Shown here piece by piece: positions 1 to 64,000 of a stretch of DNA of 64,000 bases. The stretch comes from Saprospiraceae bacterium (lineage in GTDB: Bacteria; Bacteroidota; Bacteroidia; Chitinophagales; Saprospiraceae). Both the position numbers and the translations under genes were made by a program. Positions within the stretch are counted from its first letter, which is position 1, and each line of letters begins with the position of its first letter. Location: positions 62,001 to 126,000 of the forward strand of contig JAHDFP010000007.1 in the NCBI GenBank assembly GCA_020628095.1. Direction: 5' to 3'. Under the pieces are notes generated by a model that was given only the letters and a program-made list of their open reading frames with translations, was not told the DNA's origin and did not search any database.

Positions 1-887
1 TCATTAAGAGGTCCTAATCCGACTTCTTCTCTTCTCTTATCCACATTTTCTGGATCTTCTATTTCGAAAAAGTAGTGCTCCAGAGTTTCCTTATCCTGTC
101 CCACTTGACTACCGTAGACCTGCGGCTTTTTTAGTCCCAGATTAACTCTGTCTATAAGCAGTGCTAACGATCTCCACTTGAGTTCTCCGGCATCAGCGGC
201 TTCTTTGAGTATAGGTAGATATTTTCTCTGAGTAGTACTATCAGCATGCTGTATGACGAGAAAGGCTGTGCTCGCATATCGTGGTCCTACGGAAGATTTG
301 CCAGGATATCCTTGCTCATCTATTATCTCTGATATACGCGCCGTATTCGCTTCATCCACAGGATTCTGCAATGCCCATAGAGAATCCATTTGTGGACAAT
401 CCCATCCATGCTCTTTGATAATCGGTCCCATCTGTCTTCTGTATTGCTGATCTGTGACTGATATGACAGCCATTTCTTTCATGAGGTCTATATCTATACC
501 CTCTTTGCATGCGACAAGGTCGTGACGTAAGTTAAGTTCTCTTTCGAATCCAGTATTCCTTAAAAAATCAAATTCTTCTTGCTCAAAAATCGATAGAGCC
601 ATTCCCCAGTTTAGTTCCATCGCCTTGGACAATTGAGTATCATAATACTCTAGGTTATCGCCACTATATCCACAAGCTGCAGCCCGCATCGTGCTCAATA
701 CACTCGTTTGCTGAATTGTAAATGCGTCGGTGTAATAAGTCATGCAAGAATCAAATTTCTCTGCATGCATCGCCTTTTCTCCTAACTGGACTAATCTTAT
801 ATACTCAGGGTCACTCGAAGAAAATTGCTGAGCCATGGACGAAAAACTAAATAGCGTCAAGACTAGTAGAAATTGTATCTTTTTCAT
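1..887 (-). CDS. DUF6624-family secreted protein, C-terminus cut by window edge
   Basis: Reading the minus strand from ATG at 887 gives an open frame of 295 codons that runs off the left edge without a stop. The first 20 residues form a signal peptide (MKKIQFLLVLTLFSFSSMAQ), so the protein is exported. The second half carries the conserved stretches of the DUF6624 family: RQMGPIIKEHGWD, SSVGPRYASTAFLVIQHAD, then LALLIDRVNLGLKKPQVYGS. The biochemical role of DUF6624 is not known. The N-terminal part (about residues 21-140) looks helical and TPR-like, which is inference. The gene is transcribed away from nothing visible; 64 bases separate its start from the DUF389 gene stop on the same strand. 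Confidence 0.85.
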   Translation of the reverse strand, partial: MKKIQFLLVLTLFSFSSMAQQFSSSDPEYIRLVQLGEKAMHAEKFDSCMTYYTDAFTIQQTSVLSTMRAAACGYSGDNLEYYDTQLSKAMELNWGMALSIFEQEEFDFLRNTGFERELNLRHDLVACKEGIDIDLMKEMAVISVTDQQYRRQMGPIIKEHGWDCPQMDSLWALQNPVDEANTARISEIIDEQGYPGKSSVGPRYASTAFLVIQHADSTTQRKYLPILKEAADAGELKWRSLALLIDRVNLGLKKPQVYGSQVGQDKETLEHYFFEIEDPENVDKRREEVGLGPLN

Positions 888-951
888 TCTTAGGTATTTT
901 TCTTTTAAACGAGAAATTAAATAAACTTTGTGATTAATAGTTACGCTCTTT

Positions 952-2364
952 TCACAATGATTTGTTAATGACTACCACTGTATCGAGATCAAATTTTTCT
1001 TGTAATAAGCGACCGATAATACCTTGCTGATCCCTATTCATCTTATCCCATTTGACAAATGCTACAGGCAAATCCTTATTGAGATCAGAATAATTAGTCA
1101 TCTGAGATACAGCCAACCCAAATTCTTCGATATCGGGAAAGATAATTTTTAGTTCTTTACTCACTTCAGCAAACTTAGCTGAGTCTTGTGCGAAAAAATT
1201 ATCCTTTTGGTTAACGTGTTCTATCCATTTTTGTCGGGCCTCTCGTTCCGCTTTGATCTCTTCTAATTGCGTATTCAGCTTATCGTCAAGGCCCGATAAC
1301 TGAGAATTCATTTGATCTATTTTCTCTAAGTCTATATCGCTAGTGGATATGATTTGCACTTCTTGGATATACTCTAATCCCAACTCTTTCAGGCTTTTTT
1401 TGTAACCATCTATTTTGCTTTCATTGATGAGGTCACCGTATACTTTGAGTAACAATTTATTAGGGTTATCTACTGGAAGCAATTTGTATCCATCTAGATG
1501 CTCGCTTTCCTGAGGGTTAAAATTGAGTGAGATAAATTGTTTCAATAATCTATCGCGATTATACTTCTTGTAGACGGAGGAAAATATCAATACACTCGGG
1601 ATAATCATCATGACACTAAACAAGGTGACGATGATCATATTTTTTCTACGATCCCTAGGAGAAGAATATTTTTTGAAAGGAAAATTCATCTGACGTATAA
1701 TAACATACGTCGCAAAGGCTACGAAGAAAGAATTGAGAAAAAATAGATAAAAAGCCTTCAGTGCGACATCCCATTCCGCATTAGCGATACCAAATCCTGT
1801 AACACAAAGTGGAGGCATCAAGGCCGTCGCAATGGCAACTCCTGGTAGGGTCGTCGATATATCCTTTCTTGCAATAGAGACTATACCCGCGATGCCGCCA
1901 AAAACGGCAATCAATATATCGAGAAACGTGGGCTCTGTCCTTGCTTGGATCTGATCAGTAAAATCATCTAGTGGCGTCAACCAAAAGTATAAAGTAGAAG
2001 TAAATAAGGCGATCAAAATTGCTGCTCCAAAGTGCATCAGGGCATGATACAGCGCATCTTTATCATTAATACCCACGCCGAGGCCTACTCCCAGTATCGG
2101 AGACATCAAAGGTGATATAAGCATCGCTCCGATTATCACGGCTTGACTATCGAGATTAAGACCTATAGAGGCAATCATGATACTACATATCAACATCCAG
2201 GCATTCGCGCCGCTCATAGATTGCTTAGATTTGATTTCTTTGATCGTACCCCACTTGTCTACGCCTTTGTCCAGATCAAAAATGTCTTTGATTAGATTGC
2301 CAAAATAATTTCTGATATCCACGGCGGTTACTTTCTGCTCATTGGTATTTGACTCACTGGACAT
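952..2364 (-). CDS. DUF389-family integral membrane protein
   Basis: This 470-residue protein belongs to the DUF389 (TIGR00341-like) family of conserved membrane proteins of unknown function. The family signature is visible as AVIIGAMLISPLMSPILGVG (about residues 74-93), followed by several hydrophobic segments to about residue 270. The last 200 residues are hydrophilic, with a coiled-coil stretch (LEKIDQMNSQLSGLDDKLNT region) and probably sit in one soluble compartment. Start ATG at 2364. It is divergent from the patatin gene that begins about 70 bases away. No transport substrate can be assigned. Confidence 0.88.
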   Translation of the reverse strand: MSSESNTNEQKVTAVDIRNYFGNLIKDIFDLDKGVDKWGTIKEIKSKQSMSGANAWMLICSIMIASIGLNLDSQAVIIGAMLISPLMSPILGVGLGVGINDKDALYHALMHFGAAILIALFTSTLYFWLTPLDDFTDQIQARTEPTFLDILIAVFGGIAGIVSIARKDISTTLPGVAIATALMPPLCVTGFGIANAEWDVALKAFYLFFLNSFFVAFATYVIIRQMNFPFKKYSSPRDRRKNMIIVTLFSVMMIIPSVLIFSSVYKKYNRDRLLKQFISLNFNPQESEHLDGYKLLPVDNPNKLLLKVYGDLINESKIDGYKKSLKELGLEYIQEVQIISTSDIDLEKIDQMNSQLSGLDDKLNTQLEEIKAEREARQKWIEHVNQKDNFFAQDSAKFAEVSKELKIIFPDIEEFGLAVSQMTNYSDLNKDLPVAFVKWDKMNRDQQGIIGRLLQEKFDLDTVVVINKSL

Positions 2365-2436
2365 ATTTTATAAATATTTATATCCGAAATATAGAACTTG
2401 TTGCATTAATATAAAATACGATCAATTATCAAAAGG

Positions 2437-3198
2437 GTTAAAATTATTCTAACAGGCGGTGGTACACGCGGAATGTATCAGATAGGAGCTATGCGCGCTA
2501 TAAAAGAATACGGACTGTGGAGTCAAACGGAAAGCATTTCTTCTTGCTCTATAGGAGCGGTTAACGCGGTGCTGCTATCGCAGCATAGTATAGACAAGTG
2601 TTACGAGCTATGGATGGATCTGTCGAGACAATCTATGTTTGAGAATATTGACCAATATTCCAAAGCCTATCTAAGCGATATGATGAAAGAATGGGTACAA
2701 AACGACGGTGTAGATTTTAATCCCTTCATCTTACTACTAAGAGAATACATAGACGAAAATAAAGTCAGAGAATCCAAAAGAAAAATCATCATCTCTCTAC
2801 TCAACCAGACACAGCGAAGACAAGAATATCACGCCTTATCCGACATACCTAAAGGGGCACTTATAGATTATATATCAGCAAGCGCTAGACTACCTTTTTT
2901 CAAACCTGTCTACATTGATGGTTATAAATACCTAGACGGAGGCATCGGCGATAACCACCCTTATTACACCAGTTGTGCAAATACGCATTTTGATCTGGTC
3001 ATAAAAATTAAAGTCGCTTATGTCCCATTCTTTATTCCTGGTCTAAGAAAGAAAAATATCACTTTCGACAAAGAGATTGTGATAGAACCAAGTAGTCCTA
3101 TAGGTACCCCGATGGAATTCCGAAAACCGACATTCGAAGAAAAATATGAAATGGGATACCGAGATGCAATCAGTCAACTACAACAGTTGGAGTTTTAG
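2437..3198 (+). CDS. Patatin-like phospholipase, start codon unclear
   Basis: Patatin-family acyl hydrolase. The oxyanion motif reads TGGGTRGMYQIGAM, the nucleophile elbow SCSIGAVNAV (the usual first Gly of GxSxG is Ser), and the catalytic Asp lies in YLDGGIGDNHPY. The first ATG in frame (2473) lies inside the oxyanion motif, so the real start must be upstream, yet the open frame from the stop at 2407 to 2473 contains no ATG, GTG or TTG. Homologues begin at about the GTT codon at 2437, which precedes KIILTGGG; ATT at 2425, 2443 or 2446 or ATA at 2416 are possible non-standard starts. The protein has about 250 residues and no signal peptide. It may be a gene with a mutated start. Convergent with the lipoprotein gene at 3230. 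Confidence 0.75.
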   Translation, partial: VKIILTGGGTRGMYQIGAMRAIKEYGLWSQTESISSCSIGAVNAVLLSQHSIDKCYELWMDLSRQSMFENIDQYSKAYLSDMMKEWVQNDGVDFNPFILLLREYIDENKVRESKRKIIISLLNQTQRRQEYHALSDIPKGALIDYISASARLPFFKPVYIDGYKYLDGGIGDNHPYYTSCANTHFDLVIKIKVAYVPFFIPGLRKKNITFDKEIVIEPSSPIGTPMEFRKPTFEEKYEMGYRDAISQLQQLEF

Positions 3199-3229
3199 GA
3201 AAGCTGTTTCATATCATAAATAAGTTCCC

Positions 3230-3880
3230 CTACTCCATTAATTGCACATCCAAGGCATCCGTATTAATATCGAGTCCCTGAAATAATCCCAATAACTCTT
3301 CTTGTGTCGTGAAAGGCCCATCAAATTCTACACGACCACCTACAGTGCCTTGATGAATGCGCTGAAGAAAATCTGCAAATCGTCCTTCTGGCAGGTCACC
3401 TTTTTTGTAGGCTTTATAAAGCATAGGTATATAATCCATCATCAAATCAAAATCTCCTGTTGCTCCGAGTACTGATGTAACAACATATCGTGTCTTATGC
3501 CATCTATAAGGTTCTGTATCATAAGCGTACACGACACTGGAATCAGGGAATCCGTATTCTTTTAGATAGACAGCTAATTTCTCTTGCGCCTTTTTGTTAG
3601 CTTCTCTATATAGCTCCATTTTATCGCCTAAGTCCACATTCTCACCATATTTTATTTTCATGGTATCTATAAAGTCTCCATAGTTTGATTCTACCCATAA
3701 CTTATCTATAAAATCTTTCTTTAAAGAATCTGTGGTCAAAGCTTTAATTTCAGCCCGAATCACTTCGTCCGATGAGGATAATGAACTTTGACTATTGTGA
3801 GATTCTTCCTTACATCCCAGTAGGAAGAAATGCAAGGAGAATAGTAGTAGTAACAAAAGATTATGAATAGGTCGCATCAT
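3230..3880 (-). CDS. Hypothetical lipoprotein
   Basis: Small exported lipoprotein of about 215 residues that I cannot place in a family. A run of leucines followed by FFLLGCKEE gives a clear signal-peptidase II lipobox. The frame can be opened at GTG 3898, but ATG at 3880 or 3877 places the signal peptide at the very N-terminus and is preferred. The mature part is acidic, helical and rich in Lys, Glu and Tyr, with no recognisable catalytic motif. It lies 75 bases downstream of prfB on the same strand. Confidence 0.7.
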   Translation of the reverse strand: MMRPIHNLLLLLLFSLHFFLLGCKEESHNSQSSLSSSDEVIRAEIKALTTDSLKKDFIDKLWVESNYGDFIDTMKIKYGENVDLGDKMELYREANKKAQEKLAVYLKEYGFPDSSVVYAYDTEPYRWHKTRYVVTSVLGATGDFDLMMDYIPMLYKAYKKGDLPEGRFADFLQRIHQGTVGGRVEFDGPFTTQEELLGLFQGLDINTDALDVQLME

Positions 3881-3973
3881 GGCATTAGGTTGATACACTA
3901 ATGTAATAACACGAAATAGTTATAAGCTCTAATGAATTGTTAATACAAAATAACTGCCCAGCCTATCAAACTA

Positions 3974-5054
3974 CTACTCCCCATTCCACATCAAAAAAGC
4001 CTTGAGAAAACTATCTAAGTCTCCGTTGAGTACAGCATCGGTATTTCTATTTTCGTGATTGGTGCGGTGATCTTTGACTCGACGATCATCTAGGACATAG
4101 GACCTTATTTGTGAGCCCCATTCATTTTTCATTTTACCAGATTCTGTTTCTTTTTTGGCCGCTCTTTTTTCTTCTAGTGCACGTTCGTATAGTCGTGACT
4201 TGAGCATCTCTATCGCTTTTTCTCGGTTCATGTGTTGGCTTCTTTCGGCTTGGCACTCTACTACGATACCTGAAGGAGCGTGCCGCACTCTGACGGCGGA
4301 CTCCGTCTTATTGACATGCTGACCACCTGCACCACTCGCCCTGAACGTGTCCCAATCCAAGTCCGATGGATTGACCTCTATCTCGATCCGACTATCAATA
4401 ACAGGATGTACGAAGACCGAAGCAAAAGAGGTCATACGCTTTCCCTGTGCGTTATAAGGGCTGACACGCACAAGTCGGTGTACACCATTTTCTCCTTTGA
4501 GCATGCCGTACGCGTAGTCTCCAGTGAGTTCTATTTCTACGGTTTTGACTCCAGCAACATCGCCGTTTACTCTATTCAGTTCTTTGACTTTGTAGCCCGT
4601 TTTCTCGCCGTACATAACGTACATACGATATAACATCTCAGCCCAGTCACAAGCTTCTGTACCACCTGCGCCGGCATTTATTTCTAGCAGGCAAGACAAT
4701 TCGTCTTCCTCTTGGTCTAAGGTAGATCGGAATTCTACATCTTCTAGCAGAGATACGGCCTTTTCGTATTGGCGATCTACCTCTTCAATTGTAGATTCTC
4801 CCTCACTTAGAAACTCTTGTAGGATATCTAGCTCATCTACGGCTTCCTGTACCTGACTATACTTACTAACCCACTGCTTGTTGAGCTTGAGTTCTTTGAG
4901 GACTGTTTCGGCGGCTTTCGGATCATTCCAAAAATTAGGATCTGCGGATTGTTGTTCTTTATCTTCTATAATATGTAATCGTCTATCGACGTCAAAGATA
5001 GCTCCTTAACGACCCCAAACGACTTTGCAATTCTTTGTATTGCTCTATGGTCAT
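3974..5054 (-). CDS. prfB: Peptide chain release factor 2, with programmed +1 frameshift
   Basis: RF2 ends translation at UGA and UAA. The gene is read as two joined frames: ATG at 5054 to the CTT codon at 4997-4995, then a +1 shift past T4994 into GAC, continuing to the stop at 3974; this gives 359 residues, the normal family length. The shift site reads AGGAGCTATCTTTGAC, an internal Shine-Dalgarno-like AGGAG a few bases before CTT TGA C, as in the classic autoregulatory prfB site. The downstream part contains the peptidyl-tRNA hydrolysis motif GGQ (RASGAGGQHVNKTESAVR) and, before it, the RF2-type recognition region around RLVRVSPYNAQGKR. A gene caller without recoding would truncate it to start at 4699. 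Confidence 0.95.
4992..5009 (-). promoter_or_regulatory. prfB recoding site: SD-like AGGAG plus CTT TGA C
   Basis: On the minus strand the 20th codon of prfB is CTT followed directly by TGA C (TGA at 4994-4992). The SD-like AGGAG lies just upstream with the spacing of the E. coli site (AGG, three bases, TATCTTTGAC). Low RF2 makes ribosomes pause at UGA and slip +1, so RF2 controls its own synthesis. This is established for the family; the site is seen directly here. Confidence 0.92.
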
Positions 5055-5109
5055 CTTGTCCTTGGTTTAGGTATTTTATATTAAGAATGCCACTCCTATA
5101 ATATTGCAA

Positions 5110-6111
5110 TTATAAGAAGTCCGGCAATACTCTTTTGAATTTGCTGATAACGTCATCCAACTTAGCATAGGCTGCGCCTCCAGAGGCATTTTTATGGCCT
5201 CCTCCTTTAAAGTGTTTTCTAGCCAACTCCTGTACCGATATATCTCCCTTAGATCTGAATGACATCTTAACGATCGTCGGTTGCTCACGAATAAAAGCAG
5301 CGACCTTTATACCGTCCAGCATCAAAATATAGTTGACGATACCTTCTGTATCTCCTCTTTGGATATTATAGTCAATATAGTCTTGCTTGGTCAGAGCGAT
5401 GATCCCTGCATTGTATTCTGGTAAGACTTCTAAGCGATTACATATAGCATGACCTAGCAACCTAAGCTGCTTCTCTTTATACGTATTAAATATCTTATCC
5501 TGCAAGTCGTAGTCATCTACGCCTCGCTCTTTTAGGTCAGCGGCAACTTTATAAGTCGTCGGATTAGTATTATGCTTGAACGATCCCGTATCTGTGATAA
5601 GTCCAGTAAATAAAGCATCTCCGATGTTAGCATCCAAAAGATGTACGCCATCTATATCATGGATAAATCGATGGATCATCTCACTGGTAGAACTTGCCGA
5701 AGTATCTGAGAAAGTATAATGTGGAAAAGGCTCTGGGTCCAAATGATGATCTATTAATATTTTTTTGGCTTTAGTCTGAAGTATGGTCGGACCGAGCTTA
5801 TCTACCCTATCCAGTGCATTAAAGTCCAGACAAAACAATATATCCGCATGAGATATTTTCTGTATCGCCTTGTCATGATCGAGATCAAAGACTGTACACT
5901 GATCTATATCCTTCATAAATGTGAAGTTGCGAGGATACTCACTCGGCAGAATGATGTCCACATTATGATTCATTTTCTCTAGAAAATGTTTGAGTCCGAG
6001 ACTAGACCCCAGCGCATCACCATCGGGATTGCGGTGTGTGATAATGCTGACATTCTTAGGAAAAGCCAACAAATCTTTGATTTCGGATATTTCTTGTTTG
6101 CTTAGGTTCAC
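5110..6111 (-). CDS. nrnA: DHH/DHHA1 phosphoesterase, NrnA-like (nanoRNase / pAp phosphatase)
   Basis: Cytoplasmic Mn-dependent phosphoesterase of the DHH-DHHA1 family that degrades very short RNAs and/or 3',5'-pAp. The DHH domain shows [23 protein letters not shown] and LIDHHLDP (metal ligands); the C-terminal DHHA1 domain ends with the substrate-binding [14 protein letters not shown]. Length about 333 residues is normal. The frame opens at TTG 6120, but that TTG lies in a CACATTTG element resembling the -7 box, so GTG at 6111, six bases after the element, is the likelier start. It is 55 bases upstream of prfB on the same strand and divergent from ndk. Confidence 0.9.
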
Positions 6112-6193
6112 TGCACGCAAATGTGATTAAAATAAGTGAAATCGTCAAGAAATTAATTGGAAGTATTCGCTGCATCTTATTCGGACCATTTTA

Positions 6194-6201
6194 TACCTTT
6201 G
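6194..6201 (+). promoter_or_regulatory. -7 promoter element of ndk
   Basis: TACCTTTG matches the Bacteroidota housekeeping -7 consensus TAnnTTTG. It lies 35 bases before the ndk ATG at 6237, and shows that the longer open frame beginning at 6123 cannot be the translated start. Confidence 0.65.
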
Positions 6202-6236
6202 CGCTCCTATTAGAAAAAAATAAAATTAAAACATCA

Positions 6237-6659
6237 ATGGCTGGAAATATTACGTTTACAATGATCAAACCTGATGCTGTCAAAAACGGACATATCGGTG
6301 CGATTCTTAACAAAATGAATGAGGGCGGTTTCAAAATCGTCGCCATGAAATATACGCGTCTAAGTAAGGAAAAAGCAGGTGAATTCTACGAGGTACATAA
6401 AGAAAGACCATTCTATGGAGAATTGGTGGATTTTATGTCATCTGGTCCAATCGTGGCTGCTGTATTACAAAAGGATAATGCAGTAGAAGATTTCAGAACA
6501 CTTATAGGAGCAACTAATCCAGCCGAGGCTGCAGAAGGAACCATAAGAGCACTATATGCGACTAGTATAGGAGAAAATGCGGTACATGGAGCAGATAGCG
6601 ATGAGAATGCACTTAGAGAAGCCAACTTCCACTTTAGTGGAACGGATATGTATATGTAA
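6237..6659 (+). CDS. ndk: Nucleoside-diphosphate kinase
   Basis: Transfers the gamma-phosphate between nucleoside triphosphates and diphosphates through a phospho-histidine. The protein is 140 residues, the usual size, beginning [19 protein letters not shown]. The active-site His sits in the conserved [12 protein letters not shown] near residue 117, and the nucleotide-binding region [12 protein letters not shown] is intact. The ATG at 6237 is chosen because the family starts here and because a promoter element lies at 6194. A strong terminator follows at 6717. Confidence 0.96.
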
Positions 6660-6716
6660 GATTTTTTGAAATCAATTATTTTAACAGAACTAAGAGTTGA
6701 TTATATACATTGAACC

Positions 6717-6752
6717 AAAAAGTTAGGATGGTCCTTGCATCCTAACTTTTTT
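6717..6752 (+). terminator. Rho-independent terminator after ndk
   Basis: A perfect 10-bp stem AGTTAGGATG / CATCCTAACT with a 7-base loop, extended by an A-run before and a T-run after it. It ends the ndk transcript and separates it from the methionine locus. Confidence 0.9.
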
Positions 6753-6766
6753 ATATTATACCTTTG
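6735..6766 (+). promoter_or_regulatory. Putative promoter of the met leader
   Basis: TACCTTTG at 6759-6766 matches the -7 consensus TAnnTTTG. A TTG at 6735-6737, 21 bases upstream, could be the -33 element. Transcription would begin only a few bases before the leader ATG at 6776, so the leader peptide message would be nearly leaderless. Confidence 0.6.
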
Positions 6767-6775
6767 ACTAATCGA

Positions 6776-6877
6776 ATGAATAAAAGCATACATACATCTA
6801 TTTCTTCTTCACATGCATCCATGATGTGTTGCTGTATGATGATTTGTTGTATGACTGTCCGCAGGCAGATGCTTTGA
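6776..6877 (+). CDS. Met/Cys-rich leader peptide of the metY-metX locus
   Basis: A 33-codon open frame from ATG 6776 to TGA 6875-6877. Residues 16-26 read MMCCCMMICCM: with the Met start and one further Met near the end, 7 of 33 residues are Met and 5 are Cys, the product and a sulfur donor of the pathway encoded downstream. It sits between a promoter-like TACCTTTG and a terminator hairpin (6902-6935) ahead of metY. This is the layout of transcription attenuation by ribosome stalling, as in trp or his leaders: stalling at Met or Cys codons would favour an antiterminator. The CAG and CTTT around the last codons (6865-6875) can pair with AAAGCTG at 6904, which would break the terminator stem. 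The function is inference; the peptide composition and the hairpin are seen directly. Confidence 0.75.
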   Translation: MNKSIHTSISSSHASMMCCCMMICCMTVRRQML

Positions 6878-6901
6878 TTCGTATCGCATAAGAAATAAAT
6901 T

Positions 6902-8322
<1,421 letters not shown>

Positions 8323-8413
8323 AATAAAATTAAATCTCATATCTCGAATTAGCTGTCCAAGACAATAACATTCTTGGACAGCTAGCTCACATTCTAAATA
8401 ACTGTTATCCATT

Positions 8414-9430
8414 ATGATACAACTAAAAAAATATAAACTGGATAAGCATCTGGTTTTGGAGAATGGAGAACTATTGTCCAGACCTACCATAGCCTATCAT
8501 ACCTATGGCACGCTCAACAAGGACAAATCCAATGTAATATGGGTATGTCATGCATTGACCGCCAATAGCAATGTTTTTGATTGGTGGAAAGGATTATTTG
8601 GTAAGGATGAGCTTTTTAATCCCAAAGAACATTTTATTGTCTGTGCTAATATACTAGGTAGTCACTATGGCACAACAGGTCCGTTGTCGGAAAATCCAGA
8701 AACAGGACTACCCTACTACCATACATTTCCTACCATCACCATAAGAGACATGGTCAGCCTACATAGAGAATTGGCAAGTTACCTATGAATAGATAAAATC
8801 GAATTATTGATCGGTGGATCAGTCGGTGGTCACCAAGCTCTCGAGTGGGCTATTATGGATCCAGACAAATTCGATAAGCTCTGCCTTGTGGCGTCGAGTG
8901 CAGTCATATCACCCTGGGCGGCTGCGTTCAATCAGTCACAACGCATGGCTATCGAAGTAGATCCTACTTGGAAGTTGTCACACAAGGATGCAGGTAGCGA
9001 AGGGATGAAAGTGGCAAGATCAATGGCACTGCTTTCTTATAGAAACTATGGAACGTATCAGCAATCTCAGCAAGAAAAAACTAATGACGCACTCTACCAG
9101 ACCAAAGCGGCATCCTACCAAGCTTACCAAGGACTCAAACTAAGTCGACGCTTCAATGCTTTTAGCTATTGGCATATAGCCAAAGCGATGGACAGCCAAA
9201 ATATCGGTAGAAATCGAGGCGAACCCTCGGAGATTCTTTCCACGATTAAAGCAAAGACCTTGATTATAAGTATTGAAAATGATCTGATTTTCACACTTAA
9301 CGAACAGGAGTTTTTGGCAGAATATATACCTCATGCTATACATCGGATGATATCATCGGATTACGGGCATGATGGCTTTTTATTAGAGACAGAAAAGATA
9401 TCTCGTGTGCTGAGAGAGTTCTTCGTTTAA
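8414..9430 (+). pseudogene. metX: Homoserine O-acetyltransferase, interrupted by in-frame TGA
   Basis: Alpha/beta hydrolase-fold enzyme that acetylates homoserine, the step before MetY. Residues 1-124 (8414-8785) are followed by TGA at 8786-8788, after which the same frame continues IDKIELLIGGSVGGHQALEW to the stop at 9430. The family has Gly at the interrupted position (LGI.KI...IGGS.GG), so GGA to TGA is the simple explanation. The nucleophile Ser (GGSVGG) lies after the stop, and the catalytic Asp/His region ends in SSDYGHDGFLLE. Intact length would be 338 residues. The 3' fragment from ATG 8807 cannot fold as a full enzyme. TGA is used as a normal stop in metY, so recoding is unlikely. 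It lies 91 bases after metY and forms one operon with it. Confidence 0.88.
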
Positions 9431-9493
9431 GAGTCAATAAGAAATAGTTATTCCGCAATAGTTGACACACTATAACTTATGGTTTAAATGATG

Positions 9494-9510
9494 GAAATAT
9501 TAAATATTTC
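9494..9510. repeat. Perfect AT-rich palindrome upstream of the 9591 gene
   Basis: GAAATATTAAATATTTC is an 8+1+8 perfect palindrome about 80 bases before the 9591 start. It could be an operator for a dimeric regulator or a chance feature of AT-rich DNA. No second copy was noticed. Confidence 0.4.
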
Positions 9511-9590
9511 TTAATGAATTAAACGTTATTGCATTTCTTTGATCTAATAAGCGTCACTCAAATTCAAAATAAACATTAAAATCAAACGCC

Positions 9591-9992
9591 ATGAAACAGA
9601 TTATTTCTCTTTTATGTTCTTTATTCCTTATAGGATCACTTACCAGTTTTACTACAGTACCTACTATTAACAAATGGGAAAAGCTTGGGTCGAAAAAAGT
9701 CAACTACCGCCTAGACAAAGATGTGATTAAGGTAGGCGCAAAAGAAGGCACTTTCACCAAACTCAAAATTGCCGTAACCAATGGATCTCTTAACATGCAC
9801 AAGATGGTCGTGGTCTACAAAAATGGTCAGAGAGACGAAATAGAACTCCGTCAAAATTTTTCTAAAAAATCAGATTCCAGAGTAATAGATCTCGCTGGCA
9901 ACAAGAGATTCATAGATCAGATAATATTCTGGTATGATTCCAAAAACTTATCTCGAAAGCGCGCCAAGGTGCATGTATACGGTCGCCACTAA
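9591..9992 (+). CDS. Small secreted protein, DUF2541-like
   Basis: A 133-residue protein with a signal peptide (MKQIISLLCSLFLIGSLTSF) and a basic beta-rich mature domain: YRLDKDVIKVG, KLKIAVTNGSLNMHKMVVVY and DQIIFWYDSKN. This pattern resembles the DUF2541 family of periplasmic or surface proteins, whose role is not known. It stands alone, with its own downstream terminator at 10020, so it is probably expressed as a single gene. Confidence 0.75.
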   Translation: MKQIISLLCSLFLIGSLTSFTTVPTINKWEKLGSKKVNYRLDKDVIKVGAKEGTFTKLKIAVTNGSLNMHKMVVVYKNGQRDEIELRQNFSKKSDSRVIDLAGNKRFIDQIIFWYDSKNLSRKRAKVHVYGRH

Positions 9993-10019
9993 TAAGAATT
10001 GGTTTGAAAAATATATTAG

Positions 10020-10063
10020 AAGGTGGGTAAAATTCTGAGTCTTGATTTTATCCACCTTTTTTT
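10020..10063 (+). terminator. Rho-independent terminator after the DUF2541-like gene
   Basis: Stem AGGTGGGTAAAA / TTTTATCCACCT (one G-T wobble pair) with a 13-base loop and a following T-run. It lies between this gene and the opposing DUF1272 gene. Confidence 0.88.
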
Positions 10064-10084
10064 ATTCAAATCCCTATCCCTTAT

Positions 10085-10375
10085 TTATCGATGTTCTGGT
10101 GGTATGCTTTTTATCCGTTCCCTCATCGGTATATACTTATTCATATCTATGGGCTTATAGACTACCTTATCTGTCGCAGGATTACTGTCTAATTCTTTCT
10201 TAGGTCTTATAGGTCTTTTCTCCAGGTTTCCTCCACAATTGGGACAAACGTTATGCAATAGATTATCATTACACTCGGTACACCATGTGCATTCGTAGGT
10301 ACATATAAGGGCGTCGGTACTATTAGGCGGTAAAGCTTTGTTGCAGTTTTCGCAGTTCTGTCTTATCTCTAACAT
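10085..10375 (-). CDS. DUF1272 family zinc-ribbon-like protein
   Basis: A 96-residue cytoplasmic protein with nine cysteines in its first 50 residues: CENCNKALPP, CTYECTWCTEC and NVCPNCGGNL. This is the DUF1272 signature and implies structural zinc. The C-terminal 45 residues are basic and proline-rich. The role is unknown. It ends opposite the terminator of the 9591 gene. Confidence 0.85.
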   Translation of the reverse strand: MLEIRQNCENCNKALPPNSTDALICTYECTWCTECNDNLLHNVCPNCGGNLEKRPIRPKKELDSNPATDKVVYKPIDMNKYIPMRERIKSIPPEHR

Positions 10376-10664
10376 ATCTCTTTGCTTTTATAATTAGATC
10401 GTAAATTCTATTGTAAAAATTTAATTCAATCTATTCTTAAGGCATTATTTAAGATTTAATCATAATTTTTGATAATAATACAATATATACCTAATCTATG
10501 CTCTAAATCTTTATTAGCATGATTACTAATTCAAATATAGGATATAACATATTAAAATAAGTAATTATATATTCTGTTGGGCTACATACTCTTGTGTATA
10601 TTTATTACTAAATAATTATAATTTATGATTTCTTAGTAATATCTTTATCTATCCAACCGATTCT
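10376..10664. other. AT-rich divergent intergenic region
   Basis: About 290 bases between two divergent genes. It is very AT-rich, with no open frame worth naming and no strong hairpin. A TATCTTTA near 10640 is one base from the -7 consensus and may serve the 10665 gene. Confidence 0.5.
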
Positions 10665-11090
10665 ATGAGTACGTTTAACCAATCTTTCAAAAGACTAAGA
10701 GGTCAAAGCAAGCTATCTATGAATAGCCTAGCCAAAAAAATCTCGGAGAGATTGGAGAATAAGGAAATTACCATACAACAGGTACAATCCTACGAGGGTA
10801 GCTCCAGTGCCAAGTATGATGTGTTGATAGCTCTGAGAGATTTTTATCAGGAGTATGACCCCGAGTTTACTCTTGCCCATCTGATAGAAAAGGACTTAGA
10901 GAAAGAAAATTATCAACTTCCCATAGACAAGGTCGAAGAAAAACTTAAGGAAGAAAAAAATATAAGAAAACAAGAGAAAGTAGAAGATCTGAGGGGTGAA
11001 TTAGATCGTGCAAGAAAAGTCATCATGGACCAGGCGGAAACGATTCATTACCTGTCAGAGAAGTTGAAAGCATACGAAATCAACGATTAA
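10665..11090 (+). CDS. Helix-turn-helix-like protein with C-terminal coiled coil
   Basis: A 141-residue cytoplasmic protein. Residues 1-55 resemble an XRE-type helix-turn-helix (FKRLRGQSKLSMNSLAKKI, then QVQSYEGSSSAKYDVLIAL), which suggests DNA binding. Residues 85-140 are highly charged and heptad-like (EEKLKEEKNIRKQEKVEDL...), so a coiled-coil dimer is likely. It sits 30 bases before the 11121 gene and may be co-transcribed with it. Its target is unknown. Confidence 0.65.
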   Translation: MSTFNQSFKRLRGQSKLSMNSLAKKISERLENKEITIQQVQSYEGSSSAKYDVLIALRDFYQEYDPEFTLAHLIEKDLEKENYQLPIDKVEEKLKEEKNIRKQEKVEDLRGELDRARKVIMDQAETIHYLSEKLKAYEIND

Positions 11091-11120
11091 AAAAAAAAGA
11101 CACTCAATAAATCAAAACGC

Positions 11121-11405
11121 ATGATGACTAACATATTATTCTTGGGTAAAATTTTCGGTAGAAAAAGATGCGTCCGATTAAAAAAAGGTAAGACTAAGAG
11201 CATCTTGGGCATAACGCTCAATCTGAAAAAGACGAACCGATATCTCCTCAGTATTGTCTGTCAAAGAGGAACCGTAGGCGAAAACAAAGTCTTCGACATC
11301 GAAAGCGATACTATCTCTTATGAGTTCGAATACAAAAGAAAGCGACGTACGCTTATCGCCAACATCAGTGACTTCGATGACAGTGTAGAAGTGACTATCG
11401 AGTAA
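11121..11405 (+). CDS. Hypothetical small basic protein
   Basis: A 94-residue protein I do not recognise, with a hydrophobic start, a basic stretch (GRKRCVRLKKGKTK) and beta-strand-like alternation to the end (VEVTIE). ATG at 11121 or the adjacent ATG at 11124. It follows the HTH-like gene by 30 bases and faces the hydroxylase gene at 11437. Confidence 0.5.
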   Translation: MMTNILFLGKIFGRKRCVRLKKGKTKSILGITLNLKKTNRYLLSIVCQRGTVGENKVFDIESDTISYEFEYKRKRRTLIANISDFDDSVEVTIE

Positions 11406-11436
11406 TTTCAAAACGATCTAATAGACCTATCTTATA

Positions 11437-12318
11437 TTATCTGGTATACTCCTTATAATCTAGTGACGGATCATAATCATGTGGCGTAGTTATAGAGTGC
11501 AATTCGCTCTTAGTATCCTTAGACCTGATGAGGGGAAAGAAGAGCTGCACATACCAAGGTTCTTTGATCTGATTCCATGCGCCAAACTTAGTTGGATACT
11601 GCCTTGTAATCTTAGCCGTGCCAAAGATCATATCCCATACAAAAAGTAAATTACCATAGTTGCCATTCGGATGTGATACACCATCATCCGCTGTCAGTCC
11701 GTGATGTGCAAAATGAGTACTCGGCGTGGATATAGTCCGCTCGACAACCCATGCGACTGGGTGCAGCATCTTATACTTATAAAGAAATCTGTCCCACTTC
11801 GTCGCACTATGCGCTAATAAGATGACCACTAACTTAACAGGCAAATAAAACAAATACACATAACCCATCCCCAGAAAAACCAATACCGCCGAAAACCAAA
11901 TACCAGGCATCAAGGCGTAATACATCACAGCATTACGATATGTAACGAGCACGCCCATCTCCTCTACGACATGATGGGGCCTGTGGAGCTTCCACATTTT
12001 TCTATTAGAGTGAGAGAACCGATGCCACCAATATTGCGACATATCATCCAAGACCAGAAATGCCAAGATATGCCACCAGAAAGAACTGCTGATATAATAA
12101 TCTTCCCATTGCGGCATCCCCATACTCAGCCCCCATATAACAAACAAAAAAATAGCAGGCTGAATAATCGTCGGTAAGATCACCAGACTTAATAACTCTA
12201 TGGTAAAATCATTACGCGTACGCCGATCTTCAAAATATAACCCACCCAATGACTCCATTATACCCAAAACAAGGAGCACTACCGCAGGTATCAATTTGCC
12301 AAGTGATTCTCCCTCCAT
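11437..12318 (-). CDS. Sterol desaturase / fatty acid hydroxylase family membrane protein
   Basis: A 293-residue integral membrane di-iron enzyme of the fatty-acid-hydroxylase superfamily. The histidine clusters that bind the irons are present: WHRFSHSNRKMWKLHRPHH and, later, STHFAHHG. About five hydrophobic segments surround them. Family members hydroxylate or desaturate lipids, sterols or carotenoids; the substrate here cannot be assigned. The gene stands alone. Confidence 0.9.
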   Translation of the reverse strand: MEGESLGKLIPAVVLLVLGIMESLGGLYFEDRRTRNDFTIELLSLVILPTIIQPAIFLFVIWGLSMGMPQWEDYYISSSFWWHILAFLVLDDMSQYWWHRFSHSNRKMWKLHRPHHVVEEMGVLVTYRNAVMYYALMPGIWFSAVLVFLGMGYVYLFYLPVKLVVILLAHSATKWDRFLYKYKMLHPVAWVVERTISTPSTHFAHHGLTADDGVSHPNGNYGNLLFVWDMIFGTAKITRQYPTKFGAWNQIKEPWYVQLFFPLIRSKDTKSELHSITTPHDYDPSLDYKEYTR

Positions 12319-12377
12319 TATAATAAGTCTGATATTATAGCCATTGTCATAGCAAGTTCCTGCTCAATATACCAAGA

Positions 12378-13070
12378 CTAACCAATCTTATTTAATAATT
12401 TTTGACTTTCCGATTCGCTAACTTTTATTAGACCGAGATAGGACTCTGCCTCGTCTATTATAAGTAGGATGTTTTTGATAAAGGCTTTTGATTTTAGTCT
12501 TTCTACATTTTCTATTTCTTGGGTCCGCAGATTCATTATTTCACGGAGTTCTTTGTCATAGACATCCACATATATCTTATCATATAAGACACCGTTATAT
12601 TCTGTGCGCTCATAGTTAGTATCATATAGATTAAACAACTCTCTTTTCAGTTCCGTACTAAATATCTCAATCTCCCCTTGCGCCACTAATGACTTGAATG
12701 TACCACTCACAGGAAAGAAAGTTGGACTCTTGCGCTGCTCATAGAATATATGTCCGACAGTATCTATATCGAAATGATTTTGCTCCAGAAGCGCAACTAA
12801 GCGATTCAGTTGCTCCACCTTCTCGGATTGCTTATCTATAATTCGGCTGAGGCTCTTTAGATTTTCATTGATGTCTGTCTTGAGGCTTTTCTTATATTCT
12901 GCCATTTCCCTTTTCTTAGACATATTCGCAGAACATGTATTGATCCCAAAGGCAATAAGAATACCCACTGATACAATAAGTATCTCACCTATTGTATAGC
13001 GCCAATTTATTTTTTGTGGTTTCAATTTTTTAATGGATTCCTCAAGGAAAAGATATAAAGTTAAAAGCAA
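12378..13070 (-). CDS. DUF6090-like single-pass membrane protein
   Basis: A 230-residue protein with a basic N-terminus, one membrane span (YTIGEILIVSVGILIAFGIN, about residues 26-45) and a long helical extramembrane domain. The sequence around the span is typical of the DUF6090 family, common in Bacteroidota and of unknown function. The first possible start is TTG at 13070; the real start may be slightly downstream, because no ATG lies before the span. Confidence 0.65.
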   Translation of the reverse strand: MLLTLYLFLEESIKKLKPQKINWRYTIGEILIVSVGILIAFGINTCSANMSKKREMAEYKKSLKTDINENLKSLSRIIDKQSEKVEQLNRLVALLEQNHFDIDTVGHIFYEQRKSPTFFPVSGTFKSLVAQGEIEIFSTELKRELFNLYDTNYERTEYNGVLYDKIYVDVYDKELREIMNLRTQEIENVERLKSKAFIKNILLIIDEAESYLGLIKVSESESQKLLNKIG

Positions 13071-13117
13071 TTAATGCTTATAAAGCCCAATTCGTATTAT
13101 CAGGATATTACAAGAAT

Positions 13118-13663
13118 CTAAAATCTATAACCAATCGAGATTGCAAACCTGGGGTAAACACCTTCGAAAGTGTAATTATTGTCAATAAAAGCACTGCCAA
13201 TACCAAATACACATTCTCCGTGAAACCTCTTTCCTCGGAAAAACTTACCACCTACCGCTACGCCAGCACCATGGCTAACACCGTGATTAGATCTTCTCCA
13301 ATGAGTGGGCTCATTCCATAGCGCAGAATTTACTTCTATGAAAAAGCCCTTATCACCATGCCTATCAAAGAATAAACGATAATACACCAGCAACCCATAA
13401 TTAATATCAACATCTCGCTCAAACGACTTACCCATCACCAAGCCTACAGAAGAATTTGAGGGCAAGATTCTTTCATAAGAAGCTTCTATATAACCAAATA
13501 AAATATATGCTAGATTTATTTTTAACTCATTTCTTAATTTCTTTTCATAGTACAAATCTTCGTCTTGTTCGTCATCATATATACTCAGATTCTGCGAATA
13601 TGAATTGCAGATGGCAAGAAGAGTTATAATGAGGAGAGTTAGCGTGCAGCGTAGTAGTTTCAT
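13118..13663 (-). CDS. Putative outer-membrane beta-barrel protein
   Basis: A 181-residue protein with a signal peptide ending in CNSYSQ. Its mature part alternates aromatic and polar residues in strand-like blocks (NLAYILFGYIEASYERILP, YGLLVYYRLFFDR) and ends with FAISIGYRF, the terminal aromatic pattern of outer-membrane barrels. Probably an 8-stranded barrel. No function is assigned. Confidence 0.65.
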   Translation of the reverse strand: MKLLRCTLTLLIITLLAICNSYSQNLSIYDDEQDEDLYYEKKLRNELKINLAYILFGYIEASYERILPSNSSVGLVMGKSFERDVDINYGLLVYYRLFFDRHGDKGFFIEVNSALWNEPTHWRRSNHGVSHGAGVAVGGKFFRGKRFHGECVFGIGSAFIDNNYTFEGVYPRFAISIGYRF

Positions 13664-13745
13664 TATAATGATTTTACAGTCTGATGGATAATTTGTTATA
13701 TGAAGTTAATACAACTTTTAACACTTCAATTCCCTTAACACTTTT

Positions 13746-14271
13746 TCAATGCGACTTCCACGCCCCAAAATCATTCACGCTACGCCACAGGTGATGCGTA
13801 TGACCACCGTAATTTTCACATTCGATCATATCGTGGTTATTTTTGATGCGATAGTAATGTGCACCGTTGTAAGCTGTGTTCCCCATATACCAATACTTAG
13901 TATCAGCAGAGAACAAATTGTCTCCCCTGATAGAAATATATTCTTTAGTGAAGTAACCGAGATAGGAGGTAATGAGTTGGTTATATTGAGATAATAAGTT
14001 AGGGGTTAGCTTGCTGATGTAGATCCCCTCGTCTGACGCCCAAAAGGTATCGCAATAAGTTTCGCCTAGCATGTTCTCTGGTAGTTTCCCATCGGCATAA
14101 GCCACAGACTTTTGCCAAAGAGTCATGGCATCAATTAATTCTCCTGCTATCGTTTCTTCCTCGTAGATGAATGCCATGCCGTTTCTATCCTCGTCTGAGT
14201 CTACCACCTGAGGATTAGATCCGATAACCGTACCACAAAATTCAAGGAGAAGTAAAAAACTTCTAAACCAT
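13746..14271 (-). pseudogene. Secreted protein with DUF3500-like C-terminus, start frameshifted
   Basis: The frame that ends at 13746 is open without a stop up to TAA just beyond 14271, but its first usable start is GTG 14207, after what reads as a signal peptide (RSFLLLLEFCGTVIGSNP). An ATG at 14271-14269 lies one base out of frame: ATGGTTTAGAAG would read M-V-R-S if one T of the TTT (14265-14267) were removed. The C-terminus HYYRIKNNHDMIECENYGGH and THHLWRSVNDFG resembles the end of DUF3500 proteins, which are usually much longer. So this is either a frameshifted gene, a consensus error, or a short form begun at GTG 14207 without export signal. Confidence 0.5.
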
Positions 14272-14323
14272 TAAAAGACAGATATTATCAAGAATTCTTT
14301 AGGTTTTTAGACCTATAATTCCA

Positions 14324-14331
14324 TACATTTG
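14324..14331 (+). promoter_or_regulatory. -7 promoter element of the DUF4856-imelysin operon
   Basis: TACATTTG matches TAnnTTTG, 43 bases before the ATG at 14374. A TTG start at 14329 lies inside this element and is therefore not used. Confidence 0.6.
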
Positions 14332-14373
14332 CTCCTAAGTAGAATTAATCTAAATAAAAATAACCTAGAGGAC

Positions 14374-15576
14374 ATGGTAAGAAGCACATTATTTCTTCTA
14401 GCATCCATAATGCTGATCATCTCTTGCTCAGAAGAAGATATTACGAATATCGAAAACCCTTTAAGTTATGAATTCACGCGTAACGGAGTATCGACGGTTT
14501 CCTTTTCTGGTCAAACCGAAAGAATTGCTATGGCAACGGAACTTATCACTGCAATGAAGGATTTTGATGTGTCAGATGTTGTCATGCTTGAGATGTTCGC
14601 TAATCAGACAGCAACTGGCAATGATGCCAATCCCTTCTCTGAAGCTGGCCTTAATGCCTCCTCTAAAAGTATCAAATCAAAAGTTGCGGCGTCTCAGGAT
14701 TTCTTTTCTTCTAATTCTGTAGAATCCTCAGAAATCAAAGCAGACTTCGAGACATGGATAAGAGCGCAAGTGTCTGAGGTCTTCCCTAACAAGGATGTAC
14801 TGGCCGAAGCCGGAGTGGCAGGTCAGATTGCTGACGGCTCATCAGTCCGATATATCAACGGTGGTGGTCTGGAGTATAATCAAGCAGTCAATAAATCTCT
14901 TATAGGTGCACTTATGGTTGACCAGATGCTCAACAACTATCTTAGCCCGGCTGTATTAGATGCTGGTGATAATATGTCTAATAATGATGCGGACATTGTT
15001 GCGGAAGATAAGTCTTATACGACAATGGAACACAAATGGGATGAGGCATTCGGCTACCTATTTGGTGCGCCTGGAGCTGACTTCGCTAATCCGTTAAATA
15101 CGCTAGGCAGCGATAGCTTCCTTAACAAATACCTGAGTCGAGTAGATGAAGATGATGACTTCAATGGTATCGCATCGGAAATCTACGAAGCTCTTAAACT
15201 GGGAAGGGCCGCGATTGTCGCGAAGGACTATGACGTCAGAGATAAGCAAGCCGAGATCATCAGAGAAAAAGTATCACAAGTCATTGCCGTAAGGGCGGTC
15301 TATTATCTCCAACAAGGTAAACGAGCTCTACAGGATGGCAACCTCGGTGTGGCTTTCCATGACTTATCAGAAGGATTTGGTTTTGTCTATAGCCTGAGAT
15401 TTTTGAGAAAGCCTAACAGTTCTGATTCTTATTTCTCAAAATCAGAAGTGGATGGATTCGTCAATCAATTAACAACTGGTAATGGATTTTGGGATATAAG
15501 CTCAGATACATTAGATGAGATGTCCGAGGACATAGCGGAAAAATTTGATTTTACAGTAGAACAAGCGGGCAGCTAA
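14374..15576 (+). CDS. DUF4856 domain lipoprotein, first gene of an uptake operon
   Basis: A 400-residue lipoprotein; the N-terminus MVRSTLFLLASIMLIISCSE is a lipoprotein signal with Cys near residue 18. The mature protein matches the DUF4856 pattern: YEFTRNGVSTVSFSGQTERI at the start, then a mainly helical domain with EHKWDEAFGYLFGAP and GRAAIVAKDYDVRDKQ. DUF4856 proteins of Bacteroidota are often encoded beside imelysins, and the helical fold may be imelysin-like; that link is inference. The gene is 12 bases upstream of the imelysin gene. It probably works at the outer membrane or in the periplasm in metal binding. Confidence 0.85.
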   Translation: MVRSTLFLLASIMLIISCSEEDITNIENPLSYEFTRNGVSTVSFSGQTERIAMATELITAMKDFDVSDVVMLEMFANQTATGNDANPFSEAGLNASSKSIKSKVAASQDFFSSNSVESSEIKADFETWIRAQVSEVFPNKDVLAEAGVAGQIADGSSVRYINGGGLEYNQAVNKSLIGALMVDQMLNNYLSPAVLDAGDNMSNNDADIVAEDKSYTTMEHKWDEAFGYLFGAPGADFANPLNTLGSDSFLNKYLSRVDEDDDFNGIASEIYEALKLGRAAIVAKDYDVRDKQAEIIREKVSQVIAVRAVYYLQQGKRALQDGNLGVAFHDLSEGFGFVYSLRFLRKPNSSDSYFSKSEVDGFVNQLTTGNGFWDISSDTLDEMSEDIAEKFDFTVEQAGS

Positions 15577-15588
15577 AAAACATATACC

Positions 15589-16698
15589 ATGTATCAAAAG
15601 ATAAGCATAATCATATTACTCATAGTAACAACATTGTCTTGTAACGATACAGACCCTATCTCTGCCATCGACCGAGTGGATAGTTTTGATAGATCAGAGA
15701 TGTTGAGTTTTTGGGCAGATGAGATAATTATACCAGCTTATATGGCTTACGCCAACGACTTGTCTGAGATGGACGAAACAGCCAAGACATTTTTCGCTGA
15801 CCCCAGTGCATCGAATTTAGAAAAACTAAGAGAAAGTTGGCTTGAGGCTTATATATCCTGGCAATCCGTTTCTCTATTTGAAATCGGAAAAGCTGAAGAA
15901 ATTGGACTGCATAACTACACTAATATCTACCCTACTAATATAGAACTTATCCATTCTAATATTAGCAATAATAATTACAACCTTATACTACCATCTAACT
16001 TTGCAGCGCAAGGCTTTCCTGCATTAGATTATCTATTATATGGCATAGAAGACACAGAAGAAGGAATCGTAAGCACATTATCTAAAGAAGACGTACGCAC
16101 TTACGCTATTAGTCTTATAGAAAGACTGTACAGCATCACTACAGAAGTCCTCGATCATTGGACAGAGAGTTATAGATCAGAATTTGTAGCTAATGATGGA
16201 TCATCAGGAACTGCTTCTGTAGACAAGGTGGTAAATGATTTTTTATTCTTTTACGAAAAATATTTGCGTGCTGCTAAAATCGGAATTCCAGCAGGTAAGT
16301 TCTCAGGATCTAAAAGCAGTCGTCACGTCGAAGGCTTCTATTCTGAAAAATATTCTAAGTTATTATTCCAACGAGCTTTTACATCAGTTAAAGATTTTTT
16401 CAATGGTATATCTTATGATGGTCAGCGTCGTGGTACAAGTATTAAACAATATCTTGATCAGATACAAAACATAAGCAACTCTGATATAGATTACTCTGGC
16501 AATATTATCTCGCAATGGAATGTTGCTCAGTCTGCCGCCGATGCGCTTGATTCTAATTTTAAGACCCAAGTGGAAGAAGACAATACTAAAATGCTCGCGG
16601 TCTATGACGAATTACAGAAAGCCATCGTATTACTCAAAGTCGATATGATGCAAGCTCTCAATATACAAGTTGATTTTGTAGATGCTGATGGTGACTAA
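15589..16698 (+). CDS. Imelysin family lipoprotein
   Basis: A 369-residue lipoprotein (signal MYQKISIIILLIVTTLSC). It carries imelysin (peptidase M75-like) landmarks: LRESWLEAYISWQSVSLFEIG, then the NFAAQGFPALDYLLYG motif, and FLFFYEKYLRAAKIGIPAGK. Imelysins are iron-regulated surface or periplasmic proteins thought to bind iron or haem; peptidase activity is doubtful. The stop TAA overlaps the ATG of the next gene by one base, so translation is probably coupled. Confidence 0.9.
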   Translation: MYQKISIIILLIVTTLSCNDTDPISAIDRVDSFDRSEMLSFWADEIIIPAYMAYANDLSEMDETAKTFFADPSASNLEKLRESWLEAYISWQSVSLFEIGKAEEIGLHNYTNIYPTNIELIHSNISNNNYNLILPSNFAAQGFPALDYLLYGIEDTEEGIVSTLSKEDVRTYAISLIERLYSITTEVLDHWTESYRSEFVANDGSSGTASVDKVVNDFLFFYEKYLRAAKIGIPAGKFSGSKSSRHVEGFYSEKYSKLLFQRAFTSVKDFFNGISYDGQRRGTSIKQYLDQIQNISNSDIDYSGNIISQWNVAQSAADALDSNFKTQVEEDNTKMLAVYDELQKAIVLLKVDMMQALNIQVDFVDADGD

Positions 16699-18047
16699 TG
16701 AAACACTATTGGCCTTCATATATAAATAAGACAACGAAAGCTGCCCCCTTGGCAGCTTTTCGTTTTTTATTTGGCTTATTGATGCTCATCAGTCTTATCC
16801 GATTTTGGTATTATGGCTGGATAGAAAAGTTATACATTCTTCCCACCTTTCATTTTCATTATTATGGTTTTGATTGGGTGACTGTACCTGGACCGTGGAC
16901 CTACTTGCTATTTTTTGTTTGTGGCTTATCATCTTTTTCATTCGCGATAGGTTATAAGTATCGTTTATCCATTATCATTTTCTTTCTGAGTTTCACCTAT
17001 ATAGAATTGATGGATAAGACGACATATCTTAACCATTACTATCTTGTCTCTTTGCTTTCCTTTATACTGATCTGGATTCCAGCACATGCGCACTTTTCTG
17101 TAGATGCCTACAAGCACAAAGGGCTTGCAAATGAATATATCCCAAGATGGAGTCTCGACGCCTTGCGCCTGATGATTGCCATCGTCTACATATATGCCGG
17201 TCTAGCCAAGCTCAATTCTGATTGGATGATAGACGCGCTTCCGCTAAGTATATGGTTAAGAGCCAAAGTAGATTTGCCTATCATCGGTTCATTAATGGAT
17301 GAGCAGTGGTTACATTATTTGTTTAGCTGGGGAGGAGCAATTTATGATCTTTTCATTGTATTCTTTTTGATATGCTCACGCACTAGGATATACGCATTTG
17401 CGACCATGTTATTTTTTCATATCATGACACGCCTATTATTTCCAATAGGTATGTTTCCATATATTATGATTGCGGCGAGCCTATTATTTTTTAGTGCATC
17501 ATTTCATACACGATTCTTATCGGGTCTTTCAAAAATTCTATTAATACCTTATGACGTATTTTGTAATGGTCTTACTTATAGAAGACATATAAACTTTGAT
17601 AGGTATGCGCCCTATATATTAATTCCATTTTTCCTAGTTCAAATTCTATTCCCACTAAGGTGTCACCTATATCCTGGGAATCTATTCTGGACAGAACAGG
17701 GTTATCGTTTTTCTTGGCGCGTTATGCTCATGGAAAAAACTGGATATGCTAATTTCAAAGTGGTCGATAGCCAAAGCGGAAAACACTTCTATGTTCAGAA
17801 CGAGGATTTCTTGACCTCCTTTCAGCAAAAGCAAATGTCAACTCAGGCGGATTTCATAATTGAGTATGCACATTACTTGGGAGAGCATTTCAAAAGTCAA
17901 GGTCATCAGAACATACAGATATTTGTAGAGAGCTACGCTTCTCTTAATGGCAGAAAAAGTCAACCTTACATAGATCCTGATGTTGATTTATTGACTGTAA
18001 AAAACAGTTTGGCTCATAAAAAATATATCCTGCCGCTACATGAATAA
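16698..18047 (+). CDS. HTTM domain membrane protein (gamma-carboxylase-like)
   Basis: A 449-residue polytopic protein of the HTTM family, related to vitamin K-dependent gamma-carboxylase. The N-terminal part holds several spans (FRFLFGLLMLISLIRFWYYG, TYLLFFVCGLSS, LRLMIAIVYIYAGLAKLNSD) and the C-terminal 150 residues form a soluble domain. It overlaps imelysin by 1 base and the receptor by 8 bases. HTTM proteins with imelysin neighbours recur in Bacteroidota; the reaction is not known. In this operon it may modify or support the two lipoproteins, which is inference. Confidence 0.88.
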   Translation: MKHYWPSYINKTTKAAPLAAFRFLFGLLMLISLIRFWYYGWIEKLYILPTFHFHYYGFDWVTVPGPWTYLLFFVCGLSSFSFAIGYKYRLSIIIFFLSFTYIELMDKTTYLNHYYLVSLLSFILIWIPAHAHFSVDAYKHKGLANEYIPRWSLDALRLMIAIVYIYAGLAKLNSDWMIDALPLSIWLRAKVDLPIIGSLMDEQWLHYLFSWGGAIYDLFIVFFLICSRTRIYAFATMLFFHIMTRLLFPIGMFPYIMIAASLLFFSASFHTRFLSGLSKILLIPYDVFCNGLTYRRHINFDRYAPYILIPFFLVQILFPLRCHLYPGNLFWTEQGYRFSWRVMLMEKTGYANFKVVDSQSGKHFYVQNEDFLTSFQQKQMSTQADFIIEYAHYLGEHFKSQGHQNIQIFVESYASLNGRKSQPYIDPDVDLLTVKNSLAHKKYILPLHE

Positions 18048-20511
18048 TAAGACCACTATACTGATATTATTCTATTTCCTTATCTCCCTGAGTATCAATG
18101 CACAGATCAATGGCATTATAAGAGATACAAAAACACAGGAAGGTATAGCAGAAGCAGAGATTATAGATGTTACAAGTGGTATGACTTCCACCACTAATCA
18201 AAAAGGGCAATTCTCTCTTGACACAGAACCTATAATTGGTCAGGAACTAATTCTTTTCGCAGAGGGGTATAATTTAAAAACGGTAGTCCTAGATTCTTTT
18301 TCTAATAATTATAGATATGGTCTCGAACCACTGGAGATACAACTTGCGGATCTCAATATTACGAGTCGCAAAAAAGAAGTTTTCGGAACAAGAAAACTAA
18401 AAGATATCGAAGGTACTTCCATCTTTGCTGGAAAGAAATCTGAGGTTGTTCTTATTGATCTGGTGAATGGAAATAAGGCTGCAAATGTAGGAAGACAAAT
18501 GTATGCCGAAATAACGGGACTGAACATATACGAAGGCTCCGATGGCGGAGTGCAACTTAATATAGGCGGTAGAGGTCTTGACCCAAATCGAACGTCTAAT
18601 TTCAATACACGCCAAAATGGTTATGATATCAGCGCTGATGTCCTTGGCTACCCAGAAAACTATTACACTCCACCATCAGAGTCCATAGAAGAAATAAAAA
18701 TATTGCGTGGTGCAAGTTCTTTGCAATATGGAACTCAGTTCGGGGGATTAGTGGATTTTAAAATAAGACGTATCCCTCGTTATAGAACTTGGGATTTCAG
18801 ACTTAGACAAACAGTGGGTTCCTATTGTTTTCATAATACATATAGCTCTATAGGTTACAATGCTGGCAAGTGGTCTACAGACGTTTTTTATAATTACAAA
18901 TCAGGGAACGGATACAGAGATAACAGCGATTTCTCAGCTCATAACGCATTCGTGTCAATGAGATATGACATATCAGATAATACACAGATTAGCACAGAGC
19001 TAACTTACTTTAATTATTTGGCGCAACAAGCAGGAGGACTTACGGATAGACAATTTGCTGAGACACCTCGACTAAGTACAAGAGAAAGAAATTGGTTCGG
19101 AGTGGATTGGCTGTTATATAATATCAAACTACTTCATTCTTTCAATAGCACTAACAAAATAGAGATTAGTTTATTTGGGCTTGATGCCCAACGCAAATCA
19201 GTAGGATTCCGAGGAGATCCATCTATACTAAATGAGAATCCGATTACCGGTCTGGACGAGGTAGATGCTAATGGAAATTATACTAATCCAAGAGACCTCA
19301 TAGTAGGAGATTTTAAGAATCTGGGTGTAGAGCTGCGATACTTAAAGGAACATAATCTAGTAAGTAAAAAATCAATTCTATTAGCAGGGGTAAAATATTA
19401 CAATGCTAATAACAAATCTCAACAAGGACCAGGTAGCCTAGAAGCAGATTCGAACTTTGAATTACAAACTAACGCTTTCCCTGATTATGCAAATCAATCC
19501 AACTTTGAATTTCCTAACCTGAATATAGCCGTCTTTGGAGAAAACATCTTTTATATCAAAGACAAGCTATCCATTACTCCAGGTTTTAGAATAGAGCGCA
19601 TTAAGACAAGGAGTCTGGGAAACTACCAACAGGTCGTTTTTGATTTAGCAAGAAACCCGATTGCTAATGAACGCTTTTACGAAGAGAGAGAACTAAGTCG
19701 CAACTTTATATTACTCGGACTAGGTATAGATTACAAAATCAAAGACAAGTTAAAATACCGATTCAATATTTCTGAGAACTATAGATCTGTCACGTTCAGC
19801 GATATCAGAGTTGTTAACCCAAGTTTTGTTATTGATGAGGATATCACAGACGAAAAAGGATACACAATAGAGACAGGTATAAGCGGTCAGTTAGATAAAG
19901 TAATATCTTTCGACATTAACCTATATAGCATTTTATACAATAATAGAATTGGGATCGTATTAGATGATCGGGCCAATAGAGTCAGGACCAATATCGGTAA
20001 CGCCATCATCTCCGGAACTGAATCCTTACTCAATTATATGCCTATAAATATTATCAGAAATAATAACGTGAAATATCGATTAACAACTTTCCTCAATACA
20101 GCTTTCACTTACTCACGTTATCTTGATGTACAATCTAATAATGTATCGGGTAATAAGGTAGAATTCATTCCCTCCGCCAATATCAAATCAGGCTTATCAT
20201 TCAGCATAGATAATTTTAAATTATCATTTCAGCATACCTATTTATCACAACAATATAGCGACGCCCAAAATAGCTTAGCTAGTAATAATGAAGATTTCCG
20301 AAGTGGTATCATAGGAGAAATTCCAGCCTATCAAATAGTCGATTTCTCTATCCAATACAAATGGAAATCCATACAAATAGATGCAGGAATAAATAATTTG
20401 ATGGATGAAAATTATTTTACGAGGAGGGCCACAGGATATCCAGGACCAGGAATCATACCATCGGATGGTCGATCTTTTTTTGTAACCCTTGGCTACATCT
20501 TTAAAGAGTAA
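18040..20511 (+). CDS. TonB-dependent receptor, FecA-like
   Basis: An 823-residue outer-membrane receptor. Order: signal peptide (to about residue 22), carboxypeptidase-regulatory-like domain (INGIIRDTKTQEGIAEAEI onward to about 105), plug domain (NVGRQMYAEITGLNIYEGSD ... IKILRGASSLQYGTQFGGL) and a 22-strand barrel ending FFVTLGYIFKE. The near-terminal RRATGYPGPGIIPSDGRSF is characteristic of FecA-type ferric-dicitrate receptors. With DUF4856, imelysin and HTTM upstream in one operon, iron-complex or other metal uptake is the most likely role; the exact ligand is unknown. Confidence 0.92.
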   Translation: MNNKTTILILFYFLISLSINAQINGIIRDTKTQEGIAEAEIIDVTSGMTSTTNQKGQFSLDTEPIIGQELILFAEGYNLKTVVLDSFSNNYRYGLEPLEIQLADLNITSRKKEVFGTRKLKDIEGTSIFAGKKSEVVLIDLVNGNKAANVGRQMYAEITGLNIYEGSDGGVQLNIGGRGLDPNRTSNFNTRQNGYDISADVLGYPENYYTPPSESIEEIKILRGASSLQYGTQFGGLVDFKIRRIPRYRTWDFRLRQTVGSYCFHNTYSSIGYNAGKWSTDVFYNYKSGNGYRDNSDFSAHNAFVSMRYDISDNTQISTELTYFNYLAQQAGGLTDRQFAETPRLSTRERNWFGVDWLLYNIKLLHSFNSTNKIEISLFGLDAQRKSVGFRGDPSILNENPITGLDEVDANGNYTNPRDLIVGDFKNLGVELRYLKEHNLVSKKSILLAGVKYYNANNKSQQGPGSLEADSNFELQTNAFPDYANQSNFEFPNLNIAVFGENIFYIKDKLSITPGFRIERIKTRSLGNYQQVVFDLARNPIANERFYEERELSRNFILLGLGIDYKIKDKLKYRFNISENYRSVTFSDIRVVNPSFVIDEDITDEKGYTIETGISGQLDKVISFDINLYSILYNNRIGIVLDDRANRVRTNIGNAIISGTESLLNYMPINIIRNNNVKYRLTTFLNTAFTYSRYLDVQSNNVSGNKVEFIPSANIKSGLSFSIDNFKLSFQHTYLSQQYSDAQNSLASNNEDFRSGIIGEIPAYQIVDFSIQYKWKSIQIDAGINNLMDENYFTRRATGYPGPGIIPSDGRSFFVTLGYIFKE

Positions 20512-20518
20512 AGCCTAG

Positions 20519-22882
20519 TTATTTCAGCACTAAAGTATGCCTAGCATGTTCCTCTATACGCTCAACAGATATCCAATAAGGTATCCACTCCTCTCGTTTC
20601 CATGTATTGAGTTGTGATCTATAGTAGGGGTGAAAAACTCTAGCGGCACTGCCGCCTGATAATGACCCCATAATTTTGTCATCATCACTGAGATCAGCGA
20701 CCATCCTAAAAGTACTAAACCAACCCGTATCAAAATTCTTATCAACGGTTTTGTTATATCCGCCTCTATTAATCGTGTGATTAGATCCATTCTTTGGTAT
20801 CACTTCTCCGCCTAATAAGTTATGCCCTATTCCCTCTTGTCTTAAAGGACTCGAGAAAGTGACTTGATGTACTTTACCCCAAGTCCACGCATTCATTCTT
20901 GATCCTAACTTGTCTTCTAATATTTTCTTGGCGCGCTGACCAGCTTCTATAATCAAGGATTCCAGAGATTCCTTTTCTTCGGTACTTATGTTATCTATAA
21001 AAACATGTTCGCCATCCAGTATCATGTTATCTATCCTCTGTTGCCAATAATATTGATTACCCCAATATGAAGACTCTAAATCATCGGGCAATTCGTCATT
21101 GAGGATTAAGTCTACTAACTCATAATAGATGGTATGATAGATTGTCGGTTCTACTTGATCTATCTTGTCTTGATAATTCCATGACTCCAGGGCATTGGCT
21201 AATTCTTTAGTGTCTTCTTGCGTAGCAAGCGCTTTGGCAAAAATAGGAGCGAGAGTTTCTGCCTGCTTGTTTTTGCAATCTATGACGAGATTCCACATTT
21301 CCTGAGCGTCCAGCTTGTCCTTTCCTTCCATCATTTCTATTATTCTCTTATACCGATAGTAAGGCGCAAAATGCGAACTATAGTAATATGCATAATCATC
21401 TGGTCTTGTATCATGATTAGCTGTTCCTACCCATCCCTTACTAGGGCTTTTAGTGCCAGGCAATTCTTCTGATGGAACAAAACCTGCCCACGTATCGCGT
21501 ATCGTCGCATCTCCGGGAATACTCCCATTATTATTCAGTCTCTTAGGAACAAGTCCCGTAGATTGGTGCGCAATCCCGCCTTGACTATCTGCCATGACAT
21601 AGTTAAAAAACATATTATCTATATCATATAAGGCCTTACTGAAATCGTCAATATTCTTTGCCTCCATAAAGCGCTCTAGTCCTAAAGAAGCACTTCTTGC
21701 ATAAGCCTGAGATGTTCTAAGACATACATCATCATCCGTCATTATTCCGAAACTTTCGAAATCAGAAATAATCGGACCTCGGATTGTTGATCTTACTACA
21801 ATTTCGACGTCAGTGCTATCCTTTACTTTTATGACCTCACGTCTTGTTTTGAGAGGCATATATACACCCTTATACAAAAAACTGTCACGGTCTATCCGCT
21901 CAATAAATAAATCCTGACTATCGCCGTATCCATTGGTTACACCGAAGGCCACATTTTCATTTCGACCAGAGATAATGCCTGGTATTCCAGGCAAAGAAAC
22001 ACCAACACATCTGAACTCAGGACAAAAAAGGCCGATAGGATAAAATATCCCCGGTAATAATCTAGCATCCAAATGTGGGTCATTCGCCAATATCGGTTTA
22101 CCAGATTTGGATTTACTACTGGCGATGGCCCAGTTGTTAGACCCCAATTCTGGTTTAGGCAATAAGCTATTGGGTTGTGATGGGTTCTTAATAGACTTAG
22201 GTATAGATTCTCCTATCGTCACAGAGTCGGACAAAAAAGAAAGTGGTCCTGTTCGGTCAGGGTTCAGATTCAGCGGTCGTAAGAGATCTGCATTCTTCAT
22301 GTGTGCGCTGAGATTGAGACTGAGGATTTCGTCATTCATATTCTGAGCCTGACTATACCCAATGAAGTGTATGAAAGCAAGCACCTCTTCTGGTGTCAAA
22401 TAAGTTACTTGCATACCCAACATATCCAATTCTTTGGGCCATTCTTCCGCACCCACATTCAAGTATGCGTTGAATCCTTCACAATACCAGCTGAGAAAAT
22501 TTTTAGAATCTTGATTAAGATGTATATAATTTTTCTTGGCTTGTGCTGTAAGGTTTAGTACGCGCATCTGTATATCTGATTGGAGCATAGATGGGCCGAG
22601 TATAGAAGCCAATTCACCTTTGATAATGGCTCGGTAAAAACTTAGCTGGAATAAGCGATCCTGTGCTTCTACATATCCCTGTCCTCTTATAGCATCAGGC
22701 TTGCTATCAGCTATCACATAAGACATGCCATATTCGTCGCGCTGTATTTTGATCGGAGCTATATTGTTTTCTATTAGGACTTCCCCTGATAGCTTATAGT
22801 TGTTGATATTTTTTATCCATAGGTAACTGACAAACAGGCCTGCCAAGATCAGGAATAATAGTCCGAGTAGTAATCTTTTCAA
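20519..22882 (-). CDS. Penicillin acylase family (Ntn-hydrolase) protein
   Basis: A 787-residue precursor of the penicillin-acylase family. The start TTG 22882 puts a signal/anchor helix (LLLGLLFLILAGLFVSYLWI) at the N-terminus. The autocatalytic cleavage site and nucleophile Ser are in PELGSNNWAIASSKS near residue 248; the new N-terminal Ser attacks amide substrates. The conserved YGMSYVIADSKPDAIRGQGY and ANDPHLDARLLPGIFY are present. Natural substrates may be acyl-homoserine lactones or N-acyl amino compounds; this is inference. The stop lies 7 bases from that of the receptor gene, convergent. Confidence 0.92.
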   Translation of the reverse strand: MKRLLLGLLFLILAGLFVSYLWIKNINNYKLSGEVLIENNIAPIKIQRDEYGMSYVIADSKPDAIRGQGYVEAQDRLFQLSFYRAIIKGELASILGPSMLQSDIQMRVLNLTAQAKKNYIHLNQDSKNFLSWYCEGFNAYLNVGAEEWPKELDMLGMQVTYLTPEEVLAFIHFIGYSQAQNMNDEILSLNLSAHMKNADLLRPLNLNPDRTGPLSFLSDSVTIGESIPKSIKNPSQPNSLLPKPELGSNNWAIASSKSKSGKPILANDPHLDARLLPGIFYPIGLFCPEFRCVGVSLPGIPGIISGRNENVAFGVTNGYGDSQDLFIERIDRDSFLYKGVYMPLKTRREVIKVKDSTDVEIVVRSTIRGPIISDFESFGIMTDDDVCLRTSQAYARSASLGLERFMEAKNIDDFSKALYDIDNMFFNYVMADSQGGIAHQSTGLVPKRLNNNGSIPGDATIRDTWAGFVPSEELPGTKSPSKGWVGTANHDTRPDDYAYYYSSHFAPYYRYKRIIEMMEGKDKLDAQEMWNLVIDCKNKQAETLAPIFAKALATQEDTKELANALESWNYQDKIDQVEPTIYHTIYYELVDLILNDELPDDLESSYWGNQYYWQQRIDNMILDGEHVFIDNISTEEKESLESLIIEAGQRAKKILEDKLGSRMNAWTWGKVHQVTFSSPLRQEGIGHNLLGGEVIPKNGSNHTINRGGYNKTVDKNFDTGWFSTFRMVADLSDDDKIMGSLSGGSAARVFHPYYRSQLNTWKREEWIPYWISVERIEEHARHTLVLK

Positions 22883-22950
22883 AATTTAAAGTAGGTTTTT
22901 AATTAAGCTATTTATTAAATGTGCAGCTGAGAACTAGTTAATTCTGACGA

Positions 22951-23682
22951 CTAGGTACTCGCCAGATATTTGGAATACTCAAAACCACCATTCCTTTTTA
23001 TACAGCATTTAATATAACTCAAATTTTCTGAACCCTCGTCTCCATAAAAAAAGTTATATATCAAAATTGCATCCTGGGTCTGTCCATACTGCTTTAAGAA
23101 TCCTTTTAAAAATTTTAGTTCGCTTTCATTTAGAGCAGAAGAATTATCCAATCCGCTTTGCACATAAACTTCTTGGTCCAGACAGTCTTGTAAGGATTGT
23201 GGCTGGCCATTCTCTACCCAAAACATCGTGCGTCTCAGATACTCTATTATTCTTTCGCGTATATTAATCTCCGACAAAACCTCACTTGTCCAAAAGATAG
23301 GCGTACAAAAGCCCCTATTCAATAAGTTGACAAATTCAAATTTACTTTTGTAATCTGTCGTATAATGCTCAGACCAAGAGCCTTCTACATCATCCACCAG
23401 ATTGATGGCGACTTGGATCACCCTATTATCAATATTTATATTATCATTAGTTTCATCTATAACTTCATTCAGTATAGATTCTGCTCCTAATTCTATAAGC
23501 TTATTAAGTTGGGCGGATGCCACTTGATTTCCCATCGGATTGAAAGAGGCAATGGGTAAGATCATATCCTCCTTTTCTATACCTTGTAATAGATAGAGAT
23601 ATTTGTCGAAACGCTCTTTGCTTCTGGGCATATCATAGAGCGCTCTTATTTTGCTGAGGATGGGTATGGGCTCGAATTGCAT
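22951..23682 (-). CDS. Hypothetical protein downstream of aroC
   Basis: A 243-residue soluble, acidic, mostly helical protein beginning MQFEPIPILSKIRALYDMPR, with no signal peptide. I do not recognise a family or catalytic motif. It begins 13 bases after the aroC stop on the same strand, so it is probably co-transcribed with aroC, but nothing links it to aromatic synthesis. Confidence 0.7.
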   Translation of the reverse strand: MQFEPIPILSKIRALYDMPRSKERFDKYLYLLQGIEKEDMILPIASFNPMGNQVASAQLNKLIELGAESILNEVIDETNDNINIDNRVIQVAINLVDDVEGSWSEHYTTDYKSKFEFVNLLNRGFCTPIFWTSEVLSEINIRERIIEYLRRTMFWVENGQPQSLQDCLDQEVYVQSGLDNSSALNESELKFLKGFLKQYGQTQDAILIYNFFYGDEGSENLSYIKCCIKRNGGFEYSKYLAST

Positions 23683-23695
23683 GACTGAGCAATTA

Positions 23696-24781
23696 TTAGC
23701 TTGGCCTATGATACGCTTGATACCTAAGAAAATGATCCATTATAACCAATGCAGCCATTGCCTCCACAATAGGAACTGCACGAGGAACCACACAGGGATC
23801 ATGTCGGCCTTTCCCCTTTACAGTAACAGATTGCCCAGTGTGATCTATGCTTTTCTGGTCTCTCATGATGGTTGCCACAGGCTTAAAGGCCACATTAAAG
23901 TATATGTCCATACCGTTACTGATACCTCCCTGAATTCCACCAGAATTATTGGATGTGGTCATGACTTCTTCACCCTGTTTTTCTATGATGTCATTATGAG
24001 CCGATCCGCGCATTGTAATGCAATCAAAACCAGAACCATACTCGAAACCCTTGACAGCATTAATAGATAACATGGCCTTACCTAGATCAGCATGTAACTT
24101 ATCAAAAACTGGCTCGCCCAAACCTATAGGACAAACTGATATATTGCAAGTAATTTTTCCACCGATGGTATCGCCTTCTTTTTTTATAGTTTCTACAAGA
24201 GCCTGCATCTGATGGGCTTTATCCAGATCAGGACAGCGCACTATATTCTCTTCTGTCAGTGACCAATTGATATCCTTGACATGAGTATCCAGACTAATGT
24301 GGCCTATCTGAGTTACACCTGCATTGATATAGATACCTTGTGATCTAAGATAGGTTTTGGCAATAGCTCCAGCTGCAACTCTAGCCACCGTTTCTCTGGC
24401 CGATGAGCGACCGCCTCCCCGATAGTCTCTGATGCCATATTTTTTTTGATAGACATAATCAGCATGAGATGGTCTGTAGCTATCCTTGATATGACTATAG
24501 TCCTTTGATTTTTGGTCTTTATTCGGTATAAAAATAGAGATGGGCGTACCGGTCGTTTTACCCTCGAACACACCTGATTGTATCACGAATCGGTCATCTT
24601 CCTTTCTTTGGGTCACTATTTTGGACTGTCCTGGTTTACGTCGATTTAGTTCTGATTGGATATAGTTTTCGTCTATTTCCACCATAGGAGGGCATCCATC
24701 TATGATGACTCCCATACCGAGGCCATGTGATTCACCAAAAGTGGTGATTCTGAATATTTTTCCAAAACTATTTCCGCCCAT
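23696..24781 (-). CDS. aroC: Chorismate synthase
   Basis: Last step of the shikimate pathway: 5-enolpyruvylshikimate-3-phosphate to chorismate, with reduced FMN. The protein is 361 residues, the usual length, starting [20 protein letters not shown]. Family motifs are intact: [35 protein letters not shown] and the C-terminal [20 protein letters not shown]. Divergent from mutS2 with about 80 bases between starts. Confidence 0.97.
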
Positions 24782-24827
24782 AGATATTAGATATATGTAA
24801 CAAATATCACACCTATTTACTGGATAA

Positions 24828-24857
24828 TTGTTAATTATTTCGAGTCATATATCTTTG
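24828..24857 (+). promoter_or_regulatory. Promoter of mutS2 (-33 TTG, -7 TATCTTTG)
   Basis: TATCTTTG at 24850-24857 matches TAnnTTTG, with TTG at 24828-24830, a 19-base gap as expected. The -7 box ends only 4 bases before the mutS2 ATG at 24862, so the mRNA is probably leaderless. Confidence 0.65.
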
Positions 24858-24861
24858 CATC

Positions 24862-27240
24862 ATGCTTGTGTATCCTGAGGATTTATACGAAAAATTAGAG
24901 TTCAATAAGATATTGGAGAGGCTGAGTGACCATTGCATGGGTATGCCAGCAAAAAACAAGATCCTAAAGATGAAAGTCTTTGACTCATCTGCTCTTATCA
25001 ATGATATGCTAGATGAGATACTAGAGTACCAGCTATCTATAGACATGCAGATGGATTTTCCACTGTATCATTATGAATCGGTCCTAGAAGAACTGCGATT
25101 GCTGAGAACAGAAAATTATGTACTGGAGCTAGAGTCTTATCTACGCATCAATAATCATCTCAGACTGATACATAGCATAACTGACTTTTTCCGTGATAAA
25201 GAGAGAAAGGAAAAGTTACCACTGCTACATAGAATATCGCTACAGATCATTCTCGACCCTGCCCTATTAAAAATGTTTGACCAAATATTTTCTGACGAAG
25301 GAAAGATCAAACCAACCGCTTCTCCTGAGCTTAAGAACATATTCTCAGCGATCTCATCTAAGGAAAGAGAACTGGACAGACTCTTCCGATCTATAATCGA
25401 AAAATACAAGCGTGCTAATTATCTGTCTGAGAATCTAGAGGGTTTCAAAAATAGTCGGCGTGTATTATCTGTGAGCGCAGAAAACAAAAGGAAGGTCAAA
25501 GGAATCATACATGACGAGTCCGCCACAGGAAAGACAGTCTATATAGAGCCTCAGGAAGTTGTCGAGTTAAATAATGACCTATTCGAGTTGGAAACTCAAA
25601 AGAGACATGAGGTGTATAAAATATTAAGAAATCTGAGTAATCAACTGAGACCTCATCTTGATGATTTTCTGCTATGGGAACGTATACTCATTCGATATGA
25701 CATTATAAGATCCAAAGCCATATTCGCCAGAGAATATAATGGTACAAAACCCAAAGTAAACCCTAAACAGTCATTTTCACTAAATGAGATTGTGCATCCC
25801 CTACTCTACATTCTCAACCAAAAACAAGATAAAAAGACCGTTCCCTACACCCTTAGACTAGAACCTAACAAACCTCTGCTGGTCATCAGTGGTCCCAATG
25901 CTGGTGGAAAAACCGTCGCGCTAAAAGCCTTAGGCCTAAACCAACTCATGTTCCAATCAGGGATGCTGGTGGCTATCGGTGACGACTCAGAAATGTGCGT
26001 TTTCTCCAAAATAATGATCGACATCGGAGATCAACAAACGATAGAAGGAGATCTCAGTACATACAGTTCGAGACTATTGAATATGAAATTTTTCATAGAA
26101 AAAGCGGATAAAAAGTCACTCGTGCTTATAGATGAATTTGGTAGTGGGTCTGATCCGAAAGTCGGAGGAGCGATTGCTGAAGGTGTCTTGGATCAATTGG
26201 TTAGAAAATCATGCTTTGGACTAATTACAACGCATTATTCCAATATCAAAAATTACGCTTACAAGTCTAAAAAAATACTGAATGGTGCCATGTTATTTGA
26301 CAGGGACGAATTGAAGCCGACATTCAGGCTAAAGGTGGGTCAGCCAGGAAGTTCTTTTGCTTTTGAGATTGCGGATAAAATCGGGATGCCAGAGCACATC
26401 ATCAATTATGCTAAAAAGAAAGCGGGTAAAGATGCCAAGACTGTTGATAGGCTACTTATAGACTTACAGCATGAGAAAAAAGCATTGGAAGAGAAGCTTT
26501 TAGAAAATTATGACGAATCTTTCAAACTAAAAAAGCTCATCAAAAACTATGAGCAAATGAAAGATGAACTATCCATCAAACGTAAAAAGCTAAAACTCGA
26601 AGCCAAAGAAAAAAAATATCTCAATCTGTCAGAATATGAAAAGGAACTCCAAAAACTAATCAGAGATATAAAAAAGGACAAAAAAATAGAAACTGCCCAG
26701 GCTGCGCTGAAGGAAATAAAGCAAAAGAGAAAAGAGGAGAAAAGCGAAATGTCCGATCTGTCTGAGGCCGTATTCAAAAAACAAATAGAACAGGTCAAAA
26801 CACTGGAAATAGGGCAATTTGTCAAACTTAGGTCCGGTGGTGAATCTGGGAAGGTGATCGGTTTTGACGATAAGAAAGTACAAATCGAGATGGGTATCAT
26901 GAACTTTGAAGTACCTCGATCCGAGATCATCCTAGCCAATGAACCCATCGAAACCAAAACAAAAAGTATAACTACCGATACTCTTGTCAATACTCAGACA
27001 CTGGAGTCCAAGCTGGATATACGTGGTTATACTAAGATGGATGCTAATGACTCTGTAGAAGAGTTCCTGGATAACGCGCTGATAAGTAGTCTTACTCAGG
27101 TTAAGATACTACATGGCAAAGGATCAGGCGTACTCAAAAAAGTAGTTTGGCAAAAAGCAAAAGAATACAAAGACATCAAGAAAATATGGCATCCCAATGA
27201 AGATTTTGGTGGTGTAGGTGTCACTTTGATCTCTTTTTAG
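24862..27240 (+). CDS. mutS2: MutS2 family ATPase with Smr domain
   Basis: A 792-residue MutS2 homologue: a MutS-like core and clamp, an ATPase domain with Walker A GPNAGGKTVALKALG (near residue 343) and Walker B SLVLIDEFGSGSDP, a long coiled-coil (residues 520-640), and a C-terminal Smr nuclease domain (LDIRGYTKMDANDSVEEF ... VKILHGKGSGVLKK). MutS2 lacks the mismatch-recognition domain; it suppresses recombination and, in some bacteria, senses collided ribosomes. Length is normal for the family. Confidence 0.96.
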   Translation: MLVYPEDLYEKLEFNKILERLSDHCMGMPAKNKILKMKVFDSSALINDMLDEILEYQLSIDMQMDFPLYHYESVLEELRLLRTENYVLELESYLRINNHLRLIHSITDFFRDKERKEKLPLLHRISLQIILDPALLKMFDQIFSDEGKIKPTASPELKNIFSAISSKERELDRLFRSIIEKYKRANYLSENLEGFKNSRRVLSVSAENKRKVKGIIHDESATGKTVYIEPQEVVELNNDLFELETQKRHEVYKILRNLSNQLRPHLDDFLLWERILIRYDIIRSKAIFAREYNGTKPKVNPKQSFSLNEIVHPLLYILNQKQDKKTVPYTLRLEPNKPLLVISGPNAGGKTVALKALGLNQLMFQSGMLVAIGDDSEMCVFSKIMIDIGDQQTIEGDLSTYSSRLLNMKFFIEKADKKSLVLIDEFGSGSDPKVGGAIAEGVLDQLVRKSCFGLITTHYSNIKNYAYKSKKILNGAMLFDRDELKPTFRLKVGQPGSSFAFEIADKIGMPEHIINYAKKKAGKDAKTVDRLLIDLQHEKKALEEKLLENYDESFKLKKLIKNYEQMKDELSIKRKKLKLEAKEKKYLNLSEYEKELQKLIRDIKKDKKIETAQAALKEIKQKRKEEKSEMSDLSEAVFKKQIEQVKTLEIGQFVKLRSGGESGKVIGFDDKKVQIEMGIMNFEVPRSEIILANEPIETKTKSITTDTLVNTQTLESKLDIRGYTKMDANDSVEEFLDNALISSLTQVKILHGKGSGVLKKVVWQKAKEYKDIKKIWHPNEDFGGVGVTLISF

Positions 27241-27292
27241 CATCCCTTCTTATTGCGAGCATCGTTTTTGTATTCTTTTTAGTTTTATAATT

Positions 27293-28720
27293 ATGAAGAA
27301 ACTTGGATTATCATTAGTGCTCGTATCGGCGGTCTACTGCCTTAGTCTGGGCACGATAGACTTAGACAATTTATACAACTACGCTTTTCAATACATTCCT
27401 GATTATATACAACTGGATAATACACGGGATAATGCCATCACGGACGAAGGTGCGACCTTAGGTCGGGTGCTCTTTTATGATAAGAAATTGTCCTCTGATA
27501 ACAATACGGCATGTGCCAGCTGTCATCAGCAAGAAGCGGCCTTTGGTGATCTTAATACATTGAGTATTGGGTCATTTGGGTTGACTGGAAGACACTCTAT
27601 GAGATTAGTCAATGCCAGGTTTTCAGAAGAACCAAAATTTTTCTGGGATGAAAGAGCTTTGACTTTGGAAGAGCAGACAACGCAGCCTATACAAGATCAT
27701 ACGGAGATGGGTTATAGCGGAGAATTTGGCAATCCAGACATAAGCGAACTCCTAACCAAATTAGATACGGTTTCCTATTATGAAACCTTATTCGAATTGG
27801 CTTTTGGAGACTCAGAAATTACTGAAGATAGAATACAATTAGCATTAGCACAATTTGTCAGAAGTATTCAGTCTTTTGATTCGAGATATGATGCAGGAAG
27901 AGCGATGGTCAATGGTGACCCTATCCCTTTTCCTAATTTCACAGATGATGAGAATGCAGGTAAGAAGTTGTTCTTAGAGAGAGTACAATTTGATGGTAAT
28001 GGCAACCGAATAGGAGGCGGAGTGGCCTGCGCAAGCTGCCATATTCCACCTTCCTTTTCTATAGATGATCAGAGTAGAAGTAATGGCGTCTTTTTAGCTG
28101 CCAATGGATTTGATACAGATGAGGGCATTACGAGATCTCCCACACTGAGAGACATTTTTCATCCAGATGGTTCACTTAATGGTCCGCTAATGCATAATGG
28201 GCAGTTTACCAGTATAAGGCAAGTATTAGAGCATTATAATGACATAGAGGGTGTCACTGGCAACGCGAGTCCGCCTGTCCTTGATGCGAGGCTGAAAGAC
28301 GGACGGTTCGTGCAAAAGCTCAATATGACCGAGGAAGAGTATGCACAGGTCACTGCCTTCTTACTTACTCTTACAGGAGAAGATGTCTACACTAATGAGA
28401 TGTGGTCTGATCCATTCGATGCAGATGGTGGTCTCACTATTATGGGTGGTAATCCACTCAGTTCTTCTAATCTGGAATCTAAAAACGATGTAGAAATTTA
28501 TCCTAATCCAGTTATAGAGACATTGCATCTACGAAATATTCCTGAAGAGTCTCAAATCATGGTCTTTGATCAGAATGGTCGATTGATGGCAAATACACAG
28601 ACTGACGGACGCGGTAAGCATAGCATAGATTTTACAACTTTCGAAACAGGTATCTATTTTGTGCAATCACAGAACATGAATGGAGAACTTATTATGGTAA
28701 AGCGAATATTCAAAATTTAG
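27293..28720 (+). CDS. Di-haem cytochrome c peroxidase with T9SS C-terminal tail
   Basis: A 475-residue exported haem protein. Signal peptide at residues 1-20, then two c-type haem sites: CASCH at about 74-78 and CASCH at about 245-249, both in a CcpA/MauG-type fold (GRVLFYDKKLSSDNNTACAS, MGYSGEFGNPD). The last 80 residues are a Por/type IX secretion sorting domain (VEIYPNPVIETLHLRNIPEE ... GIYFVQSQNM, MVKRIFKI), so the protein is probably displayed at the cell surface. The family reduces H2O2 or oxidises substrates; a surface location is less usual and suggests an extracellular role. Confidence 0.92.
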   Translation: MKKLGLSLVLVSAVYCLSLGTIDLDNLYNYAFQYIPDYIQLDNTRDNAITDEGATLGRVLFYDKKLSSDNNTACASCHQQEAAFGDLNTLSIGSFGLTGRHSMRLVNARFSEEPKFFWDERALTLEEQTTQPIQDHTEMGYSGEFGNPDISELLTKLDTVSYYETLFELAFGDSEITEDRIQLALAQFVRSIQSFDSRYDAGRAMVNGDPIPFPNFTDDENAGKKLFLERVQFDGNGNRIGGGVACASCHIPPSFSIDDQSRSNGVFLAANGFDTDEGITRSPTLRDIFHPDGSLNGPLMHNGQFTSIRQVLEHYNDIEGVTGNASPPVLDARLKDGRFVQKLNMTEEEYAQVTAFLLTLTGEDVYTNEMWSDPFDADGGLTIMGGNPLSSSNLESKNDVEIYPNPVIETLHLRNIPEESQIMVFDQNGRLMANTQTDGRGKHSIDFTTFETGIYFVQSQNMNGELIMVKRIFKI

Positions 28721-28736
28721 AATCTCTAAAACAAAG

Positions 28737-28785
28737 GACATTATTCCCTATATGATACCAACGCAATAGCTTAATAATGTCGTCT
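28737..28785 (+). terminator. Inverted repeat after the peroxidase gene
   Basis: GACATTATT at 28737-28745 pairs perfectly with AATAATGTC at 28773-28781; flanking AAAG and CTTT can extend the stem. The loop is long (27 bases) and the T-run is short, so termination is plausible but not sure. Confidence 0.45.
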
Positions 28786-28800
28786 TTATAGAAAAACAGA

Positions 28801-29262
28801 ATGCGAAAAATAACGGTCTACATAATAGCATTAATCTTTTTACAAAGTTGCTCAGATAACAATATGGAGGGTAATAGTATGAGTAGCGACTCAGAAGTCA
28901 TTATAGGACTTTACTTCGGGGAATGTGTCGGTGATTGTGCCGAGATGTATTTACTTAAGGAGGGTCAAATATTTGCAGATATTATAGAGAACGGATATTC
29001 TGAGTCTCCCGCATTTTCTTCTGATGCTCTTGTAGTGGAGTCAAACCTATTGGACGACTTCAATGACATTTATTCTTCTACGCCAGACTTATTATTAGAT
29101 TCTTCCGACACCACCTATGGTTGTCCAGATTGTGGAGACTGGGGTGCGATACATTACCAGATTGACGATCGAGTATGGACACTGGATAATTCTTTGGAAA
29201 ACAATCCTGAAGAAATCCAAGACTTTGTTGTTAAAATACAGGAGCTCATTCAGGCTTTATAG
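28801..29262 (+). CDS. Hypothetical small lipoprotein
   Basis: A 153-residue lipoprotein (signal MRKITVYIIALIFLQSCSDN, lipobox LQSC). The mature domain has four cysteines in two pairs (GECVGDCAEM and YGCPDCGDW) and ends in an acidic helix. The pairs could form disulfides in the periplasm. I do not recognise the family. It stands alone between the peroxidase and a GNAT gene. Confidence 0.7.
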   Translation: MRKITVYIIALIFLQSCSDNNMEGNSMSSDSEVIIGLYFGECVGDCAEMYLLKEGQIFADIIENGYSESPAFSSDALVVESNLLDDFNDIYSSTPDLLLDSSDTTYGCPDCGDWGAIHYQIDDRVWTLDNSLENNPEEIQDFVVKIQELIQAL

Positions 29263-29331
29263 GTTTATACATATCTACTCGTCATAACTTAATAAAATCT
29301 CAAGTCTGAGTGAATTCACATGACCTTGACC

Positions 29332-29339
29332 TACCTTTG
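29332..29339 (+). promoter_or_regulatory. -7 promoter element of the GNAT pair
   Basis: TACCTTTG matches TAnnTTTG, 34 bases before the ATG at 29374. Confidence 0.55.
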
Positions 29340-29373
29340 GAGTATTAAATGATAAACGATACTCTACTGAATA

Positions 29374-29835
29374 ATGGAAAATCTCGTCATAAGAAAAGCG
29401 ACAAAAGAAGACCTCAGTGTTCTACTAAATTTTGAGCAAGGTATAATTACAGCAGAGCGACCATGGGACGAAACACTAAAGCCTGATCCGATCAGTTATT
29501 ATGATATTAGTGCCATGATAGATTCTCAGACTACAGATGTTATTGTCGCAGAAATCGATAACGAACTAGTCGGTTCGGCCTATATAGATATAAGAGAAGG
29601 CAAGCCCTATCTAAGGCATCACCATTATGGATATTTGGGATTCATGTATGTCTTACCAGAGTACCGAGGACAAGGTGTCAATGGAAAAATTATGGATGAA
29701 CTTGTCCATATTGCCAAGCAAAAAAATATAACGGAACTCAGACTGGATGTCTATAGTGACAACGACTCCGCTTTGCGCGCCTACGAAAAAGCTGGATTCA
29801 AAAAACATCTTATCAATATGAGGATTGGATTATAA
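29374..29835 (+). CDS. GNAT family N-acetyltransferase
   Basis: A 153-residue acetyl-CoA-dependent acetyltransferase. The CoA-binding motif A is LGFMYVLPEYRGQGVNGKIM (R/Q-x-x-G-x-G/A form) and motif B is ELRLDVYSDNDSALRAYEKA ending in GFKKH. The acceptor is unknown. The next GNAT gene begins 17 bases later. Confidence 0.9.
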   Translation: MENLVIRKATKEDLSVLLNFEQGIITAERPWDETLKPDPISYYDISAMIDSQTTDVIVAEIDNELVGSAYIDIREGKPYLRHHHYGYLGFMYVLPEYRGQGVNGKIMDELVHIAKQKNITELRLDVYSDNDSALRAYEKAGFKKHLINMRIGL

Positions 29836-29852
29836 AAAGGAACTATAATCTT

Positions 29853-30320
29853 ATGTCCAGACCTATTAGCATATCCGTATATCAAGAGTATCAAAAGGAG
29901 AAGATCGCTGAAATGATGGCAGAAATTGCCTCAGAGTTTGAGCAACCTATCTTCGTTTCACGTACTGAATCAGTCAAAATCATCCCAGACAATTATTGGG
30001 TAGCTACTTGCGATCAGGAAGTCGTAGGAACTATCGCGATCTCAAAAAAAGAGAATCACTGCGCTATTCTAACTAAGATGTTTGTCAGAAAAGGATATCG
30101 TGGGAAAGAGATAGGGCTCTCCCAGAACCTCTTACAAACTGCCCTAAAATGGTCACGCGACCAAGGAATAAAACATATATTTCTTGGCACCATGACACAA
30201 TTCGTTGCTGCTCAAAAGTTCTATGAGAAAAATGGATTTGAAAAGATAAATGAAGATGAACTTCCGTCTGACTATATTAAAAACCCATTGGATAGCATAT
30301 ATTATCGATACACTATATAA
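29853..30320 (+). CDS. GNAT family N-acetyltransferase
   Basis: A 155-residue second acetyltransferase, co-transcribed with the one before it. Motif A: LTKMFVRKGYRGKEIGLSQN; end of fold: AAQKFYEKNGFEKI. Not an obvious duplicate of its neighbour. The acceptor is unknown. Confidence 0.9.
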   Translation: MSRPISISVYQEYQKEKIAEMMAEIASEFEQPIFVSRTESVKIIPDNYWVATCDQEVVGTIAISKKENHCAILTKMFVRKGYRGKEIGLSQNLLQTALKWSRDQGIKHIFLGTMTQFVAAQKFYEKNGFEKINEDELPSDYIKNPLDSIYYRYTI

Positions 30321-30357
30321 TGGTAGTTCCGAACAAAATTCTCAATCCTGCACTCTG

Positions 30358-30675
30358 TCATTTTTTTTTCATTCGAATAAATGATTTATTTAATCTTCCC
30401 TTTCTATATTCCGAAATAAGACCTTTATGTGCTCCATGATGATCTACAGAGCAGCACCTTCGTATTCTATACTTATTTCTCACTTTACTTGTAGTTGCTT
30501 CCACTGGCTTAGCCTGTATCTCATTTGTTTTCAGCTCTGATATTGAATTATTTTCACTTGCATTAATGGTCTGTTTCGTTGATTGTCTCACTTCTACACT
30601 TTCATTTGATTGACTGAAAGACAGGCTTGCAATGCCTATGGTCATCCAAAGGCCCAAGATTATTTTTTTAGACAT
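30358..30675 (-). CDS. Hypothetical small secreted protein
   Basis: A protein of about 105 residues with a signal peptide (MSKKIILGLWMTIGIASLSF), followed by a Ser/Thr/Gln-rich stretch and a basic, histidine-containing tail (RRCCSVDHHGAHKGLISEY). ATG at 30675 is preferred to 30720, because it places the signal peptide at the N-terminus. Function unknown. Confidence 0.55.
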   Translation of the reverse strand: MSKKIILGLWMTIGIASLSFSQSNESVEVRQSTKQTINASENNSISELKTNEIQAKPVEATTSKVRNKYRIRRCCSVDHHGAHKGLISEYRKGRLNKSFIRMKKK

Positions 30676-30755
30676 TGTGATAAATTTTAGTGATGTATAT
30701 ATGGTGTTGATTTTTTTCATAATTATTAAATAGTAGCTCTATTAGCAAATAGCTA

Positions 30756-33638
30756 TTAGAACTTGATTATCTTTTTCATACAAGTCAAGTTGTTGGGATT
30801 ATTGATCTCTATAAACAACAATCCAGCAGGAAGCATCGAAATATCGATGGCATGTTGTGACCCTGAGTAAGTCACAGTTTGAACCAAATTACCTGCGGCA
30901 TCTAAAATTCGAATGGTGTAATTCCCCATCGGGCCTTGTATCTCAAAAATATCAACAGTTGGATTGGGCAACAGGGTTATGGCATCTGGTTCTAATAACA
31001 CATCGACATCCGTGGACGTACAATTGGTATCGAAATAATCACAAAGAATTTCATCAATTCTAAAGATGATAGAATCTGCCACTGATGCATCATAGTATTG
31101 AAGTAAGTCATCATAACGTACTACATGATGTTGTTCAATATTCGGTGTAATTTCATTATATACTGTCAAGAATTCACTTGCATTAAGAGGAACCAAATTT
31201 CTGTAATGCAAAATCCGATCTCTGATTCTTAGTTCACGGTTGTAACTATCTAATTGATTCTTTAAAGTATCAGAAGGTAAACTTCCCCAAAAGTCCCATA
31301 AAGGCGCAAAATTATAATCCAATTGATTTGATGCCACTTCGATATATTCGTCTTGTGACACTTGTTGTATGCCCATTGGATTCATGCCGGAAGCAAGCGC
31401 TTCGTCATACCAGTATTGATGTATCAAACCTAGTGAGTCCCACGTATGTAAAGCTGCAACATCAACATACTTAGCAATGCCTCTCAACTGGTAAGAGACT
31501 TCTAGAAACTCTGCCATTTGCTTAGTTCTAAATTTGGTGTCTAACATCCAATCAAGTGCTGCTTGATCTCTGGTTAAAAATTGAAAACCTGAACTGTAAT
31601 AAAATGCCGTATCCAAAGGCAGATTGAAAGCTGTCTGAATCCCCATGACTGTAGGTACATCCACATTGGTTTCATCTTCATCATACATAGTAGGCATGTT
31701 ATGTAAATGTCCCAATTCATGAATCAAAGTCGTTCCTTCAAATGTATTTATATACTTATCGGGATCTAGTGCAGACACAGGTAGGGCCCATTCATCGGAC
31801 TCCGTTAAGTTGCCGTTGATAATAGACATAGGATACGAGGCAGAAATAGTCCCACTAGTATACAATTGTGGCTCGCTAATGATATATTCCGACCTTATCT
31901 TTTGTGCAGGTCGTCCTGTAATGATGTTGAAATTAGCAACCATTCCATCTATGGGGTTCATATAGGGTCCAGGATCTGGAGATATAATAGCTAAGGCTCT
32001 AGGAAAGGTGGCCATGAAATGGTCAGTCTCTACATCGACCCATTGTACATTTGCATCACTGAGATCTGTTTGAAATGTCGTAAGCGAATTCGAAAATCCT
32101 GCCTTTGATGAATAGTAAGGCGATTTTACCGCATCGGCTACTTGAAGATTTACACTTCCAAAATTAGAGCCATCGGGAAAAATTAAATAGATCGCTCCAC
32201 CAAATGGATTGGTGACAGTCATAGTCGTACTATCCACAGGAAACTTTGTTGCCATGGTTGGAAATCTTCCAAAAAATTGGGAGTCTTCTCTTAGGTCTAC
32301 AAAATGAGCCCCCACATGAATGCGTACGCCTTGATCCACGACACTAGACGGTAAGGTAATATCAACCAATTCGCCTGGAGCTACATAGAACCCTGTTGGA
32401 CGAATAACAAAATCTTGATTGTTGAGGTAGTAAGCGGGATGTGAGTTATATGTACCATCAATAGAGGCAGAACTCGAAACCCTTGGTGCTGAAGCAGGTA
32501 TAGTCCCTAGTATATTTTCATAATCTATAAAATCTATGCCCGCCATATTTGCTACATTATCATTGGTATACTCATTATCAATGCAATACTGAATTAACAT
32601 ATATTGCAAGGCTCTATCCACTGAAACCTCTTTTGGGTTAATCGCATCAGGATAATTAATAAATACGCGACCGATATGTTGCTCATAAGCATCTATATAG
32701 TCCAAAACATCTAACGTAATATCTGTAAATGTATCATCATCCCACTCATTGGAAATGGTCGTCATTTGAGCTAATTGCTCTGACTGTGTCAGGACATTGG
32801 TACCATTAACATGATCAACCATGGCATCTAAAGCCGCAGAGACTAATGAAGCATTACCATCGTAGACAGGGTTGAAAATTTTGAGATAATCTATCGCTAC
32901 TTCCGCATAGGCATAGTTTTCAAATTGCTGGAAATTCCCATCATCTGTCCCTACCCAAATGTCTTGCGTATTCAAAGATTGTTTGAACAGATTGACATCT
33001 AAATAATTCAGTGGGAAGTGGCTATAGTAGCCATTTATTTTATAGACAATATCAGGAACATCCTTATTCAATCTAAATATTAATCGCAGATCCACCCATT
33101 CATCTTCTTCGATCACATTGGTGAATATAAATGTACCTCCAGAAACAAGGTCATCACCAAAGGACATGAGCAAGCGGTATTCATTATCCATATACTGTGT
33201 ATAAATCTCAAATCCCAAATCATAAATATGATGGAACTTATTACTGACCAAAATGCGCTTTCCCTCATTACCAAATAGGCCATTACCACTGTACGGCGAA
33301 TCAGCGTATGTATCAGTTATTTTAAATTTAATCTGAATTTCTAGGTCCTGATTGGGATTGATGCTTTGATGGAGGGCATCGGGTAACACCAAATATTCAT
33401 CGCCCTCCAGCTCTACTGCCTGGTTGCCATCGATAGAGATTATTGCTGGACTCCCTTGCTGTGTAGGCACATAACCTTGTACCACATCATTTAAATCTGT
33501 ATCAAATGGAAAGTGAGCTATCTGACCAAACATACTCAATGAAATCAAGGTCAACAGATAGGTAATAATATGACCCTTTTTGCGAGAAGAAAATTTTGAG
33601 AACATCCCGTCGTAATTTTTCATATTTCCTATTTCCAT
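30756..33638 (-). CDS. Secreted M60-family metallopeptidase with T9SS sorting tail
   Basis: A 960-residue exported protein. Order: signal peptide (to about residue 42), a LamG/concanavalin-like domain (about 45-260), an accessory region (GFYVAPGELVDITLPSSVV, NPFGGAIYLIFPDG) typical of the M60/enhancin family, the zinc site LIHELGHLHN near residue 640 followed by the downstream glutamate region DEDETNV, and a C-terminal sorting domain (ITLLPNPTVDIFEIQGPMGN ... KKIIKF). M60 peptidases cleave mucin-like O-glycoproteins, so an extracellular glycoprotein substrate is likely. It is divergent from the 33991 gene. Confidence 0.85.
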   Translation of the reverse strand: MEIGNMKNYDGMFSKFSSRKKGHIITYLLTLISLSMFGQIAHFPFDTDLNDVVQGYVPTQQGSPAIISIDGNQAVELEGDEYLVLPDALHQSINPNQDLEIQIKFKITDTYADSPYSGNGLFGNEGKRILVSNKFHHIYDLGFEIYTQYMDNEYRLLMSFGDDLVSGGTFIFTNVIEEDEWVDLRLIFRLNKDVPDIVYKINGYYSHFPLNYLDVNLFKQSLNTQDIWVGTDDGNFQQFENYAYAEVAIDYLKIFNPVYDGNASLVSAALDAMVDHVNGTNVLTQSEQLAQMTTISNEWDDDTFTDITLDVLDYIDAYEQHIGRVFINYPDAINPKEVSVDRALQYMLIQYCIDNEYTNDNVANMAGIDFIDYENILGTIPASAPRVSSSASIDGTYNSHPAYYLNNQDFVIRPTGFYVAPGELVDITLPSSVVDQGVRIHVGAHFVDLREDSQFFGRFPTMATKFPVDSTTMTVTNPFGGAIYLIFPDGSNFGSVNLQVADAVKSPYYSSKAGFSNSLTTFQTDLSDANVQWVDVETDHFMATFPRALAIISPDPGPYMNPIDGMVANFNIITGRPAQKIRSEYIISEPQLYTSGTISASYPMSIINGNLTESDEWALPVSALDPDKYINTFEGTTLIHELGHLHNMPTMYDEDETNVDVPTVMGIQTAFNLPLDTAFYYSSGFQFLTRDQAALDWMLDTKFRTKQMAEFLEVSYQLRGIAKYVDVAALHTWDSLGLIHQYWYDEALASGMNPMGIQQVSQDEYIEVASNQLDYNFAPLWDFWGSLPSDTLKNQLDSYNRELRIRDRILHYRNLVPLNASEFLTVYNEITPNIEQHHVVRYDDLLQYYDASVADSIIFRIDEILCDYFDTNCTSTDVDVLLEPDAITLLPNPTVDIFEIQGPMGNYTIRILDAAGNLVQTVTYSGSQHAIDISMLPAGLLFIEINNPNNLTCMKKIIKF

Positions 33639-33990
33639 TTGTATAGATTTATGTCGTTTCGAAAATGTCTTACGTATCTAAAACAACTGAGTTAACCGAT
33701 ACCCTATCTCTTGATGAATTATATTTTTTGAATTTATTAGAACAGCTGTTTTCTACTTTGGCAAATAAAAAAAGTATGACAAGTACAAATGACTTGACAT
33801 GCTCTGTGACCAATATTTAGGGCCTATTAAGTGACATTTATTAGACATATTTAATCCAAAAAAATTGTCTTCGATCTTTCAAAAACTATGGCTTCTTTGG
33901 GCCTTTGAAAAACTAGTACGTTCTCATTTTTAACAAGTTTTTTGCAAGAAGTCACTTGGCGCAGACATTCTATATTTAGTAAATTAGTGT
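33639..33990. other. Divergent intergenic region with no gene
   Basis: About 350 AT-rich bases between the divergent M60 and TonB-C-like genes. I see no convincing open frame, RNA gene or long repeat. A TATATTTA near 33971 is one base from the -7 consensus and might drive the 33991 gene. Confidence 0.45.
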
Positions 33991-34740
33991 ATGCATCAGA
34001 AAACAATCACAACACTCATACATTTCAGCTTTGTATTTTTAGGATATTTCAGCTTATCGAGCCAATCAAATTTGGCTGTAACAGAACTGGAAGTCAATAA
34101 AGTATATGAGCCACTATCCCTAAGTAAGGAAGCCGTGCAAAGCGCTAAAGAACTAAAAGACCTTAATAAAATCTTTAAACCATCAGATGTCAAACAGTAT
34201 ATCTCTCTAGAGATAACTACTCTCGAAGGTGGACAAATCGTACAGAACAAAAGCAAAGACGGCATACTATCTATCGACCAAAAAAGACAGTTAATCAATG
34301 CTGATGATGGGTCAAAAATATATGTAGACTTACTCTATATGCCTGACAATAATCTCACTCATAATGATCCTAAGAGATTTGATTTTTCGTTCATCGTGCA
34401 TCCTGATTATAGTGCGAATTTTCCAGGAGGAGAAAATGCCCTGAGAGAATACTTTGATGAGTCGGTTCTTTCTCAGTTATCGGATTCTACTTTTACAGGA
34501 TATGACTTGGCTGCTATTACTTTTTCTATTGACGAAGAAGGTGGTATTTCTGATCCAAAAATCTTTTGGTCGTCTAATCAAGAAAAGGTGGACCAATTAT
34601 TATTGCAAGCCGTCTGCGATATGCCTAAATGGTCACCTGCTCGTTATGCTAATAACACTAAGACCAAAGAAAGCCATGCACTCACAGTAGGCAATCACCA
34701 AAATTGTGCTTTGAATATGCTTAATCTGAGGAGGGAATAA
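33991..34740 (+). CDS. Secreted protein with TonB C-terminal-like domain
   Basis: A 249-residue protein with a signal peptide (to about residue 24, FSLSSQS). The C-terminal 110 residues follow the TonB_C pattern: NFPGGENALREYFDESVLSQ, then AITFSIDEEGGISDPKIFWS and CDMPKWSPARYANN. It has no TonB-type inner-membrane anchor or proline-rich linker, so it is more likely a periplasmic protein than a working energy transducer. Confidence 0.7.
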   Translation: MHQKTITTLIHFSFVFLGYFSLSSQSNLAVTELEVNKVYEPLSLSKEAVQSAKELKDLNKIFKPSDVKQYISLEITTLEGGQIVQNKSKDGILSIDQKRQLINADDGSKIYVDLLYMPDNNLTHNDPKRFDFSFIVHPDYSANFPGGENALREYFDESVLSQLSDSTFTGYDLAAITFSIDEEGGISDPKIFWSSNQEKVDQLLLQAVCDMPKWSPARYANNTKTKESHALTVGNHQNCALNMLNLRRE

Positions 34741-34805
34741 GAGACTTTTAAAGGATTACATTTATCCAGTGTATCTCGTAGGATATGTTGTGATACTACC
34801 TATCG

Positions 34806-35324
34806 TTATTCTTCTTCAAGCATTTCTTCTATTCTCCTATCATATTCTTCAAGTTCGTTACCTACTCCGCTAAATTCTATAAATAATTCTCTTGCTTCAT
34901 CCATGAAAATGCAGATATCAACTACTTCTTTAACATCTAACTCATACCATTCTCCTCTTATATTTTTGGACTTATAGTTCTTATGTAGAAATTTTTCAAG
35001 ATACATTATCTCTAATCCAAGTTCGTCACCTATTTCAGAATGAAAACATGCAACAAAATGCAAATCATTGGGATTTCCAGTTTGTAGTTGTGAAAGTCTC
35101 TTATTCAAATTATTGGTGATACCAATCTTATATTTTTGGCAGAATGATTCTTGAATGATATATAAAAATCTAGCTGATTTTCCTTTACAGAAAAACTTTT
35201 CAAAATTTTGGAGGTACTTTTCTTGCTTTGCCGCATTCAGATTTTGAAAATATAGCAGCTCAGATATTTCAAGATGGTGTTTATTCGTAAATTTGACTGA
35301 CTTAAAATATTTCTGGTTTTTCAT
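34806..35324 (-). CDS. GIY-YIG nuclease family protein
   Basis: A 172-residue protein. Its central part reads FLYIIQESFCQKYKIGITNN then LNKRLSQLQTGNP, the pattern of the GIY-YIG / T5orf172-type domain, with GEWYEL near the C-terminus. The first GIY element is replaced by LYI-x-KIG, as usual in this subgroup. It may act on DNA; partners are unknown. The gene stands alone in a small accessory patch between the TonB-C-like gene and tamB. Confidence 0.78.
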   Translation of the reverse strand: MKNQKYFKSVKFTNKHHLEISELLYFQNLNAAKQEKYLQNFEKFFCKGKSARFLYIIQESFCQKYKIGITNNLNKRLSQLQTGNPNDLHFVACFHSEIGDELGLEIMYLEKFLHKNYKSKNIRGEWYELDVKEVVDICIFMDEARELFIEFSGVGNELEEYDRRIEEMLEEE

Positions 35325-35430
35325 TTCGAGTAAACATCTAAAAGCTCAAAAAGAAATATATTTTGATTCTTTATTAATTTGATAATTATTAATTCAGGTT
35401 TAATTTTTGACAAATTATTGTCGTTGAACT

Positions 35431-35769
35431 TCATTCTAAAGAATTATAAGTTAATTTCAGTACTCCGCCCAAATGTCCTCCTAGCTTTGGCTGTTGATTA
35501 CGATAGAATAGTATATGACTTAGAAATTGATTCCCGCTGTCTTGATCTATTGCCTGTTCCAAATTATCTTTTAAATTCCATATTCTATGCGCAAGCTCAT
35601 TTGACCATTTTAGGCAATCCAATTTTTCAGATTCGCTAAACTCGTTATCATCCCAAATAGCTCTATTCATTACAGTCATATTCTTTAGAAACTTTTCAAG
35701 GAATTTGTTCTTCTTGTTAAGTTCCCAATCGGACATCTTTTCTATAATTACATGTGCTTTACTTTCCAT
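35431..35769 (-). CDS. Hypothetical protein downstream of tamB
   Basis: A protein of about 112 residues from ATG 35769 (MESKAHVIIEKMSDWELNKK); an upstream start at 35796 is possible. It is helical and charged, with SESEKLDCLKWSNELAHRIW. I do not recognise the family. It starts about 30 bases after the tamB stop on the same strand but looks unrelated to it. Confidence 0.55.
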   Translation of the reverse strand: MESKAHVIIEKMSDWELNKKNKFLEKFLKNMTVMNRAIWDDNEFSESEKLDCLKWSNELAHRIWNLKDNLEQAIDQDSGNQFLSHILFYRNQQPKLGGHLGGVLKLTYNSLE

Positions 35770-35799
35770 TTTGTAACAAACCAAATTGATTACCAATAA

Positions 35800-38700
35800 T
35801 CAATTAGACACCTTATCACTCTTAAGCTTACCGATGTCCTGAGATAAAGCCTTTTTGAAATCTACGAGATTACCGAACTCTTTTCTATAGTTAAGTCCGA
35901 CGCCGTATTTCTGTTCGTTCTGAAACTGGACTTGGTCTCTATCCCACTTGCCATATACCCGTAACTTGAGTCTTCTGTCATCGGTCAAAAAATACTCCAG
36001 CGCAAAATCGTGGATCAAGTACGTCCCTCTATTCGAGTTTTTAGTATTGACAAAACTGGTTCCATAGTCAAAACCCCACTTGTCATTTTGGAACCTTGGT
36101 TTCAGTGATACTTCGACTTCGTCCGGGAGATAATTGATGTTATTCGTATTATCTAATCCATCTAGCAGTGTCGCATTTTTACTTATGCCGATCTCAAAAT
36201 CAATTCCACTAATAAATCCATTTTCTTTGAGTGCCTCCTGTAATATACCTGACAGCATATACGACAATTGATTAGAGATAAATTCGCTCAGGGTATTATA
36301 TCCCGTCTCGACCACACCACGACCCGTCGCTACCACATTACCAAAAGAATTAGCTGGTAAAAAACTACGAAAGAGAATGAGACCAGCGACCTGCTCGTTG
36401 AGGTCGGCTTCGTTTTCGTAGAGGGTTCGCATCTTGGCATCGGTAAAAGTCTTTAGCTCACCTTGCAACTCAGGAAAATCTATATCGAAATTAATTATCG
36501 GATTATAGAGTGTCCCCGTCAGTTTCATCGTCAGGTCTACATCCGTTCTTTTTCTTGCTTCGGCTTTGAGTTGGGCATTACCTGATTCTATATACTCTGC
36601 TAAAAATATATTGGTCGGAACTCTCACGTCTTCATAATCGGCTTCGATATTGAGATTGGCATTGATAGGATCACCTGTCCAGGTTATCAGTCCTCCCCTC
36701 TTTACAGCAAACGGTTTAGTGACAACTCCCCACGCTCGGAAAAGGTATTCTCCATCGTAGACCTCGTAATCACCGAATACATTAAAGTCTCCTTCTCTCG
36801 ACACAACCACTCTGAGGTCTCCCTCGCCTTTTCCTCGGATGACATCATTAGTGGCCTCGTTGAATATTATATTAACATCTGCGTCAGGTGTGACCGTTAG
36901 GTTCATTTCTATATCGACGCCTTCCAGCTTGACACCTTCCACTAAGGTGGAATCTAGATTACTTTGATTGATAGTGTCTCTATTGACGAATTTGATAAAA
37001 CTTTCATTATAATTATCGTAACTATCCTCTATAGGTATATTCAGTACAGTACCTGTTTTGGAGATAGCATCCACTTCTATATCTGTGCTGTGAAAAGGAC
37101 CACTAAAGCTTACGGTCATCTCTCCTATGCCCGTCCCATAGTAAGTCGAGTTATCATACTTATCAGTATCTAAGGCCAGAAAGTTATCAGAGCTCATGAG
37201 TAAGTCAGAGGAAAAGTCACCAAAAAAATCGTGGTTAAGTCCACCTTCCATCGTCGCAACATTGCCCAATCTATCTTCTAATGTAACCAGACTAAAGTCT
37301 ATAAACTTGTCTGTTATGGTAATAGGTTGACTTCCCAGCTTGAGATAATTAGAGAGGTAGTCTACTTGGGTATAACCATCATTGATCGTAGCGATGCCAT
37401 CTATTTTTATATCATCCAGACTACCGAATACACGAGCATCTATAACCGCGTCACCAGAAGTCCTTGAGATGCCATCATCTATTATAAACTCAAATATTTC
37501 CATTCCCAAATTCCTCACTGTGACCTTCCCTTCTACTGCCTTATTCTCTTTGGTAATTTCACCTTCTACTTTCACCAGCATGTCATCGGCCGGTTTGTCT
37601 ATTCTCAAGATGATATCGACCTGGCCATCATTACGGTCTGAGACGGAAGCAGTCAGCTTTCCATAATCTACATCATTCAGTGTCAAAGTTGGGACGATCA
37701 TATCTAAGTTGACCCGAGGCTTGTCCATAACACTTTGTACCGACAATTGCATATCTCCTTCCCCAGCAAATCTGATCTTATCATAATCTATGATACCATT
37801 GAGTAAAAGAAAATCTAACTTTTTGAAATCGACTCTCAATTCTTCTTGATTGCCCTCGACCACAATTTTTCTCAGACCATCCGTCAACAATAAATTCTTT
37901 ATATCGAATTCCCCCGAACCAATAAGTATATCATTCTGTCCACCAATCTGCCATTGCGTACCAAACATCTTTATATCATTATGATCCAGATGCATTCTTA
38001 TATTATTTCCGTCAGGTCTGATTTCTGTATTGAAAGCGAGATAGGCCAAGGAATCTAATAAGTTACTTGTTTCTATTCTTAGATCTATCACATCGCCATT
38101 AGCCACCGTACTGATACTTAGTGGGTCTCTATATTTTAACCCTGATATAACTTGGTCAGCATCTATACTCATGCGTGTCTCGTCTTCGACCAGACTAAGA
38201 TTGAGACGTAGACTATCTATCCCCAAATTATCTTTATATAGTATCTCATTTACCTTAATGTTAGAATATGCCGCTTCTGATTGTGATTTATAATAACCTT
38301 CAATATCAACACCCTGTAGCTGCAGATCATATATGGATAGCAACTCGAGATAATCCTCAGTATCTATTATGTTCAGTCGATAAGTAAAATCCTGATTAGT
38401 AGTAATCGCTCTACCCTTTTTGATATTCAAATACTCTGCCCAACCAGGATAATTATCCACAAGTATCGACTTAAATGAATCATCCAGCACCGCTAAATCA
38501 AACTGACCATCTAGGGCCGCCGATAAGAAATCCGAATCCAAAACAATGTTGCGTCGATTTGCATCTGTAGGAGAAGACGTAAGATACAGGCTATCAAAAT
38601 CAAAGTTTTTTTCTTTAAAATTAAGCGCGAGGTTCTCTATCAAAGCCGTTCCTTCGAAATCGGTGATAGATGACCCATTAAGGCTTAAATCCAATCTTCC

Positions 38701-40674
38701 TTTAATCTCGGATACGTCATTGGACAGGTTTAGATTTTTCAGGTTTAGGTTTTCGATATTGGCCTCAAAAACAGATGAGAAAGCCTTATCCTGTATATCT
38801 ATTTTACCATCAAAGTCTGCTGTAAAATTGGGATCATTAGCAATGAAGGTGCCATCGAATTGATTCTTCTCAAATAATCCGTTGAGACTAATATTTTTAT
38901 AATCATAGCCCTTATACTGGAAGGCTTGTAATTCTGATTCTAGTTCTGTATTGAGATTGTCTATCGATAAGCCGAATCCGTCAATAATCCTTGCCGATAG
39001 TGTGGTGTTACCAAAATCTGGATTATCGGTCCATGCTGCTAAATCAAAATCCTGTAAGGCTAATTCTCCAGAATAGCGAGCATTCTCTACACCCTCTTTT
39101 GTATCCAAACGTGTATCCAAACGCGCCTTACCCAGGGCACTCTCAAGAGCCCCGTATACAACAAAATCATTAAAGAATCCTTCTATATCTCCACTAAAGC
39201 GTATCGGATCTAACTTAAAAAATTGAGCTGGCGGATCAAAACCTGGTATTACACTTTTGAGATTAGTCATAGAAGAACTCAGCTCATCTATATACATATT
39301 AATAAGTGCCTTTTTGGGATCAGTAAAATTAGCGGCACTGATAGAACCCTCTAAGGTTATCTTATCATCTACGGCCAATCTAATTTGTTCCGCCTCTAGA
39401 TTATCAATTGTTCCATTGACAATTCCAGATAACATCAAGGAGCGATTTCTATTCTGCCTGAAAAACGCATTCTGCTTAAGGTCGCTGAAGAAAAAGCTGA
39501 TGTCCTTTAGAGCAATTTGAGAATTTCTCATATCGGAAACTATCCGAATCTTTTTGGCAAACTGCGAGAAGTCTCCAAAATGATCATAATCAAATTCTAA
39601 ATAATTCTTTACAGAACTGCCTGTTGTCTCGAGAGAAAAGTCTGATAGCACCAAACCACGATTAGATACAGAAAAACTATTTACACCTAAATCCTTTATC
39701 TCAAAATTATCACTGGCTACGACGTTAAGAGAATTGATCTTAGCCTCAACTGAAAATGGCTTCCCTACACTCAGGTTATTGGCATCTATGTCAATATCAG
39801 ATAGATCAAGATGATCATAATCCAATACATCATCAGACAGATCTACAGGACGATCACCTTTGTCTAACACAAAATGGCCACTATTCACCCTTAGGTCATC
39901 TATGGACAAGCCGACAGGTAAGATGATCTCTATGTTTTCTTTTGTGGTTGCAACTTCTTCATTCTCAATATCTTCCCTTGCCTCATCATCCGAATTCACA
40001 GATTCTTTCAATCTTACATAAGGATTAGTCACATACAGTTTTCTTATACTGATAGAATCCTCATTCATCAATATTTTTTCTATGTCCAGCTCTCCTCTTC
40101 TAATCTTAACCTCGGTTTCCTTTTGGGTATTTTCGTCAGTTCCGAGATATCTAAAATTATCGAAATGAATAATAGACAGGTCTAATAAAAAACTGTCGTC
40201 ATTATCGCGTCTTTGCGGGTCAGATTGATTTAGTCCAGCTACGAATTTTTTGAGGTTGCTTATGGTATCATTTTCGGATGTCTTGATGTTGATCACGGCG
40301 TCCTTGAGGTATAATTCCGAAAACGCGATCTCCTTTCGTATAAAGCTCAATATGTTATCTCTGAAAGTCGAAGAAAACTCTCCTACATAAACCAAAGTGT
40401 CACCCTCAGAGTCAGGAGAAGAAACATAAAAGTCCTCCAATATTAACCCAGAAAAAACTGAAAAATCAACTCCCTCTATAGTAATCTTAGAGCCTGTGTC
40501 ATTGGATATTTTGTCTGATATTTTATTGACAAGGAAGTTTTGGAATGGTCCGAAATGAAATAGGAGTGGAAGGAAAACCAGAAAGAAAAACAACAAAAAA
40601 AGAAGTGCCAGAACCAGTCTTCTGCCCTTAGATTTTTTGATATTTTTTTTTACTTCCTGAGAGTCCTTTGACAT
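35800..40674 (-). CDS. tamB: Translocation and assembly module protein TamB
   Basis: A 1624-residue AsmA/TamB-family protein. An N-terminal anchor (VLALLFLLFFFLVFLPLLFH, about residues 21-40) holds it in the inner membrane; the rest is a long periplasmic beta-groove that bridges to the outer membrane. The C-terminal 400 residues carry the DUF490/TamB domain (LSYMLSGILQEALKENGFIS region; ELQGELKTFTDAKM). Such proteins shuttle phospholipids to, or help assemble proteins in, the outer membrane. Length fits Bacteroidota TamB. Confidence 0.93.
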   Translation of the reverse strand: MSKDSQEVKKNIKKSKGRRLVLALLFLLFFFLVFLPLLFHFGPFQNFLVNKISDKISNDTGSKITIEGVDFSVFSGLILEDFYVSSPDSEGDTLVYVGEFSSTFRDNILSFIRKEIAFSELYLKDAVINIKTSENDTISNLKKFVAGLNQSDPQRRDNDDSFLLDLSIIHFDNFRYLGTDENTQKETEVKIRRGELDIEKILMNEDSISIRKLYVTNPYVRLKESVNSDDEAREDIENEEVATTKENIEIILPVGLSIDDLRVNSGHFVLDKGDRPVDLSDDVLDYDHLDLSDIDIDANNLSVGKPFSVEAKINSLNVVASDNFEIKDLGVNSFSVSNRGLVLSDFSLETTGSSVKNYLEFDYDHFGDFSQFAKKIRIVSDMRNSQIALKDISFFFSDLKQNAFFRQNRNRSLMLSGIVNGTIDNLEAEQIRLAVDDKITLEGSISAANFTDPKKALINMYIDELSSSMTNLKSVIPGFDPPAQFFKLDPIRFSGDIEGFFNDFVVYGALESALGKARLDTRLDTKEGVENARYSGELALQDFDLAAWTDNPDFGNTTLSARIIDGFGLSIDNLNTELESELQAFQYKGYDYKNISLNGLFEKNQFDGTFIANDPNFTADFDGKIDIQDKAFSSVFEANIENLNLKNLNLSNDVSEIKGRLDLSLNGSSITDFEGTALIENLALNFKEKNFDFDSLYLTSSPTDANRRNIVLDSDFLSAALDGQFDLAVLDDSFKSILVDNYPGWAEYLNIKKGRAITTNQDFTYRLNIIDTEDYLELLSIYDLQLQGVDIEGYYKSQSEAAYSNIKVNEILYKDNLGIDSLRLNLSLVEDETRMSIDADQVISGLKYRDPLSISTVANGDVIDLRIETSNLLDSLAYLAFNTEIRPDGNNIRMHLDHNDIKMFGTQWQIGGQNDILIGSGEFDIKNLLLTDGLRKIVVEGNQEELRVDFKKLDFLLLNGIIDYDKIRFAGEGDMQLSVQSVMDKPRVNLDMIVPTLTLNDVDYGKLTASVSDRNDGQVDIILRIDKPADDMLVKVEGEITKENKAVEGKVTVRNLGMEIFEFIIDDGISRTSGDAVIDARVFGSLDDIKIDGIATINDGYTQVDYLSNYLKLGSQPITITDKFIDFSLVTLEDRLGNVATMEGGLNHDFFGDFSSDLLMSSDNFLALDTDKYDNSTYYGTGIGEMTVSFSGPFHSTDIEVDAISKTGTVLNIPIEDSYDNYNESFIKFVNRDTINQSNLDSTLVEGVKLEGVDIEMNLTVTPDADVNIIFNEATNDVIRGKGEGDLRVVVSREGDFNVFGDYEVYDGEYLFRAWGVVTKPFAVKRGGLITWTGDPINANLNIEADYEDVRVPTNIFLAEYIESGNAQLKAEARKRTDVDLTMKLTGTLYNPIINFDIDFPELQGELKTFTDAKMRTLYENEADLNEQVAGLILFRSFLPANSFGNVVATGRGVVETGYNTLSEFISNQLSYMLSGILQEALKENGFISGIDFEIGISKNATLLDGLDNTNNINYLPDEVEVSLKPRFQNDKWGFDYGTSFVNTKNSNRGTYLIHDFALEYFLTDDRRLKLRVYGKWDRDQVQFQNEQKYGVGLNYRKEFGNLVDFKKALSQDIGKLKSDKVSN

Positions 40675-40789
40675 GAATTATTTACCTCTTTATCTCACTA
40701 ATTGACTAACGCAGAATAAGTAGCAAATCATCTTGTTTTCTGTGAGATTAAACTAACATTAACTGATTCCTATTAACCTAACAAATATA

Positions 40790-41614
40790 CTATGATAATT
40801 TCTGCCAAAGGCTAATGGTTTCCACTGCTTCTTTGACATCATGTACCCTTAATATTTTAGCTCCATTCATCAGAGCGACCATATTAAGAGCCGTCGTACC
40901 ATTGAGGGCCTCTGAAGGCGTCGTTTTGAGAAGTTTATATACCATAGACTTACGACTTAGACCTGCCAGTATAGGAAGTTCCTGTATATTGAATACATTC
41001 ATTTTTTTGAGAATCTCGTAATTGTGTTCAACAGATTTACCAAATCCAAATCCTGGATCTAACAATATCTGATTGATTCCTTTTTCTCTTAATCGATACG
41101 CTTTATCAGTGAAAAAATTAAGCATCTCATAAGTCACATCTTCGTAATGGGGATTTGTGGGCATATTATGCAATTCTCCCTTTAGATGCATAAGCACATA
41201 AGGAAACCCGTTGGCCGAGACGCAATCAAGATAGGAGTCAGATTGGTGCGCTGAGTTGACATCATTCGCTATAAAAGCATATCCTTCAGCAAGAGTCGAT
41301 ATAACTTCCGCATGATAACTATCTATACTAAGTACGAGGTCAGGAAATTGAGTCGAAATCTCTTTTAGTATAGGTCTAAGCATTTGTAATTCTTCTGTAG
41401 GAGCCAATGGCTTAGAATTAGGACGTGTAGAACAAGCCCCTATATCCAAAATCGCCATACCTTCACCCAGCATTTTTGCCACCTGCGTAATAGCCGCATC
41501 CACTGTATTGTACTCTCCGCCATCATAGAAAGAATCAGAGGTGACATTGAGTATTCCCATCACTACTGGCTTGCTAAGATCAAGCAACTTGCCTCCTACA
41601 TTAATAGAATCCAT
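40790..41614 (-). CDS. folP: Dihydropteroate synthase
   Basis: Joins 6-hydroxymethyl-dihydropterin pyrophosphate to p-aminobenzoate in folate synthesis; the target of sulfonamides. Motifs: VMGILNVTSDSFYDGG, DIGACSTRPNS, SIDSYHAEV, DPGFGFGKSVEHN, GLSRKSMV and LRVHDVKEA. About 274 residues. ATG 41614 is chosen over TTG 41623, because that TTG is part of the -7 element TATATTTG six bases upstream. Confidence 0.95.
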   Translation of the reverse strand: MDSINVGGKLLDLSKPVVMGILNVTSDSFYDGGEYNTVDAAITQVAKMLGEGMAILDIGACSTRPNSKPLAPTEELQMLRPILKEISTQFPDLVLSIDSYHAEVISTLAEGYAFIANDVNSAHQSDSYLDCVSANGFPYVLMHLKGELHNMPTNPHYEDVTYEMLNFFTDKAYRLREKGINQILLDPGFGFGKSVEHNYEILKKMNVFNIQELPILAGLSRKSMVYKLLKTTPSEALNGTTALNMVALMNGAKILRVHDVKEAVETISLWQKLS

Positions 41615-41620
41615 AGAGAT

Positions 41621-41628
41621 CAAATATA
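41621..41628 (-). promoter_or_regulatory. -7 promoter element of folP
   Basis: TATATTTG (minus strand) matches TAnnTTTG exactly and lies six bases before the folP ATG, implying a near-leaderless transcript. Confidence 0.65.
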
Positions 41629-41856
41629 TCCTAAAGCCTTGACTTATATGCGCATAGTCAAAATGTAAATTAGCTTACAATTGAGGGTTCATGTGCGCAT
41701 AGAGTGTATTTTTCATACAATTTGGCATCATTTTGATTTTCATAATCATAATACACGGAACAGCTACGTCGGTCTAGTCAAGATCATGCCTCAGTAACTC
41801 CCTGATAATCAGCATTTAAAAAGACAAAATTATTATGTAATGTAATCCTGATAAAT

Positions 41857-41864
41857 TATATTTG
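41857..41864 (+). promoter_or_regulatory. -7 promoter element of the M23 peptidase gene
   Basis: TATATTTG matches TAnnTTTG; it lies 40 bases before the TTG start at 41905. Confidence 0.6.
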
Positions 41865-41904
41865 GTGAGCATTACAACTAACTTACACACAACTATAATA
41901 AGCC

Positions 41905-43215
41905 TTGAAGAAGAAAGAATCCAGCATTCTTAATCTATGTATTGGTGCTTGCATTACGGCTATGGCATTCATACTATTTGAGAATTGTAAAGTAGACGTA
42001 AAAAACAATCCCATATCTAAGAATATCCAAAAGGTCGAAAAGCTTTTCGGCTTCGTCAAAGCAGAACATCACTTCGATACTTATAACTTAGGTTTTGACC
42101 AGAATCTGGGAGAATTACTACTCAATCAAGGCATTTCTTGGGATAGTATCGTTAAGCTGGACGATATTTCCTCAGATATCTTTAGCATAAGAAAGTTTAG
42201 GGCTAAGAAACCTTTCACTCTCGTCAGGGAAGATGAGTGTGACGCCCCCGTATGCGTGGTGTACGAACCGAATAAACTAACCTACGTCAAATACTTCGTC
42301 AAGGATGAGGTCAAAGTTGACGTGGTCAAGAAAGATTTCGATTTAGTAGAAGAATCTGCTTCTGGTATTATAGAGACCTCGCTCTGGGACGCGATGGTCA
42401 AATCGGGATTAGATATTGATATCATAGATAAGATGGAGGATGCGCTAGCCTCCAGTGTTGATTTTTGGCATGTCGAGCAAGGCGACGAATTCAAGCTTGT
42501 ATTCGAAAGAAAATACATAGATGGAAAAGCGGTCGCCAATGGCGAGATACTGGCTGCCGCCTACAAAGACAGTCGAGGAGAACATCACGCTGTTTTCTTT
42601 GAGAATGAGAAATACGCAGGATTTTATGACCTCAAAGGAAACCCTACAAGAAGTACTTTCCTCAGATCACCACTGAAAAACTCGCGTATCTCGTCAGGAT
42701 TTAATCTAAGAAGATTTCACCCCATCAAAAAGAGACGTATTCCTCACTATGGTACAGACTATGCGGCACCTCAAGGGACGCCAATATTTTCTGTGGCTGA
42801 TGGTGTGATAGAGCGTGCCAGTTTTACAAGAAATAATGGCTACTATGTCAAAATAAGGCATGATAATATCCATCAGACCCAATATCTGCACATGAAGAAA
42901 TTCGCACCAGGAATAAAGAAAGGTGTGAGAGTCAAACAAGGTCAGGTCATAGGTCAAGTCGGTATGACGGGATTAGCTACAGGTCCACATGTTTGTTTTA
43001 GATTTTGGAAGCATGGCAAGCAGGTTAATCACAGAAGGCTAAATTTCCCTCCTAAAGACCCTCTACCAGAAGAGCAAATGCCAGAGTTTTTGGCTCAGCG
43101 TGATATTCTTATATCGAAACTAAATAGCGTATATTTTCCTAGCGAGGAACAATTGATAATGGGACCAGCATTATCAGAAATTACGACCGAGACTAATTTG
43201 CCTTACGAAGAGTAA
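41905..43215 (+). CDS. M23 family metallopeptidase
   Basis: A 436-residue cell-wall-type endopeptidase. The start must be TTG 41905, because a stop lies two codons upstream and the membrane segment begins at once (ILNLCIGACITAMAFILFEN). The C-terminal LytM domain has the zinc ligands in RRFHPIKKRR and HYGTDYAAPQ, the catalytic-site His in QYLHMKKF, and GPHVCFRFW where most members have GPHLHF: the second His is Cys. The same variant occurs in other Bacteroidota M23 proteins as far as I recall. It probably trims peptidoglycan cross-links in the periplasm. Its 3' end overlaps that of the kinase gene by 23 bases. Confidence 0.9.
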   Translation: MKKKESSILNLCIGACITAMAFILFENCKVDVKNNPISKNIQKVEKLFGFVKAEHHFDTYNLGFDQNLGELLLNQGISWDSIVKLDDISSDIFSIRKFRAKKPFTLVREDECDAPVCVVYEPNKLTYVKYFVKDEVKVDVVKKDFDLVEESASGIIETSLWDAMVKSGLDIDIIDKMEDALASSVDFWHVEQGDEFKLVFERKYIDGKAVANGEILAAAYKDSRGEHHAVFFENEKYAGFYDLKGNPTRSTFLRSPLKNSRISSGFNLRRFHPIKKRRIPHYGTDYAAPQGTPIFSVADGVIERASFTRNNGYYVKIRHDNIHQTQYLHMKKFAPGIKKGVRVKQGQVIGQVGMTGLATGPHVCFRFWKHGKQVNHRRLNFPPKDPLPEEQMPEFLAQRDILISKLNSVYFPSEEQLIMGPALSEITTETNLPYEE

Positions 43216-44245
43216 AACCGAAAGTACTTCCTTTTCCCATTGTACTTCTTAGTGTTATGGTCTGCTTATGGGCTTCTATGATGTGTTTTACTATAGATAA
43301 GCCTAAGCCAGTGCCTTCTATCTTCTGAGATCTACTCTTATCGGCTCTATAAAATCTGTCAAAAACATGTTTAACACTTTTCTCATCTATCCCCATACCA
43401 TTATCTGATACTTCCACGAGTATGACCTCTTCCATATCATAAAAGCTAACCTTCGTCCTGCCCTCTTCTTTGCCATATTTGATAGAGTTACTGATAAGGT
43501 TAGTAAATACTTGTCGCACTTGCTCTCTATCTGCCAGAACATTATAGGCCGTGTCAGCACCTTGTTTGAATATGAGATTGATACGCTTATTCTCGGCCAT
43601 CATCTTCAGATCTTTATAGACCTCCTCTACCAGCTCCTTGATATTAAAACTGACCAGTTCCAGTTCCTTCGTATCTGTCTCCAGCTGGTTGATCATTTCC
43701 AGATCATCCACTATAGTCTGCAGGCGATCCACATTTTTGAGGGAGTTTTGCAGATATCTGGTATTGATGGTCTCATCGTGCAAGCCTCCTTCTAATAAGG
43801 TGTGTAGATATCCTTGGATGGCGAATATTGGGGTCTTTAGCTCGTGACTTATATCACCGACGTACTTCTTTCTATAGTCAGCGAGTGATTTCAAGGTGGC
43901 AATTTCCTCCTCAGCCTTTTCTGCCCATTCGAAGACTTCATCATTGACTTGTTCCAGGCTTCTATCTTCTATTATATTTTGCTTGTCCTTGTTTTGTAAT
44001 GAATCCTTAGAACCCGTAATAACTTTATAGATCAACTTAATCTTTCGGAAAACAAATCGCTCAAACAAAAACCTGATAACGATATAACTCAAAAAAAAGC
44101 TCAGCAAGCTATATGGAATTATACGAGATGGTTCTAGACTTTCTGCATGCAAATAAGAAAGGAATACAAGCAACAATACATGGATCACCCATATCCCGAG
44201 AGAGATATAAAGAGTAATACGTCGTATGGTAAGATTCTTAAACAA
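43193..44245 (-). CDS. Sensor histidine kinase, PhoR-like
   Basis: A 350-residue membrane kinase. Two N-terminal spans (about residues 9-30 and 40-62) enclose almost no periplasmic loop. The H box is DISHELKTPIFAIQGYLHTL, the N box NLISNSIKYG, G1 VSDNGMGIDEKS and G2 GTGLGLSIVKHI. It lies 39 bases after the response-regulator gene and forms a two-component system with it. The lack of a sensing domain suggests sensing within the membrane or through partners. Confidence 0.93.
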   Translation of the reverse strand: MFKNLTIRRITLYISLGIWVIHVLLLVFLSYLHAESLEPSRIIPYSLLSFFLSYIVIRFLFERFVFRKIKLIYKVITGSKDSLQNKDKQNIIEDRSLEQVNDEVFEWAEKAEEEIATLKSLADYRKKYVGDISHELKTPIFAIQGYLHTLLEGGLHDETINTRYLQNSLKNVDRLQTIVDDLEMINQLETDTKELELVSFNIKELVEEVYKDLKMMAENKRINLIFKQGADTAYNVLADREQVRQVFTNLISNSIKYGKEEGRTKVSFYDMEEVILVEVSDNGMGIDEKSVKHVFDRFYRADKSRSQKIEGTGLGLSIVKHIIEAHKQTITLRSTMGKGSTFGFTLRKAN

Positions 44246-44284
44246 ATTGCGTTGTTATCAGCCCTTAGGGCATTAAGTCCATTA

Positions 44285-44983
44285 TCAGAATTCAAATTTA
44301 TACCCAACACCTTTGAGTGTTCTGATACACTTATTACCTATCTTTTCTCTTAGTTTACGGACATGCACGTCGATCGTCCGATCTCCAACTATTACTTCGT
44401 TACCCCAGACCTTTGCTAGTATTTCTTCTCTTTTGAATACTTTACCAGGCTTAGATACTAATAGTGATAACAACTCAAACTCTTTCTTGGCAAGAGATAT
44501 TTTATTGCCCTCCTTTTCTATAGTAAATGAATCTAAATCAATCTTAAGGTCTCCGAATGTCAGCACTTCGGTATCCTTGTTATTATCTGAGAAATTAGGA
44601 TGTCTGCGTAGTAATGCCTTTATGCGGCTCTTGAGTACGTTGGGTTTTATAGGCTTAGTAATAAAATCATCTCCTCCTGATTCCAATGCCGATATATGTG
44701 TAAACGACTCTGACCGAGCGGTCAAGAATGCCACCAGGGTATTATTTAATTTGCCCTCTGTCTTGAGTCGATCACAAAGCTCTATCCCATCCATCTTAGG
44801 CATCATTATATCCATCAGTATAAGATCAGGCTCAAAAGAAATCACCTTCTCATAGCCATCCTCTCCATCGTAAGCCTTTTCTATTTGATAGCCCTCTTTA
44901 GCCAGATTATATTCCATAAATTCTACAATATCCACCTCGTCCTCTATAATTAGAATTTTTGCTTTTGTTTCCATCATATTCAT
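44285..44983 (-). CDS. Response regulator, OmpR/PhoB family
   Basis: A 232-residue transcription regulator. Receiver domain with acidic pocket (ILIIEDEVD) and phospho-acceptor Asp in LILMDIMMPKMDG, then a winged-helix output domain (LAKKEFELLSLLVSKPGKVF, TIDVHVRKLREKIG, IRTLKGVGYKFEF). Start at ATG 44983 or three codons later. Partner of the kinase downstream; target genes are not visible here. Confidence 0.94.
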   Translation of the reverse strand: MNMMETKAKILIIEDEVDIVEFMEYNLAKEGYQIEKAYDGEDGYEKVISFEPDLILMDIMMPKMDGIELCDRLKTEGKLNNTLVAFLTARSESFTHISALESGGDDFITKPIKPNVLKSRIKALLRRHPNFSDNNKDTEVLTFGDLKIDLDSFTIEKEGNKISLAKKEFELLSLLVSKPGKVFKREEILAKVWGNEVIVGDRTIDVHVRKLREKIGNKCIRTLKGVGYKFEF

Positions 44984-45049
44984 TGTGCTAGAATACTTCT
45001 TTGCTCTTTACCGTATTTAACCTTTATGTTATTAATAATTTAAATTATA

Positions 45050-45442
45050 TCATTTCTCCTTAACAGGCGTCCTATTCTTTGATTCATTGGTGATATTTAC
45101 CTTTTTGAGTACAGACTCTTCGATAGATTCTAAAGAATCCACGACTGCATTATGCAGTTCTAGATAGGTGTCAGGATTTTGTTTGATGACTAGAATATCT
45201 TGTTCTATAAGGTCCAGATCGACTTCCAATATTTCTTCTATTTGTGCACGATATATGCTTCTAAGGCTATCTCTGATAGGGATTTCCCTATTATTTAAAG
45301 CCTCGGATGCCATATAAAGTTCGATCATGGCACTTTTAATCTGATCGTGACTATAATGGGTCTCTTTACTCTTCCTATCATAACTGCAAGAGCTAAGAAT
45401 TAGCAAAGAGATAGAAAGAAATATAGATACCTTTCTTATCAT
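45050..45442 (-). CDS. DUF4296 domain lipoprotein
   Basis: A 130-residue lipoprotein (MIRKVSIFLSISLLILSSCS). The mature part matches the DUF4296 pattern (HDQIKSAMIELYMASEALNN, then LRSIYRAQIEEILEVDLDL). DUF4296 is a Bacteroidota family of unknown function, one helical domain. Its start overlaps the stop of the phosphatase gene by four bases, so the two are translated together. Confidence 0.85.
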   Translation of the reverse strand: MIRKVSIFLSISLLILSSCSYDRKSKETHYSHDQIKSAMIELYMASEALNNREIPIRDSLRSIYRAQIEEILEVDLDLIEQDILVIKQNPDTYLELHNAVVDSLESIEESVLKKVNITNESKNRTPVKEK

Positions 45443-45942
45443 ATTGAAGAGTCTTTTCTGACGAGTTTCGGAAAATAGGTATTCTTGACTTTCGTATTAT
45501 CAGGATGTAAGTCTTTCCAATTTTCTGCTGATGACTGTAATACAACGATTCCAGTCGTCGGCACATTATCTATAAGACTTTCAGAAAATTGATTGGAAAA
45601 ATAAGTGATTGTTGGATTATGGCTAAAATAAGCTGGCAAACTCACCGACTCCTCCAATGAATTAATAAGAAACAACCAATCTTCTTCTCTGCCAAAATAT
45701 AAATCCGTCTCTATGGAGATGTCTATGTTTTGATGTTCTAGGGCAAAATGTTCTGCTGTCCTATGCGCTCGCTTAGCTGGGCTGCTATATATATGAGATA
45801 TGTTATATCCAAGTGACTTGATATATGCGGCCATGTAAGGTGCATCTCGCTTTCCTCTCGGATTGAGTGGCCTCATTTTGTCTTCGAGATGAGGGTCATC
45901 CCAGGAGGATTTAGCATGACGTATTAGTAATACTTGCTTCAT
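45439..45942 (-). CDS. Histidine phosphatase family protein, SixA-like
   Basis: A 167-residue phosphatase. The catalytic motif LLIRHAKSSWDD (RH-G/A) is at residues 5-16, with SSPAKRAHRTAEH and YFSHNPTITYFSNQ later, as in SixA-type phosphohistidine phosphatases. Substrate unknown. First gene of a two-gene unit with the DUF4296 lipoprotein. Confidence 0.92.
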   Translation of the reverse strand: MKQVLLIRHAKSSWDDPHLEDKMRPLNPRGKRDAPYMAAYIKSLGYNISHIYSSPAKRAHRTAEHFALEHQNIDISIETDLYFGREEDWLFLINSLEESVSLPAYFSHNPTITYFSNQFSESLIDNVPTTGIVVLQSSAENWKDLHPDNTKVKNTYFPKLVRKDSSI

Positions 45943-46025
45943 TTTCCGATAATATATAAAATAGTTAGTAGATTAAAGGTTCGCTTAATTTTTTTCCCTA
46001 ATAAGTAGTCTTAAGCCATAACTGA

Positions 46026-47357
46026 TTGGAAGAAGAAATTAAAAGGATTCAGAAGTTAAAAATCAAAGATATCCTCTCGGATCTCAAGGCTGTGGATATA
46101 AAAAACTTCGTGAGTAGCTATGCCCGTAAAGATGCTTCATTCGCCATAGCCTTTAAGTCTCACTTTATATCCCGTATACAATCAGAAGACCAGGAGAAAA
46201 AGTACAAGAAAATACTGGGTGAAATAATCAAACCCAAAACCGTAAACAACCCAAGAATAACTCAGGCTCAGAAAAAAACCATCAACATTATTTTCGAGGA
46301 CTTCGTGCATCAGATGAATGATGCGCTTTCTGGTGCAGACTACAAAGAGGCCTACTTTCTGACTAAAGAATCACTTGACAAGATCGCTTACTTACAGAAT
46401 AGATATAGCATAGGAGACATCAGCGTAGAAAAAGTACGTGTCAAGTTTTTGGATGGTATGGATATGATTCTGGCTCAGGATCTGGCGCCTTCGTTCAGAA
46501 ATTATGCTGAAAACGCCCTGATAGAACTAGTCAGAAAATCTTACTACATACCTAAGTCTTATAACCTCATCTCGGTAATCAACAGTCATCATGGCTTCTC
46601 CAAGAACGAAAAAGAAGAAATCATCAGTGAGCTAAATGTAAAGGCAAAAAACATAGCCGATAAGAGCACCGTCCTCTCCACATTGATAGAGCTATCCCAT
46701 CCGCACGTAAATCTAGCCAAAGAGCTCATGATTAACTTCGATCATAGTCAAATATTCTATGCACTCAAAAACCTGCAATCCATCGGAAAATATGACTTCG
46801 CCGACTTTTATACCAGTAACAAAAAGATACAATTCAGTTATCAGGTCAATCTGCTCAAGGCCTACGAAAATCTCTACAGAGAAAAATACCAATCTCTGAC
46901 CGAGTCCATACTAAATCTCAAAACCGCAGAAGTCCAAACTATAGATCTGGATGATTTCATAGATTCTTTGCCTAAGCCTTATCTGAAAAAAGAGATAAGC
47001 AATTTGTATGGTTGGATGGAGTCATTGAGATTTATTCATCAATGTAACCTCTTATGTAAGGCGGAAAAGGATGAAAAATTACTGGAAATACTCAGAATCA
47101 AAAATGAGATAGAATGGCTCAAAGCTTATGACAGCTTTCTTGTAAATCATGGTCATGAAGAGGATGTACTTAGTTTATATCTTAAGTATGTCGAGGAATA
47201 CCTAAGTTCGCACATTGGTCTTAAGTCTGCGGAATTTCTCAATAGACTCAATGCCCACTTAAAAAAATTGGGCAATCAAAAAATCATTAAAGAAGTGCAC
47301 AACTTGGTGAACACTAAATTTTCTCATCGAAAAGCAATTAAAAAAAACGCTCTATAG
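46026..47357 (+). CDS. Hypothetical helical-repeat protein
   Basis: A 443-residue cytoplasmic protein starting at TTG 46026 (MEEEIKRIQKLKIKDILSDL). It is almost entirely helical, rich in Lys and Glu, with no catalytic motif I can name; the fold may be an alpha-solenoid. The stop TAG overlaps the GTG start of the next gene by one base, so it is translationally coupled to the phosphoglucomutase-like gene. Confidence 0.72.
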   Translation: MEEEIKRIQKLKIKDILSDLKAVDIKNFVSSYARKDASFAIAFKSHFISRIQSEDQEKKYKKILGEIIKPKTVNNPRITQAQKKTINIIFEDFVHQMNDALSGADYKEAYFLTKESLDKIAYLQNRYSIGDISVEKVRVKFLDGMDMILAQDLAPSFRNYAENALIELVRKSYYIPKSYNLISVINSHHGFSKNEKEEIISELNVKAKNIADKSTVLSTLIELSHPHVNLAKELMINFDHSQIFYALKNLQSIGKYDFADFYTSNKKIQFSYQVNLLKAYENLYREKYQSLTESILNLKTAEVQTIDLDDFIDSLPKPYLKKEISNLYGWMESLRFIHQCNLLCKAEKDEKLLEILRIKNEIEWLKAYDSFLVNHGHEEDVLSLYLKYVEEYLSSHIGLKSAEFLNRLNAHLKKLGNQKIIKEVHNLVNTKFSHRKAIKKNAL

Positions 47358-48007
47358 TGAAATACGGATTTATTTACGATTTGGATGGTGTCTTGGTGGA
47401 TACGGTTGATTTTCATTTTGATTCTTGGAAAAAACTGGCGAATAGTCTGGGTTTCAAGATAGGAGATAATATCAAAGAATCTCTCAAAGGCATCAGTCGA
47501 ATGGATTCTTTAGACATCGTTCTGGCAGAGGGAGGATACAAAGCGGATCACGAAGAAAAACTAAAACTTGCTGAACGGAAGAATCAATGGTATGTTGCTA
47601 ATCTGCAATCCGCTGACGATTCTGTAATACTATCAGGCGTCATGACTTTTATAGCACGTTGCAAAGAAAGTCATATCCCCATGTCCATCGGGTCTGCAAG
47701 CAAAAATGCCCAGACGATTATATCCAAAACGAGTCTTAAGGGAGAGTTCACTCGGATTGTAGGAGGCAATGATGTCAAAAATGCCAAACCTGATCCTGAG
47801 GTATTTCTATTAGGAGCAGAAAGTCTAGGTCTTCCACCTGAGCAATGTATTGTATTCGAGGATAGTCTTAAGGGTTTAGAGGCCGCTGGAAGAGGAGGAT
47901 TTAAGTCTGTCGGCATAGGAAAAGCCACTAATTTACCTATTGCTGATATTGTGATAGAAAATTTGGAAAATATTCACCCTAAGACCATAATAGAACTCGT
48001 TACATAG
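47357..48007 (+). CDS. HAD hydrolase, beta-phosphoglucomutase-like
   Basis: A 216-residue HAD enzyme starting at GTG 47357. Nucleophile motif IYDLDGVLVDTVDFHFDSWK (both Asp present, with the beta-PGM-type His), motif II SIGSASKNA, Lys in RIVGGNDVKNAKPDPE and acidic motif IVFEDSLKGLEAA. The pattern is that of beta-phosphoglucomutase, which converts beta-glucose 1-phosphate to glucose 6-phosphate, but other sugar-phosphate substrates are possible. Confidence 0.9.
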   Translation: MKYGFIYDLDGVLVDTVDFHFDSWKKLANSLGFKIGDNIKESLKGISRMDSLDIVLAEGGYKADHEEKLKLAERKNQWYVANLQSADDSVILSGVMTFIARCKESHIPMSIGSASKNAQTIISKTSLKGEFTRIVGGNDVKNAKPDPEVFLLGAESLGLPPEQCIVFEDSLKGLEAAGRGGFKSVGIGKATNLPIADIVIENLENIHPKTIIELVT

Positions 48008-48128
48008 ATGTAGGTCTTTATTTTTTTGATTTTTTTAAGGTAGAATAGGGTTAAGGTAAATATAAAGTCCTATTTTATTATTGCAAAAACACGTAATTCG
48101 TGTTTAGTATCTGGACAGTTATTATTCG

Positions 48129-49916
48129 ATGAAGTATTTATTAGCATTCACTTTTTTTCTTCTTATTTCTAATGGCTTTAGTCAGGACATAGAGAGAACC
48201 GAACTTGTACTAGAACGAGTCAACGGATTTTCTTCTAATGATAGAATAGAAGATATCGTAGTCGATAGAGATTTAGTGCTCTTTGCAGGAAAGAATGGCG
48301 TATCCTCTTATGATTACACTAATTCTTCCTTATCCCAAGTTGTGGATAACAAAAACTCCGTCTCCGTCCAACTATCCAAGAATGGAAATATATTCTCTGC
48401 TTACAATAACGGCAAGCTCTATGTCAACGATAAGTTCTTATATCATCTGGATCAAGAAGGACTAGAGATAACAGACCTGGAAATATATAAGGGAAAATTA
48501 TGGGTAGCGACCAGTAAGGGTATACATATCTTCAATATAAGCTCCCAAAAATATATCACTAGCTACACCCTATCCAATACTAAGATGAAGTCCGATAATG
48601 TGAAATTCATTCATCACTATAAGAATCTGGAGAATCTATGGATAGGAACAGAAAAGGGACTAATAGAGGTAAAAGGAAAGGACAAGTGGAAAATCAGTAA
48701 TACAAAAGAGAGCTTTATCGCAGTGACAGAAAATATAGATGGGATGTGGTTAATGAGTGATAAGGAACTATATCTAGTCTACGCGGAACAAGGACGCGAC
48801 CGTTGGCAGCAACAGGGACTTTCTAAAGGATTATACCAAGGAGAGGTCAATGATCTGGCACTTGATGATAAGGACAACCTATATATCGCATCAGATATCC
48901 TGATAAGGTATAATCCTTATAAAGAAAAACTTGAGCAGTACGGAGAAAATCTGGGTCTGGTGGCAAGTAAGTGCTTATCTCTAGCCAGTGATGATAAAGG
49001 TGTATTATGGTTAGGCACAGAGGATGCTGGATTATTTCGCATCTACGAAGATAAGATGGACATCAATCAAATGGTCATCACTACTCTACTGGAAAAACCA
49101 ATAAGCTGTACAGGAGGTTCTGATGGAAGCATCAGAGTTGCCGTACAAGGAGGACTTCCTCCTTATAAATATCTATGGGAAAGATTTCGCCTCAAAGGAG
49201 AAACCAATCCGTCTAAGCTCAAAGCGGGAACCTACAAGGTTACCGTAGAAGATGCCATCGGCGTAAGACAGTATGCGTCCATTTTCATAGAAGATCCGGA
49301 ACCATTGGAGGCGGAGGTCGTAAGTACCACTCCAGTCTCAAAAGCTGGAAAAAAAGATGGGCAAGCTGTTATAAGAGCCTTGGGAGGAACCGCACCTTAT
49401 AGTTATCAATGGGAAAACGGTGGTACAGAATCCAAGAATAAAAAACTGACCTACGGTAATAATAATGTACTAATCACTGATTCCAAAGGTTGTGGTCTAC
49501 AGACCTTTGTGGAGGTGGGTAAACCCAAACTGCTGCCTGATCTAGACATCACCAAAGTAAAAGAAGGACAGACCCTTAAAATAGATAATCTATACTACGC
49601 AGCAAATAGCAGCGAACTCACAGAAGAATCTCACGAAGTGCTCAAAGAAGTCTTTGACTTCCTCAATGTGAACGATAACATATTCGTAGAGATCGGTGGA
49701 CATACTAATGATGTACCATCTGACGAATTCTGCGATAAACTGTCTACAGATAGAGCCAAAGCTGTCTCAGATTTCTTATTAGATCAAGGGATAGGTACTG
49801 ATAGAATATCCTATAAAGGCTATGGAAAACGCAACCCTATCGCATCTAATAAAAGCCTCAGAGGAAGACAGCTTAACCAGCGAGTCGAAATCAAAATCTT
49901 GAGAATAGAGGGTTAA
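48129..49916 (+). CDS. OmpA family protein with propeller-like N-terminus
   Basis: A 595-residue exported protein with signal peptide (FLLISNGFSQ). Residues 30-310 hold repeats like those of two-component-regulator propellers (LWVATSKGIHIFNI, LWIGTEKGLIEV, LWLGTEDAGLFRI). Residues 320-460 hold two SprB-like repeats (GGLPPYKYLWER, GGTAPYSYQWENG). The C-terminus is an OmpA peptidoglycan-binding domain (VEIGGHTNDVPSDEFC, LSTDRAKAVSDFLLDQGI, GRQLNQRVEIKIL). It links the outer membrane to the cell wall; similar proteins occur near gliding and T9SS genes, but none are seen here. Confidence 0.88.
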   Translation: MKYLLAFTFFLLISNGFSQDIERTELVLERVNGFSSNDRIEDIVVDRDLVLFAGKNGVSSYDYTNSSLSQVVDNKNSVSVQLSKNGNIFSAYNNGKLYVNDKFLYHLDQEGLEITDLEIYKGKLWVATSKGIHIFNISSQKYITSYTLSNTKMKSDNVKFIHHYKNLENLWIGTEKGLIEVKGKDKWKISNTKESFIAVTENIDGMWLMSDKELYLVYAEQGRDRWQQQGLSKGLYQGEVNDLALDDKDNLYIASDILIRYNPYKEKLEQYGENLGLVASKCLSLASDDKGVLWLGTEDAGLFRIYEDKMDINQMVITTLLEKPISCTGGSDGSIRVAVQGGLPPYKYLWERFRLKGETNPSKLKAGTYKVTVEDAIGVRQYASIFIEDPEPLEAEVVSTTPVSKAGKKDGQAVIRALGGTAPYSYQWENGGTESKNKKLTYGNNNVLITDSKGCGLQTFVEVGKPKLLPDLDITKVKEGQTLKIDNLYYAANSSELTEESHEVLKEVFDFLNVNDNIFVEIGGHTNDVPSDEFCDKLSTDRAKAVSDFLLDQGIGTDRISYKGYGKRNPIASNKSLRGRQLNQRVEIKILRIEG

Positions 49917-50063
49917 TCATCAGAAAATTTTAACTAATTCGGCTTTTTTGATAGAAAATACCGCTGTTTTTATACGCGAAGAAATTTTTTATATATAAAT
50001 TGCCTGAATATGTGTGATTAAATCCTATTTTGACACATCATTTAACTAACTAAAATTTTCAGA

Positions 50064-50681
50064 ATGAATAAGTATTTAGTCGAATTTATCGGCACATTCT
50101 TTCTTATCCTTACGATTGGTTGTGCGGTAATAGGAGGTGCTGGTAGTCTTGCACCTGTAGCAATAGGTAGTGCGCTGATGGTCATGATCTACGCTGGTGG
50201 TCATATATCTGGAGCTCATTATAATCCTGCGGTAACAGTAGCTGCTTGCCTAAGGGGGGCGTGTAGCTGGGGTGATGCACCGGGTTATATTATTGCGCAA
50301 CTTATAGGTGGAGCAGCCGCAGCCGCGACTGTAGGCTATCTCGTAGGACATAATGCCGATGCCGCTGTATTAGCTACAGACAAAACGATAGTTGCTGAGA
50401 TTCTTGGAACATTTGCTTTAGTTTACGTGATACTTCATGTGGCTACTGCTAAGGCTAATGCGGGTAACTCTTATTTTGGTTTGGCTATAGGTTTTACAGT
50501 GACTGCGATGGCTTATGCCTTAGGTGGTATCTCAGGTGGTGCTTTTAATCCAGCTGTTGCCCTAGGCGCAGGAATAATGAATCTTGTATCTCTTAGTGAT
50601 ATATGGATGCATATCGTAGGTAATCTCATAGGTGCCGTACTTGCAGCGTATGTATTCCTTTTCGTTAATGGTAGAGATTAA
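50064..50681 (+). CDS. Aquaporin (MIP family)
   Basis: A 205-residue channel with six membrane spans. Both half-helix motifs are present, SGAHYNPAVTVAACL and SGGAFNPAVALGAG. The second NPA is followed by Val where water channels such as AqpZ have the selectivity-filter Arg (NPAR), so the pore may be wider or less selective than AqpZ. It is short by about 20-25 residues. The gene stands alone with its own terminator at 50726. Confidence 0.92.
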   Translation: MNKYLVEFIGTFFLILTIGCAVIGGAGSLAPVAIGSALMVMIYAGGHISGAHYNPAVTVAACLRGACSWGDAPGYIIAQLIGGAAAAATVGYLVGHNADAAVLATDKTIVAEILGTFALVYVILHVATAKANAGNSYFGLAIGFTVTAMAYALGGISGGAFNPAVALGAGIMNLVSLSDIWMHIVGNLIGAVLAAYVFLFVNGRD

Positions 50682-50725
50682 TTCGATATAGATTTTATAC
50701 CAACTTAAACAATTCGAAAAATTAC

Positions 50726-50756
50726 AAGACCTCCTTTATGGAGGTCTTTTTTTGTT
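50726..50756 (+). terminator. Rho-independent terminator after the aquaporin gene
   Basis: Perfect stem AAGACCTCC / GGAGGTCTT with a 5-base loop TTTAT and a T-run. Confidence 0.93.
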
Positions 50757-50789
50757 ATGTATTTGGATTATCTAAGAAAGAAGGATTCG

Positions 50790-51566
50790 TTATTTTCTAA
50801 ATTCTGGCTTTCTCTTTTCTAAGAATGCCTTGACACCTTCTGTACTTTCATCTGACTCTATAGCCTTACTAAAGGTTACACACTCCTTGACAAACCCATT
50901 GGATGATTTGTCAAAGTAACTATTGACCATATCAATTATACCCGCGACTGAAGAAGGTCCTTTGGCAGCGATCTTCCCTATGATCTTCTTAGCTGTACTT
51001 AGCAGGGTTTCCTGAGTGGTAATATGTGTTATCAGACCATATTCCAGAGCCTTTTCTGCATCTATCATATCTCCTGTCAGCAGCAACTCCATAGAGCGAC
51101 CTTTGCCCAAATATTGGATAAGTCTCTGCGTACCTCCATACCCTGGAATCAATCCTAGATTAATCTCGGGTTGACCAAATCTGGCATTATCAGACGCTAT
51201 TCTTATATGACAGGACATAGCTAACTCGTTGCCGCCGCCCAAAGCAAAGCCATTGACAGCAGCCAGTACGGGTACTTTGCAGTTCTCTATTTTGGCGAAT
51301 ATAGATTGTCCATTCTGAGCAAATTTAAATCCTTGATCTTTATCTAGTCCCTGGAACTCAGCTATATCTGCTCCCGCTACAAATGACTTTTCGCCAGAAC
51401 CAGTGATAATGATTCCTTTCGTTGTACTCATATCTATCCCCTCCGTGAATAGATAAGACAACTCCTCCATTACTCTTAGGTTGAGTGCATTAAGTGACTT
51501 GGGTCTATTGATAGTCAACAATACGATACCCTCTTGCTCCTCTACTAGTATATGTTCTAATTCCAT
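50790..51566 (-). CDS. Enoyl-CoA hydratase / crotonase family
   Basis: A 258-residue crotonase. The oxyanion-hole regions EKSFVAGADIAEF and NGFALGGGNELAMSCHIRIA are intact, and both catalytic Glu are present (GGGNELA and FGQPEINLGLIPGYGGTQ). It probably hydrates short-chain enoyl-CoA in beta-oxidation. It starts one base after the stop of the flippase gene, so the two share a transcript although they look unrelated. Confidence 0.93.
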   Translation of the reverse strand: MELEHILVEEQEGIVLLTINRPKSLNALNLRVMEELSYLFTEGIDMSTTKGIIITGSGEKSFVAGADIAEFQGLDKDQGFKFAQNGQSIFAKIENCKVPVLAAVNGFALGGGNELAMSCHIRIASDNARFGQPEINLGLIPGYGGTQRLIQYLGKGRSMELLLTGDMIDAEKALEYGLITHITTQETLLSTAKKIIGKIAAKGPSSVAGIIDMVNSYFDKSSNGFVKECVTFSKAIESDESTEGVKAFLEKRKPEFRK

Positions 51567-51567
51567 A

Positions 51568-53058
51568 TTACGATTTGAACTTTTTTATGAAGTCAATGAC
51601 CATCTGATTAACATCTTCAGATATATTCCAAAAATAAGCTATTGGCAAGAATATAATACATAATACGGTCATCTTGATTATACCATTGATTATGGGATGG
51701 AATTCCACAGGGAACAAATAGTAGCAACCTACTCCAACCAATAATAAGAGAAGGGCTTTGAGATTAGATACAGTAAAGGGATGTAAGCCATAACTCACGT
51801 ACAAAAAAACTAATTTGATAATATTATATACAGCCAATGATATGGATGTGGCTATGGCTGCTCCGAGTATATCATACTCAGGTATCAACTTATAATTGAG
51901 ATAAAGATTAGATACCGCCAATATTCCAAGAAAAATCAAATTGTATCGATACTTTTTAGAGTAAATAATTAGCTGTGTATTGACACTAGTTATCATGTCG
52001 AACAACTTGGCGGACCCTACTAGTAACAATATACCTCTGGCATAAGGAAAGGTATCTGGATTAGATGAAATATTAATCAGATCATCCAATACTAACCACA
52101 GACTTAAAAACACAAATACTCCAACCAGGAATAAATTTGCAGAAGCCTTTTTATATACTTTATTGAGTTCTTCGTAATCATTTTCCTCCCAGGCCTTAGA
52201 TATGATCGGTCCAGCAATCTGCACTAGTGACCTCGTAGGTATCTCTATCACATTGGTTATAAACAATGCCTTACCATAAAATCCATTCTTTGTCATACCC
52301 AGAAAGAAGGGGATCATGATAGAATCTAATCGTACTGCGATACCAGAACTCAACTGATTAAGGCTACCAAATAGTGAATAGCTCAGCATATCTTTAAAAC
52401 GAAAACCGGATTTCGGTTTTCTAATTCCACCGAACTTAAGCCCGCCTAACTTCCACAAATAAATGATAAGCAACAAAGTCACCGTCGCAAAAAATATGAG
52501 TATACTCTTTGCGAAAGTTTCTCGACTGATTTCGTAGTAAACGTAGACCAATATTAAAATTGGCAAGAAGGCCTTGTAAGCGAACTGATTGATTATGTTA
52601 GGTATGACTATACGCAATAAATTAGAACACTGCGAAACCAAAATAAAAATCAGTATAAGTAGGCCAGTCAGTATGATGACGTAGACCTGATTATCTTCTA
52701 AGATACCAGAGTCCATTTTTAGATACTCCAAAAACTGCAAGAAGTAAACCTTGATATAGGACCAAGACAATAGAAAGATGAAGAATACAATCACAACGGA
52801 TAGGAACACAAGCGTCAAAAAACCATTATAACCTTTTCCACTCTTCTCTCTGAATGCTGGAAAAAACTTTACTACAGTAGAACCAATACCAAGGCTTGCA
52901 ATAGGAATCAGAAGATAAGCTGTGTTATATAACCACTGAGCATATCCATATATCTCGTCATCCAGCGGATAAATAAATAAAACAGCAAAAGCACCTATCA
53001 ATGCACCCGCATAATTGACGATGGTACTTTTTATACCCTGTCGCTTGATAATACCCAC
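51568..53058 (-). CDS. Oligosaccharide flippase / polysaccharide biosynthesis membrane protein
   Basis: A 496-residue protein with about 14 hydrophobic segments, of the MATE/MOP polysaccharide-transporter type (start GTG 53058, MGIIKRQGIKSTIVNYAGAL). Such proteins flip lipid-linked sugars across the inner membrane. No glycosyltransferase genes are nearby, so the glycan cannot be inferred. Confidence 0.88.
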   Translation of the reverse strand: MGIIKRQGIKSTIVNYAGALIGAFAVLFIYPLDDEIYGYAQWLYNTAYLLIPIASLGIGSTVVKFFPAFREKSGKGYNGFLTLVFLSVVIVFFIFLLSWSYIKVYFLQFLEYLKMDSGILEDNQVYVIILTGLLILIFILVSQCSNLLRIVIPNIINQFAYKAFLPILILVYVYYEISRETFAKSILIFFATVTLLLIIYLWKLGGLKFGGIRKPKSGFRFKDMLSYSLFGSLNQLSSGIAVRLDSIMIPFFLGMTKNGFYGKALFITNVIEIPTRSLVQIAGPIISKAWEENDYEELNKVYKKASANLFLVGVFVFLSLWLVLDDLINISSNPDTFPYARGILLLVGSAKLFDMITSVNTQLIIYSKKYRYNLIFLGILAVSNLYLNYKLIPEYDILGAAIATSISLAVYNIIKLVFLYVSYGLHPFTVSNLKALLLLLVGVGCYYLFPVEFHPIINGIIKMTVLCIIFLPIAYFWNISEDVNQMVIDFIKKFKS

Positions 53059-53114
53059 TTATGATATTGAAAGTTTATCTAATATAGACTAAACGTAAGT
53101 AGTACGATTTATTA

Positions 53115-54791
53115 TTACTTTTTCTTTTGCATTTTCGCCCAAGAATCCTTGAGAGTGATCGTCCTATTAAAGACTAACTTGTCGTCATTAGATTCCCGAT
53201 CCTTGATAAAGTATCCTTTGCGCATAAATTGTAAAGACTCTGTATCGCCGACATCTTTCAAAAATTGCTCAGCCTTGGCCTTACTTACAACCTGTAGAGA
53301 ATCCTTATTATAAAAATCAAGATAATCTACATCCTCATGACCATCTGGCGTAGGATCAGTAAATAATCGATCATATAATCTAAGCTCTACATCCAAAGCA
53401 GAATTGACATCGACCCAGTGTAGGACGCCTTTAGCTTTGATACCTGATGTATCTTGACCACTTTTACTTTCTGGATAATAATTGCAATGTACTTCTGTAA
53501 CACGACCATTATCATCTGTCTTGTAGTCATGTGCCGTGATGATATAGGCCCCTTTGAGTCGAACATTTTTCTCTGGTGCTAATCTGAAGTATTTCTTAGG
53601 TGGATCTATCATGAAATCATCTCGCTCAATGTAAATTTCCCTAGAGAAAGTCATATTATGTGTCCCTTTATCCTCATACTTAGGATTATTAGCGGTAGAT
53701 AATATTTCTTGTTGGCCTTCTGGATAATTAGTTATGATAACTTTTATGGGATCAAGGACCACCATTACTCTAGTCGCTACCTCATTGAGATCATCACGGA
53801 TCACAGATTCTAATAACTCCAGTTCTATAAGATTATCTCGCTTAGCGACGCCTACTATATTACAAAACCTTCTAAGGCTCTGAGGAAGATAACCTCTCCT
53901 TCTGAGTCCTGACAAAGTCGACATACGCGGATCATCCCAGCCAGTCACATATCCTTCTGTAACAAGCTTGAGCAGTCGCCTTTTGGATGTTATCATATAG
54001 GAAACATTCATCCTGGCAAACTCAATCTGTCGAGAAGGAAATATTTCTAAATTTTCTATTAGCCAATTATATAAAGGCCTGTGATGCATAAACTCTAAAG
54101 AACAAAGACTATGGGTGATATTCTCTATCGAGTCCGATTGTCCATGCGCAAAATCATACATCGGATAGATGCACCATTTATCTCCCGTGCGATGATGCTC
54201 GGCATGTTTGATGCGATATATGACAGGATCGCGCAATAGCATATTAGGTGCTGCCATATCTATTTTAGCACGTAAGACCATCCTACCATCAGGATGTTTC
54301 CCATCTTTCATTTCTTCAAATAAGCGAAGATTTTCTTCTACTGATCTATCACGGTATGGGCTATTTTTTCCAGGCTGCGTGGGTGTGCCTTTCATATCTG
54401 CCATTTCTTCTGCCGAAGATTCGTCTATGTAGGCTTTCCCTTCTTTTATCAACTTGACAGCGTAACTGTAGAGCTGGTCAAAGTAATCCGAAGCATATAA
54501 GGCCTCTCCTTCCCATTGGAACCCTAGCCAATTAATATCTCTCTTGATCGCCTCTACATACTCAGTTTCTTCCGTGACAGGATTGGTATCATCAAATCTC
54601 AGATTAGTCTTACCTCCATATTTCTGAGCGGTCTCAAAGTTGATACATATTGCCTTAGTATGTCCTATGTGCAAATATCCATTGGGTTCTGGAGGAAAAC
54701 GGGTATGTATGCGTCCCTCGTGTTTGCCATTAGAGATATCTTCTTCTATAATCTCCTCTATAAAATTCTTAGACTTATATTCTTCGCTCAT
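53115..54791 (-). CDS. glnS: Glutamine--tRNA ligase
   Basis: A 558-residue class I synthetase. HIGH motif: RFPPEPNGYLHIGHTKAI; KMSKS-type loop: MITSKRRLLKLV; the Rossmann stretch LRFDDTNPVTEETEYVEAI and the tRNA-binding SGLRRRGYLPQSLRRFC are present, and the C-terminal beta-barrel domain is complete. The presence of GlnRS means that Gln-tRNA is charged directly. It lies between the flippase and argS genes, all on the minus strand. Confidence 0.96.
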   Translation of the reverse strand: MSEEYKSKNFIEEIIEEDISNGKHEGRIHTRFPPEPNGYLHIGHTKAICINFETAQKYGGKTNLRFDDTNPVTEETEYVEAIKRDINWLGFQWEGEALYASDYFDQLYSYAVKLIKEGKAYIDESSAEEMADMKGTPTQPGKNSPYRDRSVEENLRLFEEMKDGKHPDGRMVLRAKIDMAAPNMLLRDPVIYRIKHAEHHRTGDKWCIYPMYDFAHGQSDSIENITHSLCSLEFMHHRPLYNWLIENLEIFPSRQIEFARMNVSYMITSKRRLLKLVTEGYVTGWDDPRMSTLSGLRRRGYLPQSLRRFCNIVGVAKRDNLIELELLESVIRDDLNEVATRVMVVLDPIKVIITNYPEGQQEILSTANNPKYEDKGTHNMTFSREIYIERDDFMIDPPKKYFRLAPEKNVRLKGAYIITAHDYKTDDNGRVTEVHCNYYPESKSGQDTSGIKAKGVLHWVDVNSALDVELRLYDRLFTDPTPDGHEDVDYLDFYNKDSLQVVSKAKAEQFLKDVGDTESLQFMRKGYFIKDRESNDDKLVFNRTITLKDSWAKMQKKK

Positions 54792-54824
54792 TTTATATTC
54801 GTATTCTCTCGATTATCAGATTTG

Positions 54825-56666
54825 TTACATGTAAGAAGGCATCTCTATCCCTAATAAATCCATTCCTTTTTCTAACACCCTAGCCACCGCTTTACATATA
54901 TCTATACGCAGGCTCACCGTCTCATCTGTCTCTGCGCTTAATATTCTGTAATCATGGTAGTACTTATGGAATGACTTCGCCACAGAGTACATATAGTTTG
55001 CCACTGTAGATGGATCGTATTTTGCAAAGGCTTCTTTTATTACGTCTGGATAGGACAATAACATAACCAGTATGTCTTTTTCCGCGTTTTCTAGTGCAGT
55101 ATCGTCACTATAAGCTCCTTTTTCTCCGTTAGCCTTTCTTAAGATGGATTGTATCCTGACATACGCATTCTGTATATACGGCCCTGTCGTACCCTGCATA
55201 TCCACTGACTCCTTCGGGTCAAATACCATCCGCTTCCGTGGATTTATTTTTATCAAAAAGTACTTCAATGCAGCCAATCCTATCTTGCGATATATATCTG
55301 CTTTTTCTGATTCTTGCAATCCTTCCAGACCTCCTCTTTCTTCAGCAGAATCTCTAGCTGTCTCTATGACTTGCTCCATGAGTACATCGGCATCTACGAC
55401 TGTGCCTTCTCTGGATTTCATCTTACCAGTCGTCAGATCGACCATACCGTAAGACAAGTGATACAAGTTATCGGCGTACTCGGCACCAAGTTTTTTTAGA
55501 ATATTAAACAATACCTGAAAGTGATACTCTTGCTCATCTGCCACGACATACACCTGCCTATCAAACTTATACTTATCATATCTCACCGCCGCAGTACCCA
55601 GATCCTGAGTTATATAAACGGAAGTCCCATCACTCCTCAAAACAATCTTATGATCCATCCCGACGTCTTCCAGATCAACCCATACACTATTATCTTCTTT
55701 CTTATAAAACACCCCAGTCTCTAATCCGTCACTGATCGTATCCTTACCCAGTAAGTAAGTATCCGACTCATACACGATATCATCAAATTCCACGCCCAGC
55801 GCCTTATAAGTTGTTGCAAAACCATCGTATACCCAGCCGTTCATCGTTTCCCAGAGGCTTCTGGTTTCTTGTTGATTATCTTCCCATGCAATGAGCATCT
55901 CACGCGCTTCTTTTCCTAAGGCACTGAATTGATTAAAATAAGTATTCTTGTATCTCTTATAGAAATTCTCTTCTAACTCACCCTCTTTACCATTCTCCTT
56001 ATACGCCTGCGCTCCATCATCACTAGCTTGCCACGACTTATATTCTGACTGAAAAGCCTTCTCAAATTCCACATAATATTTCCCCACAAGGTGATCCCCT
56101 TTGATACCACTGCTTTCCGGCGTCTCACCATCGGCGAATTTCTTCCAGGCCAACATACTTTTGCATATCGCGATCCCTCGATCATTCACCACTTTGGTTT
56201 TAATGACCTTGTAACCATTGGCCGAAGCAATTTTCGCTACTGACCAGCCCAACAATATATTCCTGATATGACCAAGGTGCAAAGGCTTATTCGTATTAGG
56301 AGACGAATACTCTATCATAAAGGTCTGTCCGTTATCAGGGTGCTGACCATAATTTTCGTCACCAAGAATACCCTTTAATACGGAAAGAAAATATTTAGAA
56401 TCTATGGACAGATTAAGGAATCCCTTAACGACATTATATCCAGTAACTAATTGAGATTCTGCGACTAAGGCCTTGCCCAAACCATCCGCGATATCTTGAG
56501 GTGATTTCTTTAATTGTTTGACGAGTGGAAAGACCACAAAAGTATAATCACCTTCAAACTCCTTATTGGTTGGATTGATAATAAGATGCTCCTGAGAAAT
56601 CTCATAATCAAATAAGTGCTGTACTTGGTTTTTGATGTCCGCCGCTAATCCAGATAAAATGTCCAT
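54825..56666 (-). CDS. argS: Arginine--tRNA ligase
   Basis: A 613-residue class I synthetase. N-terminal Add-1 domain (VQHLFDYEISQEHLIINPTN), HIGH motif SSPNTNKPLHLGHIRNI, KMSKS-like GKMKSREGTVVDADVL, and a C-terminal anticodon-binding helical bundle (DPSTVANYMYSVAKSFHKYY). Complete. Starts 38 bases after the rsmD stop on the same strand. Confidence 0.96.
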   Translation of the reverse strand: MDILSGLAADIKNQVQHLFDYEISQEHLIINPTNKEFEGDYTFVVFPLVKQLKKSPQDIADGLGKALVAESQLVTGYNVVKGFLNLSIDSKYFLSVLKGILGDENYGQHPDNGQTFMIEYSSPNTNKPLHLGHIRNILLGWSVAKIASANGYKVIKTKVVNDRGIAICKSMLAWKKFADGETPESSGIKGDHLVGKYYVEFEKAFQSEYKSWQASDDGAQAYKENGKEGELEENFYKRYKNTYFNQFSALGKEAREMLIAWEDNQQETRSLWETMNGWVYDGFATTYKALGVEFDDIVYESDTYLLGKDTISDGLETGVFYKKEDNSVWVDLEDVGMDHKIVLRSDGTSVYITQDLGTAAVRYDKYKFDRQVYVVADEQEYHFQVLFNILKKLGAEYADNLYHLSYGMVDLTTGKMKSREGTVVDADVLMEQVIETARDSAEERGGLEGLQESEKADIYRKIGLAALKYFLIKINPRKRMVFDPKESVDMQGTTGPYIQNAYVRIQSILRKANGEKGAYSDDTALENAEKDILVMLLSYPDVIKEAFAKYDPSTVANYMYSVAKSFHKYYHDYRILSAETDETVSLRIDICKAVARVLEKGMDLLGIEMPSYM

Positions 56667-56704
56667 ATTCCTTCTAATAAAATGCGAAAATAGGGCTATT
56701 CTCT

Positions 56705-57247
56705 TTAAGAAATATTGAAGAAAGAGAAGATTGTCTGTCCATAATTTCTCTGCATGGTCAATTTGGGATGATTATCCAGCTTGACATTTGGGTTGTGCTC
56801 AAGCACTAAGGTTCCTCCACTGCGCAATAGTCCCTCACCTAAGATTATATCTGGTATATCCTTAATTGTCTTTAGTCCGTATGGTGGGCCAGCAAAAATG
56901 TAGTCATATTGATTCTTGTCAGACTTAACAAATTTGAATACATCCATTCTGATAATCGTCATTCGATCCTCGATCCGGAACTTGACAGCCATTTCTTTGA
57001 CGAATTTAATCGCTCCAGGAAACTTATCCACATAGGTGGCATCCATACAGCCTCTGCTTATAACCTCATAACAGTGATTACCCGTCCCACCGAATAAATC
57101 AAGAAACTTGACCTCGGAGAAATCTATCTTATTAGCTAGAATATTATAAAGACCTTCTTTAGATATATCCGTCGTGGGTCTTGTAGGCCAGTTTTTAGCC
57201 GGTGGGTTAAATCTCAATCCACTGAGTTCGCCACCGATTATACGCAT
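56705..57247 (-). CDS. rsmD: 16S rRNA (guanine-N2) methyltransferase RsmD, catalytic Asp replaced
   Basis: A 180-residue SAM-dependent methyltransferase that modifies G966 of 16S rRNA. N-terminal MRIIGGELSGLRFNPP and TRPTTDISKEGLYNIL, SAM-binding FLDLFGGTGNHCYEVISRG. The catalytic motif (D/N)PPY reads AGPPYG: Gly replaces the Asp that holds the target base, a one-base change (GAC to GGC). If real, activity should be lost or low. It overlaps the DUF3822 gene by 10 bases. Confidence 0.88.
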   Translation of the reverse strand: MRIIGGELSGLRFNPPAKNWPTRPTTDISKEGLYNILANKIDFSEVKFLDLFGGTGNHCYEVISRGCMDATYVDKFPGAIKFVKEMAVKFRIEDRMTIIRMDVFKFVKSDKNQYDYIFAGPPYGLKTIKDIPDIILGEGLLRSGGTLVLEHNPNVKLDNHPKLTMQRNYGQTIFSFFNIS

Positions 57248-58032
57248 GACTTACAGAGGTAGAGGTCCAGATAGAGTTGCTTGGAGAATTTAGTTTCTGA
57301 CGGAAGTAGGAGGTTTTCGTCCATTATGGCCACCTCTCGTATATACCCAGTAAGCAAATTATATAAGTTAGACTCTTTCTCGATTGTACCGCCCAGAGAT
57401 AATTTTTGATCGGCAGGATCAAGGTCAAAATACTTCATAACCCACAAAAAGTGATACAAATAATCCTCCGCCGCCGTACAATAGAACTGATTATAGAACT
57501 GAAACTGTCCATTCTTGACATAACATACATGCAGACACTCTCCAGAAATAAGACCTATCAAATCAGTATCTATCAAATAAGCATAATTAGCCATCGCCGT
57601 AGAGATATGCGCTGCCTTATACTTATAATCATAGTTACTCAGTGCCTTAGTGAATTGCTTGTCTATATAATGCAAGGTACTGACATCCTCTTTGAGGAGG
57701 CTATCATGTTTTTTTACGGGTTTATTGCGTAGATGTAGGTTATACTGCTGGCTGATATACTCGTCATGGTACTCCTCCTGATAATCAGCTGTATCGAGAT
57801 GGGCATAGGGCTTGACCGTCGACATCACTCTGGCCTTGTGTAGCCTATAGTTTTTATTCCAGATTTCGAGCATTTTCTCAAAATTTCTGGTGGCATGATG
57901 ATCCGCCTTGAGCAATAGCTCATTATCAGACCATAGCCCATAAAAAAAACTGTCCTCGTACAAGACGATAGACAGTTCTGAGACATCTTTTATGTCTTTT
58001 ATATGATCAAACGATATATTTATCGTCCCCAA
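57238..58032 (-). CDS. DUF3822 family protein
   Basis: A 264-residue cytoplasmic protein of the DUF3822 family, which has an ASKHA-like fold (DFDH..., LYEDSFFYGLWSDNELLLKA, TDLIGLISGECLHVCYVKNG). It is usually found directly beside rsmD in Bacteroidota, as here, with overlaps at both ends (10 bases with rsmD, 13 bases with the 58020 gene). Function unknown; context suggests RNA modification or ribosome biogenesis. Confidence 0.88.
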   Translation of the reverse strand: MGTINISFDHIKDIKDVSELSIVLYEDSFFYGLWSDNELLLKADHHATRNFEKMLEIWNKNYRLHKARVMSTVKPYAHLDTADYQEEYHDEYISQQYNLHLRNKPVKKHDSLLKEDVSTLHYIDKQFTKALSNYDYKYKAAHISTAMANYAYLIDTDLIGLISGECLHVCYVKNGQFQFYNQFYCTAAEDYLYHFLWVMKYFDLDPADQKLSLGGTIEKESNLYNLLTGYIREVAIMDENLLLPSETKFSKQLYLDLYLCKSCV

Positions 58033-58601
58033 TTTCCAGATAGGTTAGGTGCATTCATATCTCCAAACTTAATCATCTTATCGGGGTTATAAGAGTTGTC
58101 ATATTTAGAATACTTTCTAGAAGCATAATCTCCCATAAAGTCCTTGTAACGTGTTCCTACCTGACATACATTAACAAGTGTAGACTGATAAGTCATGGTA
58201 TCCGCAGCTATAGTGAAGGTCTTGCCATCTCCATAAGGCACGGTAGATAGATCAGATATATCCACTTCCAGAAAGTCCAATGAATCTTTTGCCGATTTAC
58301 GTATTTCTGTTCTTATAAAATCCTGTCCTGTCGGGTCATCTGGGTCACCAAGTATTTTTTCTATGGTTATGCTATCTGTATTGAGCGTATAGGCCAGTGA
58401 ATCGAAATTCTTAGCATATTTATCCGTGATCGCCTTATACATTTCTTGCGCGGTTCTGATATCCTCTAACTTGCCGATAACCGCTTTTTCGCGTTCCGTT
58501 TTAACCTCCTGAAACTTAATAGGCTCTTGTATATTGAGATATAAGAGATATACCAAAAAAGCACTAAGTACTGCCAAGAGAATTGTAATGATGGACTTCA
58601 T
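58020..58601 (-). CDS. Membrane-anchored hypothetical protein upstream of the DUF3822 gene
   Basis: A 193-residue protein with one N-terminal membrane span (IITILLAVLSAFLVYLLYLN) and a soluble domain whose start (EREKAVIGKLEDIRTAQEMY) resembles a type IV pilin-like helix. The rest contains TVPYGDGKTFTIAADTM. It overlaps the DUF3822 start by 13 bases. The family is common in Bacteroidota next to DUF3822 and RsmD, but I do not know a function. Confidence 0.75.
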   Translation of the reverse strand: MKSIITILLAVLSAFLVYLLYLNIQEPIKFQEVKTEREKAVIGKLEDIRTAQEMYKAITDKYAKNFDSLAYTLNTDSITIEKILGDPDDPTGQDFIRTEIRKSAKDSLDFLEVDISDLSTVPYGDGKTFTIAADTMTYQSTLVNVCQVGTRYKDFMGDYASRKYSKYDNSYNPDKMIKFGDMNAPNLSGNWGR

Positions 58602-58821
58602 TTAATCGATCCTTAATTGGTTAATAATTGAGAAATTACTCTCGATACGTCTAAGTTGTGAAATAAATAATTTTTCCACAGAAATCTTAATATTACAGCA
58701 TATACTATTAGATAATAGATGATAAAATATGTGGTTTTGGTGGTATAGAGATGGCTTTTTATTGATATTTTATCAGTAACCGTAGCTAATGAGAGGGAAT
58801 TGACCATCCTTATACGGGTTT

Positions 58822-58892
58822 AGTAGGCTTTTTATCTAACACTTCTAGGTAAGAGCCATATTTGGTTACCAATGCTCTTGATGTACAGAGCT
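58822..58892 (-). repeat. Hairpin spacer after higA (possible attC-like site)
   Basis: Directly after the higA stop, on the minus strand, AAGAGC and GCTCTT enclose TGG TAA CCA, a nested hairpin, and GTTAGAT near 58821 has the core-site form GTTRRRY. No clear partner box lies at the higA stop, so this site is weaker than those at 59836, 60638 and 61409. Confidence 0.35.
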
Positions 58893-58893
58893 T

Positions 58894-59289
58894 TTATCTT
58901 CTCACTAATTGATAATCTTGGACTAATACATGGGCAGTAAGATTCAACTTCTCTGATAATGCTCTTATCATTTGTACGGTCAACTTTCTTTTCCGATTAA
59001 GTACTTCTGAGACAATACTCTTGTTTCCTACTATCCCAACCAAATCTTTTTGTTTTAATTCTAATTCTTCCATTCTGATTTTAATGGCTTCTATGGGATC
59101 AGGCGCAGTAATAGGGTAATTCTCCTTCTCAAACTCGTCTATCAATAGAGCAAGTAGTTCTGCTTCTTTACCATCTCTGGAATCTGGTTTAGAGTCAAAT
59201 ATTTCCTCCATTCGAGAAAGTGCTTTTTCATATTCTTTCTCAGTCTTTATTATTTTAAATTCAAATTGTATCTGCGTCGATTTTGTCAT
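58894..59289 (-). CDS. higA: HigA-type antitoxin, XRE helix-turn-helix
   Basis: A 131-residue antitoxin. The C-terminal part is an XRE helix-turn-helix (KIRMEELELKQKDLVGIVGN, SIVSEVLNRKRKLTVQMIRA), and the N-terminal half is charged and likely binds the toxin. It overlaps the toxin gene by 29 bases, toxin first, the usual higBA order. It should neutralise HigB and repress the operon. Confidence 0.88.
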   Translation of the reverse strand: MTKSTQIQFEFKIIKTEKEYEKALSRMEEIFDSKPDSRDGKEAELLALLIDEFEKENYPITAPDPIEAIKIRMEELELKQKDLVGIVGNKSIVSEVLNRKRKLTVQMIRALSEKLNLTAHVLVQDYQLVRR

Positions 59290-59557
59290 ATTCTTTATGT
59301 GTTCCTATAAACCTTATAAACATCCATTGTTTATCGTAATTTATCTTTGCAATAAGCCTATAATCATTTCCCTTTATATTAAATACCACTCTCGAGTTCT
59401 TTAGGATTGTTACAGTCGCATAAAACTGTTTTATCTCGTTTGGTGTTTTCCAAGTTGCTTTACTCACAGTGTCATACCATGTTTCTAAGTAACTTCTGGA
59501 ATCTGGAAAATTTTCCCAGAACTCCCTTACTTTCCGCTTAGACAATATTCTCTTCAC
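59261..59557 (-). CDS. higB: HigB-type toxin (mRNA interferase)
   Basis: A 98-residue RelE/HigB toxin starting at GTG 59557 (MKRILSKRKVREFWENFPDS). Family landmarks: LETWYDTVSKATW, then SRVVFNIKGNDYRLIAKINY, and FIRFIGTHKEYDKI. Such toxins cut mRNA on the ribosome. A TACCTTCG, one base off the -7 consensus, lies about six bases before the start. The pair sits at one end of the cassette-like block. Confidence 0.9.
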   Translation of the reverse strand: MKRILSKRKVREFWENFPDSRSYLETWYDTVSKATWKTPNEIKQFYATVTILKNSRVVFNIKGNDYRLIAKINYDKQWMFIRFIGTHKEYDKIDADTI

Positions 59558-59887
59558 AAAACGAAGGTAAATACTATGTTTTCAATTTGCAAACATTTTT
59601 TTTACATGTCGTCTTGAGCTCTGAATAATGAAATGGTTTATACACCATTAAGGGAGTAAATAGATTTAGTAGACTTATGGATAAAATGGAAATCTATTTT
59701 ACTCTTCAGAATCTTGTAGAAATTGGTATCAGGAGTAAATTGATCTTATCGGAAACTTGTCTGCCTATGGTAGAATGGCAAAGAGTTTGGGACAAAATTT
59801 CTTCTTTCTTTGCATTCTTTAAAATACGAAAAACCTCTAACGTATCCTAAGTAGGTGTCGATATTTTGTCAACAGCCTCGCTTGTTA
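59558..59887. other. Intergenic region between the cassette gene and higB
   Basis: About 330 bases. It contains the attC-like site at 59834-59890, and a short plus-strand open frame (57 codons, 59677-59850) that I do not think is a gene, because it runs into that site. The rest is AT-rich with no other support for a gene. Confidence 0.45.
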
Positions 59888-59890
59888 TCA
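59834..59890 (-). repeat. attC-like site after the 59888 gene
   Basis: 57 bases, minus strand. It opens with TGATAAC at the stop of the 59888 gene (stop TGA included) and closes with CGTTAGAGG. TGTTGA / TCGACA form an inner stem. The 8-mer ATGATAAC is the exact reverse complement of GTTATCAT just before the same gene. Confidence 0.5.
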
Positions 59891-60631
59891 TCCGTATTTT
59901 ATTAGTTCCCAAAACTCTCCCAAATTAACTTTTTGTGATTTATATCTCTCAATTTCCAACTTTTCAGATCTCATTCTCTGAAAGTAATTTTCTTTATCGC
60001 AATTCATTTGTTTAGCTAATTTGGATGTGTAGTCTATCGACTTATATTCATTTCCCTTCTTTGTAATAATTAGCGCAATAGGTCTTTGCTTTGCTTTACC
60101 ATAGCCAATGAATTTATGATGTCCATCAAGAATAAAAAACATGTGTGAATTTTCAACATGAATAAGAATCATTGATGGCTTGAAACCTGTTAATATTTGC
60201 GTTTTGTAATTTTCAGCAATTTCGTCATCTATATCTCTCTGGGTTGGAGTAAAATCTTCACAACCACCATAGTAATCATAAGATACGTAGTTATCAGCAT
60301 TTGGAATATGAGTCATATAGATTCTGGTAGATAATACGTATTGCCCAAATTCATAATTTCCATAATTCAAAAAGTTCGAATAGTATTCGCATACTGCTAA
60401 AAATTCGCCTTCATTGGATATTCCTTTGTTTACAATTCTGTCTATTTCAATATTTCGTTTAATGTCATTTTCATTTATCCCCTTTGCGATGTGATATCTC
60501 CATGTTGAGCCAATTTCAGCAAACCAGCTATAATGAATAGGTTCATTCTTTAAGAACAGCATAGTTTCTTGTGCATTACCTGAAATCCTTAAGATTCCAT
60601 TCTTTCCATATATTTCCTTTTCGTATTTCAT
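59888..60631 (-). CDS. Hypothetical cassette protein with ParB-like LDGHHK motif
   Basis: A 247-residue soluble protein. The segment MILIHVENSHMFFILDGHHK then FIGYGKAKQRPIALIITKK resembles the ParB/sulfiredoxin-like fold (D/G-H-H), but the match is loose. The remainder is charged and rich in Tyr and Asn. It forms a single-gene unit flanked by attC-like sequences, a cargo-gene position; it may be a defence or adaptive gene, which is inference only. Confidence 0.6.
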   Translation of the reverse strand: MKYEKEIYGKNGILRISGNAQETMLFLKNEPIHYSWFAEIGSTWRYHIAKGINENDIKRNIEIDRIVNKGISNEGEFLAVCEYYSNFLNYGNYEFGQYVLSTRIYMTHIPNADNYVSYDYYGGCEDFTPTQRDIDDEIAENYKTQILTGFKPSMILIHVENSHMFFILDGHHKFIGYGKAKQRPIALIITKKGNEYKSIDYTSKLAKQMNCDKENYFQRMRSEKLEIERYKSQKVNLGEFWELIKYG

Positions 60632-60637
60632 TTATGA

Positions 60638-60688
60638 ATGATAACGGAATGATCATAGGTGGATGTACGAAGTATGCCGTCTTATCAT
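60638..60688 (-). repeat. attC-like site between the 60685 and 59888 genes
   Basis: Minus strand: starts ATGATAAGACGG at the stop of the 60685 gene and ends CCGTTATCAT, 17 bases before the 59888 start. The ends pair as ATGATAA..CGG / CCG..TTATCAT. The inner TACTTCGTA is a hairpin. Confidence 0.5.
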
Positions 60689-61398
60689 GTATTATAATCT
60701 GGCATTTTATTATTTAGCACATTTTGAATTGCTTTACTCACTTTGTTTAAGATTCTACTGTCCATAGGTGCTCGTGTTACTCTATGTTGATTAGTTATAA
60801 ATGTATCTACTTCACTTTTAGTTGGATACCTTAATCCATAAGTTGCAGTATAGTCCCAAACTATACCGTGGTAAAACCTTACAGTACCATGAGTACGAAA
60901 TTCAGATAGCGATTCGGTTTGTTCCCAAAATTCGACTGTTACTAAGTATTTAGATAGTGAATCAATAACAGCGGAATCGATCTCGTAATCTTTCGAATTT
61001 ATTATGTTTATACAGTTTATGTCAAGAACCTTGTTTCCAAGGTCTGGATGACAATCCAAATCTATTTGGTATTTAACTTTTTTACAATTAATCTTGATAG
61101 AAGTTGAATTGTTCAAGATTTGAATAACCTCAAAATATTTGGATTTCTCTCCAATCGTTTTGAATTGGTAGAGAATTTCGCCTTTTTCAAGTTTGACAGA
61201 ATCTGGATTTATTAATCCTACAAGTTCAAGTTGAACTTTTTCGTATTGATTCCACGCTTTCTGTCTGACTTCACTTTGCACTAAAGCCTGTTGCCATTCA
61301 ATTGAATCCTGACTTATATTCGGAATGGAACTACTTGATTCTTTTTTTGCATCATTACAGCTTATAAATAATATTGATATGAATATTAGTCTCTTCAT
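60685..61398 (-). CDS. Hypothetical lipoprotein, cassette gene
   Basis: A 237-residue lipoprotein (MKRLIFISILFISCNDAKKE, Cys at about 14). Mature part has IEWQQALVQSEVRQKAWNQY and later EFRTHGTVRFYHGIVWDYTA. I do not recognise the family. It is one unit of the cassette-like block, on the minus strand like its neighbours. Confidence 0.6.
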   Translation of the reverse strand: MKRLIFISILFISCNDAKKESSSSIPNISQDSIEWQQALVQSEVRQKAWNQYEKVQLELVGLINPDSVKLEKGEILYQFKTIGEKSKYFEVIQILNNSTSIKINCKKVKYQIDLDCHPDLGNKVLDINCINIINSKDYEIDSAVIDSLSKYLVTVEFWEQTESLSEFRTHGTVRFYHGIVWDYTATYGLRYPTKSEVDTFITNQHRVTRAPMDSRILNKVSKAIQNVLNNKMPDYNT

Positions 61399-61408
61399 TG
61401 TTTGCTTG

Positions 61409-61477
61409 ATGATAACGGTTAGTAAATGCGGCGTGACGGCGTTTAGCCGACATGATTGTCATGTACGTTGTTCTATG
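61409..61477 (-). repeat. attC-like site between the 61473 and 60685 genes
   Basis: Minus strand: starts CATAGAACAACG, overlapping the stop of the 61473 gene, and ends CCGTTATCAT before the 60685 start. ACATGA / TCATGT and CGGC / GCCG form two inner hairpins. Length 69 bases fits attC sites. Confidence 0.5.
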
Positions 61478-62092
61478 GCGTATTCAATTTTTCGTAAAAC
61501 CATCCGTTTTTGACAAGGAAATTATCTTTTCTTTTTCTTGCATCATCTATTTCTGTTGGTTCCCATTTTTCTTTCATACTATCGAAAACATAATTTAGTG
61601 AATTGCCTTGAAAGCACAAATCGATTTCTTCTTGAAATCTGCTATCTTCAAAATAGATTTGCATTTCACCGCCAAGTCGTTTGTTGTGTTTTTTGAAAAT
61701 TCATGAACTTCTTTCCAATATGTTTTACAGAATGCGTATTGCCTTTTTAAGTCCTCTTGATACTCTTCTTCAAACAAATTCCCTTTCCAGTATTTATATC
61801 TGCAACCATTATTGAAACTAAGGGTTTTTGCGTGAAAGTTTATCTCTGAGCAAAATTTAAAATTCGTCATAATCTTTACCTCTTTCCATCTTGTGAAATT
61901 TTGTTCCAAGTAATCTAACGCAACAAAATATTCGATTTGATTAGGGTTCTCGTGTTTGTTTTTTACTTCGTTTGATTGATAATTTCCGTTTTTGATTTTC
62001 ACATTAAAAATAGATTGAAATTGATTCACAACGTCTTCTCCAGAATTGAATTTGAGTTTATGACTTCCAATTATTTCTAATAGACTTCCCAT
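61473..62092 (-). pseudogene. Hypothetical cassette protein, frameshifted
   Basis: The protein begins MGSLLEIIGSHKLKFNSGED at 62092. Near 61674 one base is missing: the frame reads ...KNTTNDLAVKCKS to a stop at 61595, whereas the neighbouring frame continues GGEMQIYFEDSRFQEEIDLC to the TAG at 61473. Restored length is 206 residues, soluble. I do not recognise the family. The two frames fit one protein because the first 140 residues and the last 66 have no other partner and the gap is one base. Confidence 0.6.
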
Positions 62093-62110
62093 TTTTATTT
62101 TTTCTTATGA

Positions 62111-62163
62111 CATAGAACTAGCTTATAACAGGAATTTTTTAACACTTTATTCCTAGTTAACAG
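62111..62163 (-). repeat. attC-like hairpin at the right end of the cassette block
   Basis: AACTA / TAGTT (5 bp) and GGAAT / ATTCC (5 bp) form one stem with a 10-base one-sided bulge. On the minus strand it ends TAGTTCTATG; GTTCTATG is the exact reverse complement of CATAGAAC at the end of the 61473 gene. Confidence 0.5.
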
Positions 62164-62301
62164 CATTTTTATAGTTAAAACGTACTTTTTTGTCATTGCA
62201 AATTCCTATTTGATACTATACCTAAAGTACATAAGTGATTTTTTAATGCACTCAGTTTATTTACATCAGATTAGTTAACTTTCGTAGACAATTATTATCG
62301 A

Positions 62302-62766
62302 ATGAATAAACTGACGAAGGCTGTAGCAATCTCTATGACCATCTGGTTCTTAATATATTTTATCATTTTAAAGTACTCGCCAGAGTGGGCAACTTTAAAA
62401 GCATCAGTCAAACCAGATGACTCCCCTCCTTGGTATTTTATCATTCAAGACTTGAATACAGGCATTTCATCAGTTATTGGGCTCGTTATAAGCTTGATAG
62501 GGCTATTCATATTTCATAAGAAAATAGGACCACTCTCAATATTTTTAGTATACATAACTTTTCTTTTCTATGGCCCTCATATAGGAGATACCATCGTCAT
62601 CCTTAAGAATACTTCTGAAGTCTTTGATCCTGCGCTGGCTATTTCAGAATGGAAGTCTTATCAGGAATATTTCAATAATGCATGGCGTTCGTATGTTTAC
62701 TATTTATATTTATTCGTAATAACTCTATCATACATATACTTTCTGCGAAAAAAGCAGAGATCGTAA
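62302..62766 (+). CDS. Hypothetical membrane protein
   Basis: A 154-residue protein with four hydrophobic segments: AVAISMTIWFLIYFIILKYS, ISSVIGLVISLIGLFIFH, LSIFLVYITFLFYGPHIG and VYYLYLFVITLSYIYFL. The middle loop holds FDPALAISEWKSYQ. I recognise no family. It ends 42 bases before the tsaD promoter box. Confidence 0.65.
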   Translation: MNKLTKAVAISMTIWFLIYFIILKYSPEWATLKASVKPDDSPPWYFIIQDLNTGISSVIGLVISLIGLFIFHKKIGPLSIFLVYITFLFYGPHIGDTIVILKNTSEVFDPALAISEWKSYQEYFNNAWRSYVYYLYLFVITLSYIYFLRKKQRS

Positions 62767-62807
62767 GTGTCTAAAGGTCATCTGTAGTCTAACATTATCT
62801 ATCTCAC

Positions 62808-62815
62808 TATCTTTG
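62808..62815 (+). promoter_or_regulatory. -7 promoter element of tsaD
   Basis: TATCTTTG matches TAnnTTTG exactly and ends six bases before ATG 62822. A TTG start at 62813 would lie inside it. Confidence 0.65.
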
Positions 62816-62821
62816 TCAATA

Positions 62822-63841
62822 ATGAATCAAGAAAAGGCAGACCACATCACCATCCTCGCCATAGAGTCCTCTTGCGATGACACATCGGCATCCGTTATAA
62901 GGGATGGAAAAGTCCTAAGTAACATCATATCGACTCAGACCGCCCATGCGCAGTATGGTGGCGTCGTACCAGAAATGGCTTCGCGTGAGCATCAGATACA
63001 TATATTACCTGTCGTAGATACCGCACTTCAGGAAGCCCAGGTCAGAAAATCGGAACTATCAGCGATAGCTTTCACGAGAGGACCAGGCTTGCTCGGTAGT
63101 CTGATCGTCGGTGTCAATTTTGCTAAATCGTTGGCGCTGAGCCTTGATATTCCTTTGATAGATGTCCATCACATGCATGCGCATGTCTTGGCTCATTTTG
63201 CGGAGACGCCACATCCAGAGTTTCCTTTTTTGAGTCTGACTGTATCTGGCGGTCATACGCAGATCATCAAGGTCAACTCTCACACAGATATGGAAATATT
63301 GGGTCAGACACTGGATGACGCGGCAGGTGAGGCATTTGACAAAACCGGGAAGATGCTGGGACTACCCTATCCTGCTGGTCCGCATGTGGATAGATTGGCT
63401 CAGGAAGGTGAAGCGATATACGAATTTTCTAAAGCCAAGGTTGGACCTTACGAATTCAGTTTTTCTGGATTGAAAACTTCTGTGTTATACTTTCTTAGGA
63501 AAAAAATGGCAGACGATCCGGATTTCATCAAAAAGGAATTATCCAATATCTGTGCATCCGCGCAAAAAACAATATTGGATATGCTGATGGATAAGCTAAT
63601 CTATGCAAGCGAACAAACGGGCATCAAGCATGTATCCATCGCTGGTGGCGTCTCAGCCAATTCTGGGTTACGGAAGTATCTGAAAGATGTGTCAACTGAG
63701 AAAGGATGGACTTATTATATTCCAGATTTTCAATACTGTCGTGATAACGCGGCTATGATCGGCATTACGGCTTATTACAAGTATCTAAATCAAGATTTCT
63801 GTAACCATGACGTCTCGGCAGAAGCAAGATTAGCTTTTTAA
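62822..63841 (+). CDS. tsaD: tRNA N6-adenosine threonylcarbamoyltransferase
   Basis: Makes t6A37 in tRNAs that read ANN codons, together with TsaB, TsaC and TsaE. The protein is 339 residues (MNQEKADHITILAIESSCDD). Metal-binding His residues lie in DVHHMHAHVLAH; the ASKHA nucleotide-binding motifs FPFLSLTVSGGHTQI, ISGGVSANSGLR-type SIAGGVSANSGLRKYL and the final YCRDNAAMIG are intact. ATG 62822 is chosen over TTG 62813, which lies in the promoter box. Confidence 0.97.
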   Translation: MNQEKADHITILAIESSCDDTSASVIRDGKVLSNIISTQTAHAQYGGVVPEMASREHQIHILPVVDTALQEAQVRKSELSAIAFTRGPGLLGSLIVGVNFAKSLALSLDIPLIDVHHMHAHVLAHFAETPHPEFPFLSLTVSGGHTQIIKVNSHTDMEILGQTLDDAAGEAFDKTGKMLGLPYPAGPHVDRLAQEGEAIYEFSKAKVGPYEFSFSGLKTSVLYFLRKKMADDPDFIKKELSNICASAQKTILDMLMDKLIYASEQTGIKHVSIAGGVSANSGLRKYLKDVSTEKGWTYYIPDFQYCRDNAAMIGITAYYKYLNQDFCNHDVSAEARLAF

Positions 63842-63857
63842 TTACCGTTCATCTGAC

Positions 63858-64000
63858 TTAAGTATCCTTCTGTGCATCTAAGATTTTCTTTTTCAGAATA
63901 TTGAATTCTTCTTCTGTCAGAGCACCCTCATTTTTCATTTTGGTAATAGATTCCAGTTGGGCTACAAAATCTTTGGGTTTAGCTGATGTGGGTTCAGTAA
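63858..64000 (-). CDS. SHOCT-domain protein, C-terminus only
   Basis: The minus strand from the right edge is open for 46 codons to TAA at 63860-63858. The end reads FVAQLESITKMKNEGALTEE, then EFNILKKKILDA, the short helical SHOCT domain that often closes membrane or regulatory proteins. The N-terminal part is outside the window, so the protein cannot be named further. Confidence 0.75.
   Translation of the reverse strand, partial: TEPTSAKPKDFVAQLESITKMKNEGALTEEEFNILKKKILDAQKDT

Follow-up and report, generated by a model that had tools for sequence, protein, structure and literature searches.

The window, by which we mean the whole stretch of 64,000 nucleotides analyzed here from a Saprospiraceae bacterium, contains four closely packed genes on the forward strand. 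They encode a DUF4856 lipoprotein (14374..15576; PF16148, 469 bits, above the Pfam cut-off), an imelysin (M75) lipoprotein of a VKGC-linked subtype (15589..16698; PF09375, 94 bits, cut-off 23.5), an HTTM/VKGC-like membrane protein (16698..18047; PF05090, 270 bits, and PF22777, VKGC_lumenal_dom, 194 bits, cut-offs 27.7 each), and a FecA-like TonB-dependent receptor (18040..20511; PF07715 plug domain, 28.3 bits, cut-off 23.9). A 12-bp gap separates the DUF4856 and imelysin genes, the imelysin stop codon and the HTTM ATG have one base in common (TAATG), and the HTTM and receptor genes overlap by 8 bases. The four-gene operon is real, and these junctions bear out the original prediction of four overlapping or closely spaced genes. 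That prediction had placed the operon start at 14324; we rejected the TTG at 14329 because it falls in the promoter region, and moved the start to ATG 14374. The latter is the likely start of the DUF4856 gene, judging from the sequence, since a −7 element and a Fur-box-like site occupy 14324-14355 and the lipobox cysteine is residue 18, followed by SEED.

The −7 promoter element match, TACATTTG (14324..14331, forward strand), was read from the sequence and is of the Bacteroidetes type; it fits the Bacteroidetes −7 consensus, TAnnTTTG. No clear −33 element was seen in the sequence upstream of the operon. The Fur-box-like site, AAGTAGAATTAATCTAAAT (14337..14355, forward strand), has three mismatches to the published Riemerella Fur-box prediction ATTTAGAATTATTCTAAAT, and its core (14340-14355) is the sole exact match to TAGANTTANTCTAAAT in this genome. 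Only this exact match is special; the pattern with at most one mismatch is not enriched genome-wide (9 places versus 7 for the reversed control). Across relatives, a Fur-box with at most four mismatches precedes 129 of 148 distinct operon upstream regions versus 19 of 609 control ORFs, the controls being mechanical ORFs of at least 250 amino acids, some of which are perhaps not genes. A Fur-box is predicted upstream of the operon throughout the phylum, and Fur would bind at 14337-14355.

Inside the operon, the first VKGC codons contain a terminator-like hairpin (16730..16773, forward strand; stem-loop 16736-16760, T-rich tail 16762-16773) with covarying wobble positions. Its distribution was assessed in 149 operon-type genes, retained after excluding those without the P-L-x-x-F-R start motif; the 62 that are not of the AA-P type lack a hairpin here (mean z −0.26). 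Downstream of the receptor, too, few strict terminator-like sites occur (2/143), so terminators of the kind usual in these organisms may escape the strict scan. Rfam gave no match at gathering scores across 13600-20700. The hairpin perhaps keeps the level of the lipoproteins above that of the enzyme.

Conservation of the gene set

The complete four-gene order is present in 74 of 80 named genome loci, a sample that leans to close relatives because it comprises the best 80 of 559. Among the other six, four are truncated at contig ends and two, both from Roseivirga (L121 and L129), have only DUF4856 and VKGC; in these two genomes the receptor gene lies behind the imelysin gene at a separate place. 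All four genes share a strand in 50 of the 64 operon-type loci of the window's own family (the window counted), and they likewise do so in 26 of 29 such loci from other families of the phylum. The locus sets, of 80 (the window's family), 40 and 9, were hand-picked from longer lists. Conservation of the gene set, which the original prediction had offered as a check, was found on all three counts. The overlap between the HTTM and receptor genes recurs in 65 of 77 neighbor pairs, an overestimate that reflects the use of first-start ORFs; the corresponding counts are 10/76 for imelysin-HTTM and 0/75 for DUF4856-imelysin.

Among 392 genomes of the phylum, operon-type VKGC occurs in 72 and DUF4856 in 60, with both in 55 (Fisher p = 9e-46, relatedness ignored). 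In 39 VKGC-less genomes, DUF4856 was found in two and imelysin in four. The gene set is retained even where the locus splits: imelysin is encoded elsewhere in all six genomes that have none at the VKGC locus, and DUF4856 is found elsewhere by Pfam in four of six genomes in the equivalent situation. Two genomes with operon-type VKGC (G275 and G304) show no DUF4856, either by Pfam or at the locus, and in G304 VKGC is solitary. In one locus (L238), a heme oxygenase gene is inserted. A second VKGC clade, at 35-40% identity and represented by 17 loci, lacks all three partners, shows no consistent neighborhood and was set aside.

Properties of the encoded proteins

The HTTM protein aligns over residues 8-434 with residues 54-491 of human VKGC, the carboxylase of blood clotting (E = 2e-41). 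We rejected the possibility that its HTTM domain is a mere remote look-alike, given this match and the kept active site; on sequence grounds, the protein is genuinely related to vitamin K-dependent gamma-carboxylase. Residues corresponding to Asn159, His160, Lys218, Trp223, Phe286, Phe294 and Phe299 do not vary in any of the 167 operon-type sequences. They include Asn112-His113 (codons 17031..17036, forward strand; the Glu-binding site in the human alignment) and Lys171 (17208..17210, forward strand; the catalytic base, human Lys218), so the active-site residues on which the original prediction depended are intact. The roles of the catalytic and quinone-pocket residues of VKGC are described in PMC12589487. 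The Glu-pocket equivalents (Asn159, His160 and Tyr/Phe395) are conserved as strictly as the quinone pocket, and the quinone-ring pocket is kept except for Met401, which is Val; Asn290 is replaced by Thr. Thus, the protein shares with human VKGC/GGCX the HTTM and lumenal domains and the residues Lys218, His160 and Asn159, but it differs in length (449 versus 758 amino acids), in the Met401 change, in having Ala at the Lys217 position (165 of 167 operon-type sequences), and in being encoded in a bacterial operon with iron genes. Because it stops near human residue 500, most of the propeptide-binding and arch regions are missing. Lacking the features of the animal GGCX subfamily (PBD-2, the arch and the Lys217 coupling residue), it is not filed as an animal-type GGCX. 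Judged from these residues, the enzyme looks active. VKOR was not found in this genome, and the bacterium therefore seems to have no vitamin K cycle of the mammalian kind; MenA is present.

The imelysin has a double four-helix-bundle fold that matches ICMP (7xrx; Z 32.4, rmsd 2.4, 320 residues) and, at Z of about 20, EfeO and EfeM. It resembles the imelysin/EfeO superfamily (ICMP, IrpA, PIBO and EfeM) in its fold, its lipoprotein nature and its iron-regulated kin; PMC3143127 links imelysins of solved structure to iron. In contrast to those proteins, the canonical GxHxxE motif of ICMP and IrpA is replaced in VKGC-linked imelysins mostly by GxPxxD (P in 123 and D in 133 of 152; GFPALD in the window), whereas all 7 classical-type imelysins in the comparison retain H and E. 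A further difference is the terminal D-x-D tail: Asp is C-terminal in 151 of 152 operon-type imelysins, 138 of which end in -DGD, and the window protein ends in DADGD (codons 16681..16695, forward strand). Imelysins from VKGC genomes carry the tail and motif also when encoded apart from VKGC, and by these sequence features operon-type imelysins are a subtype. Its partner is a VKGC in place of the di-heme peroxidase; a Pfam scan of nine window proteins, those of the operon and others nearby, gave no heme-peroxidase domain. In four loci examined for this (L073, L080, L097 and L267), DHOR adjoins the VKGC-linked imelysin.

The DUF4856 protein has conserved residues E219-H220-D223-E224 and H329-S332-E333. 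Among DUF4856 genes without VKGC, His329 is lost in four and Glu333 in two, a suggestive tie to VKGC absence that comes from five genes, too few for more. The protein has a weak likeness to the FEA1-related lipoprotein family (NF038033) over residues 216-339, with 21 of 46 members of our alignment A2 matching at E of 0.01 or better (best, 1e-9), but the window protein scores 18.7 bits against a cut-off of 250. A sequence search for PDB relatives gave one chance-level match and no relative. In fold comparison, the best hit was a catenin domain (Z 8.0, normal for helical bundles), and imelysin 3n8u scored Z 4.5.

For the receptor, the nearest solved structure is FecA (E = 2e-11). It differs from FecA in scoring far under the equivalog cut-off (NF041676, 87 versus 1100 bits) and in an extra CarboxypepD_reg-like N-terminus, itself below cut-off; its best NCBIfam match is TonB-siderophor, at 107 bits under a cut-off of 223.5.

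Iron response and a possible role for carboxylation

In Table 4 of PMC5609570, Riemerella anatipestifer RAYM_09779-09794 are listed with consecutive tags as a TonB receptor, a "vitamin K-dependent gamma-carboxylase," an imelysin and a hypothetical gene. The likeness to our operon lies in gene order, by annotation only, and in the response to iron and fur; the difference is that the fourth gene is merely "hypothetical" there. According to the same table, the set is up in low iron (ratios 2.11-3.07) and in the fur mutant in iron-rich medium (1.36-1.93). Low-iron induction is still there in the fur mutant (2.70-3.07), and Fur is therefore not the whole control in Riemerella. The operon is apparently on when iron is short. 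Other than these table rows, our literature search, conducted mostly outside subscription journals, found no association of VKGC, imelysin and receptor; none was found in passages of PMC7567364, PMC13066512, PMC9478572, PMC5561996 and PMC9146348.

An iron role for the operon is well supported. Of the iron or calcium response originally proposed, the iron part is upheld by the Riemerella rows and the predicted Fur-box, and calcium is not indicated. The observations named beforehand as contrary to the original prediction (no conservation, no metal response, no catalytic residues) were not made. The reading that we favor, and to which we would give about an even chance, is a Fur-repressed outer-membrane iron-acquisition module in which the VKGC-type enzyme gamma-carboxylates lipoprotein Glu for Fe(III) capture. 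Iron shortage would lead to synthesis of DUF4856, the special imelysin, the receptor and the inner-membrane enzyme. With menaquinol (vitamin K2), O2 and CO2 as reactants, the enzyme would then most likely gamma-carboxylate one or a few lipoprotein Glu residues in the periplasm, and the resulting gamma-carboxyglutamate (Gla) would make a site that binds Fe(III) more strongly. At the outer membrane, the lipoproteins could in this way take up iron, or a complex of ferric iron, and hand it over to the receptor. Strongly conserved Glu residues are few: Glu is conserved as such above 90% only at Glu223 and Glu248 of imelysin and at Glu167 and Glu333 of DUF4856, and Glu248 is also kept in 4 of 4 imelysins from VKGC-less genomes. 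The vitamin-K-like carboxylation of lipoproteins for metal that was first suggested thus gains from the conserved set and the intact residues; against it count that no VKOR was found in this genome, the missing propeptide-binding extension and the absence of a Glu-rich, Gla-like stretch from either lipoprotein.

These same features, together with the intact quinone pocket, would fit an iron-uptake operon in which the substrate of the enzyme is not protein Glu but some small molecule, such as a siderophore-like ligand or a quinone: the shortened lumenal domain has no propeptide claw, and neither VKOR nor a Gla-like cluster was found. A homologue from Leptospira was reportedly proposed in 2005 to have a role other than protein carboxylation. 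We nevertheless consider a small-molecule substrate unlikely, as the Glu pocket is no less strictly conserved than the quinone pocket and the operon itself has no further enzyme gene. Somewhat less probable again is that the carboxylated protein is the receptor, or one encoded elsewhere, and that the lipoproteins are mere uptake partners. The receptor is indeed the most constant VKGC neighbor (61 of 64 family loci), and lipoprotein genes are sometimes located away from VKGC; yet the imelysin tail and motif mark VKGC genomes even at a distance from VKGC, and the two Roseivirga genomes pair VKGC with DUF4856 alone and leave the receptor with imelysin.

We know of no activity for the operon-type VKGC clade, which would suit a catalytically silent HTTM protein serving as a membrane anchor or assembly factor, but seven catalytic and pocket residues invariant in every one of the 167 sequences make this very improbable. 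Least credible of all is a module for calcium or another metal. Gla binds calcium in animals, and DxDGD resembles calcium-binding motifs; against this stand the Fur-box-like site, the tabulated Riemerella iron response, the imelysin and FecA relatives and the heme oxygenase gene at L238. The metal indicated is iron.

A more specific form of the favored reading is speculative, and we would sooner bet against it than for it. Bacteroidota would make Gla through an iron-induced, menaquinol-driven carboxylase acting on the special imelysin and/or DUF4856, where a malonate-like ligand for Fe(III) would take over from the lost GxHxxE site. The D-G-D C-terminus of imelysin would be a recognition tag replacing the animal propeptide, and a translation-sensitive attenuator would keep the enzyme below its substrate. 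If so, vitamin-K chemistry would be an old iron-scavenging device, well beyond its animal roles. Detection of Gla would add to bacterial metal uptake a protein modification not known in that setting, and would point to a use of this chemistry that is possibly ancestral. For such detection the operon places bacterial VKGC in a concrete setting, with likely substrates to examine and with iron starvation as the condition. The analysis also defines a subtype of imelysin and an RNA element within the operon. The operon is widespread and, with its iron-response signature, is found in cultured marine Flavobacteriaceae.

Gene organization and conservation

Four genes, all on the + strand, occupy positions 14374-20511. 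They encode a DUF4856 lipoprotein (ATG at 14374; Pfam, 469 bits), an imelysin lipoprotein (Peptidase_M75, 94 bits), a vitamin K-dependent gamma-carboxylase (VKGC)-like membrane protein (HTTM and VKGC_lumenal_dom, 270 and 194 bits), and, as the 3'-most gene, ending at 20511, a TonB receptor (plug domain, 28 bits) whose N terminus is CarboxypepD_reg-like with a Pfam score below the cut-off. The tight spacing and overlaps of the original prediction are present: the imelysin stop and the HTTM start share one base within TAATG (16696-16700), and the HTTM and receptor genes overlap by 8 bases. The gene start it placed at 14324 was rejected, since that position coincides with a Bacteroidetes-like -7 element, just 5' of a Fur-box-like site (14337-14355). 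Translation from ATG 14374 yields a normal lipoprotein signal (Cys 18). Divergent from the operon on the - strand, 13746-14207 holds a DUF3500 fragment with a GTG start that matches only profile positions 145-296 of 297 and looks like a truncated gene adjoining the operon promoter. The genome comprises 4.2 Mb in 33 contigs, and the best named relatives of the window are Saprospiraceae MAGs, which makes membership of this family probable.

Each component is a member of a known family; in the literature searched, we found no description of the four-gene combination, the imelysin subtype, or the RNA element discussed below. As predicted, the gene set is conserved. Among the 80 named loci (the best 80 of 559 relatives, including Saprospiraceae, Flavobacteriaceae, Roseivirga, Balneola, and others), 74 carry DUF4856-imelysin-VKGC-receptor, in this order and on a single strand. 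Of the six exceptions, four are truncated at contig ends, and two, from Roseivirga, have DUF4856-VKGC only. All four genes lie on one strand in 50 of 64 operon-type loci that we chose from the window's family, 61 of which have the receptor, and in 26 of 29 from other families of the phylum. Of 392 genomes from the phylum, 72 have operon-type VKGC, 60 have DUF4856, and 55 have the two together (Fisher p = 9e-46, uncorrected for relatedness). For the 17 genomes with VKGC and no Pfam DUF4856, a profile built here detected a diverged DUF4856 at the locus in 11; of the other six, three lack it, two have loci truncated at contig ends, and one lies outside the comparison.

The gene set is kept when the locus splits, since imelysin, missing at the VKGC locus in six relatives (loci L076, L086, L088, L121, L129, and L285), is encoded elsewhere in all six genomes, and DUF4856, missing in L062, L076, L083, L088, L240, and L285, is found elsewhere by Pfam in four of six. 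Two Roseivirga genomes have VKGC beside a DUF4856 gene (L121 and L129) and imelysin followed by the receptor at another site without VKGC (L295, DUF4856-imelysin-receptor; L296, imelysin-receptor). In L279 and L280, from genomes lacking VKGC, DUF4856 adjoins a TonB receptor, which suggests a basic receptor-lipoprotein pair. A heme oxygenase gene lies between DUF4856 and imelysin in L238 (8732-9334, - strand).

Iron and Fur

The operon very probably serves iron acquisition under Fur control. According to the portions of PMC5609570 consulted, Riemerella anatipestifer has a comparable set: RAYM_09779 (TonB receptor), RAYM_09784 ("vitamin K-dependent gamma-carboxylase"), RAYM_09789 (imelysin), and RAYM_09794 (hypothetical; presumably DUF4856, from gene order). 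In that order, expression ratios rise to 2.11, 2.64, 3.07, and 2.41 under iron restriction and to 1.90, 1.39, 1.93, and 1.36 upon fur loss in iron-rich medium. Because low iron still induces these genes in the fur mutant (2.70, 2.77, 2.92, and 3.07), Fur is perhaps not their sole control; the EMSA experiments mentioned in those portions do not include their promoter. Using the 19-bp Riemerella consensus from the same source with up to 4 mismatches, we found a Fur-box-like site in 129 of 148 distinct operon upstream regions; for regions 5' of other ORFs at the same loci, the figure is 19 of 609. The genome has a single exact match to the core pattern, within the site at 14337-14355 near ATG 14374; with up to 1 mismatch, core matches are not commoner than those of a reversed control (9 versus 7).

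The carboxylase-like enzyme and its candidate substrates

Residues 8-434 of the window VKGC align to 54-491 of human VKGC (phmmer, E = 2e-41). With residue roles taken from excerpts of PMC12589487, the equivalents of Asn159, His160, Lys218, Trp223, Phe286, Phe294, Phe299, Ala214, and Met402 are invariant in 167 operon-type sequences, which agrees with the original proposal of a carboxylase-like protein. Gly259 is kept in 166 and Asp153 in 165, and Tyr395 is Tyr in 140 and Phe in 27; the quinone and Glu sites are therefore largely kept. In contrast, Lys217 is replaced by Ala in 165 of 167, Met401 by Val, Asn290 by Thr, and Asn158 by Leu in all 167, and Gly258 and Val254 are variable; the regions with which the animal enzyme recognizes the propeptide are therefore absent or altered. 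Menaquinone is probably available because the genome encodes MenA. We did not find VKOR in this genome; epoxide recycling, if needed, must thus differ. Judged from sequence, VKGC-type catalysis is likely to be active. The window's family also has a second, more distant clade of VKGC (17 loci: L093, L095, L096, and L098-L111), which keeps the catalytic Lys, His, and Asn and has neither operon partners nor uniform neighbors.

The DUF4856 model is helical (mean pLDDT, 93.6), with conserved E219-H-x-x-D-E224 and H329-x-x-S-E333, which could form a metal site; part of the protein resembles FEA1-related lipoproteins. Acidic residues just after the lipobox Cys are a surface-export signal, and the occurrence of at least two in the five following positions in 131 of 150 DUF4856 proteins and 95 of 152 imelysins fits such a role. 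All operon copies have Glu333 in DUF4856 and Glu248 in imelysin, Glu248 being kept also in imelysins of VKGC-less genomes, and no alignment column pattern in either protein singles out a gamma-carboxyglutamate site. Whether a Glu in an operon lipoprotein is carboxylated is evenly balanced.

The imelysin model (mean pLDDT, 93) matches ICMP (7xrx; Z = 32.4) and EfeO/EfeM (Z near 20). Classical imelysins, as described in the sections of PMC3143127 consulted, have a heme peroxidase partner and a GxHxxE motif. VKGC-linked imelysins differ, with P for H in 123 of 152 and D for E in 133, whereas both residues are kept in all seven classical-type sequences compared: four from VKGC-less genomes (4 of 39 have imelysin) and three from mixed loci (L073, L080, and L081). 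In both VKGC-less genomes checked, of these four, a DHOR peroxidase adjoins imelysin. Each mixed locus has one imelysin of each subtype beside VKGC and receptor; the ORF between them encodes a DHOR di-heme peroxidase in L073 and L080 and is only of similar size in L081. A C-terminal Asp ends 151 of 152 VKGC-linked imelysins (DGD in 138), whereas the D-x-D tail is absent from all seven classical ones. The tail is kept in five imelysins from VKGC-containing genomes with no VKGC within 1.5 kb on either side (L292, L293, L295, L296, and L297) and absent from the strongly classical copies L288 and L289; it therefore tracks VKGC in the genome and offers a lead to recognition or metal binding.

A hairpin at the start of the VKGC gene

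A terminator-like hairpin with a T-rich run directly 3' (16730-16773, + strand; MFE -20.2, z = -5.0) has its stem-loop (16736-16760) within the first VKGC codons. Compared with synonymous recodings, this stretch folds more stably in 87 AA-P-type genes (mean z, -2.15), 71% of which fall within the best 5%; 891 control windows taken from operon-type VKGC genes have a mean z of -0.04, and 62 other operon-type genes give no signal at this place (mean z, -0.26). At three pairs of third codon positions, Watson-Crick complementarity holds in 61, 60, and 62 of 82 genes (expected, 32-34), and of six wrong pairings tried as controls in these genes, four are near or below expectation and two slightly above (36 versus 29 and 20 versus 16). 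The covariation persists at protein identities below 80, 70, and 65% (66, 40, and 23 genes).

By strict criteria, 42 of 154 junctions between imelysin and VKGC have a terminator-like site, as do 16 of 140 between DUF4856 and imelysin in related loci and 0 of 146 between VKGC and receptor. The counts are 2 of 143 for positions 3' of the receptor and 2 of 462 for internal windows. The hairpin is probably an intra-operon attenuator, which would likely leave more lipoprotein mRNA than enzyme and receptor mRNA; although a separate element, it would suit an enzyme required at lower levels than its substrates. In some lineages (e.g., L146, L155, L158, and L180), a hairpin of different sequence lies in the intergenic gap.
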